Assembly: GCA_002753735.1 (NCBI GenBank)
Contig: PEAN01000041.1
Location: 1-35,506, forward strand
DNA: 35,506 bases
Direction of reading: 5' to 3'
Origin: Magnetococcales bacterium DCbin4
GTDB lineage: Bacteria > Pseudomonadota > Magnetococcia > Magnetococcales > UBA8363
The notes below the pieces were generated by a model. The model was given only the letters and a program-made list of their open reading frames with translations, did not search any database and had not been told where the DNA came from. Numbering within the stretch: position 1 is the first letter of the stretch; each line of letters starts with the position of its first letter. Made by a program: the position numbers and the translations under genes. Shown piece by piece: positions 1-35,506 of the stretch.

Positions 1-3000
1 CGGCAGTCTCCTCGGGAACGCTCCTCGTCTCCGTCGCACCCGACGCCGATGCCCCGACCCTGGTCCTCCATGATGCCGCAGGGACCGAAGATCAGCCGAT
101 TGCACTCGACCTCGGCGCCGCACTGACCGACATCGACGGTTCCGAATCCTTGGCCATCACCATTCTGGGCATTCCGGAAGGGGTGGAACTCTCCTCCGGG
201 ATCGACAACGGCAATGGATCCTGGTCACTCAGCGCCTCGGACCTGGAACATCTCACCCTGACCCCACCTGCCGGTTCAGACATTGCATTTTCTTTGACCG
301 TGGCCGCGACCAGTACCGACGGCACCGATTCCGCCACCACCCTGGGAACCGTCCATGTCAGCTTCGCACCCGATGCCGATCCCCCTGCCCTGACCTTGAA
401 CCCTGCCAGCGGCGATGAAGACCAGGCCATTCCCCTGGACATTTCCGCCACCCTGACCGACCTGGATGGTTCCGAATCCCTGGCCTTTACCATCGCCGGA
501 ATCCCCGATGGCGCGTCACTTTCCGCCGGCATCGACAATGGCGATGGTACCTGGACCTTGAGCTCGGATGACCTCCATGGCCTGACGATCCCCCCTCCAG
601 CCGATTCCGATGCCGACTTCGATCTCACCATCACTGCGGTTTCCACCGAAAACCAGAATGGCGACACCGCATCAGTTACGGGTACCCTTCATGTTGATGT
701 CACCGCGGTCGTCGATGACCTGAACCTGACCGCAGTCGATGCCTCAGGCGCTGAAGATACCGCCATTCCCCTGGACATTCAGTTCAGCCTGAATGACATC
801 GATGGCTCTGAATCCCTGTCGGGAGACATCATTCTCACCGATATTCCAGAGGGTGCCAGCCTGAATATCGGAGTGCCCGGAGCGGACCATACCTGGATCA
901 TCTCCCAGGACCATTTGAGCGTCGTTGCCACCAACAGTTCCGGAGATGCCATCACCTGGTCCATTCCCGGCCTGACCCTTACCCCCCCGAATCACGATGC
1001 GACTGATTTTTCCCTTGGAATTCAAGTCAGCACCATGGATGGCAATCAGGATACGCAGTTGTTTTCCAGCAGCCTGGAAGTTTCCGTCGATGGCGTGACC
1101 GACACAGCCGACCTTTCCCTCACCAACGCTGCCGGTCTGGAAGATACCCCGATCGCCCTGGATATCAACCTGGCCCTGCGTGACACCGATGGATCGGAAT
1201 CATTGTCCGGCGATATCGTCCTGACCCGGATTCCCGGCGGTGCCACCTTGAACATCGGCAGTGCCGGTACCGAAGCGGGCACCTGGGAAATCCCCCAATC
1301 GGCACTGGCGGTCGCAGCCACCAATGCCGCCGGAACCCCGGTTGCCTGGACCATTCCCGGACTGACCATGACCCCTCCGGCCAATTCCAATGAAGATTTC
1401 ACCTTGGGCATCCGCGTCGCTACCGCGGAAAACGGAGCGGTCGTCACCACAGAGGGGACATTCCAGGTTGAAGTCGCAGGGGTCGCCGATGCCCCCGAAC
1501 TGAATGCATCCATCGGTCTGAGTTCGATCATTCTGATGCCGGATGCCAACGGGGACGAACAGGAAGTGTACCAAGCCCCGCTGACCATTGAATCGGCGTT
1601 GACCGATGTGGATGGTTCTGAAACCCTGGCTTTGACCATCCAGGGGTTGCCTGCCGGGGCGGAACTGTCGGCAGGGGTCCGTCATCCCGATGGCACATGG
1701 AGCCTGACCCCCGCCGAGATGGAAGGATTGACCGTCACCGTCCCCAAGGATTCAGGAGATCCCACCTTCGAGCTCGCCATCACCGCCACCACCACGGAAA
1801 ACGACGGCGATACCCGGTCGGTCACCGCGCAATTGAATGTCGATTTCACCGATGATTTCAATCCCCGGGCCCAGAACGATACCGGGACCACCCAATCGGC
1901 GACCCCGGTCACCATCGACGTCCTGGCCAACGATACCAGTCCCTCCGGACAAACCCTTTCGCTCCAGGAGGTCTCGGGGGCATTGCACGGAGATGTGACC
2001 ATCGTGGATGGCAAACTGGTCTACACCCCCAACGAAAACTTTACCGGGGTGGAAAACCTGACCTACACGGTCACCGACCCGAACGGCAACACCGATACCG
2101 GTTCCGTGGTCGTCAGCGTTGGCACAAAGATCAATGTCCAGGAAGTGCTGGAAAGCGGTGTCACCTGGCCGGGTGCGACCGATACCGCCGACAAGACCAC
2201 CATCAATACCAGTGATGGCGTCGCCGACACCGTCAACGCCGAACTTTATCCTGAAGGGGGGAGCATCACCCTTACCATCACCGCCCAGGCCCCGGCCGGC
2301 AGTCTGCCCGATGCCCTGGATGTCTATCTGCTCCAGGATCTCACCGGATCCTACAAGGATGATATCGCCACCATCCGGGGGACACAAAGTACCACCAACG
2401 ATGCAGGCGATCTGGGCATTTTGGACAACCTGGTCCAGGGGGTCAACGATCTGGTCCCCGATTCCAAGTTTGGCATCGGTTATTTCAAGGATCCCGTCGC
2501 CGGCGCGGATGGTTCCGGCCGGGATGGACTGATCCATAACCTTGACCTCAAAGCGGACACCACCGGTTCCTATCTGGATGGCACCAAGACCGGCAAAGGT
2601 TATGACAGCTTTTCAGCGGATGGTGGGCAGGGGGGCAATCCCAACGAAGACCAGATCACCGCCCTGAATGATGTCGCCAAAGCGGCGCTGAACAATGAGT
2701 ACGGCTTCCGGAGCGGCGTTCCCAAGGTGGTGATCGTGGCCACCGACGCCCCTTCCGATACCACGGCGGCGGAAATCGCCGAATGTGCCGCCAACCTGGA
2801 GGCAGCCAACATCATTCCCATTTTCCTGGTCGCCGATGGCTGGGCCAATCTGGATGAGATGGGATTTTATGATGACATCGTTTCGCAATTGGGACGGGGG
2901 GCGACCGTTGAATTGAGCCTCACTTCCGACAACCTGGTCGAAGCGGTTCGCGCCGGTATTCAGGAAGCGGTCGGCAACATACAACTCAACATTGAAGGTG

Positions 3001-3674
3001 ACGAATATGGGTATGCCAAAGTCGTCGATCACAACGCCACCGGCGACGGGCTGCATACCTGGACCGTTCAACTGGATGCCGCACTCAATGAAAGTCATAC
3101 CGCCGATTCGCTGCAATTGACCGTCACCGATGCCGATGGCAACGAAATCGGCACCACCACCACCGTCAACGTCACCCCCCGGATTGATCTCGGGGGTACC
3201 GATTACAACGACCTGCTCACCGGTCACCAGGGGGACAACGACATCGAGGGCGGAACGGGCGATGACGTCATCCAGGGTCTCGGTGGCGCCGATCTGCTTG
3301 ACGGCGGTGCGGGCAACGACACCCTGACCGGCGGTGAAGGTGACGACACCCTGACCGGCGGCGCGGGCAACGACCTCATGGATGGTGGCGTCGGCAATGA
3401 TCTGTTCATCTTCGGTTCCGGTTCCGGGCATGACACCGTCTCCGGCGGCCCGGGTGACGGTTGGCTCGACAGCATTCAATTGCAGGGCGTGCAGGCTGGC
3501 CCTTCGACCACGCTGACCGATATCGGCGACTGGACCCTGGATACCAACGCCTCCTATACCATCGACTCGGTCAACCATACCATCGACTTCACTGAAGAGG
3601 GGGCAACGGGAACCATTCAACTGTTCGACGGCAGTGAGATGACCTTCACCGATGTCGATCAGATTCGGTGGTGA
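1..3674 (+). CDS. RTX/T1SS-type giant adhesin, 3' part (5' end outside window)
   Basis: The frame is open from the first complete codon at position 3, so the true start lies upstream and only the C-terminal ~1,220 residues are seen. About five tandem modules of roughly 100-120 residues (to about position 1850) each carry an EDxxIPLDI-like opening, a DxDGSESL motif and a GTW(T/S)L-type motif. These resemble the T1SS-143/cadherin-like repeats of large secreted adhesins. A VCBS/tandem-95-like Ig module follows (about 1860-2120). Next is a von Willebrand A/integrin-beta-like domain (about 2310-2980) with a MIDAS-like DLTGS motif. Then come about eight RTX nonapeptides of GGxGxDxLx type (about 3190-3440) and a C-terminal tail typical of type I secretion signals. 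Expected role: calcium-dependent surface adhesion after export by a T1SS (family knowledge). No transporter genes are in view. The stop at 3672-3674 is followed within six bases by a palindromic repeat. Confidence 0.9.
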   Translation, partial: AVSSGTLLVSVAPDADAPTLVLHDAAGTEDQPIALDLGAALTDIDGSESLAITILGIPEGVELSSGIDNGNGSWSLSASDLEHLTLTPPAGSDIAFSLTVAATSTDGTDSATTLGTVHVSFAPDADPPALTLNPASGDEDQAIPLDISATLTDLDGSESLAFTIAGIPDGASLSAGIDNGDGTWTLSSDDLHGLTIPPPADSDADFDLTITAVSTENQNGDTASVTGTLHVDVTAVVDDLNLTAVDASGAEDTAIPLDIQFSLNDIDGSESLSGDIILTDIPEGASLNIGVPGADHTWIISQDHLSVVATNSSGDAITWSIPGLTLTPPNHDATDFSLGIQVSTMDGNQDTQLFSSSLEVSVDGVTDTADLSLTNAAGLEDTPIALDINLALRDTDGSESLSGDIVLTRIPGGATLNIGSAGTEAGTWEIPQSALAVAATNAAGTPVAWTIPGLTMTPPANSNEDFTLGIRVATAENGAVVTTEGTFQVEVAGVADAPELNASIGLSSIILMPDANGDEQEVYQAPLTIESALTDVDGSETLALTIQGLPAGAELSAGVRHPDGTWSLTPAEMEGLTVTVPKDSGDPTFELAITATTTENDGDTRSVTAQLNVDFTDDFNPRAQNDTGTTQSATPVTIDVLANDTSPSGQTLSLQEVSGALHGDVTIVDGKLVYTPNENFTGVENLTYTVTDPNGNTDTGSVVVSVGTKINVQEVLESGVTWPGATDTADKTTINTSDGVADTVNAELYPEGGSITLTITAQAPAGSLPDALDVYLLQDLTGSYKDDIATIRGTQSTTNDAGDLGILDNLVQGVNDLVPDSKFGIGYFKDPVAGADGSGRDGLIHNLDLKADTTGSYLDGTKTGKGYDSFSADGGQGGNPNEDQITALNDVAKAALNNEYGFRSGVPKVVIVATDAPSDTTAAEIAECAANLEAANIIPIFLVADGWANLDEMGFYDDIVSQLGRGATVELSLTSDNLVEAVRAGIQEAVGNIQLNIEGDEYGYAKVVDHNATGDGLHTWTVQLDAALNESHTADSLQLTVTDADGNEIGTTTTVNVTPRIDLGGTDYNDLLTGHQGDNDIEGGTGDDVIQGLGGADLLDGGAGNDTLTGGEGDDTLTGGAGNDLMDGGVGNDLFIFGSGSGHDTVSGGPGDGWLDSIQLQGVQAGPSTTLTDIGDWTLDTNASYTIDSVNHTIDFTEEGATGTIQLFDGSEMTFTDVDQIRW

Positions 3675-3679
3675 ACGAT

Positions 3680-3856
3680 AAAAAAAAGGGGTCTCAAGGG
3701 ATTGCCCCCAGGGTGTTGATTTTAGAAACCAAGTCAAAATCGGAACATGGAAACCTTTTTGTTTAAAATCAAAATCAAAGTCCTGGGGGCAATCCCCCAG
3801 ACCCCTTTTTTCTTTCAATATTTTTATACATATCAGTCAAATGCCAGTCATTTTTT
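3680..3856. repeat. Two-armed palindromic repeat, copy A (inverted orientation)
   Basis: Left arm 3680-3713 is an A-tract plus GGGGTCTCAAGGGATTGCCC with a CCAGGG extension. Right arm 3781-3811 is its near reverse complement and ends in a T-tract. The spacer contains GGAAACCTTTTTGTTTAAAA, which is the reverse complement of the spacer in the copies at 5528 and 20321, so this copy lies in the opposite orientation. The AT-rich tail 3812-3856 matches the outer flank of the 25487-25995 copy. It separates convergent genes and reads as an intrinsic terminator for the + strand at its right arm and for the - strand at its left arm. Confidence 0.85.
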
Positions 3857-4522
3857 TCAATCAAAATGTTCCACCGGCAGTTCGGCCAGTTTCCATTCCG
3901 GAAATCCTTCTTCCAGTCTGCGCGCCCTGAACCCTTGTTCCCGCAGGCGCGCCACCGCCTCGAACGACAACACACAGTAGGCACCGCGGCAATAGGCCAC
4001 CACCTCACACCCGGGCGGCAATTCATGCAGCCGTCGCTCCAATTCGCGCAATGGAATATTGAAGGCTTTGGGCAAATGTCCTGCCGCATATTCCTCCGGT
4101 GGACGAACATCCAACACCGTCACCGTCCCTTCCTTCATCCGTTCCAACAATTCCCGTCGTGGAATCGGTTCCATCGCATCCCGGGTCAGAAGATAATCAC
4201 GTACCAGTTCCTCCACCTCACCCAGCCTCCGTTCGGCAATCCCCCGAACCACGGACAACAATGTCACCACCGCCGGATCACCCAGCGCATAATGGACATA
4301 CAACCCTTCCTTATGCGCCGTCACCAATCCCGCCTGCCGCAACGTTTGCAAATGTTTCGAGGTATTGGCCACCGACAACCCGGAAAGCTGGGCCAGGGAT
4401 TCAACCGTGCGCGCCCCCTGGGCCAGATATTCCAACAATGCCAGTCGATGCCCCTGCCCCACCGCCTTGCCAATCCGGGCCAGATGATCGAACAATTCTT
4501 TTTTAAAAGAAGTACTTGACAT
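3857..4522 (-). CDS. ArsR-family regulator fused to a rhodanese domain
   Basis: The 221-residue protein has an N-terminal ArsR-type winged helix (about residues 5-85, recognition-helix region LSGLSVANTSKHLQTLRQAG). A C-terminal rhodanese domain (about 120-218) has the active-site loop CRGAYC, with Cys178 as candidate sulfur-accepting cysteine. The start at 4522 is chosen because AAGG lies eight bases upstream; an in-frame ATG at 4543 has no such site. Such fusions are thought to sense reactive sulfur or persulfide and to derepress detoxification genes (family knowledge). It is divergent from a membrane hydroxylase gene across a short AT-rich promoter region, so it probably controls itself and possibly that gene (inference). 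No CxC-type metal site of classical ArsR is apparent. Confidence 0.9.
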   Translation of the reverse strand: MSSTSFKKELFDHLARIGKAVGQGHRLALLEYLAQGARTVESLAQLSGLSVANTSKHLQTLRQAGLVTAHKEGLYVHYALGDPAVVTLLSVVRGIAERRLGEVEELVRDYLLTRDAMEPIPRRELLERMKEGTVTVLDVRPPEEYAAGHLPKAFNIPLRELERRLHELPPGCEVVAYCRGAYCVLSFEAVARLREQGFRARRLEEGFPEWKLAELPVEHFD

Positions 4523-4538
4523 TAAATATACCTTATAG

Positions 4539-4566
4539 TTCAATATTGATCAATCATATGGTTGAA
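4539..4566. promoter_or_regulatory. Candidate operator in divergent promoter region
   Basis: This AT-rich stretch between the divergent ArsR-rhodanese and hydroxylase genes holds a perfect 10-bp palindrome ATTGATCAAT (4545-4554) inside outer half-sites TTCAA (4539-4543) and TTGAA (4562-4566). Position and symmetry suit a winged-helix repressor site, but the inner and outer symmetry centres differ by about three bases. The assignment is weak. Confidence 0.3.
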
Positions 4567-4680
4567 TAATGCACGGATTCCCATGCCTTGGAGGGAATGA
4601 CAAGCTCATGATTTCAGAAATGACGCTTTGCAACAAGGGGGTTTACGCGCAACCGGAACGCAGACAAAGGAGTCGATGCG

Positions 4681-5502
4681 ATGGAACATGAAACGGTGCT
4701 GCGGCTGGGAATCTTTTTGGGGGTATTGGCGATGGTTGCGGTTTGGGAACGGGTTGCCCCACGACGGCGACGATCCCTGCCCCGAAGTCAACGATGGCTG
4801 CCCAATCTTTCCCTGATCGCCATCGACACGCTGCTGGTCCGGTTGTTGTTCCCGGTGACGGCGGTCACCCTGGCGACTCTGGGAGCGGAACGGGGCTGGG
4901 GCCTGCTCAATCAATTCGCCTGGGCACCATGGGTTGAAACCTTGATCGCGATCATTGTTCTGGATCTGGTGATTTACCTCCAACACGCCACCTTTCACGC
5001 CTTGCCGCTCCTGTGGCGGCTGCACATGGTCCATCATGCCGACCTGGATCTGGATGTGACAACGGGGCTGCGTTTTCATCCGTTGGAAATCATGTTGTCC
5101 ATGGGAATCAAACTGGCGGCGGTTCATGCCAGTGGCGCGTCAGCGATGGCGGTCATGATCTTTGAAATTTTACTCAACGGCATGGCCCTGTTCAATCATG
5201 GCAACCTTTATATTCCGAAAGAAATTGAACGGATATTGCGTCTGGTGTTCGTGACCCCGGACATGCACCGTTCCCATCATTCGCTCCTGGCATCGGAGGC
5301 CAACATGAATTTTGGTTTCAATCTGTCCTGGTGGGATCGGATTTTGGGCACCTATTGTCCTCACCCCGCCAAAGGGCATGAAGCGATGGAAATCGGCCTG
5401 GGGCATCTGCGGGAACCAAAACGTTGCCAACCCCTGACGGCCCTCCTGCTCCTGCCGTTTCACGCCAAGACCGGCGAGTACACCATCAACCGGCGCTGGT
5501 AG
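4681..5502 (+). CDS. Sterol desaturase/fatty acid hydroxylase superfamily membrane protein
   Basis: This 273-residue integral membrane protein has the histidine clusters of the di-iron hydroxylase superfamily: H102xxxH106, H115xxHH119, H133, H173 and H196xxHH200. Hydrophobic segments lie near residues 6-24, 45-68, 85-102 and 150-172. The family inserts oxygen into lipids such as fatty acids, sterols or carotenoids; the substrate cannot be read here. The start has GGAG about eight bases upstream. It is divergent from the ArsR-rhodanese gene and convergent with the NUDIX gene, from which it is separated by repeat copy B. Confidence 0.9.
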   Translation: MEHETVLRLGIFLGVLAMVAVWERVAPRRRRSLPRSQRWLPNLSLIAIDTLLVRLLFPVTAVTLATLGAERGWGLLNQFAWAPWVETLIAIIVLDLVIYLQHATFHALPLLWRLHMVHHADLDLDVTTGLRFHPLEIMLSMGIKLAAVHASGASAMAVMIFEILLNGMALFNHGNLYIPKEIERILRLVFVTPDMHRSHHSLLASEANMNFGFNLSWWDRILGTYCPHPAKGHEAMEIGLGHLREPKRCQPLTALLLLPFHAKTGEYTINRRW

Positions 5503-5527
5503 GACCGGTTGACATGCAAAATAATGA

Positions 5528-5680
5528 TTAAAAGAAAAAAGGGGGCTTAAGGGATTGCCCCAGGGTGTTGACTTTGATTTTGACTTTAAACAAAAAGGTT
5601 TCCATGCTTAAGCTTTTGACTTTGTTCCTAAAATCAACACCCTGGGGGCAATCCCTCAAGCCCCCTTTTTTTTCTTGATC
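5528..5680. repeat. Two-armed palindromic repeat, copy B
   Basis: Left arm 5528-5567 is an A-tract plus GGGGGCTTAAGGGATTGCCC. Right arm 5634-5680 is CCTGGGGGCAATCCCTCAAG followed by CCCCC and a long T-tract. The spacer has GACTTTGATTTTGACTTTAA then ACAAAAAGGTTTCCATG. It lies between convergent genes. On the minus strand, the TGATCAAG outer end of the right arm supplies the TGA stop of the NUDIX gene. It is probably a bidirectional terminator as well as a dispersed element. Confidence 0.9.
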
Positions 5681-6161
5681 ATTTTTTTCCCGATGCCTCC
5701 AGCCAGTCGGCAACGGCAAGACCGGTACCAAACGACCATGCCTTCATTTTTTCCCGGGGAATGATCTTGAAGGCGTCCAATTCTTCATTGAGGGTGATAT
5801 CCCCCTCGGCCTGGAGATGGTAGGCAATGATGAGTTGGTTGGATTTGGCATAGGGATAGATCCCGACCAGTGTCGGTTGTCCCGGAGTCAGACCCAATTC
5901 TTCACTGGTTTCACGCCGGGCCGCCTGTGCCGGATCTTCGCCCGCCTCCAGGAAACCGGTGATGATGGAAAATGCCTTTTTCGGCCAGGAAACATGATGG
6001 GCCAGGACCACACCGTCGGGGGTTTCGACAATCACCGCCACCACCGGCACCGGGTTATTCCAAAAGACAAAACCACATCCCGCATCGGGACAGACCTGAC
6101 GTTGCTGTTGATCCACGGTCCGGGTGATGGTCTCCTTGCCACATTGGGGGCAAAAACGCAT
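5679..6161 (-). CDS. NUDIX hydrolase with N-terminal zinc ribbon
   Basis: The protein has 160 residues. Cys4, Cys7, Cys24 and Cys29 form a zinc-ribbon pattern. A full Nudix box Gx5Ex7REUxEExGU is present (Gly69, Glu75, Arg83-Glu84, Glu87-Glu88), so the metal-binding catalytic helix is intact. This layout resembles the C-terminal half of NudC-like NADH pyrophosphatases and small zinc-ribbon NUDIX enzymes that hydrolyse nucleoside-diphosphate compounds; the substrate is unknown. The start at 6161 has GGAG seven bases upstream, and an in-frame ATG at 6203 would overlap miaA. It lies 17 bases after miaA and is probably co-transcribed. Its final Lys-Lys and stop abut repeat copy B, so the C-terminus may have been set by the repeat. 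Confidence 0.9.
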   Translation of the reverse strand: MRFCPQCGKETITRTVDQQQRQVCPDAGCGFVFWNNPVPVVAVIVETPDGVVLAHHVSWPKKAFSIITGFLEAGEDPAQAARRETSEELGLTPGQPTLVGIYPYAKSNQLIIAYHLQAEGDITLNEELDAFKIIPREKMKAWSFGTGLAVADWLEASGKK

Positions 6162-6178
6162 GACACAACTCCAAAATT

Positions 6179-7135
6179 TCAAGATGGATGGTACGGCAGG
6201 CACCCATGGCGTTCCAAAAATTCGGCTACTGTGCTAAACGCCACGTCGGGATCATTCCATGGAATCATCCTCAATTCCGCTTCCCCCCTGAGCCAGGTCA
6301 TCTGGCGTTTGGCATACCGCCGGCTTTCCCGTTTGGCCCATTCCACCGCCGCTTCAAGGGGTGACCGACCATCGAAGAAAGCAAACAGTTGCCGATAACC
6401 CACCGCCTTCATCGCAGGGTGGTCACGATCATGACCCATTTGCCACAGGTTCTGGACTTCATCCAGCAAGCCCCGGGCGAGCATGTCATCAAAACGGGTG
6501 TTGATCCGTTGATAAAGCAGATCCCTGGGCCATTGGCAAGCCAGTTTGAGGATCGGCCATTGTGGCGGTTGGGGGTGCTGTTGTTGCCACCGACTCAAAG
6601 GGATGCCGGTGGCGACGAACACCGCCAATCCCTGACTGATCCGTTGAGCATCCTGTTGCCCGATACGCCGGGCCAGTTCGGGATCATGGGCAGCCAGGCG
6701 GTGATGCAACATCGGCCAGCCCAACCGCCCCCCTTCCTCGCGGATGGCATCCCGAACGGCGGCATCGATGGGGGGCATGCAGGCCAACCCTTGAACCACC
6801 GCCCGCACATACAGTCCACTGCCACCGACAAACAAAGGGACCACCCCCCGGGCATGGCATGCATCGATGACCTCCCAGGCGGCAACACGATAACGGTCGG
6901 CGGAATAGACTTCGGGTGGCGATACCAGATCCAACAAATGGTGCACAATCCGCGCCCGTTCCTCCGCGGTCGGTTTGGCGGCCCCCAAATCAAACCCACG
7001 ATAGACCTGGACCGAATCGGCGTTGACGATCTCCAAGCCATAGGTCTGGGCCAACGCCATCCCCAAGGCACTTTTGCCCGATGCGGTCGGTCCCATGAGA
7101 AACATTACCGGACCCCGATGCCCCGCCAAAGTCAC
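6179..7135 (-). CDS. miaA: tRNA dimethylallyltransferase MiaA
   Basis: This 318-residue protein matches the usual MiaA length. It has the P-loop GPTASGKS (residues 15-22), then NADSVQVYRGFDLGAAKP (DSxQxY/GTAKP-like motif) and the FVGGSGLYVRAV motif, which are hallmark MiaA segments for substrate tRNA and dimethylallyl diphosphate binding. It prenylates A37 of tRNAs reading UNN codons. It is the first gene of a minus-strand pair with the NUDIX gene. No hfq follows, unlike the common arrangement in enteric bacteria. Confidence 0.97.
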   Translation of the reverse strand: MTLAGHRGPVMFLMGPTASGKSALGMALAQTYGLEIVNADSVQVYRGFDLGAAKPTAEERARIVHHLLDLVSPPEVYSADRYRVAAWEVIDACHARGVVPLFVGGSGLYVRAVVQGLACMPPIDAAVRDAIREEGGRLGWPMLHHRLAAHDPELARRIGQQDAQRISQGLAVFVATGIPLSRWQQQHPQPPQWPILKLACQWPRDLLYQRINTRFDDMLARGLLDEVQNLWQMGHDRDHPAMKAVGYRQLFAFFDGRSPLEAAVEWAKRESRRYAKRQMTWLRGEAELRMIPWNDPDVAFSTVAEFLERHGCLPYHPS

Positions 7136-7217
7136 AAAACACCCCCGGTCACCTCAACAAAAAACGTTGCCAACAGGACCTTGCACAAGGCACCATGTTT
7201 TCCCAGATGGGAACAAT

Positions 7218-7275
7218 GATCAAGATAAAAAAGGGGTCCGGGGGATCGCCCCCCGGGTTTTGACGTTTCCGATCC
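7218..7275. repeat. Single-arm palindromic repeat, copy C
   Basis: ATGATCAAG-type outer end, A-tract, GGGGTCCGGGGGATCGCCCC hairpin and a GGGTTTTGACG tail. The hairpin stem differs from the other copies but stays self-complementary. It lies between divergently transcribed miaA and the SDR gene. Its T-tract orientation would terminate minus-strand transcription, that is, readthrough toward the miaA start. Confidence 0.75.
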
Positions 7276-7288
7276 AAAGAAAACCCAA

Positions 7289-8020
7289 ATGTTACTCAAC
7301 AATCAAATCACCCTGGTGACAGGGGCCGGATCCGGCATCGGCCAGGCGGTGGCAGAACTTTTGGCCCGGGAAGGGGCCTGGGTCATCCTCCTGGGACGGA
7401 CCCAGAGCAAACTGGAAGCGACTGCGGATCGGATCGGCAATGCCGGTGGCCGGGCGAGCATCGCCCCGCTGGATCTGGAGAATGGCCTGAACCGGGTTCC
7501 GGAGGTGGTACAGGCCATCCACGAACGGTTCGGTCGCCTGGATTTGTTGGTCAACAATGCGGGAACGCTGGGGACGCTGACCCCATTGGAACATTTGGAT
7601 GGGGTCCTTTGGGAACAGGTGTTCCGGATCAACGTGACCGCCCCTTTTTTCCTGACCCGTGAACTCTTGCCCCTGCTGAAAAAAAGTGCTGCCGCCTCGG
7701 TCATCAACGTGGTTTCGAGCGTCGCCTTCAAGGGACGGGCCTTCTGGGGTGCCTATGCCGCTTCCAAGGCGGCGCTGGTCAACCTGACCGAAACCTGGTC
7801 GGGAGAACTTTCACGGCAAGGGATCCGTTTCAACACCGTCAACCCCGGTGCCACCGCCACCGCCATGCGCGCCCAAGCCTATCCGGGAGAGGATCCGGCG
7901 ACCCTCCCCACCCCCGAACAGGTGGCCCGGGTCTTTTTATATCTGGCCTCCGATCTATCCAAGGAGGTCCATGGCCAACACCTCAACGCCCGCGATTGGT
8001 TGACCTGGCAGCCACACTGA
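7289..8020 (+). CDS. SDR-family NAD(P)-dependent oxidoreductase
   Basis: This 243-residue classical short-chain dehydrogenase has the cofactor motif TGAGSGIG (residues 11-18), NNAG, a catalytic Ser in NVVSSVA and YAASK with Tyr156 and Lys160. It resembles the YciK-type subgroup in overall sequence, but the substrate cannot be assigned. Its 3' end overlaps the convergent cyclase gene by 38 bases. Upstream spacing is short and contains repeat copy C, so its promoter is within or next to that repeat. Confidence 0.92.
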   Translation: MLLNNQITLVTGAGSGIGQAVAELLAREGAWVILLGRTQSKLEATADRIGNAGGRASIAPLDLENGLNRVPEVVQAIHERFGRLDLLVNNAGTLGTLTPLEHLDGVLWEQVFRINVTAPFFLTRELLPLLKKSAAASVINVVSSVAFKGRAFWGAYAASKAALVNLTETWSGELSRQGIRFNTVNPGATATAMRAQAYPGEDPATLPTPEQVARVFLYLASDLSKEVHGQHLNARDWLTWQPH

Positions 8021-9104
8021 TATCCCAGTCTAAGATCTTGAATAGTTCAAACCTTCCCGGAATATTCTTTATATCAGATATGACTTCAATACGTATTAAC
8101 GAAAAGTCACTTTCAATTCTTGCTTTTGTTGGTTGAGAAACCACAATCTGCCCTTTCCCGGAGCGATCCGCAATCCTGGACGCAAAATTGACACTCGGTC
8201 CCAAAGCCGTGAACTGATCCCTGAAATCAGTTCCAACATTTCCAACAATCGCCTCCCCCGTATGGATACCACATCCAAGACCTATATCAATTTCCTGTGC
8301 AATATAGAGCATCCACTCTTTCTTCCACTTCTCTAGAACTTGATCAAATTCTTTCTTGAAATCAAGAGCGGCCTGAACACAATGAATCGCATCCTCCTTT
8401 CCTTGATCATCCTTGTGATTGAACACACCAAAAAGGGCCATGATCCCATCGCCAATAAAATTATCGACAATCCCATGATGCTTGAAGATTATCTTTGATC
8501 CCGTTTCAAAATAATCCTTCAGGAAAGCAGAAATAAGCGTAGGATACGCTTTGAGGGATTCGCAAAGTTGTGAAAATCCCCTGATATCCCAAAATGCAAT
8601 CGTGACCAATCTTTCAGATACTGAAAGAATGGAAGGATCCCTCTCAATCACATTGAATACTTTTGGATCAAAATACCGACGCATGAAATTAATGTTCTTC
8701 ATTGATTCGCGAAATTTAAGGGCTGCTCTTGTTTTAATATTTATTTCCCTTGATGCCGTCGTACCGCGAATGTTTTTCTCGACCACATCAAAAGCACCAA
8801 AATCAAAAGCAGCAAAACGGTCAAGACTTTTTTCTTTTGCTGTAAATAATATTGTCATGACAAACGGATCCAACTGCTTTGCAAATTGTAAAACATTCAT
8901 TCCGCTCTTTTCATCTTCCATGACCAAATCTGTTAAGACAACATCAACCGGATCTTTAACCGTCAGTTGAGATTCAAGCAGCTTTTTTCCTTCAGTCTCA
9001 TTGTTTGCGGTCAGAATTTCCCATTCAGGATTTTCATCCTGCAAGGCACGTTTGAGGGAATCCAGATTTTCTTGTTCATCGTCGATGATCAATATGCGTG
9101 ACAT
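7983..9104 (-). CDS. Response regulator fused to class III adenylate/guanylate cyclase
   Basis: The protein has 373 residues. The N-terminal receiver domain (about 1-125) has Asp8-Asp9, phospho-acceptor Asp59 in LTDLVMEDE, Thr88 and Lys110. The C-terminal class III cyclase domain (about 160-345) has metal-binding Asp173 (FWDIRGF) and Asp219 (FIGDGIMALFG), and the NxxxR transition-state pair in LGPSVNFASR. Catalytic residues therefore look intact; adenylate versus guanylate specificity is not clear. Phosphorylation by the upstream kinase would be expected to tune cyclic nucleotide output (inference). It starts three bases after the kinase stop codon, indicating translational coupling. Codon and base composition are AT-rich relative to neighbours, and its 3' end runs 38 bases into the convergent SDR gene. 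Confidence 0.92.
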   Translation of the reverse strand: MSRILIIDDEQENLDSLKRALQDENPEWEILTANNETEGKKLLESQLTVKDPVDVVLTDLVMEDEKSGMNVLQFAKQLDPFVMTILFTAKEKSLDRFAAFDFGAFDVVEKNIRGTTASREINIKTRAALKFRESMKNINFMRRYFDPKVFNVIERDPSILSVSERLVTIAFWDIRGFSQLCESLKAYPTLISAFLKDYFETGSKIIFKHHGIVDNFIGDGIMALFGVFNHKDDQGKEDAIHCVQAALDFKKEFDQVLEKWKKEWMLYIAQEIDIGLGCGIHTGEAIVGNVGTDFRDQFTALGPSVNFASRIADRSGKGQIVVSQPTKARIESDFSLIRIEVISDIKNIPGRFELFKILDWDISVAARSTNRGR

Positions 9105-9107
9105 TGT

Positions 9108-10880
9108 TTATCCCACCGCCAACGATTTTGGTAAAAAAATCTCGAAATCAACACCTTTTCCAGGTTCTCCCGATTCGATGATCCCTCCCCCATGACCATC
9201 GATAATTCGACGCACCAAAGCAAGTCCAAGACCCGTCCCATGATTGTTTGTTGTAAAAAAAGCATCAAAGATTTTAGTCTTGTTGGCAATGGGTATTCCC
9301 ACCCCAGTATCACAGAAATGAATCAGAACATAATCAGCACTTGAGTCCAAAAAATTTGGCAACGGACTCGGCGCATAAGACAAAATCGTAATTGTTATCT
9401 TTTTTTCTTCCTTATCAAACCAACAGGTCGAGTTCCTGACCAGTTCATCGAAACAATCGGTAAGTTTTTCAGCATCGCCCATGATCTCGACAGGACCAGA
9501 ATCAAGGTACTCAATCTTTGCCTCGATACCCATCCTTGATATGATTTTGCGAGTCTCATCGTTTAAAATGGATTGTAAATTGAGTCTGTCTATTCTTATT
9601 TCCTGGGCCTTTGTCAAAGACTTGAACTGTTCGATGATCGCCTTTGCTTTATCGATGCTTTTACGGTAATTGGCAATGATTTCATTGACCTCCTCTTTTC
9701 TGTCTTCCCGAATTCTTTTTGCAAGTGGATCCAAATCGGTTTCAATGGCAAAAATAGGATTTCCTATCTTGTGTGCAGCAGCAAAGGCAATATCCTTCCA
9801 TACCGAATCACGTTCTGCACGAACACGTCTATTTTTCTCTGATTCCAATTCATTGATCAGCGCCAACTGACGTTCCGATAATGCGATATTCTCAAGATAT
9901 AAAATTTCATACGTCTTTCTCGTTTTTGAGCCAACTTGACCTTCCTTGGAGAAATATTTATATCCAATATTGGGATATTTTCGGACCAGTGATGATAGAT
10001 AATTCTGATCCCATATGCGAGTTCTGATATTGATACCCCCCTTCATGAAGCGTCTGCTTGCGTTTGCGTCACGAGCAAGATACTTTGAGGCATCGCTGTC
10101 ACCAGGAATCATGAAAAGTATCGTAACGTTTGTATTGGCACCTTTCCGAAGAATCGAATCTAAATGGTCTGTATATCGGAAAACTCTGTGGATAAGGTAG
10201 TCAAACTCAGGAAACACCTTCGTGTCAGAACCCACGGAAACAAACCAAATTTCATTGAATTCAAAACCATCTGGATCCTTTCTTGGATATTCGGCAACCA
10301 AATCAATTTCTCTTAATTCCTTGCCCCAGTCAAGCCGACGAAATCCCATCTGTAATAAGAGTTCCTTGCAAAGATTTTCAATATCCCTTTCCGAAAGGCG
10401 ATCCCAATCAACAGAAAAAGTAACAGGGCCTTTAAAACCGTACTGACTTGGAAAAAGGCGAAATACATTAAGATATTCTATAATTTTTTGCTCAAGATCG
10501 TGAATCTCGTGTTCACTGTATCGAACCATTCTGTATTCGCGCAAAGAATGCGGCAACATCACGCTACTGATGGAAATCCCCCTGGACATGAGGAGTATTC
10601 CTTTCCCCATTGCCTGGGCCAATCCGATCATATAAACAACATCAAGATTTAAATTGCTGATGTCTGCCAGGATACAGTCAGATTGTGCCAATTCCCCGAT
10701 GAATTCATCTCTGAATGAATCTCCAGGAACAATCACATCATGGAAAAAAAAAGGAATGTATCCAGATTTTTCCAAACTTGACTGGATGGCATCAACCACT
10801 CGATTATTTGTCTCAAGGTATTGAGACGGAAGCGCCACGAAACATCTAAGATTATTTTTATAGGTGTCCTGCTCGATCAT
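9108..10880 (-). CDS. Hybrid sensor histidine kinase with deoxyribosyltransferase-like and nuclease-fold-like N-terminal domains
   Basis: The start at 10880 (590 residues) is preferred because AAGGG lies nine bases upstream; an alternative ATG is at 10901. Residues 11-100 resemble the nucleoside 2-deoxyribosyltransferase/TIR-like fold: CFVALP, SDCILADISNLNLDVVY, GLAQAMGKGILLMS. The family's usual YELG glutamate is replaced (YMIG, Ile85). Residues ~160-250 look like a PD-(D/E)xK-type segment (Glu173, Asp193 in REIDLV, Glu210-Ile-Trp212) in which the usual Lys is Trp, so it is probably inactive. A coiled region leads to an H-box with His370 (AAAHKIGNP). N box (DELVRNST), G box (DTGVGIP), F/G2 region (FFTTNNHGTGLGLAL) and the Bergerat fold are complete. 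No membrane segments, so it is cytosolic. Partner: the adjacent cyclase response regulator. The gene is AT-rich and lies between repeat copy D and the SDR gene. Confidence 0.85.
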   Translation of the reverse strand: MIEQDTYKNNLRCFVALPSQYLETNNRVVDAIQSSLEKSGYIPFFFHDVIVPGDSFRDEFIGELAQSDCILADISNLNLDVVYMIGLAQAMGKGILLMSRGISISSVMLPHSLREYRMVRYSEHEIHDLEQKIIEYLNVFRLFPSQYGFKGPVTFSVDWDRLSERDIENLCKELLLQMGFRRLDWGKELREIDLVAEYPRKDPDGFEFNEIWFVSVGSDTKVFPEFDYLIHRVFRYTDHLDSILRKGANTNVTILFMIPGDSDASKYLARDANASRRFMKGGINIRTRIWDQNYLSSLVRKYPNIGYKYFSKEGQVGSKTRKTYEILYLENIALSERQLALINELESEKNRRVRAERDSVWKDIAFAAAHKIGNPIFAIETDLDPLAKRIREDRKEEVNEIIANYRKSIDKAKAIIEQFKSLTKAQEIRIDRLNLQSILNDETRKIISRMGIEAKIEYLDSGPVEIMGDAEKLTDCFDELVRNSTCWFDKEEKKITITILSYAPSPLPNFLDSSADYVLIHFCDTGVGIPIANKTKIFDAFFTTNNHGTGLGLALVRRIIDGHGGGIIESGEPGKGVDFEIFLPKSLAVG

Positions 10881-10895
10881 GATCGGATGCCCTTC

Positions 10896-10965
10896 GGGCA
10901 AAAAGTCAAAAGCAAAACCCTGGGGGCAATCCCTTGGGACCCCTTTTATTCTTGATCATTTTATT
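10896..10965. repeat. Single-arm palindromic repeat, copy D
   Basis: AAAACCC, then TGGGGGCAATCCCTTGGGAC with a CCC-T-tract and a TTCTTGATCATTTT end. It lies between the fliI stop and the start of the AT-rich kinase operon, both on the minus strand. The G/C hairpin is intact. The T-tract reads on the + strand. Confidence 0.8.
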
Positions 10966-10978
10966 CGATACCCCAACC

Positions 10979-12337
10979 TCACCGCATCCCCTTGCCGGCG
11001 GTGTTGGGTTTGGTATTGAAGATTTGCGTCATCATCGCCAGGCTTTCGGCCATGGAACACCCCTGTCGAACCGGTTGCCGCAAAAAGGCACGGATCGGTT
11101 CGATCAGTTGGATCGACCGGTCAATGCGCGGGTTGCTCCCGGGGACATAGGCACCGATGTTGATCATGTCCTCGGCACGGACATAGGAGGCCAGGGATTC
11201 GCGTACCTGCCCCGCCCACCGGATCTGCTCCTCATCCACCAGATCGGTCATCAACCGGGAAATGGAGGCCAGGACATCCAGTGCCGGATAATGGTTGGCA
11301 GAAGCCAAATCCCGCGACAGGACGAAATGGCCGTCCAAAATACCACGAACCGCATCGACGATGGGATCCTGAAGGTCATCCCCCTCCATCAACACCGTAT
11401 ACAATCCAGTAATGCTGCCGTTGCCCTGATCCCGCCCCGCCCGCTCCAACAGCCGGGGCAGCAACATGAACGTCGAAGGGGGATAGCCACGGCTGGTTGG
11501 CGGTTCACCCCTGGCCAATCCGATTTCCCGTTGCGCCATGGCGAAACGGGTCACCGAATCCATGAGCAACAAGACATGCTTTTCCTTGGCCCGAAAATAT
11601 TCTGCAATCGCCGTCGCCAGAAAGGCGGCCCGCAACCTGAGCAAGGGTGGCTGATCCGAAGTGGCCACCACCACCACCGACCGCGACATCCCTTCGGGTC
11701 CCAAATCCTTTTCCAAAAATTCCACCACCTCCCGTCCCCGTTCCCCCACCAGACCGATGACATTGACATCCGCCTCGGTGTACCGGGCCATCATGCCCAG
11801 CAACGTGCTTTTGCCGACACCCGAACCGGAAAAAATACCGATCCGTTGCCCCCGACCCAACGTCAGCAAAGCATTGATCGCACGGATGCCGATGTCCAAA
11901 GGTTGATCGATACGGCGACGCAACATCGGATTGATGGGATCGGAATAGAGCGGCATCCATTCATGCGTATGAATGGGAGGACCGTTGTCGATGGGTTGAC
12001 CCAAAGGACCCAAAACCCGGCCCAACAGTTCAGGCCCCACCCCCACCTTTTCCGACTGGCTTTCCGAAACGATCAGACTGCCGGGATGGATCCCCTTGAG
12101 GGAACCCAACGGCATCAACAATAATGAATTATTCCGAAAACCGACCACTTCCGCCTTGAGCGGTTCCGCATCCCCATCGGGAATCACTTCGCACAGGTCA
12201 CCAATGGAAGCCGCCGGACCGGAACTTTCAATCAACAGCCCCACCACCTGTGATACCCGGCCGACACGGCGCAATCCCAGCCCCATCCTGGCACTGGTTG
12301 CATATTCATTCCATGGAATCTGACAGGATTCGATCAT
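10979..12337 (-). CDS. fliI: Flagellar export ATPase FliI
   Basis: This 452-residue protein matches the family length. Walker A GSGVGKST is at residues 171-178, followed by LVGERGREVVEF, the Walker B-type strand VLLLMDSVTRFAMAQREIGLA and the GEPPTSRGYPPS motif conserved in FliI/YscN ATPases. FliI hexamers couple ATP hydrolysis to export of flagellar type III substrates and act with FliH. The start overlaps the fliH stop by four bases (ATGA), indicating translational coupling. It is the last gene of the flagellar block, followed by repeat copy D. FliJ, which usually follows, is not present. Confidence 0.98.
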   Translation of the reverse strand: MIESCQIPWNEYATSARMGLGLRRVGRVSQVVGLLIESSGPAASIGDLCEVIPDGDAEPLKAEVVGFRNNSLLLMPLGSLKGIHPGSLIVSESQSEKVGVGPELLGRVLGPLGQPIDNGPPIHTHEWMPLYSDPINPMLRRRIDQPLDIGIRAINALLTLGRGQRIGIFSGSGVGKSTLLGMMARYTEADVNVIGLVGERGREVVEFLEKDLGPEGMSRSVVVVATSDQPPLLRLRAAFLATAIAEYFRAKEKHVLLLMDSVTRFAMAQREIGLARGEPPTSRGYPPSTFMLLPRLLERAGRDQGNGSITGLYTVLMEGDDLQDPIVDAVRGILDGHFVLSRDLASANHYPALDVLASISRLMTDLVDEEQIRWAGQVRESLASYVRAEDMINIGAYVPGSNPRIDRSIQLIEPIRAFLRQPVRQGCSMAESLAMMTQIFNTKPNTAGKGMR

Positions 12338-13251
12338 CGATCCGTCCCTTCATCGTCAGAGGAAAGCGCACCTTCGTCCACTTCCCCCTCTTGAACCGCC
12401 CGGGCCGCCTCGACCATCGCCTCAAGCCCCTGAACCGCCAACGGGGGACGTTCCCGTTCCAACGAACGGATGGCCCGGCTGGCGGCGGCATCGGCCAGGT
12501 CAACATGGGGGCCTGAACTCAATCTTTGTTGCAGAAAATGGCGAATCTGAACCTCCACCGTCTGCAATTGTTCCTCGATCAAATCTTCCAGTCCGCCAAA
12601 ATCACTCTCCATCACCACCGAACCCGGCTTGACCCCCGCATCAGGCTCGACCCGAACGCCTTGCAATTCCATGCAATCCTTGATGATCTCATGAATCTCA
12701 GGGGCAATGCGCAGCACAATCTGCCGTCGGCCCGCGGCATGCTTGAGGATGCGCCCGATCCGATGGGTGATCTGTTCCGGATGCACACTCAATTCATGCG
12801 CCAACAGTTCCCGGGTCAACATCAGACAGGTTTCGACCAAAAATCGTTCGGAAGCGGCAAAGATCCGTTCCGGCAAACCGTCCAGTGCCCGGAGCAGACT
12901 TTCCAGTTGCGGCAGGATCCGATTGATCTCCTGCTGCATTTTTTGTTCACCGATCGAAAGCCCCGCCTGTTCCGCCTCGGCATAGACTTTTTGATAGAGT
13001 TCCCGCTCCATCTCTTCCATGCGCCGACGCTGAATCTCCTCGGGGGGAATCGAAACCTTTTCCACCTTGCGTTTGATTTCGGGCAACCGCCCATTGGGCA
13101 TGTAACGGATGAAGGTTTCCCCCGCCTCCCCCTCATGCTCCTGTTGGGCCAAAAGATCGGTATACAACAAGCGACGCAGTACGTCTTCCTGGCTTTCCTC
13201 TTTTCGGATCAGTTCTCCACCTGCCGGAACCATGGCCGATCTCCCCTTCAT
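12334..13251 (-). CDS. fliH: Flagellar assembly protein FliH
   Basis: This 305-residue protein is identified by position between fliG and fliI and by composition: a charged, helical N-terminus (about 20-110, Glu/Arg/Gln-rich), then a C-terminal FliH/HrpE-like domain (about 125-235) with LTRELLAHELSVHPEQI and a DFGGLEDLIEEQL end. FliH dimers regulate and anchor FliI. An extra acidic tail of ~65 residues extends beyond the usual domain. It ends in an ATGA overlap with fliI. A second in-frame ATG at codon 7 is possible. Confidence 0.92.
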   Translation of the reverse strand: MKGRSAMVPAGGELIRKEESQEDVLRRLLYTDLLAQQEHEGEAGETFIRYMPNGRLPEIKRKVEKVSIPPEEIQRRRMEEMERELYQKVYAEAEQAGLSIGEQKMQQEINRILPQLESLLRALDGLPERIFAASERFLVETCLMLTRELLAHELSVHPEQITHRIGRILKHAAGRRQIVLRIAPEIHEIIKDCMELQGVRVEPDAGVKPGSVVMESDFGGLEDLIEEQLQTVEVQIRHFLQQRLSSGPHVDLADAAASRAIRSLERERPPLAVQGLEAMVEAARAVQEGEVDEGALSSDDEGTDR

Positions 13252-13266
13252 CCCAACACAATACGA

Positions 13267-14340
13267 TTACAAAACCACATCGTCGGAACCCTTGCCCATG
13301 ATGACGATGGCCCCTTCCGATTCCAACTTTCTGGCGATCTTGAGGATTCCCTGTTGCGAAGCTTCCACATCGGAAACCTTGACCGGTCCCATCATCTCCA
13401 AATCCTCGCGCAACATTTCCGCCGCCCGTTCCGACATGTTGAGGAAGAATTTTTCCTTGAGACGGTCGTCCGCACCCTTGAGTGCCGAAAGCAGCTCGTC
13501 GTTGGAAATTTCCCGCAGCAAGGTTTGGAAGCTCTTGTCGTCCATGAGCAGGAGGTCTTCGAACAGGAACATTTCCTTGCGAACCTCCTCGGCCAAAGGA
13601 TTGTCCTCTTCGTCAAGGTAGGCCAGAAGTTTGTCGGAAATCTCCCGGCTCATCATATTGAGCAGTTCTGCGACCTTCTTGACGCCACCGCCGCCTTCCT
13701 GGGCATAGCCGCCACGGGTCGCCCCCAGGGCATTGAGTTCCGTCAGCAACGATTCCTCGATGTCCATCAGCGCCCCGGGTGGAAGATTTCCCAGACGCGC
13801 CATGCGATAGATCACCTCCTGCTGGGTATCATGGGCCAGGAAGTCGATGACGAAGGAGGCCTGTTCGAGTTGCAGTTGCGACAAAATCAGGGCGATGCTC
13901 TGCGGATGCTCGTTGGCCAGGAAGGTCGCCACCAACGTCGGTTCCATCGCATTGAGAATTTCCCACGGCGTATTCTTGGGACCTTGTTGCAACTCCTTGA
14001 GCAATTGCCGACCCTTCTCCTTGCCCAGGGCCTTCATCACCAAATCCTTGACCTTGCCCATGCCACCACGGACATCGAACTGTTGCAGTTCAAACTTGTC
14101 GAGGAATTCCTGCCGGACCGCCTGGACCACATCCTGGGACATCACCCCCATGCGGGAGATGGTGCGGGAGATTTCACGAATTTCATCCTCCTGCAAACCT
14201 TCCATGATTTTTTTGGAATCGGCATCCGGCAACGATAATAAAAATACGGCTGCCTTTTCCTTGCCACTCAAACGGACACGTCTTGGCGTCACTTTTTTCC
14301 CCTCGGATGCCGTTCCCGGCCAAACTTGTGCTTCTGTCAT
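13267..14340 (-). CDS. fliG: Flagellar motor switch protein FliG
   Basis: This 357-residue protein has FliG N, middle and C domains. The LANEHPQSIALILSQL segment carries the conserved EHPQ motif that contacts FliM, and the C-terminal charged helix (FEDLLLMDDKSFQTLLREI) is the torque-generating surface that meets MotA. It is slightly longer than usual owing to an N-terminal ~20-residue basic extension (GKKVTPRRVRLSGKEKAA). It lies 15 bases before fliH. A tandem 19-bp repeat lies in its upstream spacer. Confidence 0.98.
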   Translation of the reverse strand: MTEAQVWPGTASEGKKVTPRRVRLSGKEKAAVFLLSLPDADSKKIMEGLQEDEIREISRTISRMGVMSQDVVQAVRQEFLDKFELQQFDVRGGMGKVKDLVMKALGKEKGRQLLKELQQGPKNTPWEILNAMEPTLVATFLANEHPQSIALILSQLQLEQASFVIDFLAHDTQQEVIYRMARLGNLPPGALMDIEESLLTELNALGATRGGYAQEGGGGVKKVAELLNMMSREISDKLLAYLDEEDNPLAEEVRKEMFLFEDLLLMDDKSFQTLLREISNDELLSALKGADDRLKEKFFLNMSERAAEMLREDLEMMGPVKVSDVEASQQGILKIARKLESEGAIVIMGKGSDDVVL

Positions 14341-14364
14341 GGCTCGTCTCTGCCTTCTACAAAA

Positions 14365-14402
14365 GATTCCTACACAATGCCCGGATTCCTACACAATACC
14401 CG
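14365..14402. repeat. Tandem 19-bp direct repeat between fliF and fliG
   Basis: GATTCCTACACAATGCCCG at 14365-14383 is followed directly by GATTCCTACACAATACCCG at 14384-14402, with one mismatch. It occupies about half of the 79-bp fliF-fliG spacer, the second-longest spacer in the flagellar operon. Confidence 0.9.
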
Positions 14403-14419
14403 CGACCCGGTGAACGGGA

Positions 14420-16072
14420 TCAGGTATCCAAGGCCAGCCAGGAGCGAATGATTTCCCTGGCATCTTCCACATGTTCGGTAATCATCTGCGAGGTTAGCTT
14501 GATGTTGCGATCGGGAACCCGCATCCGGATCGGTTGTTCCGTCGGCAACGTACCGATCCCTTCGGCCAACAGTTGTTCTTCCAGTTCCGCCACCGCAGCA
14601 GGGACGCCACTGGTGTCGGCGGTCAATTCGTTTTCCAACAGTTTCTGTACCATGGGCCGCAGGACAATGAAGAGAATCAGAAGAATGATTGCAACCAACC
14701 CCACCTGCATCCAGAACGCGGGCGATTTCCAGAAGGGGACCCCTTCTTCTTCAGAGGAGACCAGAGGTGCAAACGGAGTTTCAGAAACTTCGATGGTATC
14801 CCCACGATCATTCCGGAAACCGACCGCCTGCTCGACAATCTTTTTCAGGGCATTCATTTCGTCATCGGTCCGCTTGACATACTGCATCGGACCATCCCCC
14901 TGTTCCGGTTTTTCCATCTTGGCATCGACTAAAACCGCGATGGAAAGCCGTTTGATGGTCCCCACGGGCAGAACGGTCTTTTCCACCTTCTTGGAAATTT
15001 CATAGTTGATGGTTTCACGTTCCACATTGCGCGATTGATTGGACCCCGAGGCCCCTGATCCTGAACGATCATTGGCATCGTTGGGTCGGACACCGGGAGC
15101 ACCACTGACGCCAAATTCCCCTTTGCTCGATTCGTTGGTGAATTGTTCACTCCGGGCCACCTGGCCATCGGGATTGAATATTTCCTCCTGCCGTTCCACC
15201 CGGGACAGATCAAGGTCGGCGGTGATCCGGACAATGCTGCGGCTGATGCCGCTGGCATTGATGCCAATGATCTTGTCCAACATCGCCTGTGCCCGGTTTT
15301 CCAGCGATTTTTCCACCTGTTTCTGCATGTCCATCGATTCATCGGCAGCCAGACGGCCATCCGTTGATACACCCCGCCCCCCGGCCACCAGATTGCCCTT
15401 GTGATCCAACAAGGTGACCTGGGATTCATCGAGCCCTTCCACCGCCGCCGCCACCAGATGGACAATCCCTTCCGCCTGTTTGGGATTGAGGGGATGAACC
15501 AGTTCCATGACCACTGAAGCGGTTGCCGGACGTTCCTCCGTCACGAACAACGATTGTTTGGGCATCACCAGATGAACCCGCGCCTTGCTGACCGCCTCGA
15601 TGCTTTCGATGGTACGGGCCAATTCCCCCTGCAACGCCCGTTGATAGTTCGTCCGTTGCATGAAATCGGTCATTCCCACCAGGTTGCCCTGGTCGAATAC
15701 CTCAAATCCCAATCCCGTCCCTTTTTTCGGCAACCCCTGCGTCGCCATTTCCAAACGCAGGTCATACACCCGATCCGCCGGCACCTCGATGGAAGTGCCC
15801 CCGAGACCCAGCTGGTAGGGGACATTCATTTTATTGAGTTGCTCGACCACCCGTCCCGCCTCCGCCTCCGGCAGACTTGAGAAAAGAACCTTGTAGGAAG
15901 GTCGGGTGATGAACCAGATGACCGAAGTCAAGGCAATGACGGTTGCGATGATCGCGATGATCAAACCATTGCGGCCCCCCAAGGGGAGGTTTTCGAGAAA
16001 CCGCGTAAAAGCTTCCGCCGGGCTTTCGTTCTTTCCAGTGGTTGTGGACGCTGAGGTCGCGGATTCAGCCAT
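14420..16072 (-). CDS. fliF: Flagellar MS-ring protein FliF
   Basis: This 550-residue protein has an N-terminal membrane helix (about 36-56), the periplasmic YscJ/FliF domains with YKVLFSSLPEAEAGRVVEQL and ARVHLVMPKQSLF, and a second membrane helix (about 447-470). The cytoplasmic tail ends in AREIIRSWLALD, the FliG-binding segment. It forms the inner-membrane MS ring on which the switch and export gate assemble. The start follows a short gap after fliE with no competing upstream Met. Confidence 0.98.
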   Translation of the reverse strand: MAESATSASTTTGKNESPAEAFTRFLENLPLGGRNGLIIAIIATVIALTSVIWFITRPSYKVLFSSLPEAEAGRVVEQLNKMNVPYQLGLGGTSIEVPADRVYDLRLEMATQGLPKKGTGLGFEVFDQGNLVGMTDFMQRTNYQRALQGELARTIESIEAVSKARVHLVMPKQSLFVTEERPATASVVMELVHPLNPKQAEGIVHLVAAAVEGLDESQVTLLDHKGNLVAGGRGVSTDGRLAADESMDMQKQVEKSLENRAQAMLDKIIGINASGISRSIVRITADLDLSRVERQEEIFNPDGQVARSEQFTNESSKGEFGVSGAPGVRPNDANDRSGSGASGSNQSRNVERETINYEISKKVEKTVLPVGTIKRLSIAVLVDAKMEKPEQGDGPMQYVKRTDDEMNALKKIVEQAVGFRNDRGDTIEVSETPFAPLVSSEEEGVPFWKSPAFWMQVGLVAIILLILFIVLRPMVQKLLENELTADTSGVPAAVAELEEQLLAEGIGTLPTEQPIRMRVPDRNIKLTSQMITEHVEDAREIIRSWLALDT

Positions 16073-16156
16073 GGTTTGTCCTCTTGTTGATCATTGAGAT
16101 GGTCTCGTCCGTTTCAATATCGGGCCGGTTCAGGTTGGAAGTTCACGGATCAATCA

Positions 16157-16462
16157 TCAGACCGGCATGCTCATCACTTCACGATATACTTCCAGCCCCT
16201 TGTTGCGGACCTGGAGCAACAGTCGCATATGCAGTTCCGCCTCGGAAGAAGCGATCTGGGCCTCATGGATGCTGACCCCCGCATTCCCCAAAAGCGCCCG
16301 TTCACTCAGATCTTTGGCCCGCTTTTCCATACGGTCGGTTTCTTTGATCTGATTGCCCAGGAGGACTGAAAACTCTTCCCACGGATCACCATTTTCGGTG
16401 CCCGCCATGGAAAGGGTGGTCATACCGGGCATGGTCATGTTGCCAATCGGTTGAATGGTCAT
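16157..16462 (-). CDS. fliE: Flagellar hook-basal body protein FliE
   Basis: This 101-residue protein has FliE's usual length. The C-terminal half contains the conserved helix ELHMRLLLQVRNKGLEVYRE followed by a Met-rich end matching the typical YxEIMRMQV close. FliE links the MS ring to the proximal rod and is among the first export substrates. It lies 13 bases downstream of flgC. Three closely spaced Met codons at the N-terminus leave the exact start uncertain; GGATTTTAAACC upstream of the first ATG gives only weak support. Confidence 0.95.
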   Translation of the reverse strand: MTIQPIGNMTMPGMTTLSMAGTENGDPWEEFSVLLGNQIKETDRMEKRAKDLSERALLGNAGVSIHEAQIASSEAELHMRLLLQVRNKGLEVYREVMSMPV

Positions 16463-16475
16463 GGTTTAAAATCCT

Positions 16476-16901
16476 TTATCTGCCAATTTCCAAGGCTTTC
16501 ATCGCCATGGCTTTGGATGCGTTGAGCACGGTTACGTTGGATTCATAGGAACGACTGGCCGACATCATGTTGACCATTTCGGTCACCATGTCGATATTGG
16601 GCATGGCGACATATCCGTCGGCGTTGGCGTCGGGATGGTTGGGATCGTATTGCATCCGGGGTGGCCGTTCATCCACCTGGATGCGTTCCACCGAAACCCC
16701 GGTCGATCCCGCCACCTCTTCAAGACTCAGCATTTCCTTGAAGGGTTTGGCAGCGAAAATGGGATCTTTACGTTTATACGGTCCCCCTTCCGGAGTACGG
16801 GTGGTCTGGGCATTGGCAACGTTTTCGGCAATGATGTTCATCCGCAACCGTTGTGCTGCCAACCCCGAGGAAGTGACTTGAAACGAATTGAGAAAATCCA
16901 T
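16476..16901 (-). CDS. flgC: Flagellar basal-body rod protein FlgC
   Basis: This 141-residue protein has the rod/hook N-terminal motif SGLAAQRLRMNIIAENVANA and the C-terminal MVNMMSASRSYESNVTVLNA motif with the ALEIGR end, which is diagnostic for FlgC. It forms part of the proximal rod. It lies 36 bases after flgB. Confidence 0.98.
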   Translation of the reverse strand: MDFLNSFQVTSSGLAAQRLRMNIIAENVANAQTTRTPEGGPYKRKDPIFAAKPFKEMLSLEEVAGSTGVSVERIQVDERPPRMQYDPNHPDANADGYVAMPNIDMVTEMVNMMSASRSYESNVTVLNASKAMAMKALEIGR

Positions 16902-16937
16902 TGATCAATGGCCCCCTTGGCCGATGCGATCGTGAAC

Positions 16938-17345
16938 TCAACGCCCTTCGATGACCATGCGCAAATTTGTGATCTGACCGGTCAACGATTGTGCCGCATA
17001 GTTGTAGAGCAACTGGTTGGCCGATTGCATGGCCATCTCCTGTTCCAGATCGACACTGTTGAGGTCCCCTTTGGGGATGGGAATCTCCACCGCCTGCATC
17101 TCACCCGCAACCGGGCCATCATAGGGGATGGGCATATGTTTGTTGCTGGTACGGGCCACCGGGAGGGAACCCGGTGGCGGCAATGCCTTGGCCATCTCGT
17201 CTTCAAACTCCAGACGCATCGACTTGTAGCCCGGAGTATCGACATTGGCGATATTGGCGGCGATCAATTCCTGACGCTCATGTCTGAGGTTCAGAAGATT
17301 GGTCTTGAATGCCCCCGCGGGGCCAAGCAAACCCATTCCGGCCAT
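16938..17345 (-). CDS. flgB: Flagellar basal-body rod protein FlgB
   Basis: This 135-residue protein has the rod motif ELIAANIANVDTPGYKSMRL near the N-terminus and ANQLLYNYAAQSLTGQI plus LRMVIEGR at the end. The start at 17345 is chosen because GGAG lies seven bases upstream and it gives a normal FlgB length; an upstream in-frame ATG at 17453 would add 36 non-homologous residues. It is the first gene of the flagellar operon, so the operon promoter should lie in 17346-17767. Confidence 0.96.
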   Translation of the reverse strand: MAGMGLLGPAGAFKTNLLNLRHERQELIAANIANVDTPGYKSMRLEFEDEMAKALPPPGSLPVARTSNKHMPIPYDGPVAGEMQAVEIPIPKGDLNSVDLEQEMAMQSANQLLYNYAAQSLTGQITNLRMVIEGR

Positions 17346-17767
17346 GATTTTTCTCCATGTCAAAACGTTGGCGAAAAGCCGATCAAGCCCTTTGCGCAAC
17401 AGATAATCAAGCACGGAACATGCCAGAAACGGTTGACGAAACTGAACGATCATGAAACCTATTGAATGTCACACACCCCGGGCAAACGTGGGATCCGGAA
17501 CTCACAGCAACGGATCAACGCCTGAGCTCCTCGCCTTCGAGAGGAATGACGTGTGAACACGATATCTCCCAAAATGCGGGAGGACGACAAATAAAACAAA
17601 TTCCAAGCTGGACGCGGTTTAGACCGGGATTTGGCGCCGGTGGTCATGGCACAGGTGCACCACCCCCGAAGAGACAAAGACAACCGTGATTTAGTCTTAT
17701 AAAAAATTTTGCTCATTAAAAATGGAGATCAAAAACCTCAGCAAATCTGGGAATACCCTATGCATTG
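17346..17767. other. Intergenic region upstream of the flagellar operon
   Basis: About 420 bases with no convincing gene. It must hold the promoter for flgB onward. I looked for sigma-54 (TGGCAC-N5-TTGC) and sigma-28 (GCCGATAA) elements on the minus strand and found no good match. A GCCGATCAAG on the + strand points the wrong way. The part next to the zinc-finger gene (about 17695-17740) is AT-rich. Confidence 0.6.
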
Positions 17768-17995
17768 TCATGCGACAGCATACCGCCGCACATCGATTTC
17801 GACTCCTGCACGTACCGCTTCTTCCGCCTTTTGCAGCAATTGCCTGGTCACGGCCTCCTCATGAAAAGTTTCGCCGCAGATGTCGCACACCAGGGCGGGG
17901 ACTTCACGAAACACCAGGGTCGTCCCCTGGCGTTCCAGAATCACGCTGAGCGTTCCGGGACTGGTCTCACCGTGTTTGCATACCGTGCATTTCAC
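17768..17995 (-). CDS. YgiT-type (MqsA-like) zinc-finger protein
   Basis: The protein has 75 residues from a GTG start at 17995 with GGAGG seven bases upstream; the in-frame ATG at 18094 is less likely because it runs into repeat copy E. Two CxxC pairs, Cys3/Cys6 and Cys37/Cys40, match the YgiT-type zinc-finger domain found at the N-terminus of MqsA antitoxins and in small antitoxin-like proteins. The family is usually encoded next to a small toxin such as a DUF4258 protein, but none is visible on either side. No DNA-binding HTH is attached. It may be an orphan antitoxin or a regulator. Confidence 0.8.
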   Translation of the reverse strand: MKCTVCKHGETSPGTLSVILERQGTTLVFREVPALVCDICGETFHEEAVTRQLLQKAEEAVRAGVEIDVRRYAVA

Positions 17996-18084
17996 GGTCG
18001 GTTCCTCCAGGTGGTCCAATCCGACCACCATCATTCCGGGTTGGGATGGCAGAGTGTAACGCCAGCCATACGGGTGATGTAGAA

Positions 18085-18137
18085 ACAAAGTCAAAACCCT
18101 GGGGGCAATCCCTTAAGCCCCCTTTTTTTTCTTGATC
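18085..18137. repeat. Single-arm palindromic repeat, copy E
   Basis: CAAAGTCAAAACCC then TGGGGGCAATCCCTTAAGCC plus CCC, a T-tract and CTTGATCA. On the minus strand the TGATCAAG outer end supplies the TGA stop of hemL (18136-18138). The T-tract reads on the + strand, so it would stop antisense transcription entering hemL. Confidence 0.85.
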
Positions 18138-19422
18138 ATGATGCCAACGTCTTGATCACCCGATCCGCCGCCGCGATGGTGGCATCGATCACCGCATCGT
18201 CATGGGCCAGGGAGAGGAAGCCCGCCTCGAACTGGCTGGGGGCCAGATAGACCCCTTCGCGCAACATGCCATGGAACCATTGGCGAAAACGGTTCAAATC
18301 GCTGGTTTTGGCATCTTCAAACTGATGCAATGGTTTTTTGTCGGTGAAAAAGAGACCGAACATGGAACCGACACGGGTCGAGGTATGGGGAATGCCAGCA
18401 TCGGTCAGGAGGCGGTCCAGGCCATCGCACAGGCGCTGGCAGCGCCATTCCAAGGTTTCATAGCACCCCGGCCGGGACAGAATCTCCAACGTCGCCAACC
18501 CCGCAGCGGTCGCCAGGGGATTGCCCGAAAGGGTACCCGCCTGATACACCGGTCCCGAAGGGGCGATCTGTTCCATCAGGTCACGCCGCCCCCCATAGGC
18601 CCCCACCGGCAGGCCGCCGCCGATGATCTTGCCCAGGGTGGTCAGATCGGGGGTGATGCCGTACAGCTCCTGGGCACCCCCCGGGGCGACACGAAACCCG
18701 GTCATCACCTCGTCGAAGATCAACAGGGTTCCATGACGCCGGCACAGCGCGGCCAGCCCTTGGAGAAATCCCGGTTTCGGTGGAATGCACCCCATGTTGC
18801 CCGCTACCGGTTCAACAATGACCGCAGCGATACCGGCGGTATGGCGTTCAAACAGGGAAGTCACTGCGTCCAGATCGTTGTAGGGCAGCGTCAATGTTTG
18901 TTCCACCGTCGCCTTGGGGACCCCGGGTGATGATGGAACGCCGAAGGTGGCCAAACCCGAACCCGCCTTGGCCAGGAACGCATCGCCATGGCCGTGATAA
19001 CACCCCTCAAACATCAACAGGCTGTCCCGACCCGTTGCCGCACGGGCAAGACGAACCGCGCTCATGGTCGCCTCGGTCCCCGAATTGACCAGACGCACCA
19101 TCTCCATGGAGGGGACCAGGGCGACGATTTTTTCCGCCAGACGGACTTCCGCCTCGGTGGGGGTGCCAAAGGAGGCCCCGCGACGCATCGCCTCCTGAAC
19201 CGCCGCGACCACTTCGGGATGGGCATGCCCGACGATCATCGGCCCCCAGGAGCCGACATAATCGATATAGCGACGGTTGTCCACATCGGTCAACCAAGCC
19301 CCTTCGGCGCTCTGGATGAAAGGGGGGATTCCGCCCACCGCCTTGAAGGCCCGTACAGGAGAATTGACCCCACCGGGAATGAACCGTTGTGCATTCTGGA
19401 AAAGTTGTTCTGATCTGGACAT
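18136..19422 (-). CDS. hemL: Glutamate-1-semialdehyde 2,1-aminomutase
   Basis: This 428-residue PLP enzyme of the C5 pathway makes 5-aminolevulinate from glutamate-1-semialdehyde. Family signatures are [11 protein letters not shown] near the N-terminus, the [15 protein letters not shown] segment and the PLP lysine Lys265 in [17 protein letters not shown]. The start at 19422 gives the canonical MxxSExLF N-terminus; an upstream ATG at 19488 adds a non-homologous leader. The ribosome site before 19422 is weak. The presence of hemL implies the C5 rather than the Shemin ALA route, although most classical Alphaproteobacteria use ALA synthase. Confidence 0.97.
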
Positions 19423-19563
19423 GGGAATATCAGCACCACTGGTAAAAGGATGTCTCGGGAAAGGAAAGACTGATATAGTATCAAACACACGATGTTGGCA
19501 GGCTTGACGAGTGTGGACAAGGTGTATCGTTGACCGGATCGATTTTTATCGGGGAGGTGGAAT

Positions 19564-20319
19564 TTGGCCAGTCAAGACACGGATCGCTGGGATCCCTCAG
19601 AGGTGATGGCATTGCTTGAAACAGGGGGCGATCTGGAGACCCGGGACAGTGAAGGATGGACCCCATTGCATCGGGCGGTTCAGGAGGAAATGGAAAAATT
19701 GGTCCTACGCCTGTTGCATGCGGGAACGGATGTCAATGTCACGGACCACTACCTGTGGACCCCCTTGCATTGGGCCACGGTACGCGGCAATCCTTCCCTG
19801 GTTCAAATGTTGATTCAGCACGGTGCCAAGGTCAATGTGACCGACCTGGATCTGGAAACACCCCTCCATTGGGCTGCCTCCTGGAACCATGTCGAAGTGG
19901 CACGAATCCTCCTGGACCATGGCGCCGACATGGAAGCGCCTGATCGTTATGGCGATACCCCGTTTTATCAAGCCTGTCAGGAGGGGAGTCTGGAAGTGGC
20001 ATTGCTGCTGCTGGAACGGGGTGCCCGCATGGATGTGAGCAACCTGGAAGGCAACCAACCGCTTCATTGTGCCATCTTTTTTGGTCATGAAGAGATCACC
20101 GACCTGTTGATCTCCCGGGGAATCAATGTCAACGGCCTGACGCCCAAGGGACGGACCCCGCTGCACCTGGCGGTGGAACGCAATCATATGGACCTGGTGA
20201 ACCAACTTTTACATGCGGGTGCCGATCCCACCATCAAGGATCATACGGGAGAAAATCCTGAAGATTTGGCGGTTCGGCTGGGCGATGGGGTGGTCGCACA
20301 ACGCCTGAAAAATATTTAA
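19564..20319 (+). CDS. Ankyrin-repeat protein
   Basis: This 251-residue protein consists almost entirely of about seven ankyrin repeats with the TPLHxA consensus (TPLHRAVQEE, TPLHWATVRG, TPLHWAASWN, TPFYQACQEG, QPLHCAIFFG, TPLHLAVERN). It starts at TTG (19564) with GGAGG six bases upstream; the first ATG is about 14 codons later. There is no signal peptide or membrane segment, so it is probably a cytosolic protein-binding module. The partner is unknown. It is divergent from hemL and convergent with dnaQ. Confidence 0.93.
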   Translation: MASQDTDRWDPSEVMALLETGGDLETRDSEGWTPLHRAVQEEMEKLVLRLLHAGTDVNVTDHYLWTPLHWATVRGNPSLVQMLIQHGAKVNVTDLDLETPLHWAASWNHVEVARILLDHGADMEAPDRYGDTPFYQACQEGSLEVALLLLERGARMDVSNLEGNQPLHCAIFFGHEEITDLLISRGINVNGLTPKGRTPLHLAVERNHMDLVNQLLHAGADPTIKDHTGENPEDLAVRLGDGVVAQRLKNI

Positions 20320-20320
20320 A

Positions 20321-20467
20321 AGAAAAAAGGGGTCTCAAGGGATTGCCCCCGGGGTGTTGACTTTGATTTAGACTTCAAACAAAAAGGTTTCCATACTTTA
20401 TCCTTTGAATTTGTTTCTTAAATCAACACTCTGGGGGCAATCCTCCAGATCCCTTTTTTCTTGATCT
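20321..20467. repeat. Two-armed palindromic repeat, copy F
   Basis: Left arm 20321-20354: A-tract, GGGGTCTCAAGGGATTGCCC, CCGGGGTGTTGA. Right arm 20423-20466: AAATCAACACTCTGGGGGCA then ATCCTCCAGATCCC and a T-tract with CTTGATC. The spacer shares ACAAAAAGGTTTCCAT with copy B in the same orientation. It lies between convergent genes and starts two bases after the ankyrin stop codon. Confidence 0.88.
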
Positions 20468-20473
20468 CGTCCG

Positions 20474-21184
20474 CTACGGAACTTCGGCCCACCGGACGAC
20501 ATTGGCCTTTTTTTTCAAAAATTCAAGATAATTCCGATGCTCCACCTCTTCTCCGGGACTCAATGGCCAGGAGCGGGGACCGAACTGCATGGCCTCAACC
20601 GGTTCCTGCTCCCGGACCAACGCCTGAGAAGCCGTCTTGACCTCCGAATCGACGCCCAACGCCAGACTGAACTGCCCTCCTCCCATCAGTTCGACGTAGA
20701 CATCCGCCAACAGGTCGGTATCCAACAAGGCACCATGAGTGGTCCGCTGTGACAGATCGATCCGGAACCGGCGACACAGGGCATCCAGACTGGCCGAAGC
20801 ATTGGGGAACCTGCGACGTGCCAAGGTCAACGTATCGATGGCCCGCGCCGGATCCAGACCGGGCCTGCCGATCCGAGCCAACTCCGCATTCAAGAAGCCA
20901 AGATCGAATGCAGCATTGTGAATCACCAGCCGATCTTCACCGATGAATGTCAGGAACTCATCCACGATGTCCTTGAACAAAGGGGCGTGTGCAACCTTTT
21001 CAATTGTAATGCCATGAACGCGGGTCGCCTCCACGGGGATGTCACGCTCGGGATTGAGATACCATTGCCGCGTGCCGGATTTACCAAGATTGACCAATGC
21101 CGTACAGCCGATTTCAACGATGCGGTGTCCCTCCGCCGGTTCAATACCGGTGGTTTCGGTGTCCAGGACGATGAGACGTTCCAC
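20474..21184 (-). CDS. dnaQ: DNA polymerase III epsilon subunit (3'-5' exonuclease)
   Basis: The protein has 236 residues. The DEDDh exonuclease motifs are complete: Exo I LDTETTG (Asp8, Glu10), Exo II HNAAFDLGFL, and Exo III with the catalytic His and Asp in HGALLDTD. A C-terminal extension (about 180-236) should bind the polymerase alpha subunit. The start is a GTG at 21184 with AAGGAGG just upstream; an ATG at 21220 would overlap hemY. It proofreads replication. It is probably transcribed with hemN-hemY, an unusual pairing for dnaQ. Confidence 0.96.
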   Translation of the reverse strand: MERLIVLDTETTGIEPAEGHRIVEIGCTALVNLGKSGTRQWYLNPERDIPVEATRVHGITIEKVAHAPLFKDIVDEFLTFIGEDRLVIHNAAFDLGFLNAELARIGRPGLDPARAIDTLTLARRRFPNASASLDALCRRFRIDLSQRTTHGALLDTDLLADVYVELMGGGQFSLALGVDSEVKTASQALVREQEPVEAMQFGPRSWPLSPGEEVEHRNYLEFLKKKANVVRWAEVP

Positions 21185-21207
21185 GATCCCCTCCTTGTTC
21201 CATTCAA

Positions 21208-22578
21208 TCAGGCAACCCATCCCCGGGCCAGCAGTTCACTGTTGCGCACCCGGTCGGCCACCGACACCCCACCCAAATAATTGCCACACAAAGAAAGACC
21301 CGGCCAAGGCTCAAGCGCCTGGTGAATCCGGTCCAAACGTGCAAGGTGTCCCAATTCATATTGGGCAATCGCCCCTTCGTAACGGGTGATCTGGACAAAC
21401 TTTGGATCGCCCCGAATGGCCAATGCCCGTGCCAACCCCGCGATCACGCCAGCCACCAGTTCCTCCTCTCCCCGATGTGCGACCGTCGGATGGCGCATCC
21501 CACCCACGAACGTCGTCAACAACACCTGTCCCGCCGTCGCCCGCCCGGGAAAGAGGGTGGAGGAAAACAAACAACCCAACAATTCCATCGCTTCCCGACC
21601 CGGCACCAGGAATCCAAATCCATCGAGGGGATGGCCCACCTGATCACGGTCGAACCCCAACGCCATGGAGACCACCGGGGCATGGCGGATCCCCGCGAGA
21701 TCGTCGGCAGCCGCAGTGGACAATGGCCGCAACAGACGCGCAGCTTCATTGGCGGGAATGGCCAAAAACACCCCATCGCCACGAACCGTCAATCCATCCG
21801 ACCCCTGCACCGCCCATTCCCCCGACCCGGAAGGAACCAAATCAAGATCCCGCACCCCGGTCACGATCCGGACCTGATTGGCTCCGGAATCCACCAACCG
21901 CGAGCGCAATGTCGCCACCAACCCTTCCATCCCTTCATCAAAGGAGATGAGCCGTCCTTTGGGCATGCCACTGATCCGACCCTGTTGACGCATGGCCAAC
22001 GCCCCCCGGATCAGGGAACCGTGACGGGCTTCAAGGGCGTAAATCTTCGGCACCGCAGCCCGGATGGAAAGCGAACCGGGATCCCCCGCATAGACTCCGG
22101 AAACAAACGGATCGATGGCCCAATCAAGAAATTCCTGACCCAACCTGCGACGGACAAAGGCGGCCACCGACTCTTCTTCCGGCGCCCTGGCATGGAATGG
22201 TTCGAACAAAAGACGGAGTTTTGCCCAGGGCGAAAACAACGGGGTGCGTAGAAAATCACCGGGAGAACCGGGCAACGGCCACAACCGCCCCGATTTTTGA
22301 ACATACCTGCGGGATGCGGTGGCATTGGCCACCCGGGGCTGCAACGCCAGGGCCTCCATGAGCCGACCCAGGGCATCGGCCTCATCGCCCGGTTTATGCA
22401 ACGTGGAATTGGGACCATGTTCGACCATGAATCCATCGGATCGGGAGGTACGGATCACACCACCCGTCCGTGCCGCTCGTTCCACCAGGGTCACCATCAC
22501 CCCGGCCCGTTGCAGAAAATAGGCGAGCGCAAGCCCTGAAATGCCACCGCCGACGATGATTGCCCGTTTGCTGGTCAT
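21208..22578 (-). CDS. hemY: Oxygen-dependent protoporphyrinogen oxidase (HemY type)
   Basis: This 456-residue FAD enzyme has an N-terminal Rossmann motif VGGGISGLALAYF followed by VERAARTGGVIRT, and a GYSLCGNYLGGVSV-like C-terminal FAD segment (LSLCGNYLGGVSVADRV), both typical of HemY/PPOX. It oxidises protoporphyrinogen IX to protoporphyrin IX using O2. It begins 19 bases after hemN, indicating co-transcription. Confidence 0.95.
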   Translation of the reverse strand: MTSKRAIIVGGGISGLALAYFLQRAGVMVTLVERAARTGGVIRTSRSDGFMVEHGPNSTLHKPGDEADALGRLMEALALQPRVANATASRRYVQKSGRLWPLPGSPGDFLRTPLFSPWAKLRLLFEPFHARAPEEESVAAFVRRRLGQEFLDWAIDPFVSGVYAGDPGSLSIRAAVPKIYALEARHGSLIRGALAMRQQGRISGMPKGRLISFDEGMEGLVATLRSRLVDSGANQVRIVTGVRDLDLVPSGSGEWAVQGSDGLTVRGDGVFLAIPANEAARLLRPLSTAAADDLAGIRHAPVVSMALGFDRDQVGHPLDGFGFLVPGREAMELLGCLFSSTLFPGRATAGQVLLTTFVGGMRHPTVAHRGEEELVAGVIAGLARALAIRGDPKFVQITRYEGAIAQYELGHLARLDRIHQALEPWPGLSLCGNYLGGVSVADRVRNSELLARGWVA

Positions 22579-22597
22579 AAGATAATCATGAAAATGG

Positions 22598-24010
22598 TCA
22601 CAGGGTCTTGGAGAAACTTTTTTTGGCGGTGCCGTGGGTCAGGTGCCAGTCAAACACCATGCACAGGTTGCGTATCATCAATTTACCCACCGGCATCACC
22701 TCGATCCCCCGGTCGAACAGGCGAACCAGGCCATCGGCAACCATGGGTTGCAAAGCCTGCAATTCCTCCCTGAAATAATCCTCGAAGGTCACACCGAACC
22801 GGGTTTCAATCTCGGAAAAATCGAGGGCGAAACGACAGATCAAACGGTTGATGACGGCATTGCGGATTTGATCGTCCCGGTTGCGTCTGAGGCCCCGAAT
22901 AATGGGAGACCGCCCCTGGGTGATCGCATCCCGATAAGCCTCCAGGGTTTTATGATTCTGGGCAAAGACCTCACCCACCTGACTGATGGAGGAGACCCCC
23001 AGGCCAAACAGGTCACAATCGGCATGGGTGGTATAGCCCTGAAAATTGCGATGCAACAACCCTTCCCGCTGCGCCACCGCCAATTCATTGTCGGGTTTGG
23101 CGAAATGATCCATGCCGATAAAGACATATCCCCGTTGCAACAGGGTATGGATGGTCTGTTCCATCATGGCCAGCTTTTCCGCCGCCGAAGGCAACTGTTC
23201 GGCGTGGATCCGCCGTTGTGGCGTAAAATAATGCGGCAGATGGGCATAATTGAAAATGGCAAGCCGGTCGGGATCGAGTTCGGTCAGGACATCGTTGAGG
23301 CTGTGATTGAACGATTCCCGGTTTTGCAAGGGCAAACCATAGATCAAATCAAGGTTGACCGAATGAAAACGAGCAGCCCGTGCCTCCGCCACCACCCGGC
23401 GATTGAGTTCCATGGATTGGATGCGATTGACCGCCTTCTGGACGCGCGGATCGGTATCCTGAACCCCGAAGGAGATGCGATTGAACCCCATGGCCCGCAA
23501 CCGATCGATCGCCCCCGGAGGGACCTCCCGGGGATCGATTTCGATGCCATATTCCCCGGAATCATCCTCCATAATATGGAAATGCCGCCGCAAATGTTGG
23601 AACAGGGATTCGATCTCATCCAGGGAGAGGAAGGTTGGCGTACCTCCCCCCAGGTGTAACTGTTTGACCCGTCGGGAACGCGTCACCAACCGCCCCACCG
23701 CCTCGATCTCCTGAAACAAAAGTTCCAGATAGACCGACCCCTGCCGCCGATCCTTGGTGACCAACTTGTTGCATGCACAGTAAAAACAGACCGTATCGCA
23801 AAATGGGATATGAAGATAGAGCGAGACCGGCCGTTCGGGCGCCTCCCCCCGAATCCGTTCCACTTCGGCCACCACTTCGCCGTCAGGAAACGGTTCGACA
23901 AAGCAGGGAGCGGTCGGATAGGAGGTGTAACGTGGCCCGGATACATCGTACTTTTTGATCAGATCAAGGTCGATGGTGACGGACGGTTGTGCAGGGGGAT
24001 GGTGTATCAA
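22598..24010 (-). CDS. hemN: Oxygen-independent coproporphyrinogen III oxidase
   Basis: The protein has 470 residues. It is a radical-SAM enzyme with Cys71, Cys75 and Cys78 (HIPFCDTVCFYCAC), followed by HLGGGTPTFL and GIEIDPRE, all HemN signatures. The N-terminal YDVSGPRYTSYPTA segment is characteristic of true HemN rather than HemW. It decarboxylates coproporphyrinogen III without oxygen. Coupled with the O2-using HemY, it suits a microaerobic lifestyle. I found no clear FNR box upstream in 24011-24231. Confidence 0.97.
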   Translation of the reverse strand: MIHHPPAQPSVTIDLDLIKKYDVSGPRYTSYPTAPCFVEPFPDGEVVAEVERIRGEAPERPVSLYLHIPFCDTVCFYCACNKLVTKDRRQGSVYLELLFQEIEAVGRLVTRSRRVKQLHLGGGTPTFLSLDEIESLFQHLRRHFHIMEDDSGEYGIEIDPREVPPGAIDRLRAMGFNRISFGVQDTDPRVQKAVNRIQSMELNRRVVAEARAARFHSVNLDLIYGLPLQNRESFNHSLNDVLTELDPDRLAIFNYAHLPHYFTPQRRIHAEQLPSAAEKLAMMEQTIHTLLQRGYVFIGMDHFAKPDNELAVAQREGLLHRNFQGYTTHADCDLFGLGVSSISQVGEVFAQNHKTLEAYRDAITQGRSPIIRGLRRNRDDQIRNAVINRLICRFALDFSEIETRFGVTFEDYFREELQALQPMVADGLVRLFDRGIEVMPVGKLMIRNLCMVFDWHLTHGTAKKSFSKTL

Positions 24011-24231
24011 GGCGGCAACCTGAACGGTTCAAATCGTGAATACAAAGGCGAAAAACTCAACCCGGAACAAAGGCGAGAAAGGATCGCACATGGTTAGACA
24101 TGCAAGATTGCATCATGATGGCTTTCGATCCGTGAATATGTTATTGAAATGTGGCATACTCTTTTTTTCATGATCAATCCGATGACGATGGTGACCGGCT
24201 TGTGCGTGGTTCGTCAAGTCAAAATTCCTAG

Positions 24232-25416
24232 TTGCATGGTCGTACAATGAAAACTTCATCCAATCGCGAACAACAACTTTTTCTGGTGGCCGGCGGGGCC
24301 ATACTTTTTCTGATTCTGGCGGTGGTTGTTTTCAATATGATCAGCACCCCCAGCCCGGTCCCCGAAGAATTGGCCAAGCCCATCTCAAAGGTCAATATTG
24401 CCGACGCCCAGATTGCCGCGGCGGTGAAGGAAGCCAACAATCCTTGGAAAATCAACAACGAATCCAACACCATTCTGCCCGAGGCCCCACCTCCGGACAA
24501 TTCGGTCTATCTGGCCCCCAAAGAAGTACGGCTACCCTCCCAATCCGGTTCCGAGGCTGCGGCTGACCCCCTGGGCAATGCACGACAATTGCTTGAACCC
24601 ACCCCTGCATTGCCACCCGGACCCGGCAACAACGTCGCAAAACCGCCCGCCGCCCACAACCCGAGCAATGTTCCGGCGCACAACGACGTTGCGGTTGAAC
24701 CCGCCCGTACGGAGGCGGAACCGCACCCTGCAACCGCAACCCCGGCACCCCGTCCACAGCAGGTGGAAAAACCTGTCAACAAACAACAACAGCCCTCACC
24801 GACAATGTCGGCACCGGCGAAAACCGTCAAACCTGTTGCAGCAATCCCCCCTGCCACGCCTGCCGCACCTCAGGCCACCGTGCATGAACCCGCCAACAAA
24901 GCGGCCCGGGTCACCACTCCTCAAGTCATACCCGAACCCGCCAACAAAACGACCCGGGTCGCCAGTCCACAGGTGATTCCACCGAACGAACCCCAAAAAC
25001 CGGCCCAACCCACCACCAAACCGGCCCCGGCTGCCAAGATTGACTATTCCGAAGCCATCACCCAGGTGATTGCACGCCAGTTCAACCAAGCCGAGACCAG
25101 TGGCGCCGCCAAACCAACGGTCAAACCAACGACCGCCACCGCCTCCTCTGCCCCCGTCAAGCCTTCGGGATCAAGCTTTCAAATACAAATCGCCTCTTTT
25201 GCCACCGCCGATAAAGCAAAAATGATGGCAGACAAGGTGGGATCGGTCACGTTCCAAGGTCGCCGCATGCCGGTCAGTCAAACGAGTGCCACCGTCAGCG
25301 GCAAAACCTATTTCCGCGTCCGTGCCGGCCCCTTCGTCAGCCGTAATAATGCCGAGGCGGCCCTTCAGTCCCTCGGTCAAGCGGGCATCGCAGGTTCCAT
25401 CGTTTCCTTGGATTGA
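24232..25416 (+). CDS. SPOR-domain membrane-anchored protein
   Basis: The protein has 394 residues, or 389 if it starts at the second ATG (24247); neither start has a strong ribosome site. A single hydrophobic anchor (about residues 20-37) follows a short basic N-terminus. Residues ~60-300 are a Pro/Ala/Thr-rich linker, and a C-terminal SPOR domain (about 318-393) begins SSFQIQIASFATADKAKMMA. The layout resembles FtsN-like division proteins and other periplasmic peptidoglycan-binding proteins. The linker contains a 48-bp tandem duplication. The gene is divergent from hemN. Confidence 0.9.
   Translation: MHGRTMKTSSNREQQLFLVAGGAILFLILAVVVFNMISTPSPVPEELAKPISKVNIADAQIAAAVKEANNPWKINNESNTILPEAPPPDNSVYLAPKEVRLPSQSGSEAAADPLGNARQLLEPTPALPPGPGNNVAKPPAAHNPSNVPAHNDVAVEPARTEAEPHPATATPAPRPQQVEKPVNKQQQPSPTMSAPAKTVKPVAAIPPATPAAPQATVHEPANKAARVTTPQVIPEPANKTTRVASPQVIPPNEPQKPAQPTTKPAPAAKIDYSEAITQVIARQFNQAETSGAAKPTVKPTTATASSAPVKPSGSSFQIQIASFATADKAKMMADKVGSVTFQGRRMPVSQTSATVSGKTYFRVRAGPFVSRNNAEAALQSLGQAGIAGSIVSLD
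24885..24980 (+). repeat. 48-bp tandem duplication in the SPOR protein linker
   Basis: Two consecutive units beginning GAACCCGCCAACAAA (24885 and 24933) encode EPANKAARVTTPQVIP and EPANKTTRVASPQVIP, a 16-residue repeat with three substitutions. Confidence 0.9.
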
Positions 25417-25626
25417 TGTCCCCAAGGAAAAAAGGGGTTCAGCCTGCGCGGGAATGATGGAGAATGATTGTCCCATAAAAAATTAATTCTACTTTGTTAC
25501 ATTCATTAACTGAAGAGGATGGCTGGCAATTGACTGATATGCATAGGAATATTGAAAGAAAAAAGGGGGCTTAAGGGATTGCCCCCAGGATTTTGATTTT
25601 GTTTTTCACGCGCCATTTCACCCGAA

Positions 25627-25661
25627 GCAAGAGTTTCGCGTGGTTTTTGCGGGAATCTTGC
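25627..25661. repeat. Core hairpin 1
   Basis: Stem GCAAGAGTTTCGC / GCGGGAATCTTGC with mismatched or wobble pairs, loop GTGGTTTTT. It is the mirror partner of hairpin 4, whose loop is the exact reverse complement. Confidence 0.75.
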
Positions 25662-25678
25662 TTGAGGCGCGAGCCTTG

Positions 25679-25717
25679 GTCCCGGCCTTTTCGCGGTTTT
25701 TGCGAAAAGGCCGGGAC
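25679..25717. repeat. Core hairpin 2
   Basis: Perfect 16-bp stem GTCCCGGCCTTTTCGC with its reverse complement, 7-base loop GGTTTTT. Confidence 0.9.
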
Positions 25718-25753
25718 ACATTGCAGGGGGTGAGGCATGACCACAGGCAATGC

Positions 25754-25792
25754 GTTTGCCTTTCTTCGCAAAAAACGCGAAGAAAGGCAAAC
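25754..25792. repeat. Core hairpin 3
   Basis: Perfect 16-bp stem GTTTGCCTTTCTTCGC with its reverse complement, 7-base loop AAAAAAC. It has the same dimensions as hairpin 2 but a different stem sequence. Confidence 0.9.
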
Positions 25793-25808
25793 CAAGGCTC
25801 GCGCCTGC

Positions 25809-25843
25809 GCGATCTTCCCGCAAAAACCACGCGGGAAGATCGC
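25809..25843. repeat. Core hairpin 4
   Basis: Perfect 13-bp stem GCGATCTTCCCGC with its reverse complement, 9-base loop AAAAACCAC. Confidence 0.9.
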
Positions 25844-25999
25844 TTCGGGTGAAATGGCGCGTAAAAAACAAAATCAAAATCAAAGTCAAAGTCCTGGGGG
25901 CAATCCCTTAAGCCCCCTTTTTTCTTTCAATATTCCTATGTATATCAGTCAATTGCCAACCATCCTCTCCAGTTAATGAATGTAACAAAGTAGAAGTAA

Positions 26000-26046
26000 T
26001 AACAAAGTCAAAGTCCTGGGGGCAATCCTTTAATCCCCCTTTTTTT
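26000..26046. repeat. Single-arm palindromic repeat, copy H
   Basis: AACAAAGTCAAAGTCC, TGGGGGCAATCCTTTAATCC, CCC and a T-tract that runs into the hydrolase stop codon (26046-26048). It sits only four bases beyond the end of copy G, so two units are stacked here. It reads as a + strand terminator. Confidence 0.85.
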
Positions 26047-26747
26047 CATGGATCATTTTTTTCCGATGGATTCAAAAACCGTCCGATCCACGCCGCGAGA
26101 TGATCTTCCTGACCCAAAAAAAAGTGATCCAATCCAGCGGGCAGTACGTACCGGGTTTTGGGGGCGGGCAGTTGGTCGAACAAATTTTTGGCCAAGGGGG
26201 AAGGGCAGGCAAAATCATCTTCCGCCCACAGAAGGGCTTTGGGATGACCTGCCCCCGGATGTGGCGGGGGCAGTGGCCATTGGGTCAACGGAGGGGCAAT
26301 CAGCACCATCCGATCAATCAAAGGATCCCGCTCCACCAATGCCAGAGCAGAAAGGCAACCATACGAATAACCCACCACATGACACCGGATACCTGTTCCC
26401 ATGAGTTGATGTAAAAACGCCATTGCCGCCCATGTATCCAACCCCATTTGCGTTTCGTAGGCCGGAGCAGTGGAATCCTGCCAGAAAAGACGTTGATCCT
26501 CAAGCAGATCACGGCAGGTTTCACTGCGACCCACCCCCTGATGGTTGAAGCGGAATACTGCAAAATCCCGCTGTGCCAACCCATGGGCCAAACCGGCGGT
26601 GATGTTGTTTTCCATGTCACCGCCCATGAACGGATGGGGTGGACAGATCAGGACGAAGGCCAGCGGTTCGTCGAGTTGATCCCCATACGTCAATCGTCCT
26701 TCAAGACGCAGATTTCCCGAAGGGAAAAACAAGGTTTCTTCAATCAA
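26046..26747 (-). CDS. Alpha/beta hydrolase
   Basis: This 233-residue protein has the nucleophile elbow GYSYG (Ser128), a candidate acid Asp177/178 in AEDDF and His208 in GLDHFF, which form a complete triad pattern. The N-terminal PPHPFMGGDMENN and FRFNHQGVGRS segments match the dienelactone hydrolase/YihN-like 'alpha/beta hydrolase' group common in proteobacteria. The substrate is unknown. Its start overlaps the stop of the upstream lipoprotein gene by four bases (ATGA), so the two are translationally coupled. Confidence 0.88.
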   Translation of the reverse strand: MIEETLFFPSGNLRLEGRLTYGDQLDEPLAFVLICPPHPFMGGDMENNITAGLAHGLAQRDFAVFRFNHQGVGRSETCRDLLEDQRLFWQDSTAPAYETQMGLDTWAAMAFLHQLMGTGIRCHVVGYSYGCLSALALVERDPLIDRMVLIAPPLTQWPLPPPHPGAGHPKALLWAEDDFACPSPLAKNLFDQLPAPKTRYVLPAGLDHFFLGQEDHLAAWIGRFLNPSEKNDP

Positions 26748-28360
26748 AATGTCCGTCCAAAGGCGCCATCAGGAAGCCGGAAATAGGTTTCCAACAATTT
26801 GGGATCATCAAAGTCCGCCTGGTCGAAATAAATCATCTGAGTCTCACGTTGCCTCGGATGACCTGCATGATAGAGCCCGGATGGGGCCAACAGTGAACAT
26901 TCGGGCCGATGGGCTTGACGTACCAGTCCATCTTCATCAAACAGACTCAAATGATAATCATGAAAGGGAAGATTTTCCAACCGTTCATAAGGTTGCAGTG
27001 CATAGACCTTGGCTGATCCCGTCATTTTCAAAGGAATTTTATGAGGTTCGAGCCGCAGCGAAATCAGTTGATGATGACCGGCCGAATAATAAAGGACGAC
27101 CTTTTGCGGCAAACCATCAGGGCTTGGAATCAGTTCGGGAACAACGGCATCGATGCCTGGAACTTCTTTCTCCAAATGAAATTTCTTGCCTTCAACCAGG
27201 GTTGGGAAAAGGGTTTTACTCCACCGTTCCAGACGATCAGTTGGAAATGCTTTGTAATAACAGCCACAGTTGGATACCGATTCATACATTAATGGTCGAT
27301 GGTTTCGATTCAGGGTGATGCGAAAGGTCCATCCTTCCATGATTCCGGCTTCGGGATCGAACGCCTTGAGTTGGGGATGTTGGGGATACCAGAGGGTATA
27401 GACCAGTTGCTTGACCGCAACGTTTTGAATCCGGGTGGGGTGGATATAGGCATAGAGCGTCGGTTTGTCGGTGTGTACCCCGGGGATGGCGGTTGCAGGT
27501 GTTTCTCCTTGAAGAAAAACTTCGCCAAAATAATCCATCCTGGTGCCATAGGGAGGGTTGTTCCGGCGTTCCTGGACCACCTGGGGGGCGAAATGGGAGA
27601 GCAATGCCCATCCGTCAAGGGTTGCCGGGTCGACCGTTGGATCAGACGACGGGGGGAGATACAGGGCACTGTCGGAAAAATCAGGAACGTGGGCGGAACG
27701 ATCATCGGTCAGTGCATGATACCAGATCCAGGTTTGAATCAAGGGGACCGCCGGAGCGGTCGCAATCAGCCGCGTCATGCGTCCCCGGGTTTTGATCGAT
27801 TCGTCGGTATGAAAGACAAGTTGCCCCCAATAGGCATCCACCGTCTTGACACTGGTCAAAGCCAGAACCCCTTGGAGTTCTTTGTCCAACTCATTCTTGG
27901 CATGGAGTCGATAGGCATTCAGGAATCGTTCCTTGGGGGTTGAGCCACTCTGGCTGGAATCCATGTATTTGTGTTGTTTGGAAAGGAACGATTCCAACTC
28001 GGTCACGGGAACCTTGTCCAGCGAAAGGGTGATAAAGGTTTCGTTCAATGCGCTTGCATCCACCAGAAACTGGCGAACGAACTCCTTTTTCTGCTCCAAT
28101 CCTTGTTGCTGATTGTACTGGGCGATCCGTTGGCGCAACTGGTCATCAATCTTGAGATGTTCAAAACCTTCGATTTCCTGGAAACGGGCGTCATGAATAC
28201 CGTGTTCCTTGAAAAATTGGTCTTGTTCATCCATCGGTTCCGACCGTGAATGCGGTTCGGGCAGATCAAGCGGGGCACAACCTGCAACAAAAGATGGTAA
28301 AGAGCATAGAATGAACAGAAATAGATGTCGCATCATTGTCTGAATTATTTTCTGCTCCAT
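26744..28360 (-). CDS. Unrecognised lipoprotein
   Basis: The protein has 538 residues from the ATG at 28360, which has GGAG nine bases upstream and places a lipoprotein signal at the N-terminus: basic MMRH, hydrophobic LFLFILCSLPSF and lipobox VAGC with Cys28. Upstream in-frame ATGs (to 28513) would bury the signal. The mature protein is soluble and mixed alpha/beta, with a GTRMDYFGEVFLQGE segment, an AYIHPTRIQN strand and a central NCGCYYKAFP motif with two closely spaced cysteines. A DYHLSLFDEDGLVRQAHRPE segment follows near the end. I do not recognise the family. It is coupled to an alpha/beta hydrolase, suggesting joint work on an envelope substrate (inference). Confidence 0.85.
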   Translation of the reverse strand: MEQKIIQTMMRHLFLFILCSLPSFVAGCAPLDLPEPHSRSEPMDEQDQFFKEHGIHDARFQEIEGFEHLKIDDQLRQRIAQYNQQQGLEQKKEFVRQFLVDASALNETFITLSLDKVPVTELESFLSKQHKYMDSSQSGSTPKERFLNAYRLHAKNELDKELQGVLALTSVKTVDAYWGQLVFHTDESIKTRGRMTRLIATAPAVPLIQTWIWYHALTDDRSAHVPDFSDSALYLPPSSDPTVDPATLDGWALLSHFAPQVVQERRNNPPYGTRMDYFGEVFLQGETPATAIPGVHTDKPTLYAYIHPTRIQNVAVKQLVYTLWYPQHPQLKAFDPEAGIMEGWTFRITLNRNHRPLMYESVSNCGCYYKAFPTDRLERWSKTLFPTLVEGKKFHLEKEVPGIDAVVPELIPSPDGLPQKVVLYYSAGHHQLISLRLEPHKIPLKMTGSAKVYALQPYERLENLPFHDYHLSLFDEDGLVRQAHRPECSLLAPSGLYHAGHPRQRETQMIYFDQADFDDPKLLETYFRLPDGAFGRTF

Positions 28361-28540
28361 GATATCGATCTCCATGGCATCATTCTTTCTGCAATTTTGT
28401 GGTAGTGGGGTCTCCATGACACGAATACAAGCCGTCAAGGATAATCGCCCTCCCATACGCATATCAACGACCCGAAACCATGATATGAAAATATGATGGC
28501 CATGGGACCACACCTGGGAGAATAAAACATTTTTTTGCGC

Positions 28541-28846
28541 ATGGGGTGTTTGACGATTGTACTTCTGCTCAGCGGTCAGGCAATGGCTGATGATCTTGTT
28601 TTCACCTCGACCAATGGCACCTCGGTTGTACTCGATCAGTTCTATGCTTCACCTACAGGGGTCAAGGATTGGGAAGACGATATCCCGGGTGCTGAAACGC
28701 TCTATCCTGGAGAGAGCATCCAGATCACCATCGCTGACGGTCGTAGAACCTGCACCTGTGATCTCCTTTCCACCTTCGTTGATGGAGACAAGGTTGAAGA
28801 ATCGGGTGTGGATTTGTGCAACCCGGGAAGCTATGAAATCCGGTAG
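28541..28846 (+). CDS. Small secreted protein, Tas-like beta-sandwich candidate
   Basis: This 101-residue protein has a signal peptide MGCLTIVLLLSGQAMA and cleavage before Asp. The mature part has an FTSTNGTSVVLDQFYASP start, a DWEDDIPG motif, LYPGESIQI and three cysteines (CTCDL, DLCNPG). It resembles a small periplasmic family with a YVSPSxSxxWGxDxLG pattern that is often misnamed in databases. The start is uncertain: a TTG at 28535 is in frame, and GGGAG at 28516-28520 is too far from the ATG for a normal site. It is divergent from the lipoprotein gene. Confidence 0.75.
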   Translation: MGCLTIVLLLSGQAMADDLVFTSTNGTSVVLDQFYASPTGVKDWEDDIPGAETLYPGESIQITIADGRRTCTCDLLSTFVDGDKVEESGVDLCNPGSYEIR

Positions 28847-28857
28847 TCCTTGGCGTA

Positions 28858-29376
28858 TTATCTGCGGATCGGTTCGGGAGTGACCGCCAAGTGCCAGGGA
28901 CTTCCGTCGATCAGCAACTCCTTGACCATCGCTGTTCCAGACGCAGTAACACCGACAATGATTTCGCCGCTTTTGTTCCTGACCGCCTGATCCAATGGCC
29001 GGGCATACGCTTCCGGGATGAAAAATCGTTCAATTCCGGCTTCAAAGCGATTGTGCCTGCATGTTCCTTTGATCCACAGGTGACATTCCGCAATCGGTTC
29101 CTGGCCGGAATGAAAAGCAACCGTGGGTTTGAGGCAGACCGTTGCCGGGACCTCCTGGTCGTAGTGTTCATTGGTACACACCAAAACCCCATAATTGATA
29201 CGATAGATCAAATAATGTCCCGCCAAAAGATCGCGAGGATCAAATCCTTCGATCGGCAGCCGTACTTCGATCCCATGGCGAAGCGTCCATTCTTTATGGG
29301 CTACCAAAGCGGCGAAGAACAGGATCGGGAGCAGCAGGGAGAGGATGATTCTGAGGTTGTGGGGTGACCGGATCAT
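28858..29376 (-). CDS. GDYxxLxY-domain membrane-anchored protein
   Basis: This 172-residue protein starts with an ATG that overlaps the DUF2157 stop by four bases (ATGA); an upstream in-frame ATG at 29430 is less likely. One N-terminal membrane helix (about 10-27) is followed by a periplasmic domain with LPIEGFDPRDLLAGHYLIYR, the family motif with His in place of the usual Asp (GHYLIY versus GDYxxL). The family is regularly paired with DUF2157 membrane proteins, as here. Function unknown. Confidence 0.88.
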   Translation of the reverse strand: MIRSPHNLRIILSLLLPILFFAALVAHKEWTLRHGIEVRLPIEGFDPRDLLAGHYLIYRINYGVLVCTNEHYDQEVPATVCLKPTVAFHSGQEPIAECHLWIKGTCRHNRFEAGIERFFIPEAYARPLDQAVRNKSGEIIVGVTASGTAMVKELLIDGSPWHLAVTPEPIRR

Positions 29377-30509
29377 GAGGGTGCGATCCTTTCCAGCCAG
29401 AGCAACAATTTCTTTTGCCAGCGGGACCACAGCCAGACAAATCCAAGAATCACCATTCCAGAGAGGATCAGGCCGATTCCGGCATCGAGCAGACCACCAA
29501 AGGCGGTGAAGAACAGGATGAGAAATCGCATTCCCAACAGCAGGATCAACGCATTAGCCATGCGAAGGGATCGTTCCCGAACCAGCCAGGCCGCTCCCAA
29601 GGCGAACAGCGCCATGGTGAAGAAGGCAGAAAACCAATGGGAAAGTTGCCAACTGACGACGATGGGGGGGGTGATGGTGTAGAGCGCCACCATGGAACCC
29701 AGCAATCCTTTGACCCGGGGGGGGAATTGGCGATTGAGGACGATGCCTGCAACAATCCCTCCGCTCAAGATCAATCCGGTCCATGTCATGAAGGGGTGCC
29801 ATTCCCAGGACTGGATATGATCCATGCTGGAGGCATCGACCAACAGTACCATGGTGATGCCCGAACTCCAGGCATAGGTACGAAACGGGCGGGCGAACAG
29901 TTTTGCCCGGGGCCAGTGCCGCAAAGCCGTGGCGGCCAAGGCGCATACCAGGGGCAGGGCATAACCGGTCAACAGGATGCGTTCATCTTCGCCGGGCCCC
30001 ATGATCGGGGTCATGATCAAACGATAGCTGCCAGCCGCCAGGAACGTAAAGGTCCAGGTATAGGGTAGGAAGTTACGCTGAGTCAGGGTGATTGCGGGCA
30101 GCAGGAGCGCGGCCCACAGCAACAATGCCTGATCCAGGGTTCCGCCCGCATGATAGATTTGCCCGATCAGGCCGATGGTTGCCAAACAGGCCAGAGCGAA
30201 AAACGTCAGCATGAGCTCCCATGACAGGGATTCTTCATGGTGCCGCTGACGCCACAGGCCAAGGGCGATGGTGAGCAATAGGAATAGATCGCTTCCCAGC
30301 TTGACGGCGTCGGGAATGGCATCCCAATTGGCAGCGATCAGGGAGATGACGCCACTGCCGACAATGCCTGCCCCCAAAGACATGAAACTGAACAACAGCC
30401 AATTGCTGCTGGTACGTCCCCGTTCAAAGAGAAGAATCGCTTTGACCTGGTCAGCAGTGATCAGGCCTTCCCGGGTCCATACCTGCAAGCGGCGCTCAAT
30501 ATTGGCCAT
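29373..30509 (-). CDS. DUF2157 polytopic membrane protein
   Basis: This 378-residue protein has a short cytosolic N-terminal domain (ERRLQVWTREGLITADQV, residues 4-21) that is the DUF2157 signature, followed by ten or so membrane helices from about residue 36 onward. Function is unknown, but the gene is coupled to the GDYxxLxY gene by an ATGA overlap and the two probably form one membrane complex. Repeat copy I lies in its upstream region. Confidence 0.9.
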   Translation of the reverse strand: MANIERRLQVWTREGLITADQVKAILLFERGRTSSNWLLFSFMSLGAGIVGSGVISLIAANWDAIPDAVKLGSDLFLLLTIALGLWRQRHHEESLSWELMLTFFALACLATIGLIGQIYHAGGTLDQALLLWAALLLPAITLTQRNFLPYTWTFTFLAAGSYRLIMTPIMGPGEDERILLTGYALPLVCALAATALRHWPRAKLFARPFRTYAWSSGITMVLLVDASSMDHIQSWEWHPFMTWTGLILSGGIVAGIVLNRQFPPRVKGLLGSMVALYTITPPIVVSWQLSHWFSAFFTMALFALGAAWLVRERSLRMANALILLLGMRFLILFFTAFGGLLDAGIGLILSGMVILGFVWLWSRWQKKLLLWLERIAPS

Positions 30510-30607
30510 GGCGAATTCAATAGGGTCAAGAAAAGGAAGCCTTTGGGAATGGCTCTTCCAGCGTTAGATGTGGTTGAATTGTGGAACCATTGCAAAACAG
30601 TCACTTT

Positions 30608-30822
30608 TTCTACTTTATCACATTCATTGATCAGGGATTATTGACATTCAAAAAATGATTGAAAGAAAAAAGGGGGCTTAAGGGATTGCCCCCAGGGTTT
30701 TGATATCGCTATTGCATCCCCCATGGGGTTTCGGGGTGGTGAAACCCCGCACGGTTTTTCCTTGGGGATACGAAATTCAAAACCCTTGAGAAAATCCCCA
30801 AAGACCCCGTCCATTCTTGGAT
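30608..30822. repeat. Degenerate two-armed repeat, copy I
   Basis: The left end matches copies G and J (TTCTACTTTATCACATTCAT, ATTGAAAG, A-tract, GGGGGCTTAAGGGATTGCCC). The spacer carries a different hairpin, GGGGTTTC / GAAACCCC (30725-30748). The right arm (about 30777-30815) is decayed: CAAAACCCTTGAGAAAATCC then CCAAAGACCCC. It ends at the acyl carrier protein stop and fills most of the 313-base gap upstream of the DUF2157 gene, which otherwise shows no gene. Confidence 0.75.
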
Positions 30823-30823
30823 C

Positions 30824-31084
30824 CTATTGCCCCTGACACGTCTCAACCAGGTCGATGATATCTTCGACGCTTTCCAGGTCGGTGATTTGATCGACATCAA
30901 AGACCAGACCAAACCGTTCTTCGACCTGGGTGATGATGGCGACATGCTTCAGAGAATCCCACTGTGCCACATCACCAAACATCCACTCCAGATCGACGGC
31001 ATCTTCGGGAATGTTGAGGACATTGGCGATAATGGCAACAACCAGATTCTGGATGCTCTGTTTGTCATGACGTTGGTCCGACAT
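30824..31084 (-). CDS. Acyl carrier protein
   Basis: This 86-residue acidic protein has the phosphopantetheine attachment motif WDSLKHV (Ser44), preceded by the helix IANVLNIPEDAVDLE. It is a stand-alone carrier of the PP-binding family rather than the housekeeping AcpP, which normally has DSLDxVEL and sits beside fabF. It lies 48 bases downstream of an RND adaptor gene on the same strand. No ketosynthase, acyltransferase or adenylation enzyme is in view, so its acyl partner is unknown. Confidence 0.9.
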   Translation of the reverse strand: MSDQRHDKQSIQNLVVAIIANVLNIPEDAVDLEWMFGDVAQWDSLKHVAIITQVEERFGLVFDVDQITDLESVEDIIDLVETCQGQ

Positions 31085-31132
31085 GATGCAATCCGATCCG
31101 TTTTTTGATCCGCGGGCGCCTTGATGATGGAA

Positions 31133-32362
31133 TCAAAAAGTGGTGTGCTGTTTGATGCCACTTTCTGCCCGATCACCCCAACCCGTCATTTTTGCTGCAG
31201 GATTGTTGGCAACAATCCGGTCGCCGACCTTCAGCCCGGAAAGGACGCTGACGAGCTCGTTATCGATGAAGCCACCCAACCGGACCATGCGCAATTCCGG
31301 TTCACCATTTTCCACCAGGGCCAGAACGGCGGGGAGGCTTCCGCGCCAAATGACCGCTGAACGGGGAACCGTGGGCAACGATTTGGCCTGGGAGGTATGA
31401 TCGGGGATCATCACTTCGGCATACATGCCCAAAAGGCCATGACCTTCCGGTTTTTCGTTCAGTTCCAGCTTGACGGTGACCGTGTGCCGTTGCGGGTCGG
31501 CCATGGGGTAGATCTGAACGACCTTGGTTGTCACCATGGTATCATTAATGTCAAGACGGGCCTGAATGATCATGTCCTTCTTGAGGCCGGCAACGATCCG
31601 GGCGGGGACGTCCACCTTGATTCTCAGGCGACTGGGATCGGCAAAGGAGATCAGCGGCATTCCCGGCTGAACGGTATCTCCTTTTTCGATATGCTTGACG
31701 GTGATGATGCCGTTAAAAGGGGCAACGGAGCGGGCATCACGCAGTTTGGCGTCAAGTTCCTTGATGGCGGATTGGGCCTGGATGATGGACATGTGGGCCT
31801 GCTGCACCTGAATGCCATGGGCATAATTCTGGGCATAGTCGCTCAGGCCGGGATTATCCATCCCGACCATGGACGAGAACGGCCGGGTAAAGGTCCGGTC
31901 GAACATCCTGGGCATCCCCATCCCCATGTTGTCCGATGCCATGGGGGAGCCTGAATGGATCTGTCTGGCAAATTGGATATTGTTGTTTTGGAACATGGAC
32001 TGTGCCTTGGCCAACTCGGCCCTGGCCGATTCACGTTTGGCCAGCAGATCGGTATCCTCGATGGAGACCAGGACGGTCCCCTTCTTGAAGGAATCCCCTT
32101 CTGATCCGGCAATGGTGCGAACCCGTCCCGGAATCTGGGCCGACAACGTTACATCCCGAAAGGGAACCACGGTGCCACCCAAGGTTACGGTATCGCTCAC
32201 TTCCTTGGATTGAACCGTATAGGTTTGCTGTTCCGCCTCCGCGGCACGGACGTTGCCTGGAAGAACCCCGGCAAAAAACGCCATCATGCCCAGCAGTGGG
32301 AGGAGTTTGCGTGGATTTCCTTTCGTGTGCACGATCTGATTTCCCTTGAAAAGATGATACAT
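31133..32362 (-). CDS. RND efflux periplasmic adaptor (membrane fusion protein)
   Basis: The protein has up to 409 residues. A GTG at 32332 with AAGGG upstream gives a cleaner signal peptide (KGNPRKLLPLLGMMAFFAGV, cleavage after NVRA) and is a good alternative start. Domains: lipoyl/barrel-sandwich halves (GGTVVPFRDVTLSAQIPGRV and APFNGIITVKHIEKGD) flanking a coiled-coil hairpin with an unusual Met/Pro-rich insert (about residues 140-170), then beta-barrel and membrane-proximal domains. Adaptors of this type link an inner-membrane RND pump to an outer-membrane channel, but no pump or channel gene lies downstream. Confidence 0.9.
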   Translation of the reverse strand: MYHLFKGNQIVHTKGNPRKLLPLLGMMAFFAGVLPGNVRAAEAEQQTYTVQSKEVSDTVTLGGTVVPFRDVTLSAQIPGRVRTIAGSEGDSFKKGTVLVSIEDTDLLAKRESARAELAKAQSMFQNNNIQFARQIHSGSPMASDNMGMGMPRMFDRTFTRPFSSMVGMDNPGLSDYAQNYAHGIQVQQAHMSIIQAQSAIKELDAKLRDARSVAPFNGIITVKHIEKGDTVQPGMPLISFADPSRLRIKVDVPARIVAGLKKDMIIQARLDINDTMVTTKVVQIYPMADPQRHTVTVKLELNEKPEGHGLLGMYAEVMIPDHTSQAKSLPTVPRSAVIWRGSLPAVLALVENGEPELRMVRLGGFIDNELVSVLSGLKVGDRIVANNPAAKMTGWGDRAESGIKQHTTF

Positions 32363-32763
32363 TCCAATGAAGACGGCCCGGACCTACATCTGGATCGGAC
32401 TACATTGTTCCTTCGTTAATGGATCACGTCAAGGTACCACGAACACCCATGAAAACACCATGGAGAAACAATGATGGAACCTGGTCCTTGATGATTGCCC
32501 GTGAACAAGGTCAAAGTTGATTAATCAATCATCATGATTATTTATTGTTGGTGGCATGTCCCGCTCTTCGGGCCATATATTTTCTTCCATGGCAGGCGGT
32601 ATTTTATTTTCAATCCTTGCCAGCTTAATTCCGCTTTGTCACATTATAAACTTGTGACTCATTTCGCAGAAATATTCGTTATTCCGGAAATGCACGCTAT
32701 GTCATTAGTAATTAATATAGGTATCATTTCTTTGAATTATGGTATATTGAGGTTCGTTCGTCA
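32363..32763. other. AT-rich intergenic region between the adaptor and HD-GYP genes
   Basis: About 400 bases with no supported gene. The right two-thirds are notably AT-rich. It contains a 12-bp palindrome TTGATTAATCAA (32517-32528) and a CRP-like half-site pair (32653-32668), and should carry divergent promoters for the two flanking genes. I could not define convincing -35/-10 pairs. Confidence 0.6.
32653..32668. promoter_or_regulatory. Possible CRP/FNR-family binding site
   Basis: TGTGA-N6-TCGCA matches nine of ten bases of the CRP consensus TGTGA-N6-TCACA. It lies about 95 bases before the HD-GYP start codon. A single match of this quality in an AT-rich region may be chance. Confidence 0.2.
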
Positions 32764-35385
32764 ATGATCAAAGACGCTTCTTTGACCCACAGTGACACTG
32801 TTGGTTTCATTCCCGCGGTCACAGCCATATTTCGCATCGGTTTTGTCCTCTTCACCGTTGAATTTCTTGTCATGCTCATTCTTCCCCGCATGACCGGAGA
32901 AGGTGGGATGGAAACCTGGTTCGCCGTTTTGGAGGATTCGTTCCTGTTGGCGGTGATTTCCACCCCACTGATCATGAGATGGTCGCTGAAGGGTTCGGAC
33001 ACAACGAAAAAATTCATAAAATATGATCTTTCCTTCAGCATTACTGCGTTCAATGTCGGTATTGCGGTGTTTTCCATCGTCTTTTCCATCGAATGTGGCA
33101 TCATGCTGTTCATTCCGGTGACCGGATACGAGGAAGGATCGCTGATTCTCGCCACCCTCGATGCCTCCATGCTGGCCGCCAGTGCAGCTCCCATCGTGTT
33201 CTTCCTGATCGTACTGGATCCGGGTGGCATATTGACGGTTTTCCACGCCAACAAACTGAAAAACGTCCGACGACAGTTTCTCATGTTGTTTCTGCCACAG
33301 GTGATTCTATTTTCACTGGTCACCGAGGCCCTTTATTCCCAGGAGGCACGTTCCCGTATCAATCAAGTGGAGCACAAAGAACTTCAGTCCCTCAAGTTGA
33401 TCGAAGACCACCTGTCCCGGGAAATGGAATATGTGGTGGAGGATCTGCTGCTTCTGACCCACAACCCGGCTACACTGGAATCGGCACGGGGAAATCCGGA
33501 TGCCAAGGCGATGTTGCTCCAGGACTTCTCTTGGCTGCTCCAGGCGAAAAACCGGTTCCAAAGCATATTTCTGGTCGATTCCCACGGAAGGACCCAGGTT
33601 CAGATCGATCTGCATGATGGCGAGGTGCAAAAGACAACGACCGAACCATCATTCCTCCTGGCCCGGAACATGCCCGACCCCGAGTCTGTTCAGGATGGTA
33701 CCATCACCCTCACCGGACCCTTGGTGCCCGCACACCTTCCCCGGGGTGCCATTGTGTTACGGCTTGGATCCCCGGTCATGGATTCCGAGGGACGGGTTGT
33801 CGGCATGATTTTCCTGGATTGTTTCTGGGAGAACTTTAAAATGATGCTCACACCCATGGTCGAATCATTGGTGGGACAATTGCAATTTCATGCGTCTGAT
33901 CGATCCCGGCTTGATTTGTTTTCCACGGCAACGACCGCTTTTCCCATGGGAGATTCCCTCTGGCAAAAAGTGACTCAGACGCATGAGGGACGGATTGGGT
34001 TATCCAGCCATCATGGAACCTTCCTGTTCACCACCCTCAATCTTCAAGGACGATTTCCCTCTTGGGCACGGCATGAACAACGCGTATTGCATACCTCTTC
34101 ATGGAAAATCATCTCCTGGGTTTCCACCGGGAAGCAGAGTGCCTTTCTGGCGGTATTCCACAAACGATTGTTGATCCTGCAATCCTTTTTGATCGGACTG
34201 GCCGCGATCGGCAGTTGGTTTTTCGCCCAGGCCATCATCAATCATCGGGAAGCGGATGCGCGAAGTGAACAGGCACATCAATCACAAATCACCTTGAATG
34301 CCCTTCTTGAAACCGCGCTGCTTCCCATGGCGCTGGAAAAACAACTGCGTTCCGCCATTCAGATCGTCAGCGCAACCCCCTGGGTGGGATTGACCGGCAA
34401 AGGGGCCATTTTCATTGCCGATCCCGAGGAACAGCATATGAAGCTGGTGGCACATCTGGGTTTGTCGGAACTTGAACAGAGCCAGGTGCAAAAAATATCC
34501 ATGGGCCGTTGTCTGTGTCACCAGGAAGGCAACTGGCGTCGGGTATTGCAGTTCCCCCAGGATGCCCCGGATCATGTCCCTTGCTTGAAAAACAAAGGGC
34601 TTCAGGGCAGTTACTGTGTTCCCATCCCGGGAACCCACGGGCCGTTGGGGGTGATGCATATGGAGTTGAAGTCGGCAGCCGCTTCCCGGGAAGAAGAGGC
34701 CTTCTTCTTTACCGTGGCAGGGACGCTTTCTGCCATCATCGAACGACGCCGGATGGAATTGGAACTCACCAAAACGAATGAAGAGCTGAAACAAACCCGT
34801 CTTGATATCATTCACCGCTTGGGCATGGCCGCTGAATATCGCGACCAGGATACCGGACTGCATGTGGTGCGTATGAGCAAATATGCCGCCCTCCTGGCCA
34901 AAGCCGCCGGATTTTCGGAAAGCTTTTGCGAAACCATGCTCAACGCCGCTCCCATGCATGACATCGGCAAGATCGGAATTCCCGATCATATTCTCCTTAA
35001 ACCGGCGCGTTTGAACGAACAAGAATGGGAAATCATGAAAAAACACACCTTGATCGGGTCAATGATGCTGCACGGTTATGATGCCGAACCGATGAATACT
35101 GCGCATATCATTGCCCTGACCCATCACGAACGATGGGACGGCAAAGGTTATCCCATTGGTGTCCCGGGTGAGGAAATCCCCATTGAAGGTCGAATCTGCG
35201 CCATTGCCGATGTCTTCGATGCCCTGACCAGCGAACGGCCTTATAAGAAAGCGTGGGAAGACGAGGAAGCCCTTCGGGAAATTCGCAAAATGGCGGGTGT
35301 CGCCTTCGATCCCAATCTGGTGGAGGTTTTTGTCAATATCTTTCCAGAAATGCTCGCCATCAAAAAAACCTACACCGATGAGTAG
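32764..35385 (+). CDS. Membrane HD-GYP phosphodiesterase with periplasmic sensor and GAF domain
   Basis: The protein has 873 residues. The N-terminus has two copies of a two-helix module (about 15-75 and 95-152), then a helix near 170-190, an extracytoplasmic sensor region of dCache-like character (about 200-460), a membrane helix (about 470-493), a GAF domain (about 520-670) and an HD-GYP domain. HD-GYP residues are intact: HD at 732-733 (MHDIGKIGIP), HHERWDGKGYP with GYP at 795-797, and ADVFDALTSERPYKKAW. It should hydrolyse cyclic di-GMP to pGpG or GMP and link an external cue to motility or attachment (family knowledge), consistent with the flagellar and adhesin genes nearby. It ends directly at repeat copy J. 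Confidence 0.93.
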   Translation: MIKDASLTHSDTVGFIPAVTAIFRIGFVLFTVEFLVMLILPRMTGEGGMETWFAVLEDSFLLAVISTPLIMRWSLKGSDTTKKFIKYDLSFSITAFNVGIAVFSIVFSIECGIMLFIPVTGYEEGSLILATLDASMLAASAAPIVFFLIVLDPGGILTVFHANKLKNVRRQFLMLFLPQVILFSLVTEALYSQEARSRINQVEHKELQSLKLIEDHLSREMEYVVEDLLLLTHNPATLESARGNPDAKAMLLQDFSWLLQAKNRFQSIFLVDSHGRTQVQIDLHDGEVQKTTTEPSFLLARNMPDPESVQDGTITLTGPLVPAHLPRGAIVLRLGSPVMDSEGRVVGMIFLDCFWENFKMMLTPMVESLVGQLQFHASDRSRLDLFSTATTAFPMGDSLWQKVTQTHEGRIGLSSHHGTFLFTTLNLQGRFPSWARHEQRVLHTSSWKIISWVSTGKQSAFLAVFHKRLLILQSFLIGLAAIGSWFFAQAIINHREADARSEQAHQSQITLNALLETALLPMALEKQLRSAIQIVSATPWVGLTGKGAIFIADPEEQHMKLVAHLGLSELEQSQVQKISMGRCLCHQEGNWRRVLQFPQDAPDHVPCLKNKGLQGSYCVPIPGTHGPLGVMHMELKSAAASREEEAFFFTVAGTLSAIIERRRMELELTKTNEELKQTRLDIIHRLGMAAEYRDQDTGLHVVRMSKYAALLAKAAGFSESFCETMLNAAPMHDIGKIGIPDHILLKPARLNEQEWEIMKKHTLIGSMMLHGYDAEPMNTAHIIALTHHERWDGKGYPIGVPGEEIPIEGRICAIADVFDALTSERPYKKAWEDEEALREIRKMAGVAFDPNLVEVFVNIFPEMLAIKKTYTDE

Positions 35386-35506
35386 TTCTACTTTGTTACA
35401 TTCATTAACTGGAGAGGATGGCTGACAATTGACTGATATACATAGGAATATTGAAAGAAAAAAGGGGGCTTAAGGGATTGCCCCCAGGACTTTGACTTTG
35501 ATTTTG
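35386..35506. repeat. Left arm of palindromic repeat, copy J (cut by window end)
   Basis: It begins at the base after the HD-GYP stop codon with TTCTACTTTGTTACATTCAT and follows the right arm of copy G (reverse complement) almost base for base, through AATATTGAAAG, the A-tract, GGGGGCTTAAGGGATTGCCC and CTTTGACTTTGATTTTG. The rest lies beyond the window. Confidence 0.9.

Follow-up and report, generated by a model that had tools for sequence, protein, structure and literature searches.

This locus raises the question of what a soluble histidine kinase with two enzyme-like domains senses, and to what output it is coupled. Coordinates are positions in the window, the whole 35,506-nucleotide stretch of DNA that was analysed, and both genes lie on its minus strand. 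An initial annotation had proposed a kinase gene followed by a receiver-cyclase gene, and both open reading frames were confirmed, with 3 bp between them:

9108..10880, minus strand: soluble sensor histidine kinase, 590 amino acids (P0001; open reading frame, translation, Pfam and PDB sequence search)
7983..9104, minus strand: receiver-class III nucleotidyl cyclase, 373 amino acids (P0002; open reading frame, Pfam and PDB sequence search)

The kinase had been called complete, and it does carry His370, the Asn, G1, F and G2 boxes, and a HATPase_c domain (Pfam, E = 1.5e-15). Its closest PDB sequence match is the kinase core of ZraS, and no transmembrane or extracellular sensor family was detected in P0001. 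The two-component features of the pair, His370 and HATPase_c on the kinase and an acidic pocket, D59 and K110 in the receiver, are located as follows:

9591..9800, minus strand: DHp phospho-acceptor region, residues 361-430, with His370 in AHKIGNP (sequence, orthologue HisKA, alignment)
9126..9479, minus strand: HATPase_c catalytic domain, residues 468-585 (Pfam)
8766..9095, minus strand: receiver domain with phospho-acceptor D59 (Response_reg; D8/D9, D59, T88 and K110 present)

An orthologue carries AHRIGNP, with a HisKA match at E = 1.9e-5. The residue that follows the histidine, usually acidic, is basic here, Lys in the window copy and Arg in the copy of G008, a genome from another family of the same order.

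Fusion of the receiver to a class III cyclase, also part of the initial annotation, is borne out by the Pfam matches of P0002 to Response_reg (E = 1.1e-13) and Guanylate_cyc (E = 2.2e-17). The closest solved relatives in a PDB sequence search are CyaB (E = 5e-24) and CyaC (E = 3.5e-23). The output half of the protein comprises:

8610..8702, minus strand: linker with MRRYFDPKVFNVIERDPSIL, conserved in three orthologues
8103..8609, minus strand: class III (IIIb-like) cyclase domain (Guanylate_cyc; CyaB/CyaC alignment)
8460..8462, minus strand: Asn215, at the position of the base-selecting Lys (alignments)

The linker is presumably the cyclase transducer segment. Alignment with CyaB and CyaC identifies the metal ligands Asp173 and Asp219, Thr299, and the Asn306/Arg310 pair; the class IIIb adenylate cyclase set of two metal Asp, transition-state Asn and Arg, and second-site Thr is complete. 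The base-selecting Lys, present in G008, in a Nitrospirota copy (L020) and in CyaC, is replaced by Asn215 in the window cyclase. Because the residue at this position selects the substrate, the substrate of the enzyme is uncertain; the cyclase may differ in activity, or its product may not be cAMP.

We favor, at a probability of roughly 0.5, the reading that the pair is a horizontally acquired, self-contained cytosolic two-component system with a cyclic-nucleotide output, CyaC-like with a new sensor. The genes, their domain families, the residue losses, the linkage and the insertion are the observations behind it. The insertion is delimited by two features:

8014..11006, no strand assigned: inserted segment of ~2.99 kb (empty site in G006, G007 and G004)
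10902..10961, no strand assigned: REP-like dispersed repeat at the edge of the insert that faces fliI (blastn to G004)

The insert holds only the two genes and sits between fliI and an SDR gene. These flanking genes are directly convergent in the three congeners G006, G007 and G004, with 97 to ~230 bp between the aligned flanks, and G004 has two copies of the REP-like repeat at the corresponding intergenic site (blastn). The GC content of the pair is 41%, against 55-62% in the flanking genes. Because of the empty site in three congeners and the low GC, the pair, judged from genome comparison, is a horizontally acquired, mobile and recent insertion at this site.

The position of the insert invites a different reading, in which the pair is a flagellar motility regulator that is co-transcribed with fliFGHI and supplies cAMP to the control of motility. 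The pair is codirectional with fliI, 98 bp downstream of it, and the minus strand of the interval that separates fliI from the kinase gene shows no clear terminator signal. However, the insertion is recent, the congeners lack the pair at that site, the copies in G008 and L020 lie away from flagellar genes, and the location beside fliI is probably just a permissive site. Since the insertion is recent and its context is not conserved, flagellar regulation was rejected as the main reading and is regarded as highly improbable.

The pair is present in G008 (cyclase 62%, kinase 39%), where the kinase lacks the DNPH1-like domain, and in the Nitrospirota MAG L020 (cyclase 64%), where the kinase ends at the contig edge and is probably interrupted by an IS3-like element. 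In G026 a cyclase remnant alone remains. The intergenic gaps of the linked orthologues in G008 and the Nitrospirota MAG are short (7 and 24 bp). The possibility that the two genes are rarely adjacent, raised as a refutation in the initial annotation, fails because every kinase orthologue found (window, G008 and L020) is linked to a cyclase. Distribution of the module is rare and patchy, and the module is dispensable, since the Nitrospirota kinase is cut off and G026 retains only the cyclase remnant. Matches of 24-35% (L021-L024) and a plasmid match (H9) are other receivers or kinases, not orthologues where inspected.

These losses bear on whether the pair is a decaying or non-functional passenger, as Asn215, the missing active-site residues and a 3' end that extends into the SDR gene could also suggest. 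The cyclase stop has shifted into antisense SDR sequence, which gives the protein a tail missing from the orthologues, and the probable IS disruption in L020 and the remnant in G026 are in line with decay. Nevertheless, both open reading frames are intact with all phosphorelay residues present, and differences from the Nitrospirota cyclase are strongly biased towards the third codon position (0.64, compared with 0.29 and 0.17). We regard a passenger as distinctly unlikely.

The sensor region of the preferred two-component system begins with a domain that had been likened to deoxyribosyltransferase and TIR folds:

10455..10856, minus strand: NDT/DNPH1-fold (TIR-like) N-terminal domain, residues 9-142 (AlphaFold, Foldseek, phmmer, TIR_2)
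10629..10631, minus strand: Met84 (ATG codon), aligned with the catalytic Glu, E104 of human DNPH1 (alignments)

That likeness held up. AlphaFold gives a pLDDT of ~80 across residues 9-142, and all top Foldseek matches of the model in the PDB are DNPH1/MilB (E = 3.5e-6 to 6e-5). The domain also finds Rcl/DNPH1 with phmmer (E = 0.002) and, in isolation, TIR_2 with hmmscan (E = 9e-4). The predicted nucleoside deoxyribosyltransferase/DNPH1 fold is thus well supported. In alignments with Rcl and with canonical relatives that carry YELG/YEIG the catalytic Glu is replaced by Met84, and Phe60 occupies the position of rat Asp69. In human DNPH1 the catalytic Glu is E104, and the E104Q variant binds intact substrate without cleaving it (PMC10603095). 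Since Met84 stands in place of this Glu, the domain probably serves for binding. As the G008 kinase is without this domain, it cannot provide the general input of the module.

The second part of the sensor region had been described as a PD-(D/E)xK-like segment:

9966..10412, minus strand: putative degenerate Mrr-type PD-(D/E)xK-like domain, residues 157-305 (hhalign, Mrr_cat)

By hmmscan, Mrr_cat matches this domain at E = 0.14, below the Pfam cut-off, and the isolated middle domain of the G008 kinase has no Mrr match; an AlphaFold model of the middle domain alone from the single sequence was uninformative (pLDDT 38). These results fit an ordinary metabolic or redox two-component system, with an unrelated alpha/beta sensor in the middle of the kinase and a chance likeness to Mrr. 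Against this, hhalign matches the domain from end to end to a custom-built Mrr_cat profile (E = 2.5e-4, 112/114 columns), with a score of 22.8 compared with 15.8 for the best of 150 column shuffles, and both homologues, window and G008, align co-linearly along its whole length. We consider such a metabolic or redox system unlikely. A Glu in helix 1 and Asp193 are conserved, as in Mrr_cat, while (Q/E)xK has become SVGS in the window copy, and its Lys is missing from G008 too. The initial annotation mentions neither this loss nor Met84 nor Asn215. The restriction-endonuclease-like assignment, made from two sequences and a profile comparison, is moderately supported, because hmmscan gives only E = 0.14 but the profile-profile comparison 2.5e-4; the domain is probably a dead nuclease-like domain. 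Calsequestrin-like PDB profile matches of the middle-domain alignment cover ~30 acidic residues and were taken as chance.

In the preferred cytosolic two-component system, the kinase would read an intracellular cue via the Mrr-type nuclease-like domain lacking catalytic residues. The window copy would also use its DNPH1-fold domain, which would bind rather than cleave a nucleotide-like ligand because the nucleophile has been lost. The cue would change autophosphorylation at His370, the phosphate would move to D59 of the adjoining receiver, and the phosphorylated receiver would switch the fused class III cyclase. The cyclic nucleotide product, probably cAMP, would act on the many cNMP-binding proteins of the host, whose genome contains 39 matches to cNMP_binding (PF00027). 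What we infer is the phosphotransfer, the activity and product of the cyclase, the identity of the ligand and the direction of control; the kinase probably switches the neighboring cyclase on. A fairly unlikely reading makes the system a novel type of cytosolic alarm, in which the dead nucleotide hydrolase and dead restriction domain would detect abnormal (deoxy)nucleotides or foreign or damaged DNA and, by way of His-Asp phosphotransfer, elicit a cyclic nucleotide, its base specificity possibly altered by Asn215.

The initial annotation had suggested a stress- or phage-sensing role, perhaps within defence islands. An anti-phage system of Detocs- or Pycsar-like logic would use the dead domains to detect modified nucleotides or the DNA of phages, and the resulting cyclic nucleotide would trigger protection elsewhere in the cell. 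The module is mobile, rare and patchy, and relatives of its N-terminal domain include proteins with two NDT domains and an ATPase that are encoded on a prophage contig and on a plasmid. One proposal for inactive restriction endonucleases is that they act as decoys or detect invasive nucleic acid (PMC12839542), and Detocs is a defence system of the histidine kinase/response-regulator type (PMC11728103). The surroundings argue otherwise. No recognisable defence gene was found near the window, G008 or L020 copies, and neither a PycTIR nor a PycTM effector adjoins the pair. A DtcB-like buffer receiver and an effector-fused DtcC were not found in the two-gene insert, and PADLOC gives no match for the kinase. 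The PADLOC PycC matches were rejected as Pycsar evidence and are non-specific, since ordinary Sinorhizobium and Microvirga receiver-cyclases score equally well. When phage genomes and viral contigs were searched with the pair or its sensor region, only distant NDT-like domains came up. With the catalytic residues lost as well, the proposed role was not upheld; phage sensing by the pair is possible but unsupported, and an anti-phage system seems rather improbable.

If the sensor reading is true, the folds of two enzymes that act in nucleotide and DNA metabolism have come to feed a His-Asp relay whose output is a diffusible messenger, and the use of dead enzymes as sensors, a theme of bacterial conflict systems, would be linked to classical two-component signaling. 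Being mobile and just 2.9 kb long, the module lends itself to tests of its input and output in a laboratory host.

The pair, initially regarded as undescribed, is new in its architecture of an apparently enzyme-derived sensor on a kinase with a receiver-cyclase; the pairing itself is known from CyaC-type proteins and from operons of a histidine kinase, two receivers and a cyclase. In CyaC-type cyclases the receiver adjoins the class III cyclase. CyaC of Arthrospira/Anabaena, a receiver-linked class IIIb adenylate cyclase, is among the closest solved sequences and shares Thr at the second base-selecting site, but here the kinase is a separate gene, Asn replaces Lys at the first site, and the sensor domains differ. 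Signaling by a histidine kinase through CyaC has been described in cyanobacteria (PMC4284465). Plasmid operons of Sinorhizobium and Microvirga likewise place a receiver-cyclase downstream of a kinase gene; in contrast to the window pair, their cyclase is ~25% identical, the Sinorhizobium kinase is of HAMP/GAF type, and an extra single-domain receiver and nearby ABC-transporter substrate-binding-protein genes are present. The fold of residues 9-142 is that of DNPH1/Rcl and MilB, from which the domain differs in Met84, Phe60 and its fusion to a kinase. Mrr_cat restriction endonucleases share the co-linear alignment, helix 1 Glu and Asp193, although the middle domain lacks (Q/E)xK and is fused to a histidine kinase. 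Detocs (DtcABC) has the same two-component logic with receiver-linked output; the window pair lacks a DtcB buffer and defence context, and its output is a cyclase rather than a nucleotide-degrading effector. Pycsar also combines a class III cyclase with a TIR/NDT-superfamily domain in one module, whereas here the cyclase is receiver-linked, the TIR-like domain, without its Glu, resides on the kinase, and the module consists of kinase and cyclase with no effector gene.

The kinase (a soluble sensor histidine kinase) and the cyclase (a receiver-class III nucleotidyl cyclase) are encoded by adjoining genes with a spacing of 3 bp:

Window 10880-9108, minus strand: kinase gene, ORF of 590 residues
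Window 9104-7983, minus strand: cyclase gene, ORF of 373 residues

The ORFs, Pfam domains and key residues agree with the initial annotation, in which a kinase gene is followed three bases on by a receiver-cyclase. Pfam identifies HATPase_c in the kinase, and Response_reg and Guanylate_cyc in the cyclase protein; the top PDB sequence matches are the ZraS kinase core and the CyaB and CyaC cyclases, respectively. The phospho-acceptor His370, within AHKIGNP, and the receiver residues D8/D9, D59, T88 and K110 are all present, and the phosphorelay residue set is complete. The cyclase domain keeps the metal Asp residues 173 and 219 and the Asn306/Arg310 pair.

Kinase residues 1-155 match TIR_2 (E=9e-4), rat Rcl/DNPH1 (phmmer, E=0.002) and, weakly, the nucleoside deoxyribosyltransferase (NDT) family (E=0.22). 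The AlphaFold model of this N-terminal domain, whose input included four remote homologues, has a pLDDT of ~80 across residues 9-142, and every one of the 50 PDB matches listed by Foldseek is to DNPH1 or MilB (target-normalised TM ~0.6-0.75, E from 3.5e-6 to 6e-5), which bears out the earlier reading of a deoxyribosyltransferase/TIR-like N-terminus. Relatives of the domain carry the motif N(P/L)NVxYE(L/I)G, whereas the window kinase has NLDVVYMIG; the catalytic Glu is therefore replaced by Met84. Human DNPH1 forms its glycosyl intermediate through E104, and its E104Q mutant binds the substrate but leaves it uncleaved (PMC10603095); the domain is thus probably a ligand-binding module. Phe60 occupies the position of the catalytic Asp (rat D69) in the phmmer alignment, a loss that is less certain because acidic residues stand one and two positions before it. 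Two proteins (L044 2004-4340 and L079 4977-7370; one on a prophage contig, the other on a plasmid of Ochrobactrum) combine an N-terminal NDT/TIR-like domain, an apparent second one and a P-loop ATPase, and a related N-terminal domain lies at L046 ~1986-2420; these are among the nearest relatives of the kinase domain and retain the catalytic Glu. At L008 472-1908, an NDT/TIR-like domain with intact Glu is fused to a histidine-specific methyltransferase-like (EgtD-type) domain.

The middle domain (residues 157-305) is likely a dead PD-(D/E)xK-like domain. Its Pfam match to Mrr_cat is weak (E=0.14), and a single-sequence AlphaFold model failed, with a pLDDT of 38. The PD-(D/E)xK-like assignment of the initial annotation is moderately supported by profile comparison: a profile of the window sequence and that of G008, a genome from another family of the order, aligns over 112 of 114 columns with a profile of Mrr_cat domains from related genomes (score 22.8, E=2.5e-4), above the best of 150 column shuffles (15.8, spanning 33 columns). 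In the protein-segment set, six scores (52-158) exceed 22.8, as would be expected for segments of fetched Mrr loci, and the next below is 14.4. Motif Asp193 is retained; the (Q/E)xK position reads SVGS, and the Lys is missing from G008 too.

Among 48 genomes of the class, a kinase relative was found in one other, G008. It is without the DNPH1-like domain, is 39% identical to the window kinase across the shared part and is followed after 7 bp by a cyclase of 62% identity. In L020, a Nitrospirota MAG locus, the cyclase is 64% identical and lies 24 bp from the C-terminal third of a kinase (58-59% identity). The linkage therefore recurs elsewhere, as the initial annotation had asked. Upstream of the L020 kinase part the sequence gives way to unrelated DNA, which fills the last 121 bp up to the contig end (L020 1-121), and this kinase is probably interrupted. 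The reverse strand of L020 1-121 resembles the beginning of an IS3-type transposase (MERIPNGKYTKEFREEAAKL); a Pfam scan of 20 residues from this contig end gave no match. Window and L020 cyclases differ mostly at third codon positions (0.64 vs 0.29 and 0.17), which is consistent with long-term selection on the cyclase protein. Another genome, G026, holds only a cyclase remnant of 145 aa; adjoining it, a small gene pair (L019 6830-7661) resembles a nucleotidyltransferase and a HEPN-type partner. Searches of the two phyla, with 398 genomes for the window's and 396 for the other, gave no further orthologue at the thresholds used. Additional copies may exist, since the global scan for the pair rested on two short peptide patterns.

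In three congeners (G004, G006 and G007), fliI and an SDR gene are direct convergent neighbours; in the window the same flanks lie ~2.99 kb apart. The GC content is 41% in the pair and 55-62% in the flanking SDR and fli genes. The last 38 bp of the cyclase ORF lie in antisense SDR sequence, which adds a C-terminal tail (WDISVAARSTNRGR) missing from orthologues. The empty site, low GC and displaced cyclase 3' end mark the pair as a recent acquisition, and the flagellar position is probably incidental. A REP-like repeat at the fliI-side edge of the insert (10902-10961) belongs to a dispersed REP/BIME-like family with units of ~50-110 bp in both orientations, seen also at the G004 empty site:

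Window 3682-3825, 5518-5688, 7212-7263, 10902-10961, 18080-18139: REP/BIME-like repeats
Window 20308-20462, 25550-25604, 25869-25932, 30650-30704, 35449-35506: REP/BIME-like repeats

Such repeats possibly served in the insertion. Window 150-3674 encodes an RTX/cadherin-like secreted protein of 1174 aa.

The phage or stress sensing first proposed for the pair did not find support. The PADLOC search of the kinase gave no match, and the recognised neighbours, flagellar and SDR genes in the window, WcbI-like and acyl-ligase-like genes in G008, and housekeeping or signalling genes (judged from translations) in L020, include no recognisable defence gene. A role in phage defence is unlikely, but keeps some weight because the mobility and rarity of the pair, and the dead nucleotide- and DNA-enzyme domains of the kinase, fit published ideas on conflict systems (PMC12839542). 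As to Pycsar, the PADLOC PycC matches of the window cyclase are equalled by ordinary receiver-cyclases of Sinorhizobium and Microvirga, and were rejected as a sign of Pycsar.

The best-supported mechanism is a cytosolic two-component relay that would control the cyclase through its receiver. With 39 PF00027 matches, the genome offers candidate receivers of a cyclic nucleotide. The product itself is uncertain, because Asn215 replaces a Lys that is the base-selecting residue of class III adenylyl cyclases (PMC4215837); in this the window cyclase differs from CyaC, G008 and L020, which all have Lys. The proposed order of control, from relay to receiver to cyclase, is that described for cyanobacterial CyaC (PMC4284465).

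Follow-up and report, generated by a model that had tools for sequence, protein, structure and literature searches.

The window analysed here is a 35,506-nucleotide stretch of the Magnetococcales bacterium DCbin4 draft genome (contig PEAN01000041.1, contig 23 of the draft). A 519-bp inverted repeat at positions 25482-26000 encloses four hairpins and represents one copy of a dispersed family. The limits of this palindromic element were set by the complementarity of its arms, and other copies have the same borders. The arms (25482-25606 and 25876-26000) are 125 nt long and 94% complementary, and a second arm pair of the palindrome is 67 nt long and 90% complementary. The terminal arms, which begin with TTAATTCTACTTTGTTACATTC on the left and end with GTAACAAAGTAGAAGTAA on the right, enclose terminator-like modules (hereafter called B modules) and the hairpin core. 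Except for the B modules, these features are given without strand.

From the outside inwards, the core comprises an outer stem (25608-25626 with 25844-25862, identified from inverted repeat I2 and the predicted fold), two hairpins of the same size called X (H1, 25627-25661; H4, 25809-25843), and a GC-rich inner stem (25665-25678 with 25793-25806; inverted repeat I5, helix 1 of the consensus). The latter carries hairpin H2 of the Y2 class (25679-25717), a middle hairpin (25718-25753, ACATTGC...GCAATGC) that is short in this copy and was delineated from sequence, fold and consensus, and hairpin H3 of the Y1 class (25754-25792). H2, the middle hairpin and H3 thus make up a cloverleaf on the inner stem, flanked by H1 and H4, with the repeats and longer arms outside. 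An earlier note, made from the letters of this region, had described the four hairpins at these places, and its description holds. H2 and H3 are equal in size, each with 16 perfect pairs and a 7-nt loop (GGTTTTT and AAAAAAC, respectively), and their stems differ at 8 of 16 positions. H4 has 13 perfect pairs around the loop AAAAACCAC; H1, with the loop GTGGTTTTT, is decayed, since 10 of its 13 pairs are Watson-Crick and three are not. The middle hairpin, which that note had missed, is weak in the window and has 16 perfect pairs in L023, a different copy from this genome. In the window the loops of H1 and H4, and those of H2 and H3, are complementary or nearly so; they are mirrored because the whole region is palindromic, which places H1 opposite H4 and H2 opposite H3. 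Kissing between opposite loops was considered and set aside, as inspection of several elements in genomes G003 and G004 revealed non-complementary left and right Y loops (GGTTTTT with GCCTTCT or GCCTTTT, both read outside-in).

Folding predictions indicate that this region is strongly structured. As RNA, the single strand of positions 25600-25875 has a predicted energy of -197.2 kcal/mol, compared with -94.7 for shuffled sequences (z = -19.1), and as DNA it reaches -125.5 kcal/mol (z = -17.7); none of 200 shuffles was as good in either case. In the minimum-energy fold of the window copy the H1 region pairs with the H4 region, so that separate X hairpins are not part of the best fold, which counts against the interpretation that we favour below. 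The robustly predicted part is the cloverleaf formed by H2, the middle hairpin and H3, which was found in all eight copies folded (the window, L023, L179, L195, L213, L273, L282 and L284).

The B modules form an inverted pair around the core and are terminator-like on each outgoing strand. The left one, GGGGGCTTAAGGGATTGCCCCCAGG (25565-25589), gives a terminator-like hairpin followed by a T run when read on the - strand. The right one, CCTGGGGGCAATCCCTTAAGCCCCCTTTTTT (25893-25923, + strand), has a GGGGGC/GCCCCC stem, a loop of 10 and then TTTTTT, and by sequence it qualifies as an intrinsic terminator; it is absent from the terminator scan because its loop exceeds 8. A further single B module adjoins the element at 25998-26045 (+ strand) and is 90% complementary to the left one (I3, D1). 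With up to two mismatches, the B-module 15-mer GGGATTGCCCCCAGG has 517 matches in the 4.52-Mb draft genome, versus 4 for the reversed control. Shorter cores of other kinds are likewise present between B pairs, in the window at 3690-3810 and in L168, L171 and L173. The inverted B pair at 3690-3810 surrounds a different short core (AAACCAAGTCAAAATCGGAACATGGAAACCTTTTTGTTTAAAATC), which is the same as in those three loci, and L169, L172 and L174 have a third type of core, whose letters resemble CATCCCCCACAGGGGG.

Element sequence, either of the core or of the arms, was collected from approximately 50 places in the DCbin4 genome, and 35 of the 49 places other than the window copy touch a contig end (L009-L046, L157-L167). 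The elements thus break assemblies, which may explain why they have been overlooked. At the right end of the window itself, the gene at 32764-35385 is immediately followed by the outer portion of a further copy (35383-35506), which is truncated by the contig end. An assembly artefact was rejected as an explanation for the window copy: it has unique flanks, and orthologous copies exist in independent assemblies. A phage or plasmid origin was also rejected, as neither a phage collection nor a plasmid collection yielded a match to the element. The hemN-like protein of the window is 77-81% identical to its counterparts in Magnetococcales MAGs. The segment 8001-11000 has a G+C content of 0.40-0.43, versus 0.52-0.61 around it, and was perhaps acquired; its genes, named by eye, are response-regulator/cyclase-like and sensor-kinase-like, and a B module is located at 10919.

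We then looked at the distribution of the element. An earlier sequence search had matched 11 of 41 genomes, with only three outside the genus, all weakly. A covariance model of the inner unit matched 19 of 48 Magnetococcales genomes in 4 of 17 genera (8/8 genomes in g1, 3/3 in g5, 7/11 in g7 and 1/1 in g14). In a scan of 299 Pseudomonadota genomes, the 18 with a model match all belong to Magnetococcales. In the other families, the order of the hairpins and the loop pattern, with T-rich loops to the left and A-rich loops to the right, persist with unrelated stems. Hairpins are detectable in 31 of 33 non-genus loci and in none of these 31 does an A-rich loop precede a T-rich one; the other two loci have no detectable hairpin. 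Genome G030 (family f5) is predicted to form the same cloverleaf as the genus from unrelated letters. Genome G039 (family f7) has 25 model matches, and six of the eight loci retrieved from it harbour four perfect hairpins in the order X-Y-Y'-X', with X stems of 13-14 bp and Y stems of 21 and 23-25 bp. Its left loops (gcctttt or gcttttt) and right loops (aaaaggc, aaaaagc or aaaaaac) resemble those of the genus, and its cores are set within different outer repeats. The fold is older than its own sequence. In G039, an extra small hairpin, CACTCG...CGAGTG, lies on one side of the core (L273 770-1110, L272, L275 and L278); it marks the orientation of the core, and both orientations occur among the copies.

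The earlier note had taken paired changes to mean that folding of DNA or RNA is preserved, and had proposed a covariation analysis of further copies. For the Y hairpins, 163 raw anchors were reduced to 111 (a B module nearby, listed misanchored prefixes removed) and then to 93 with the exact 16+7+16 dimensions; for the X hairpins, 890 were reduced to 115 and then to 73 rows. As a Y anchor must match 8 of the 10 inner letters TTCGC/GCGAA, the conservation of those letters is partly imposed. Stems are perfect in 69 of 111 Y and 49 of 115 X hairpins; a few misanchored rows are left in the sets of 111, 115 and 31 (e.g. L190, L192, L199, L217 and L231). Watson-Crick pairing amounts to 93.1% in the outer 11 bp of the 93 Y hairpins, versus 84.2% after shuffling the 3' arms within genome and class, and to 90.1% in the outer 9 bp of the 73 X hairpins, versus 65.9% after 3'-arm shuffling. 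None of 2,000 shuffles reached the observed pairing in either case. At four pair positions of the exact Y hairpins, all four Watson-Crick types are present.

RNAalifold analysis of 35 aligned inner units (alignment A1) recovered the inner stem and three hairpins with 48 pairs, 23 of which have changed on both sides. In these units 96.1% of the cells are paired, compared with 85.8% after column shuffling and 36-54% in slid controls, and 202 cells have changed on both sides, compared with 66 after shuffling. Compensatory changes in genome- and genus-wide copies thus go far beyond the arm-shuffle and column-shuffle controls and, together with the recurrence of the fold with unrelated stems, support the view that folded DNA or RNA is maintained. 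That note had named two observations that would speak against its idea, a lack of other copies and mispaired stems in them. Other copies do exist; mispaired ones were found at a minority of sites, such as H1 and chimeric hairpins. The sequence turns over and the fold is maintained, and it seems that the folded shape rather than its letters is what matters.

Pairing within each hairpin is accompanied by a lack of identity between the two Y hairpins. The H2 and H3 stems are unlike in all 37 genus elements that have both, when 6.9 elements with the same stem were expected from within-genome shuffling, and the two Y stems, one of 21 bp and the other of 25 bp, are likewise unlike in each of the six loci of G039 that have the complete set of four hairpins. 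The mirror-symmetric flanking arms are homogenised (94%), yet the Y stems remain unlike, which points to selection for a branch versus a straight hairpin. X stems of the genus are the same in 2 of 31 cases versus 10.9 expected, but those of G039 are alike on both sides; therefore, distinctness of the X stems was dropped as a general rule and only the Y rule is general. Among genus Y loops, 102 of 105 are T-rich when read outside-in.

Template switching, reported to generate hairpin stems and to keep them intact (accessible text of PMC8794818), is the strongest alternative explanation of the covariation as such. The elements would then be inert palindromic repeats, with stems perfected by template switching and cores shuffled and inverted by homologous recombination. 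Chimeric hairpins built from the arms of two alleles do exist (L177, L196 and L215/L228). In the eight copies of G039, moreover, the Y2 stem differs at 0.137 per base versus 0.053 for the rest of the core (2.6-fold) and is paired in all eight, and its changes look as if the two arms had changed together, a pattern that template switching would account for well. We nevertheless consider such a fold without function quite improbable, as homogenisation of the long arms never extends to the mirrored Y stems, and as the order of loops and of hairpins is retained in families whose stems are unrelated; neither feature is derivable from arm correction alone. Each of the eight G039 copies has a different yet paired Y2 stem, which makes the long-standing question of selection versus template switching directly testable.

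Comparisons of single sites in related genomes show that a core may be turned around at its site, that a different core may take its place between the same B modules, and that a relative may lack it. L205 and L215 (G003 and G004, two species) represent a shared insertion. Close alignment extends over its flanks and B module, with the core reversed, and the middle sequences are almost reverse complements of each other. The L213 site holds the hairpin core in G004, a B pair around a different, short core in G003 and nothing in G005. At the L206 site the element is absent from G004, L209 and L220 are distinguished by a gap of 17 bases within one X hairpin, and synteny is lost at the L211 site. 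Neither a clean empty site nor a clean target-site duplication was found among these compared sites. As for MITE features, inverted ends are present and TTAA stands beside several ends (by eye, uncounted), and no two end motifs facing inward at a distance of 1-3 kb were seen by eye among the matches listed. TTAA or a similar sequence often adjoins the outer end TTCTACTTTG (L011, L014-L021, L025 and other contig-end loci; by eye), and a target-site preference is possible.

The genomic positions of the elements were surveyed at 31 sites for which a simple codon-usage script had called a gene on each side, including 7 B pairs without hairpin core, and compared with 48 gaps elsewhere in these loci, in L234 and in the window. 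All 31 sites are intergenic, and 30 are 3' of at least one gene, versus 36 of the 48 background gaps. The flanking genes are convergent at 11 sites, codirectional at 19 and divergent at one, versus 3, 33 and 12, respectively, in the background (Fisher p = 0.0017 for convergent and 0.012 for divergent arrangements). Ten neighbouring proteins were scanned and are of mixed types, including SPOR, alpha/beta hydrolase, TPR proteins, an AcrB-type transporter, an AMP-binding enzyme and a sigma-54 activator, with one lacking a match. No dedicated protein for the element was found.

A position 3' of genes fits terminators and REPs alike, and the T run at the far end together with this position suits a transcript equally. 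The element might thus be a structured RNA at mRNA 3' ends, with the cloverleaf in the 3' UTR, the far B module ending the transcript and the fold protecting or processing the mRNA. The abundance of convergent sites, the terminator-like B modules, the predicted RNA fold and the compensatory changes, a classic RNA signature, all agree with this possibility. We consider it unlikely, because the direction of the core is free and cores are inverted in place, and because perfect Watson-Crick stems of up to 25 bp and dyad symmetry are superfluous for an RNA. In addition, the X and Y mismatches of codirectional sites, read on the transcript, comprise 10 G-U and 16 A-C (26 in total); the lack of a G-U excess means that there is no sign of an RNA strand. 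In the inner stem of alignment A1, in the Y1-left orientation, G-U cells do outnumber A-C cells, and they are mostly changes common to the close genomes G003 and G004. Rfam, at the gathering score, yielded no match in the window or in six loci from three families of the order, and the single promoter-like site in 25000-26500 is no more than in shuffles.

The earlier note had also suggested a hairpin-recognising enzyme of the IS200/IS605 type, in which case the element would be a REP or REPIN moved by a Y1 transposase (RAYT or IS200/IS605). Compensatory changes, there in the spacer, and a possible clover-shaped fold have likewise been described for REPINs (accessible text of PMC3116915), and Y1 matches occur in 7 of the 8 genus genomes. 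The link was rejected and retains very little probability in our view, as B modules are near none of the 11 Y1 loci of the genus and the presence of Y1 genes is not tied to that of elements. PF01797 genes are not near elements, and they occur in 14 of 19 element-bearing versus 19 of 29 element-free genomes of the order; the five element-bearing genomes without a Y1 match, G039 among them, are incomplete drafts. The only core-type hairpin motif near Y1 loci is one unrelated string, in L236. REP hairpins carry a GTAG or CGTC tag at their base (accessible text of PMC3733652), and no such tag was seen by eye in the 35 elements of alignment A1, where the bases are like CCTTG/G...C/GCATTGC.

These analyses define a dispersed, apparently non-coding palindromic element of Magnetococcales, located downstream of genes, whose core comprises the four hairpins. 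What is kept is a stem carrying Y, middle and Y' hairpins with flanking X and X' hairpins, Y loops of 7-8 nt rich in T on the left side and in A on the right side, and a pair of Y stems that differ within each element. The letters of the stems are replaced over time, with pairing retained. We favour, at about even odds, the proposal that this is a REPIN-like interspersed element kept for a branched fold, probably at the DNA level. We infer that the element acts as DNA: the lagging strand at the fork, or an extruded cruciform, would fold into a branched shape with T-loop and A-loop hairpins. The element has the same appearance from both strands, and therefore each strand would be able to form the same branched shape. 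A host protein might read the hairpin tips and the junction, not the stem letters, which would place the shape under selection. The element could spread and exchange its parts through recombination or with help in trans, as REPINs and bacterial interspersed mosaic elements (BIMEs) do, and the flanking B modules would serve as bidirectional terminators for the neighbouring genes. More tentatively, and with some doubt, we propose that the heritable trait is the branched single-strand shape itself, a cloverleaf of unlike hairpins with two flanking ones. This shape would be built alike by both strands, could be inverted where it stands, would have been kept in different families of the order with its stems replaced, and would be read by a putative host factor from the tips of the hairpins and the geometry of the junction.

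Sequence is what usually identifies an interspersed palindrome. In the Magnetococcales element the shape is conserved and the letters are not, and the Y hairpins at mirror positions, which are never alike, provide a built-in control. The terminal hairpins of parvoviruses also consist of small palindromes nested in a larger one, with the inner part in two orientations, but the element is chromosomal and interspersed and has no Rep gene, and the analogy is one of shape only. Compensatory folding is a feature of the bcr1 repeats of the Bacillus cereus group, for which we know of no cloverleaf palindrome or order-wide stem turnover. Like the element, bcr1 is a lineage-specific interspersed repeat of 100-400 bp present in tens of copies (accessible text of PMC6542083). 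The LIMP palindromes of Lobosphaera mitochondria are similarly intergenic, with an invariant 7-nt loop, a proposed cruciform and a role as rearrangement sites; however, they are described as single hairpins of pentanucleotide repeats whose loop occurs in both orientations, whereas the loop direction of the element is fixed (accessible text of PMC4524435).

Our literature search, in which most subscription papers were outside reach, yielded no description of this repeat in Magnetococcales, and the string 'Magnetococc' is not found in the main text of RepRanger (PMC12306157). BIMEs, as generally described (see also the accessible part of PMC2817692), are likewise mosaics of palindromic units and modules with interchangeable inner parts. 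Their modules and hairpins are unrelated to those described here, and the Magnetococcales element differs by its fixed branched core inside inverted terminator-like repeats. The closest known system in behaviour is that of REPINs, or REP doublets. Both are interspersed, extragenic, present in many copies and in inverted arrangement, with conserved parts and compensated stems, and the authors who reported compensatory changes in REPINs also envisaged a clover fold (accessible texts of PMC3116915 and PMC3733652). As far as these texts describe them, REPINs consist of two short REPs, whereas the element comprises three to five ordered hairpins of 12-25 bp with nested stems, has neither tag nor linked RAYT, and replaces its stem letters between families while retaining the order of its hairpins.
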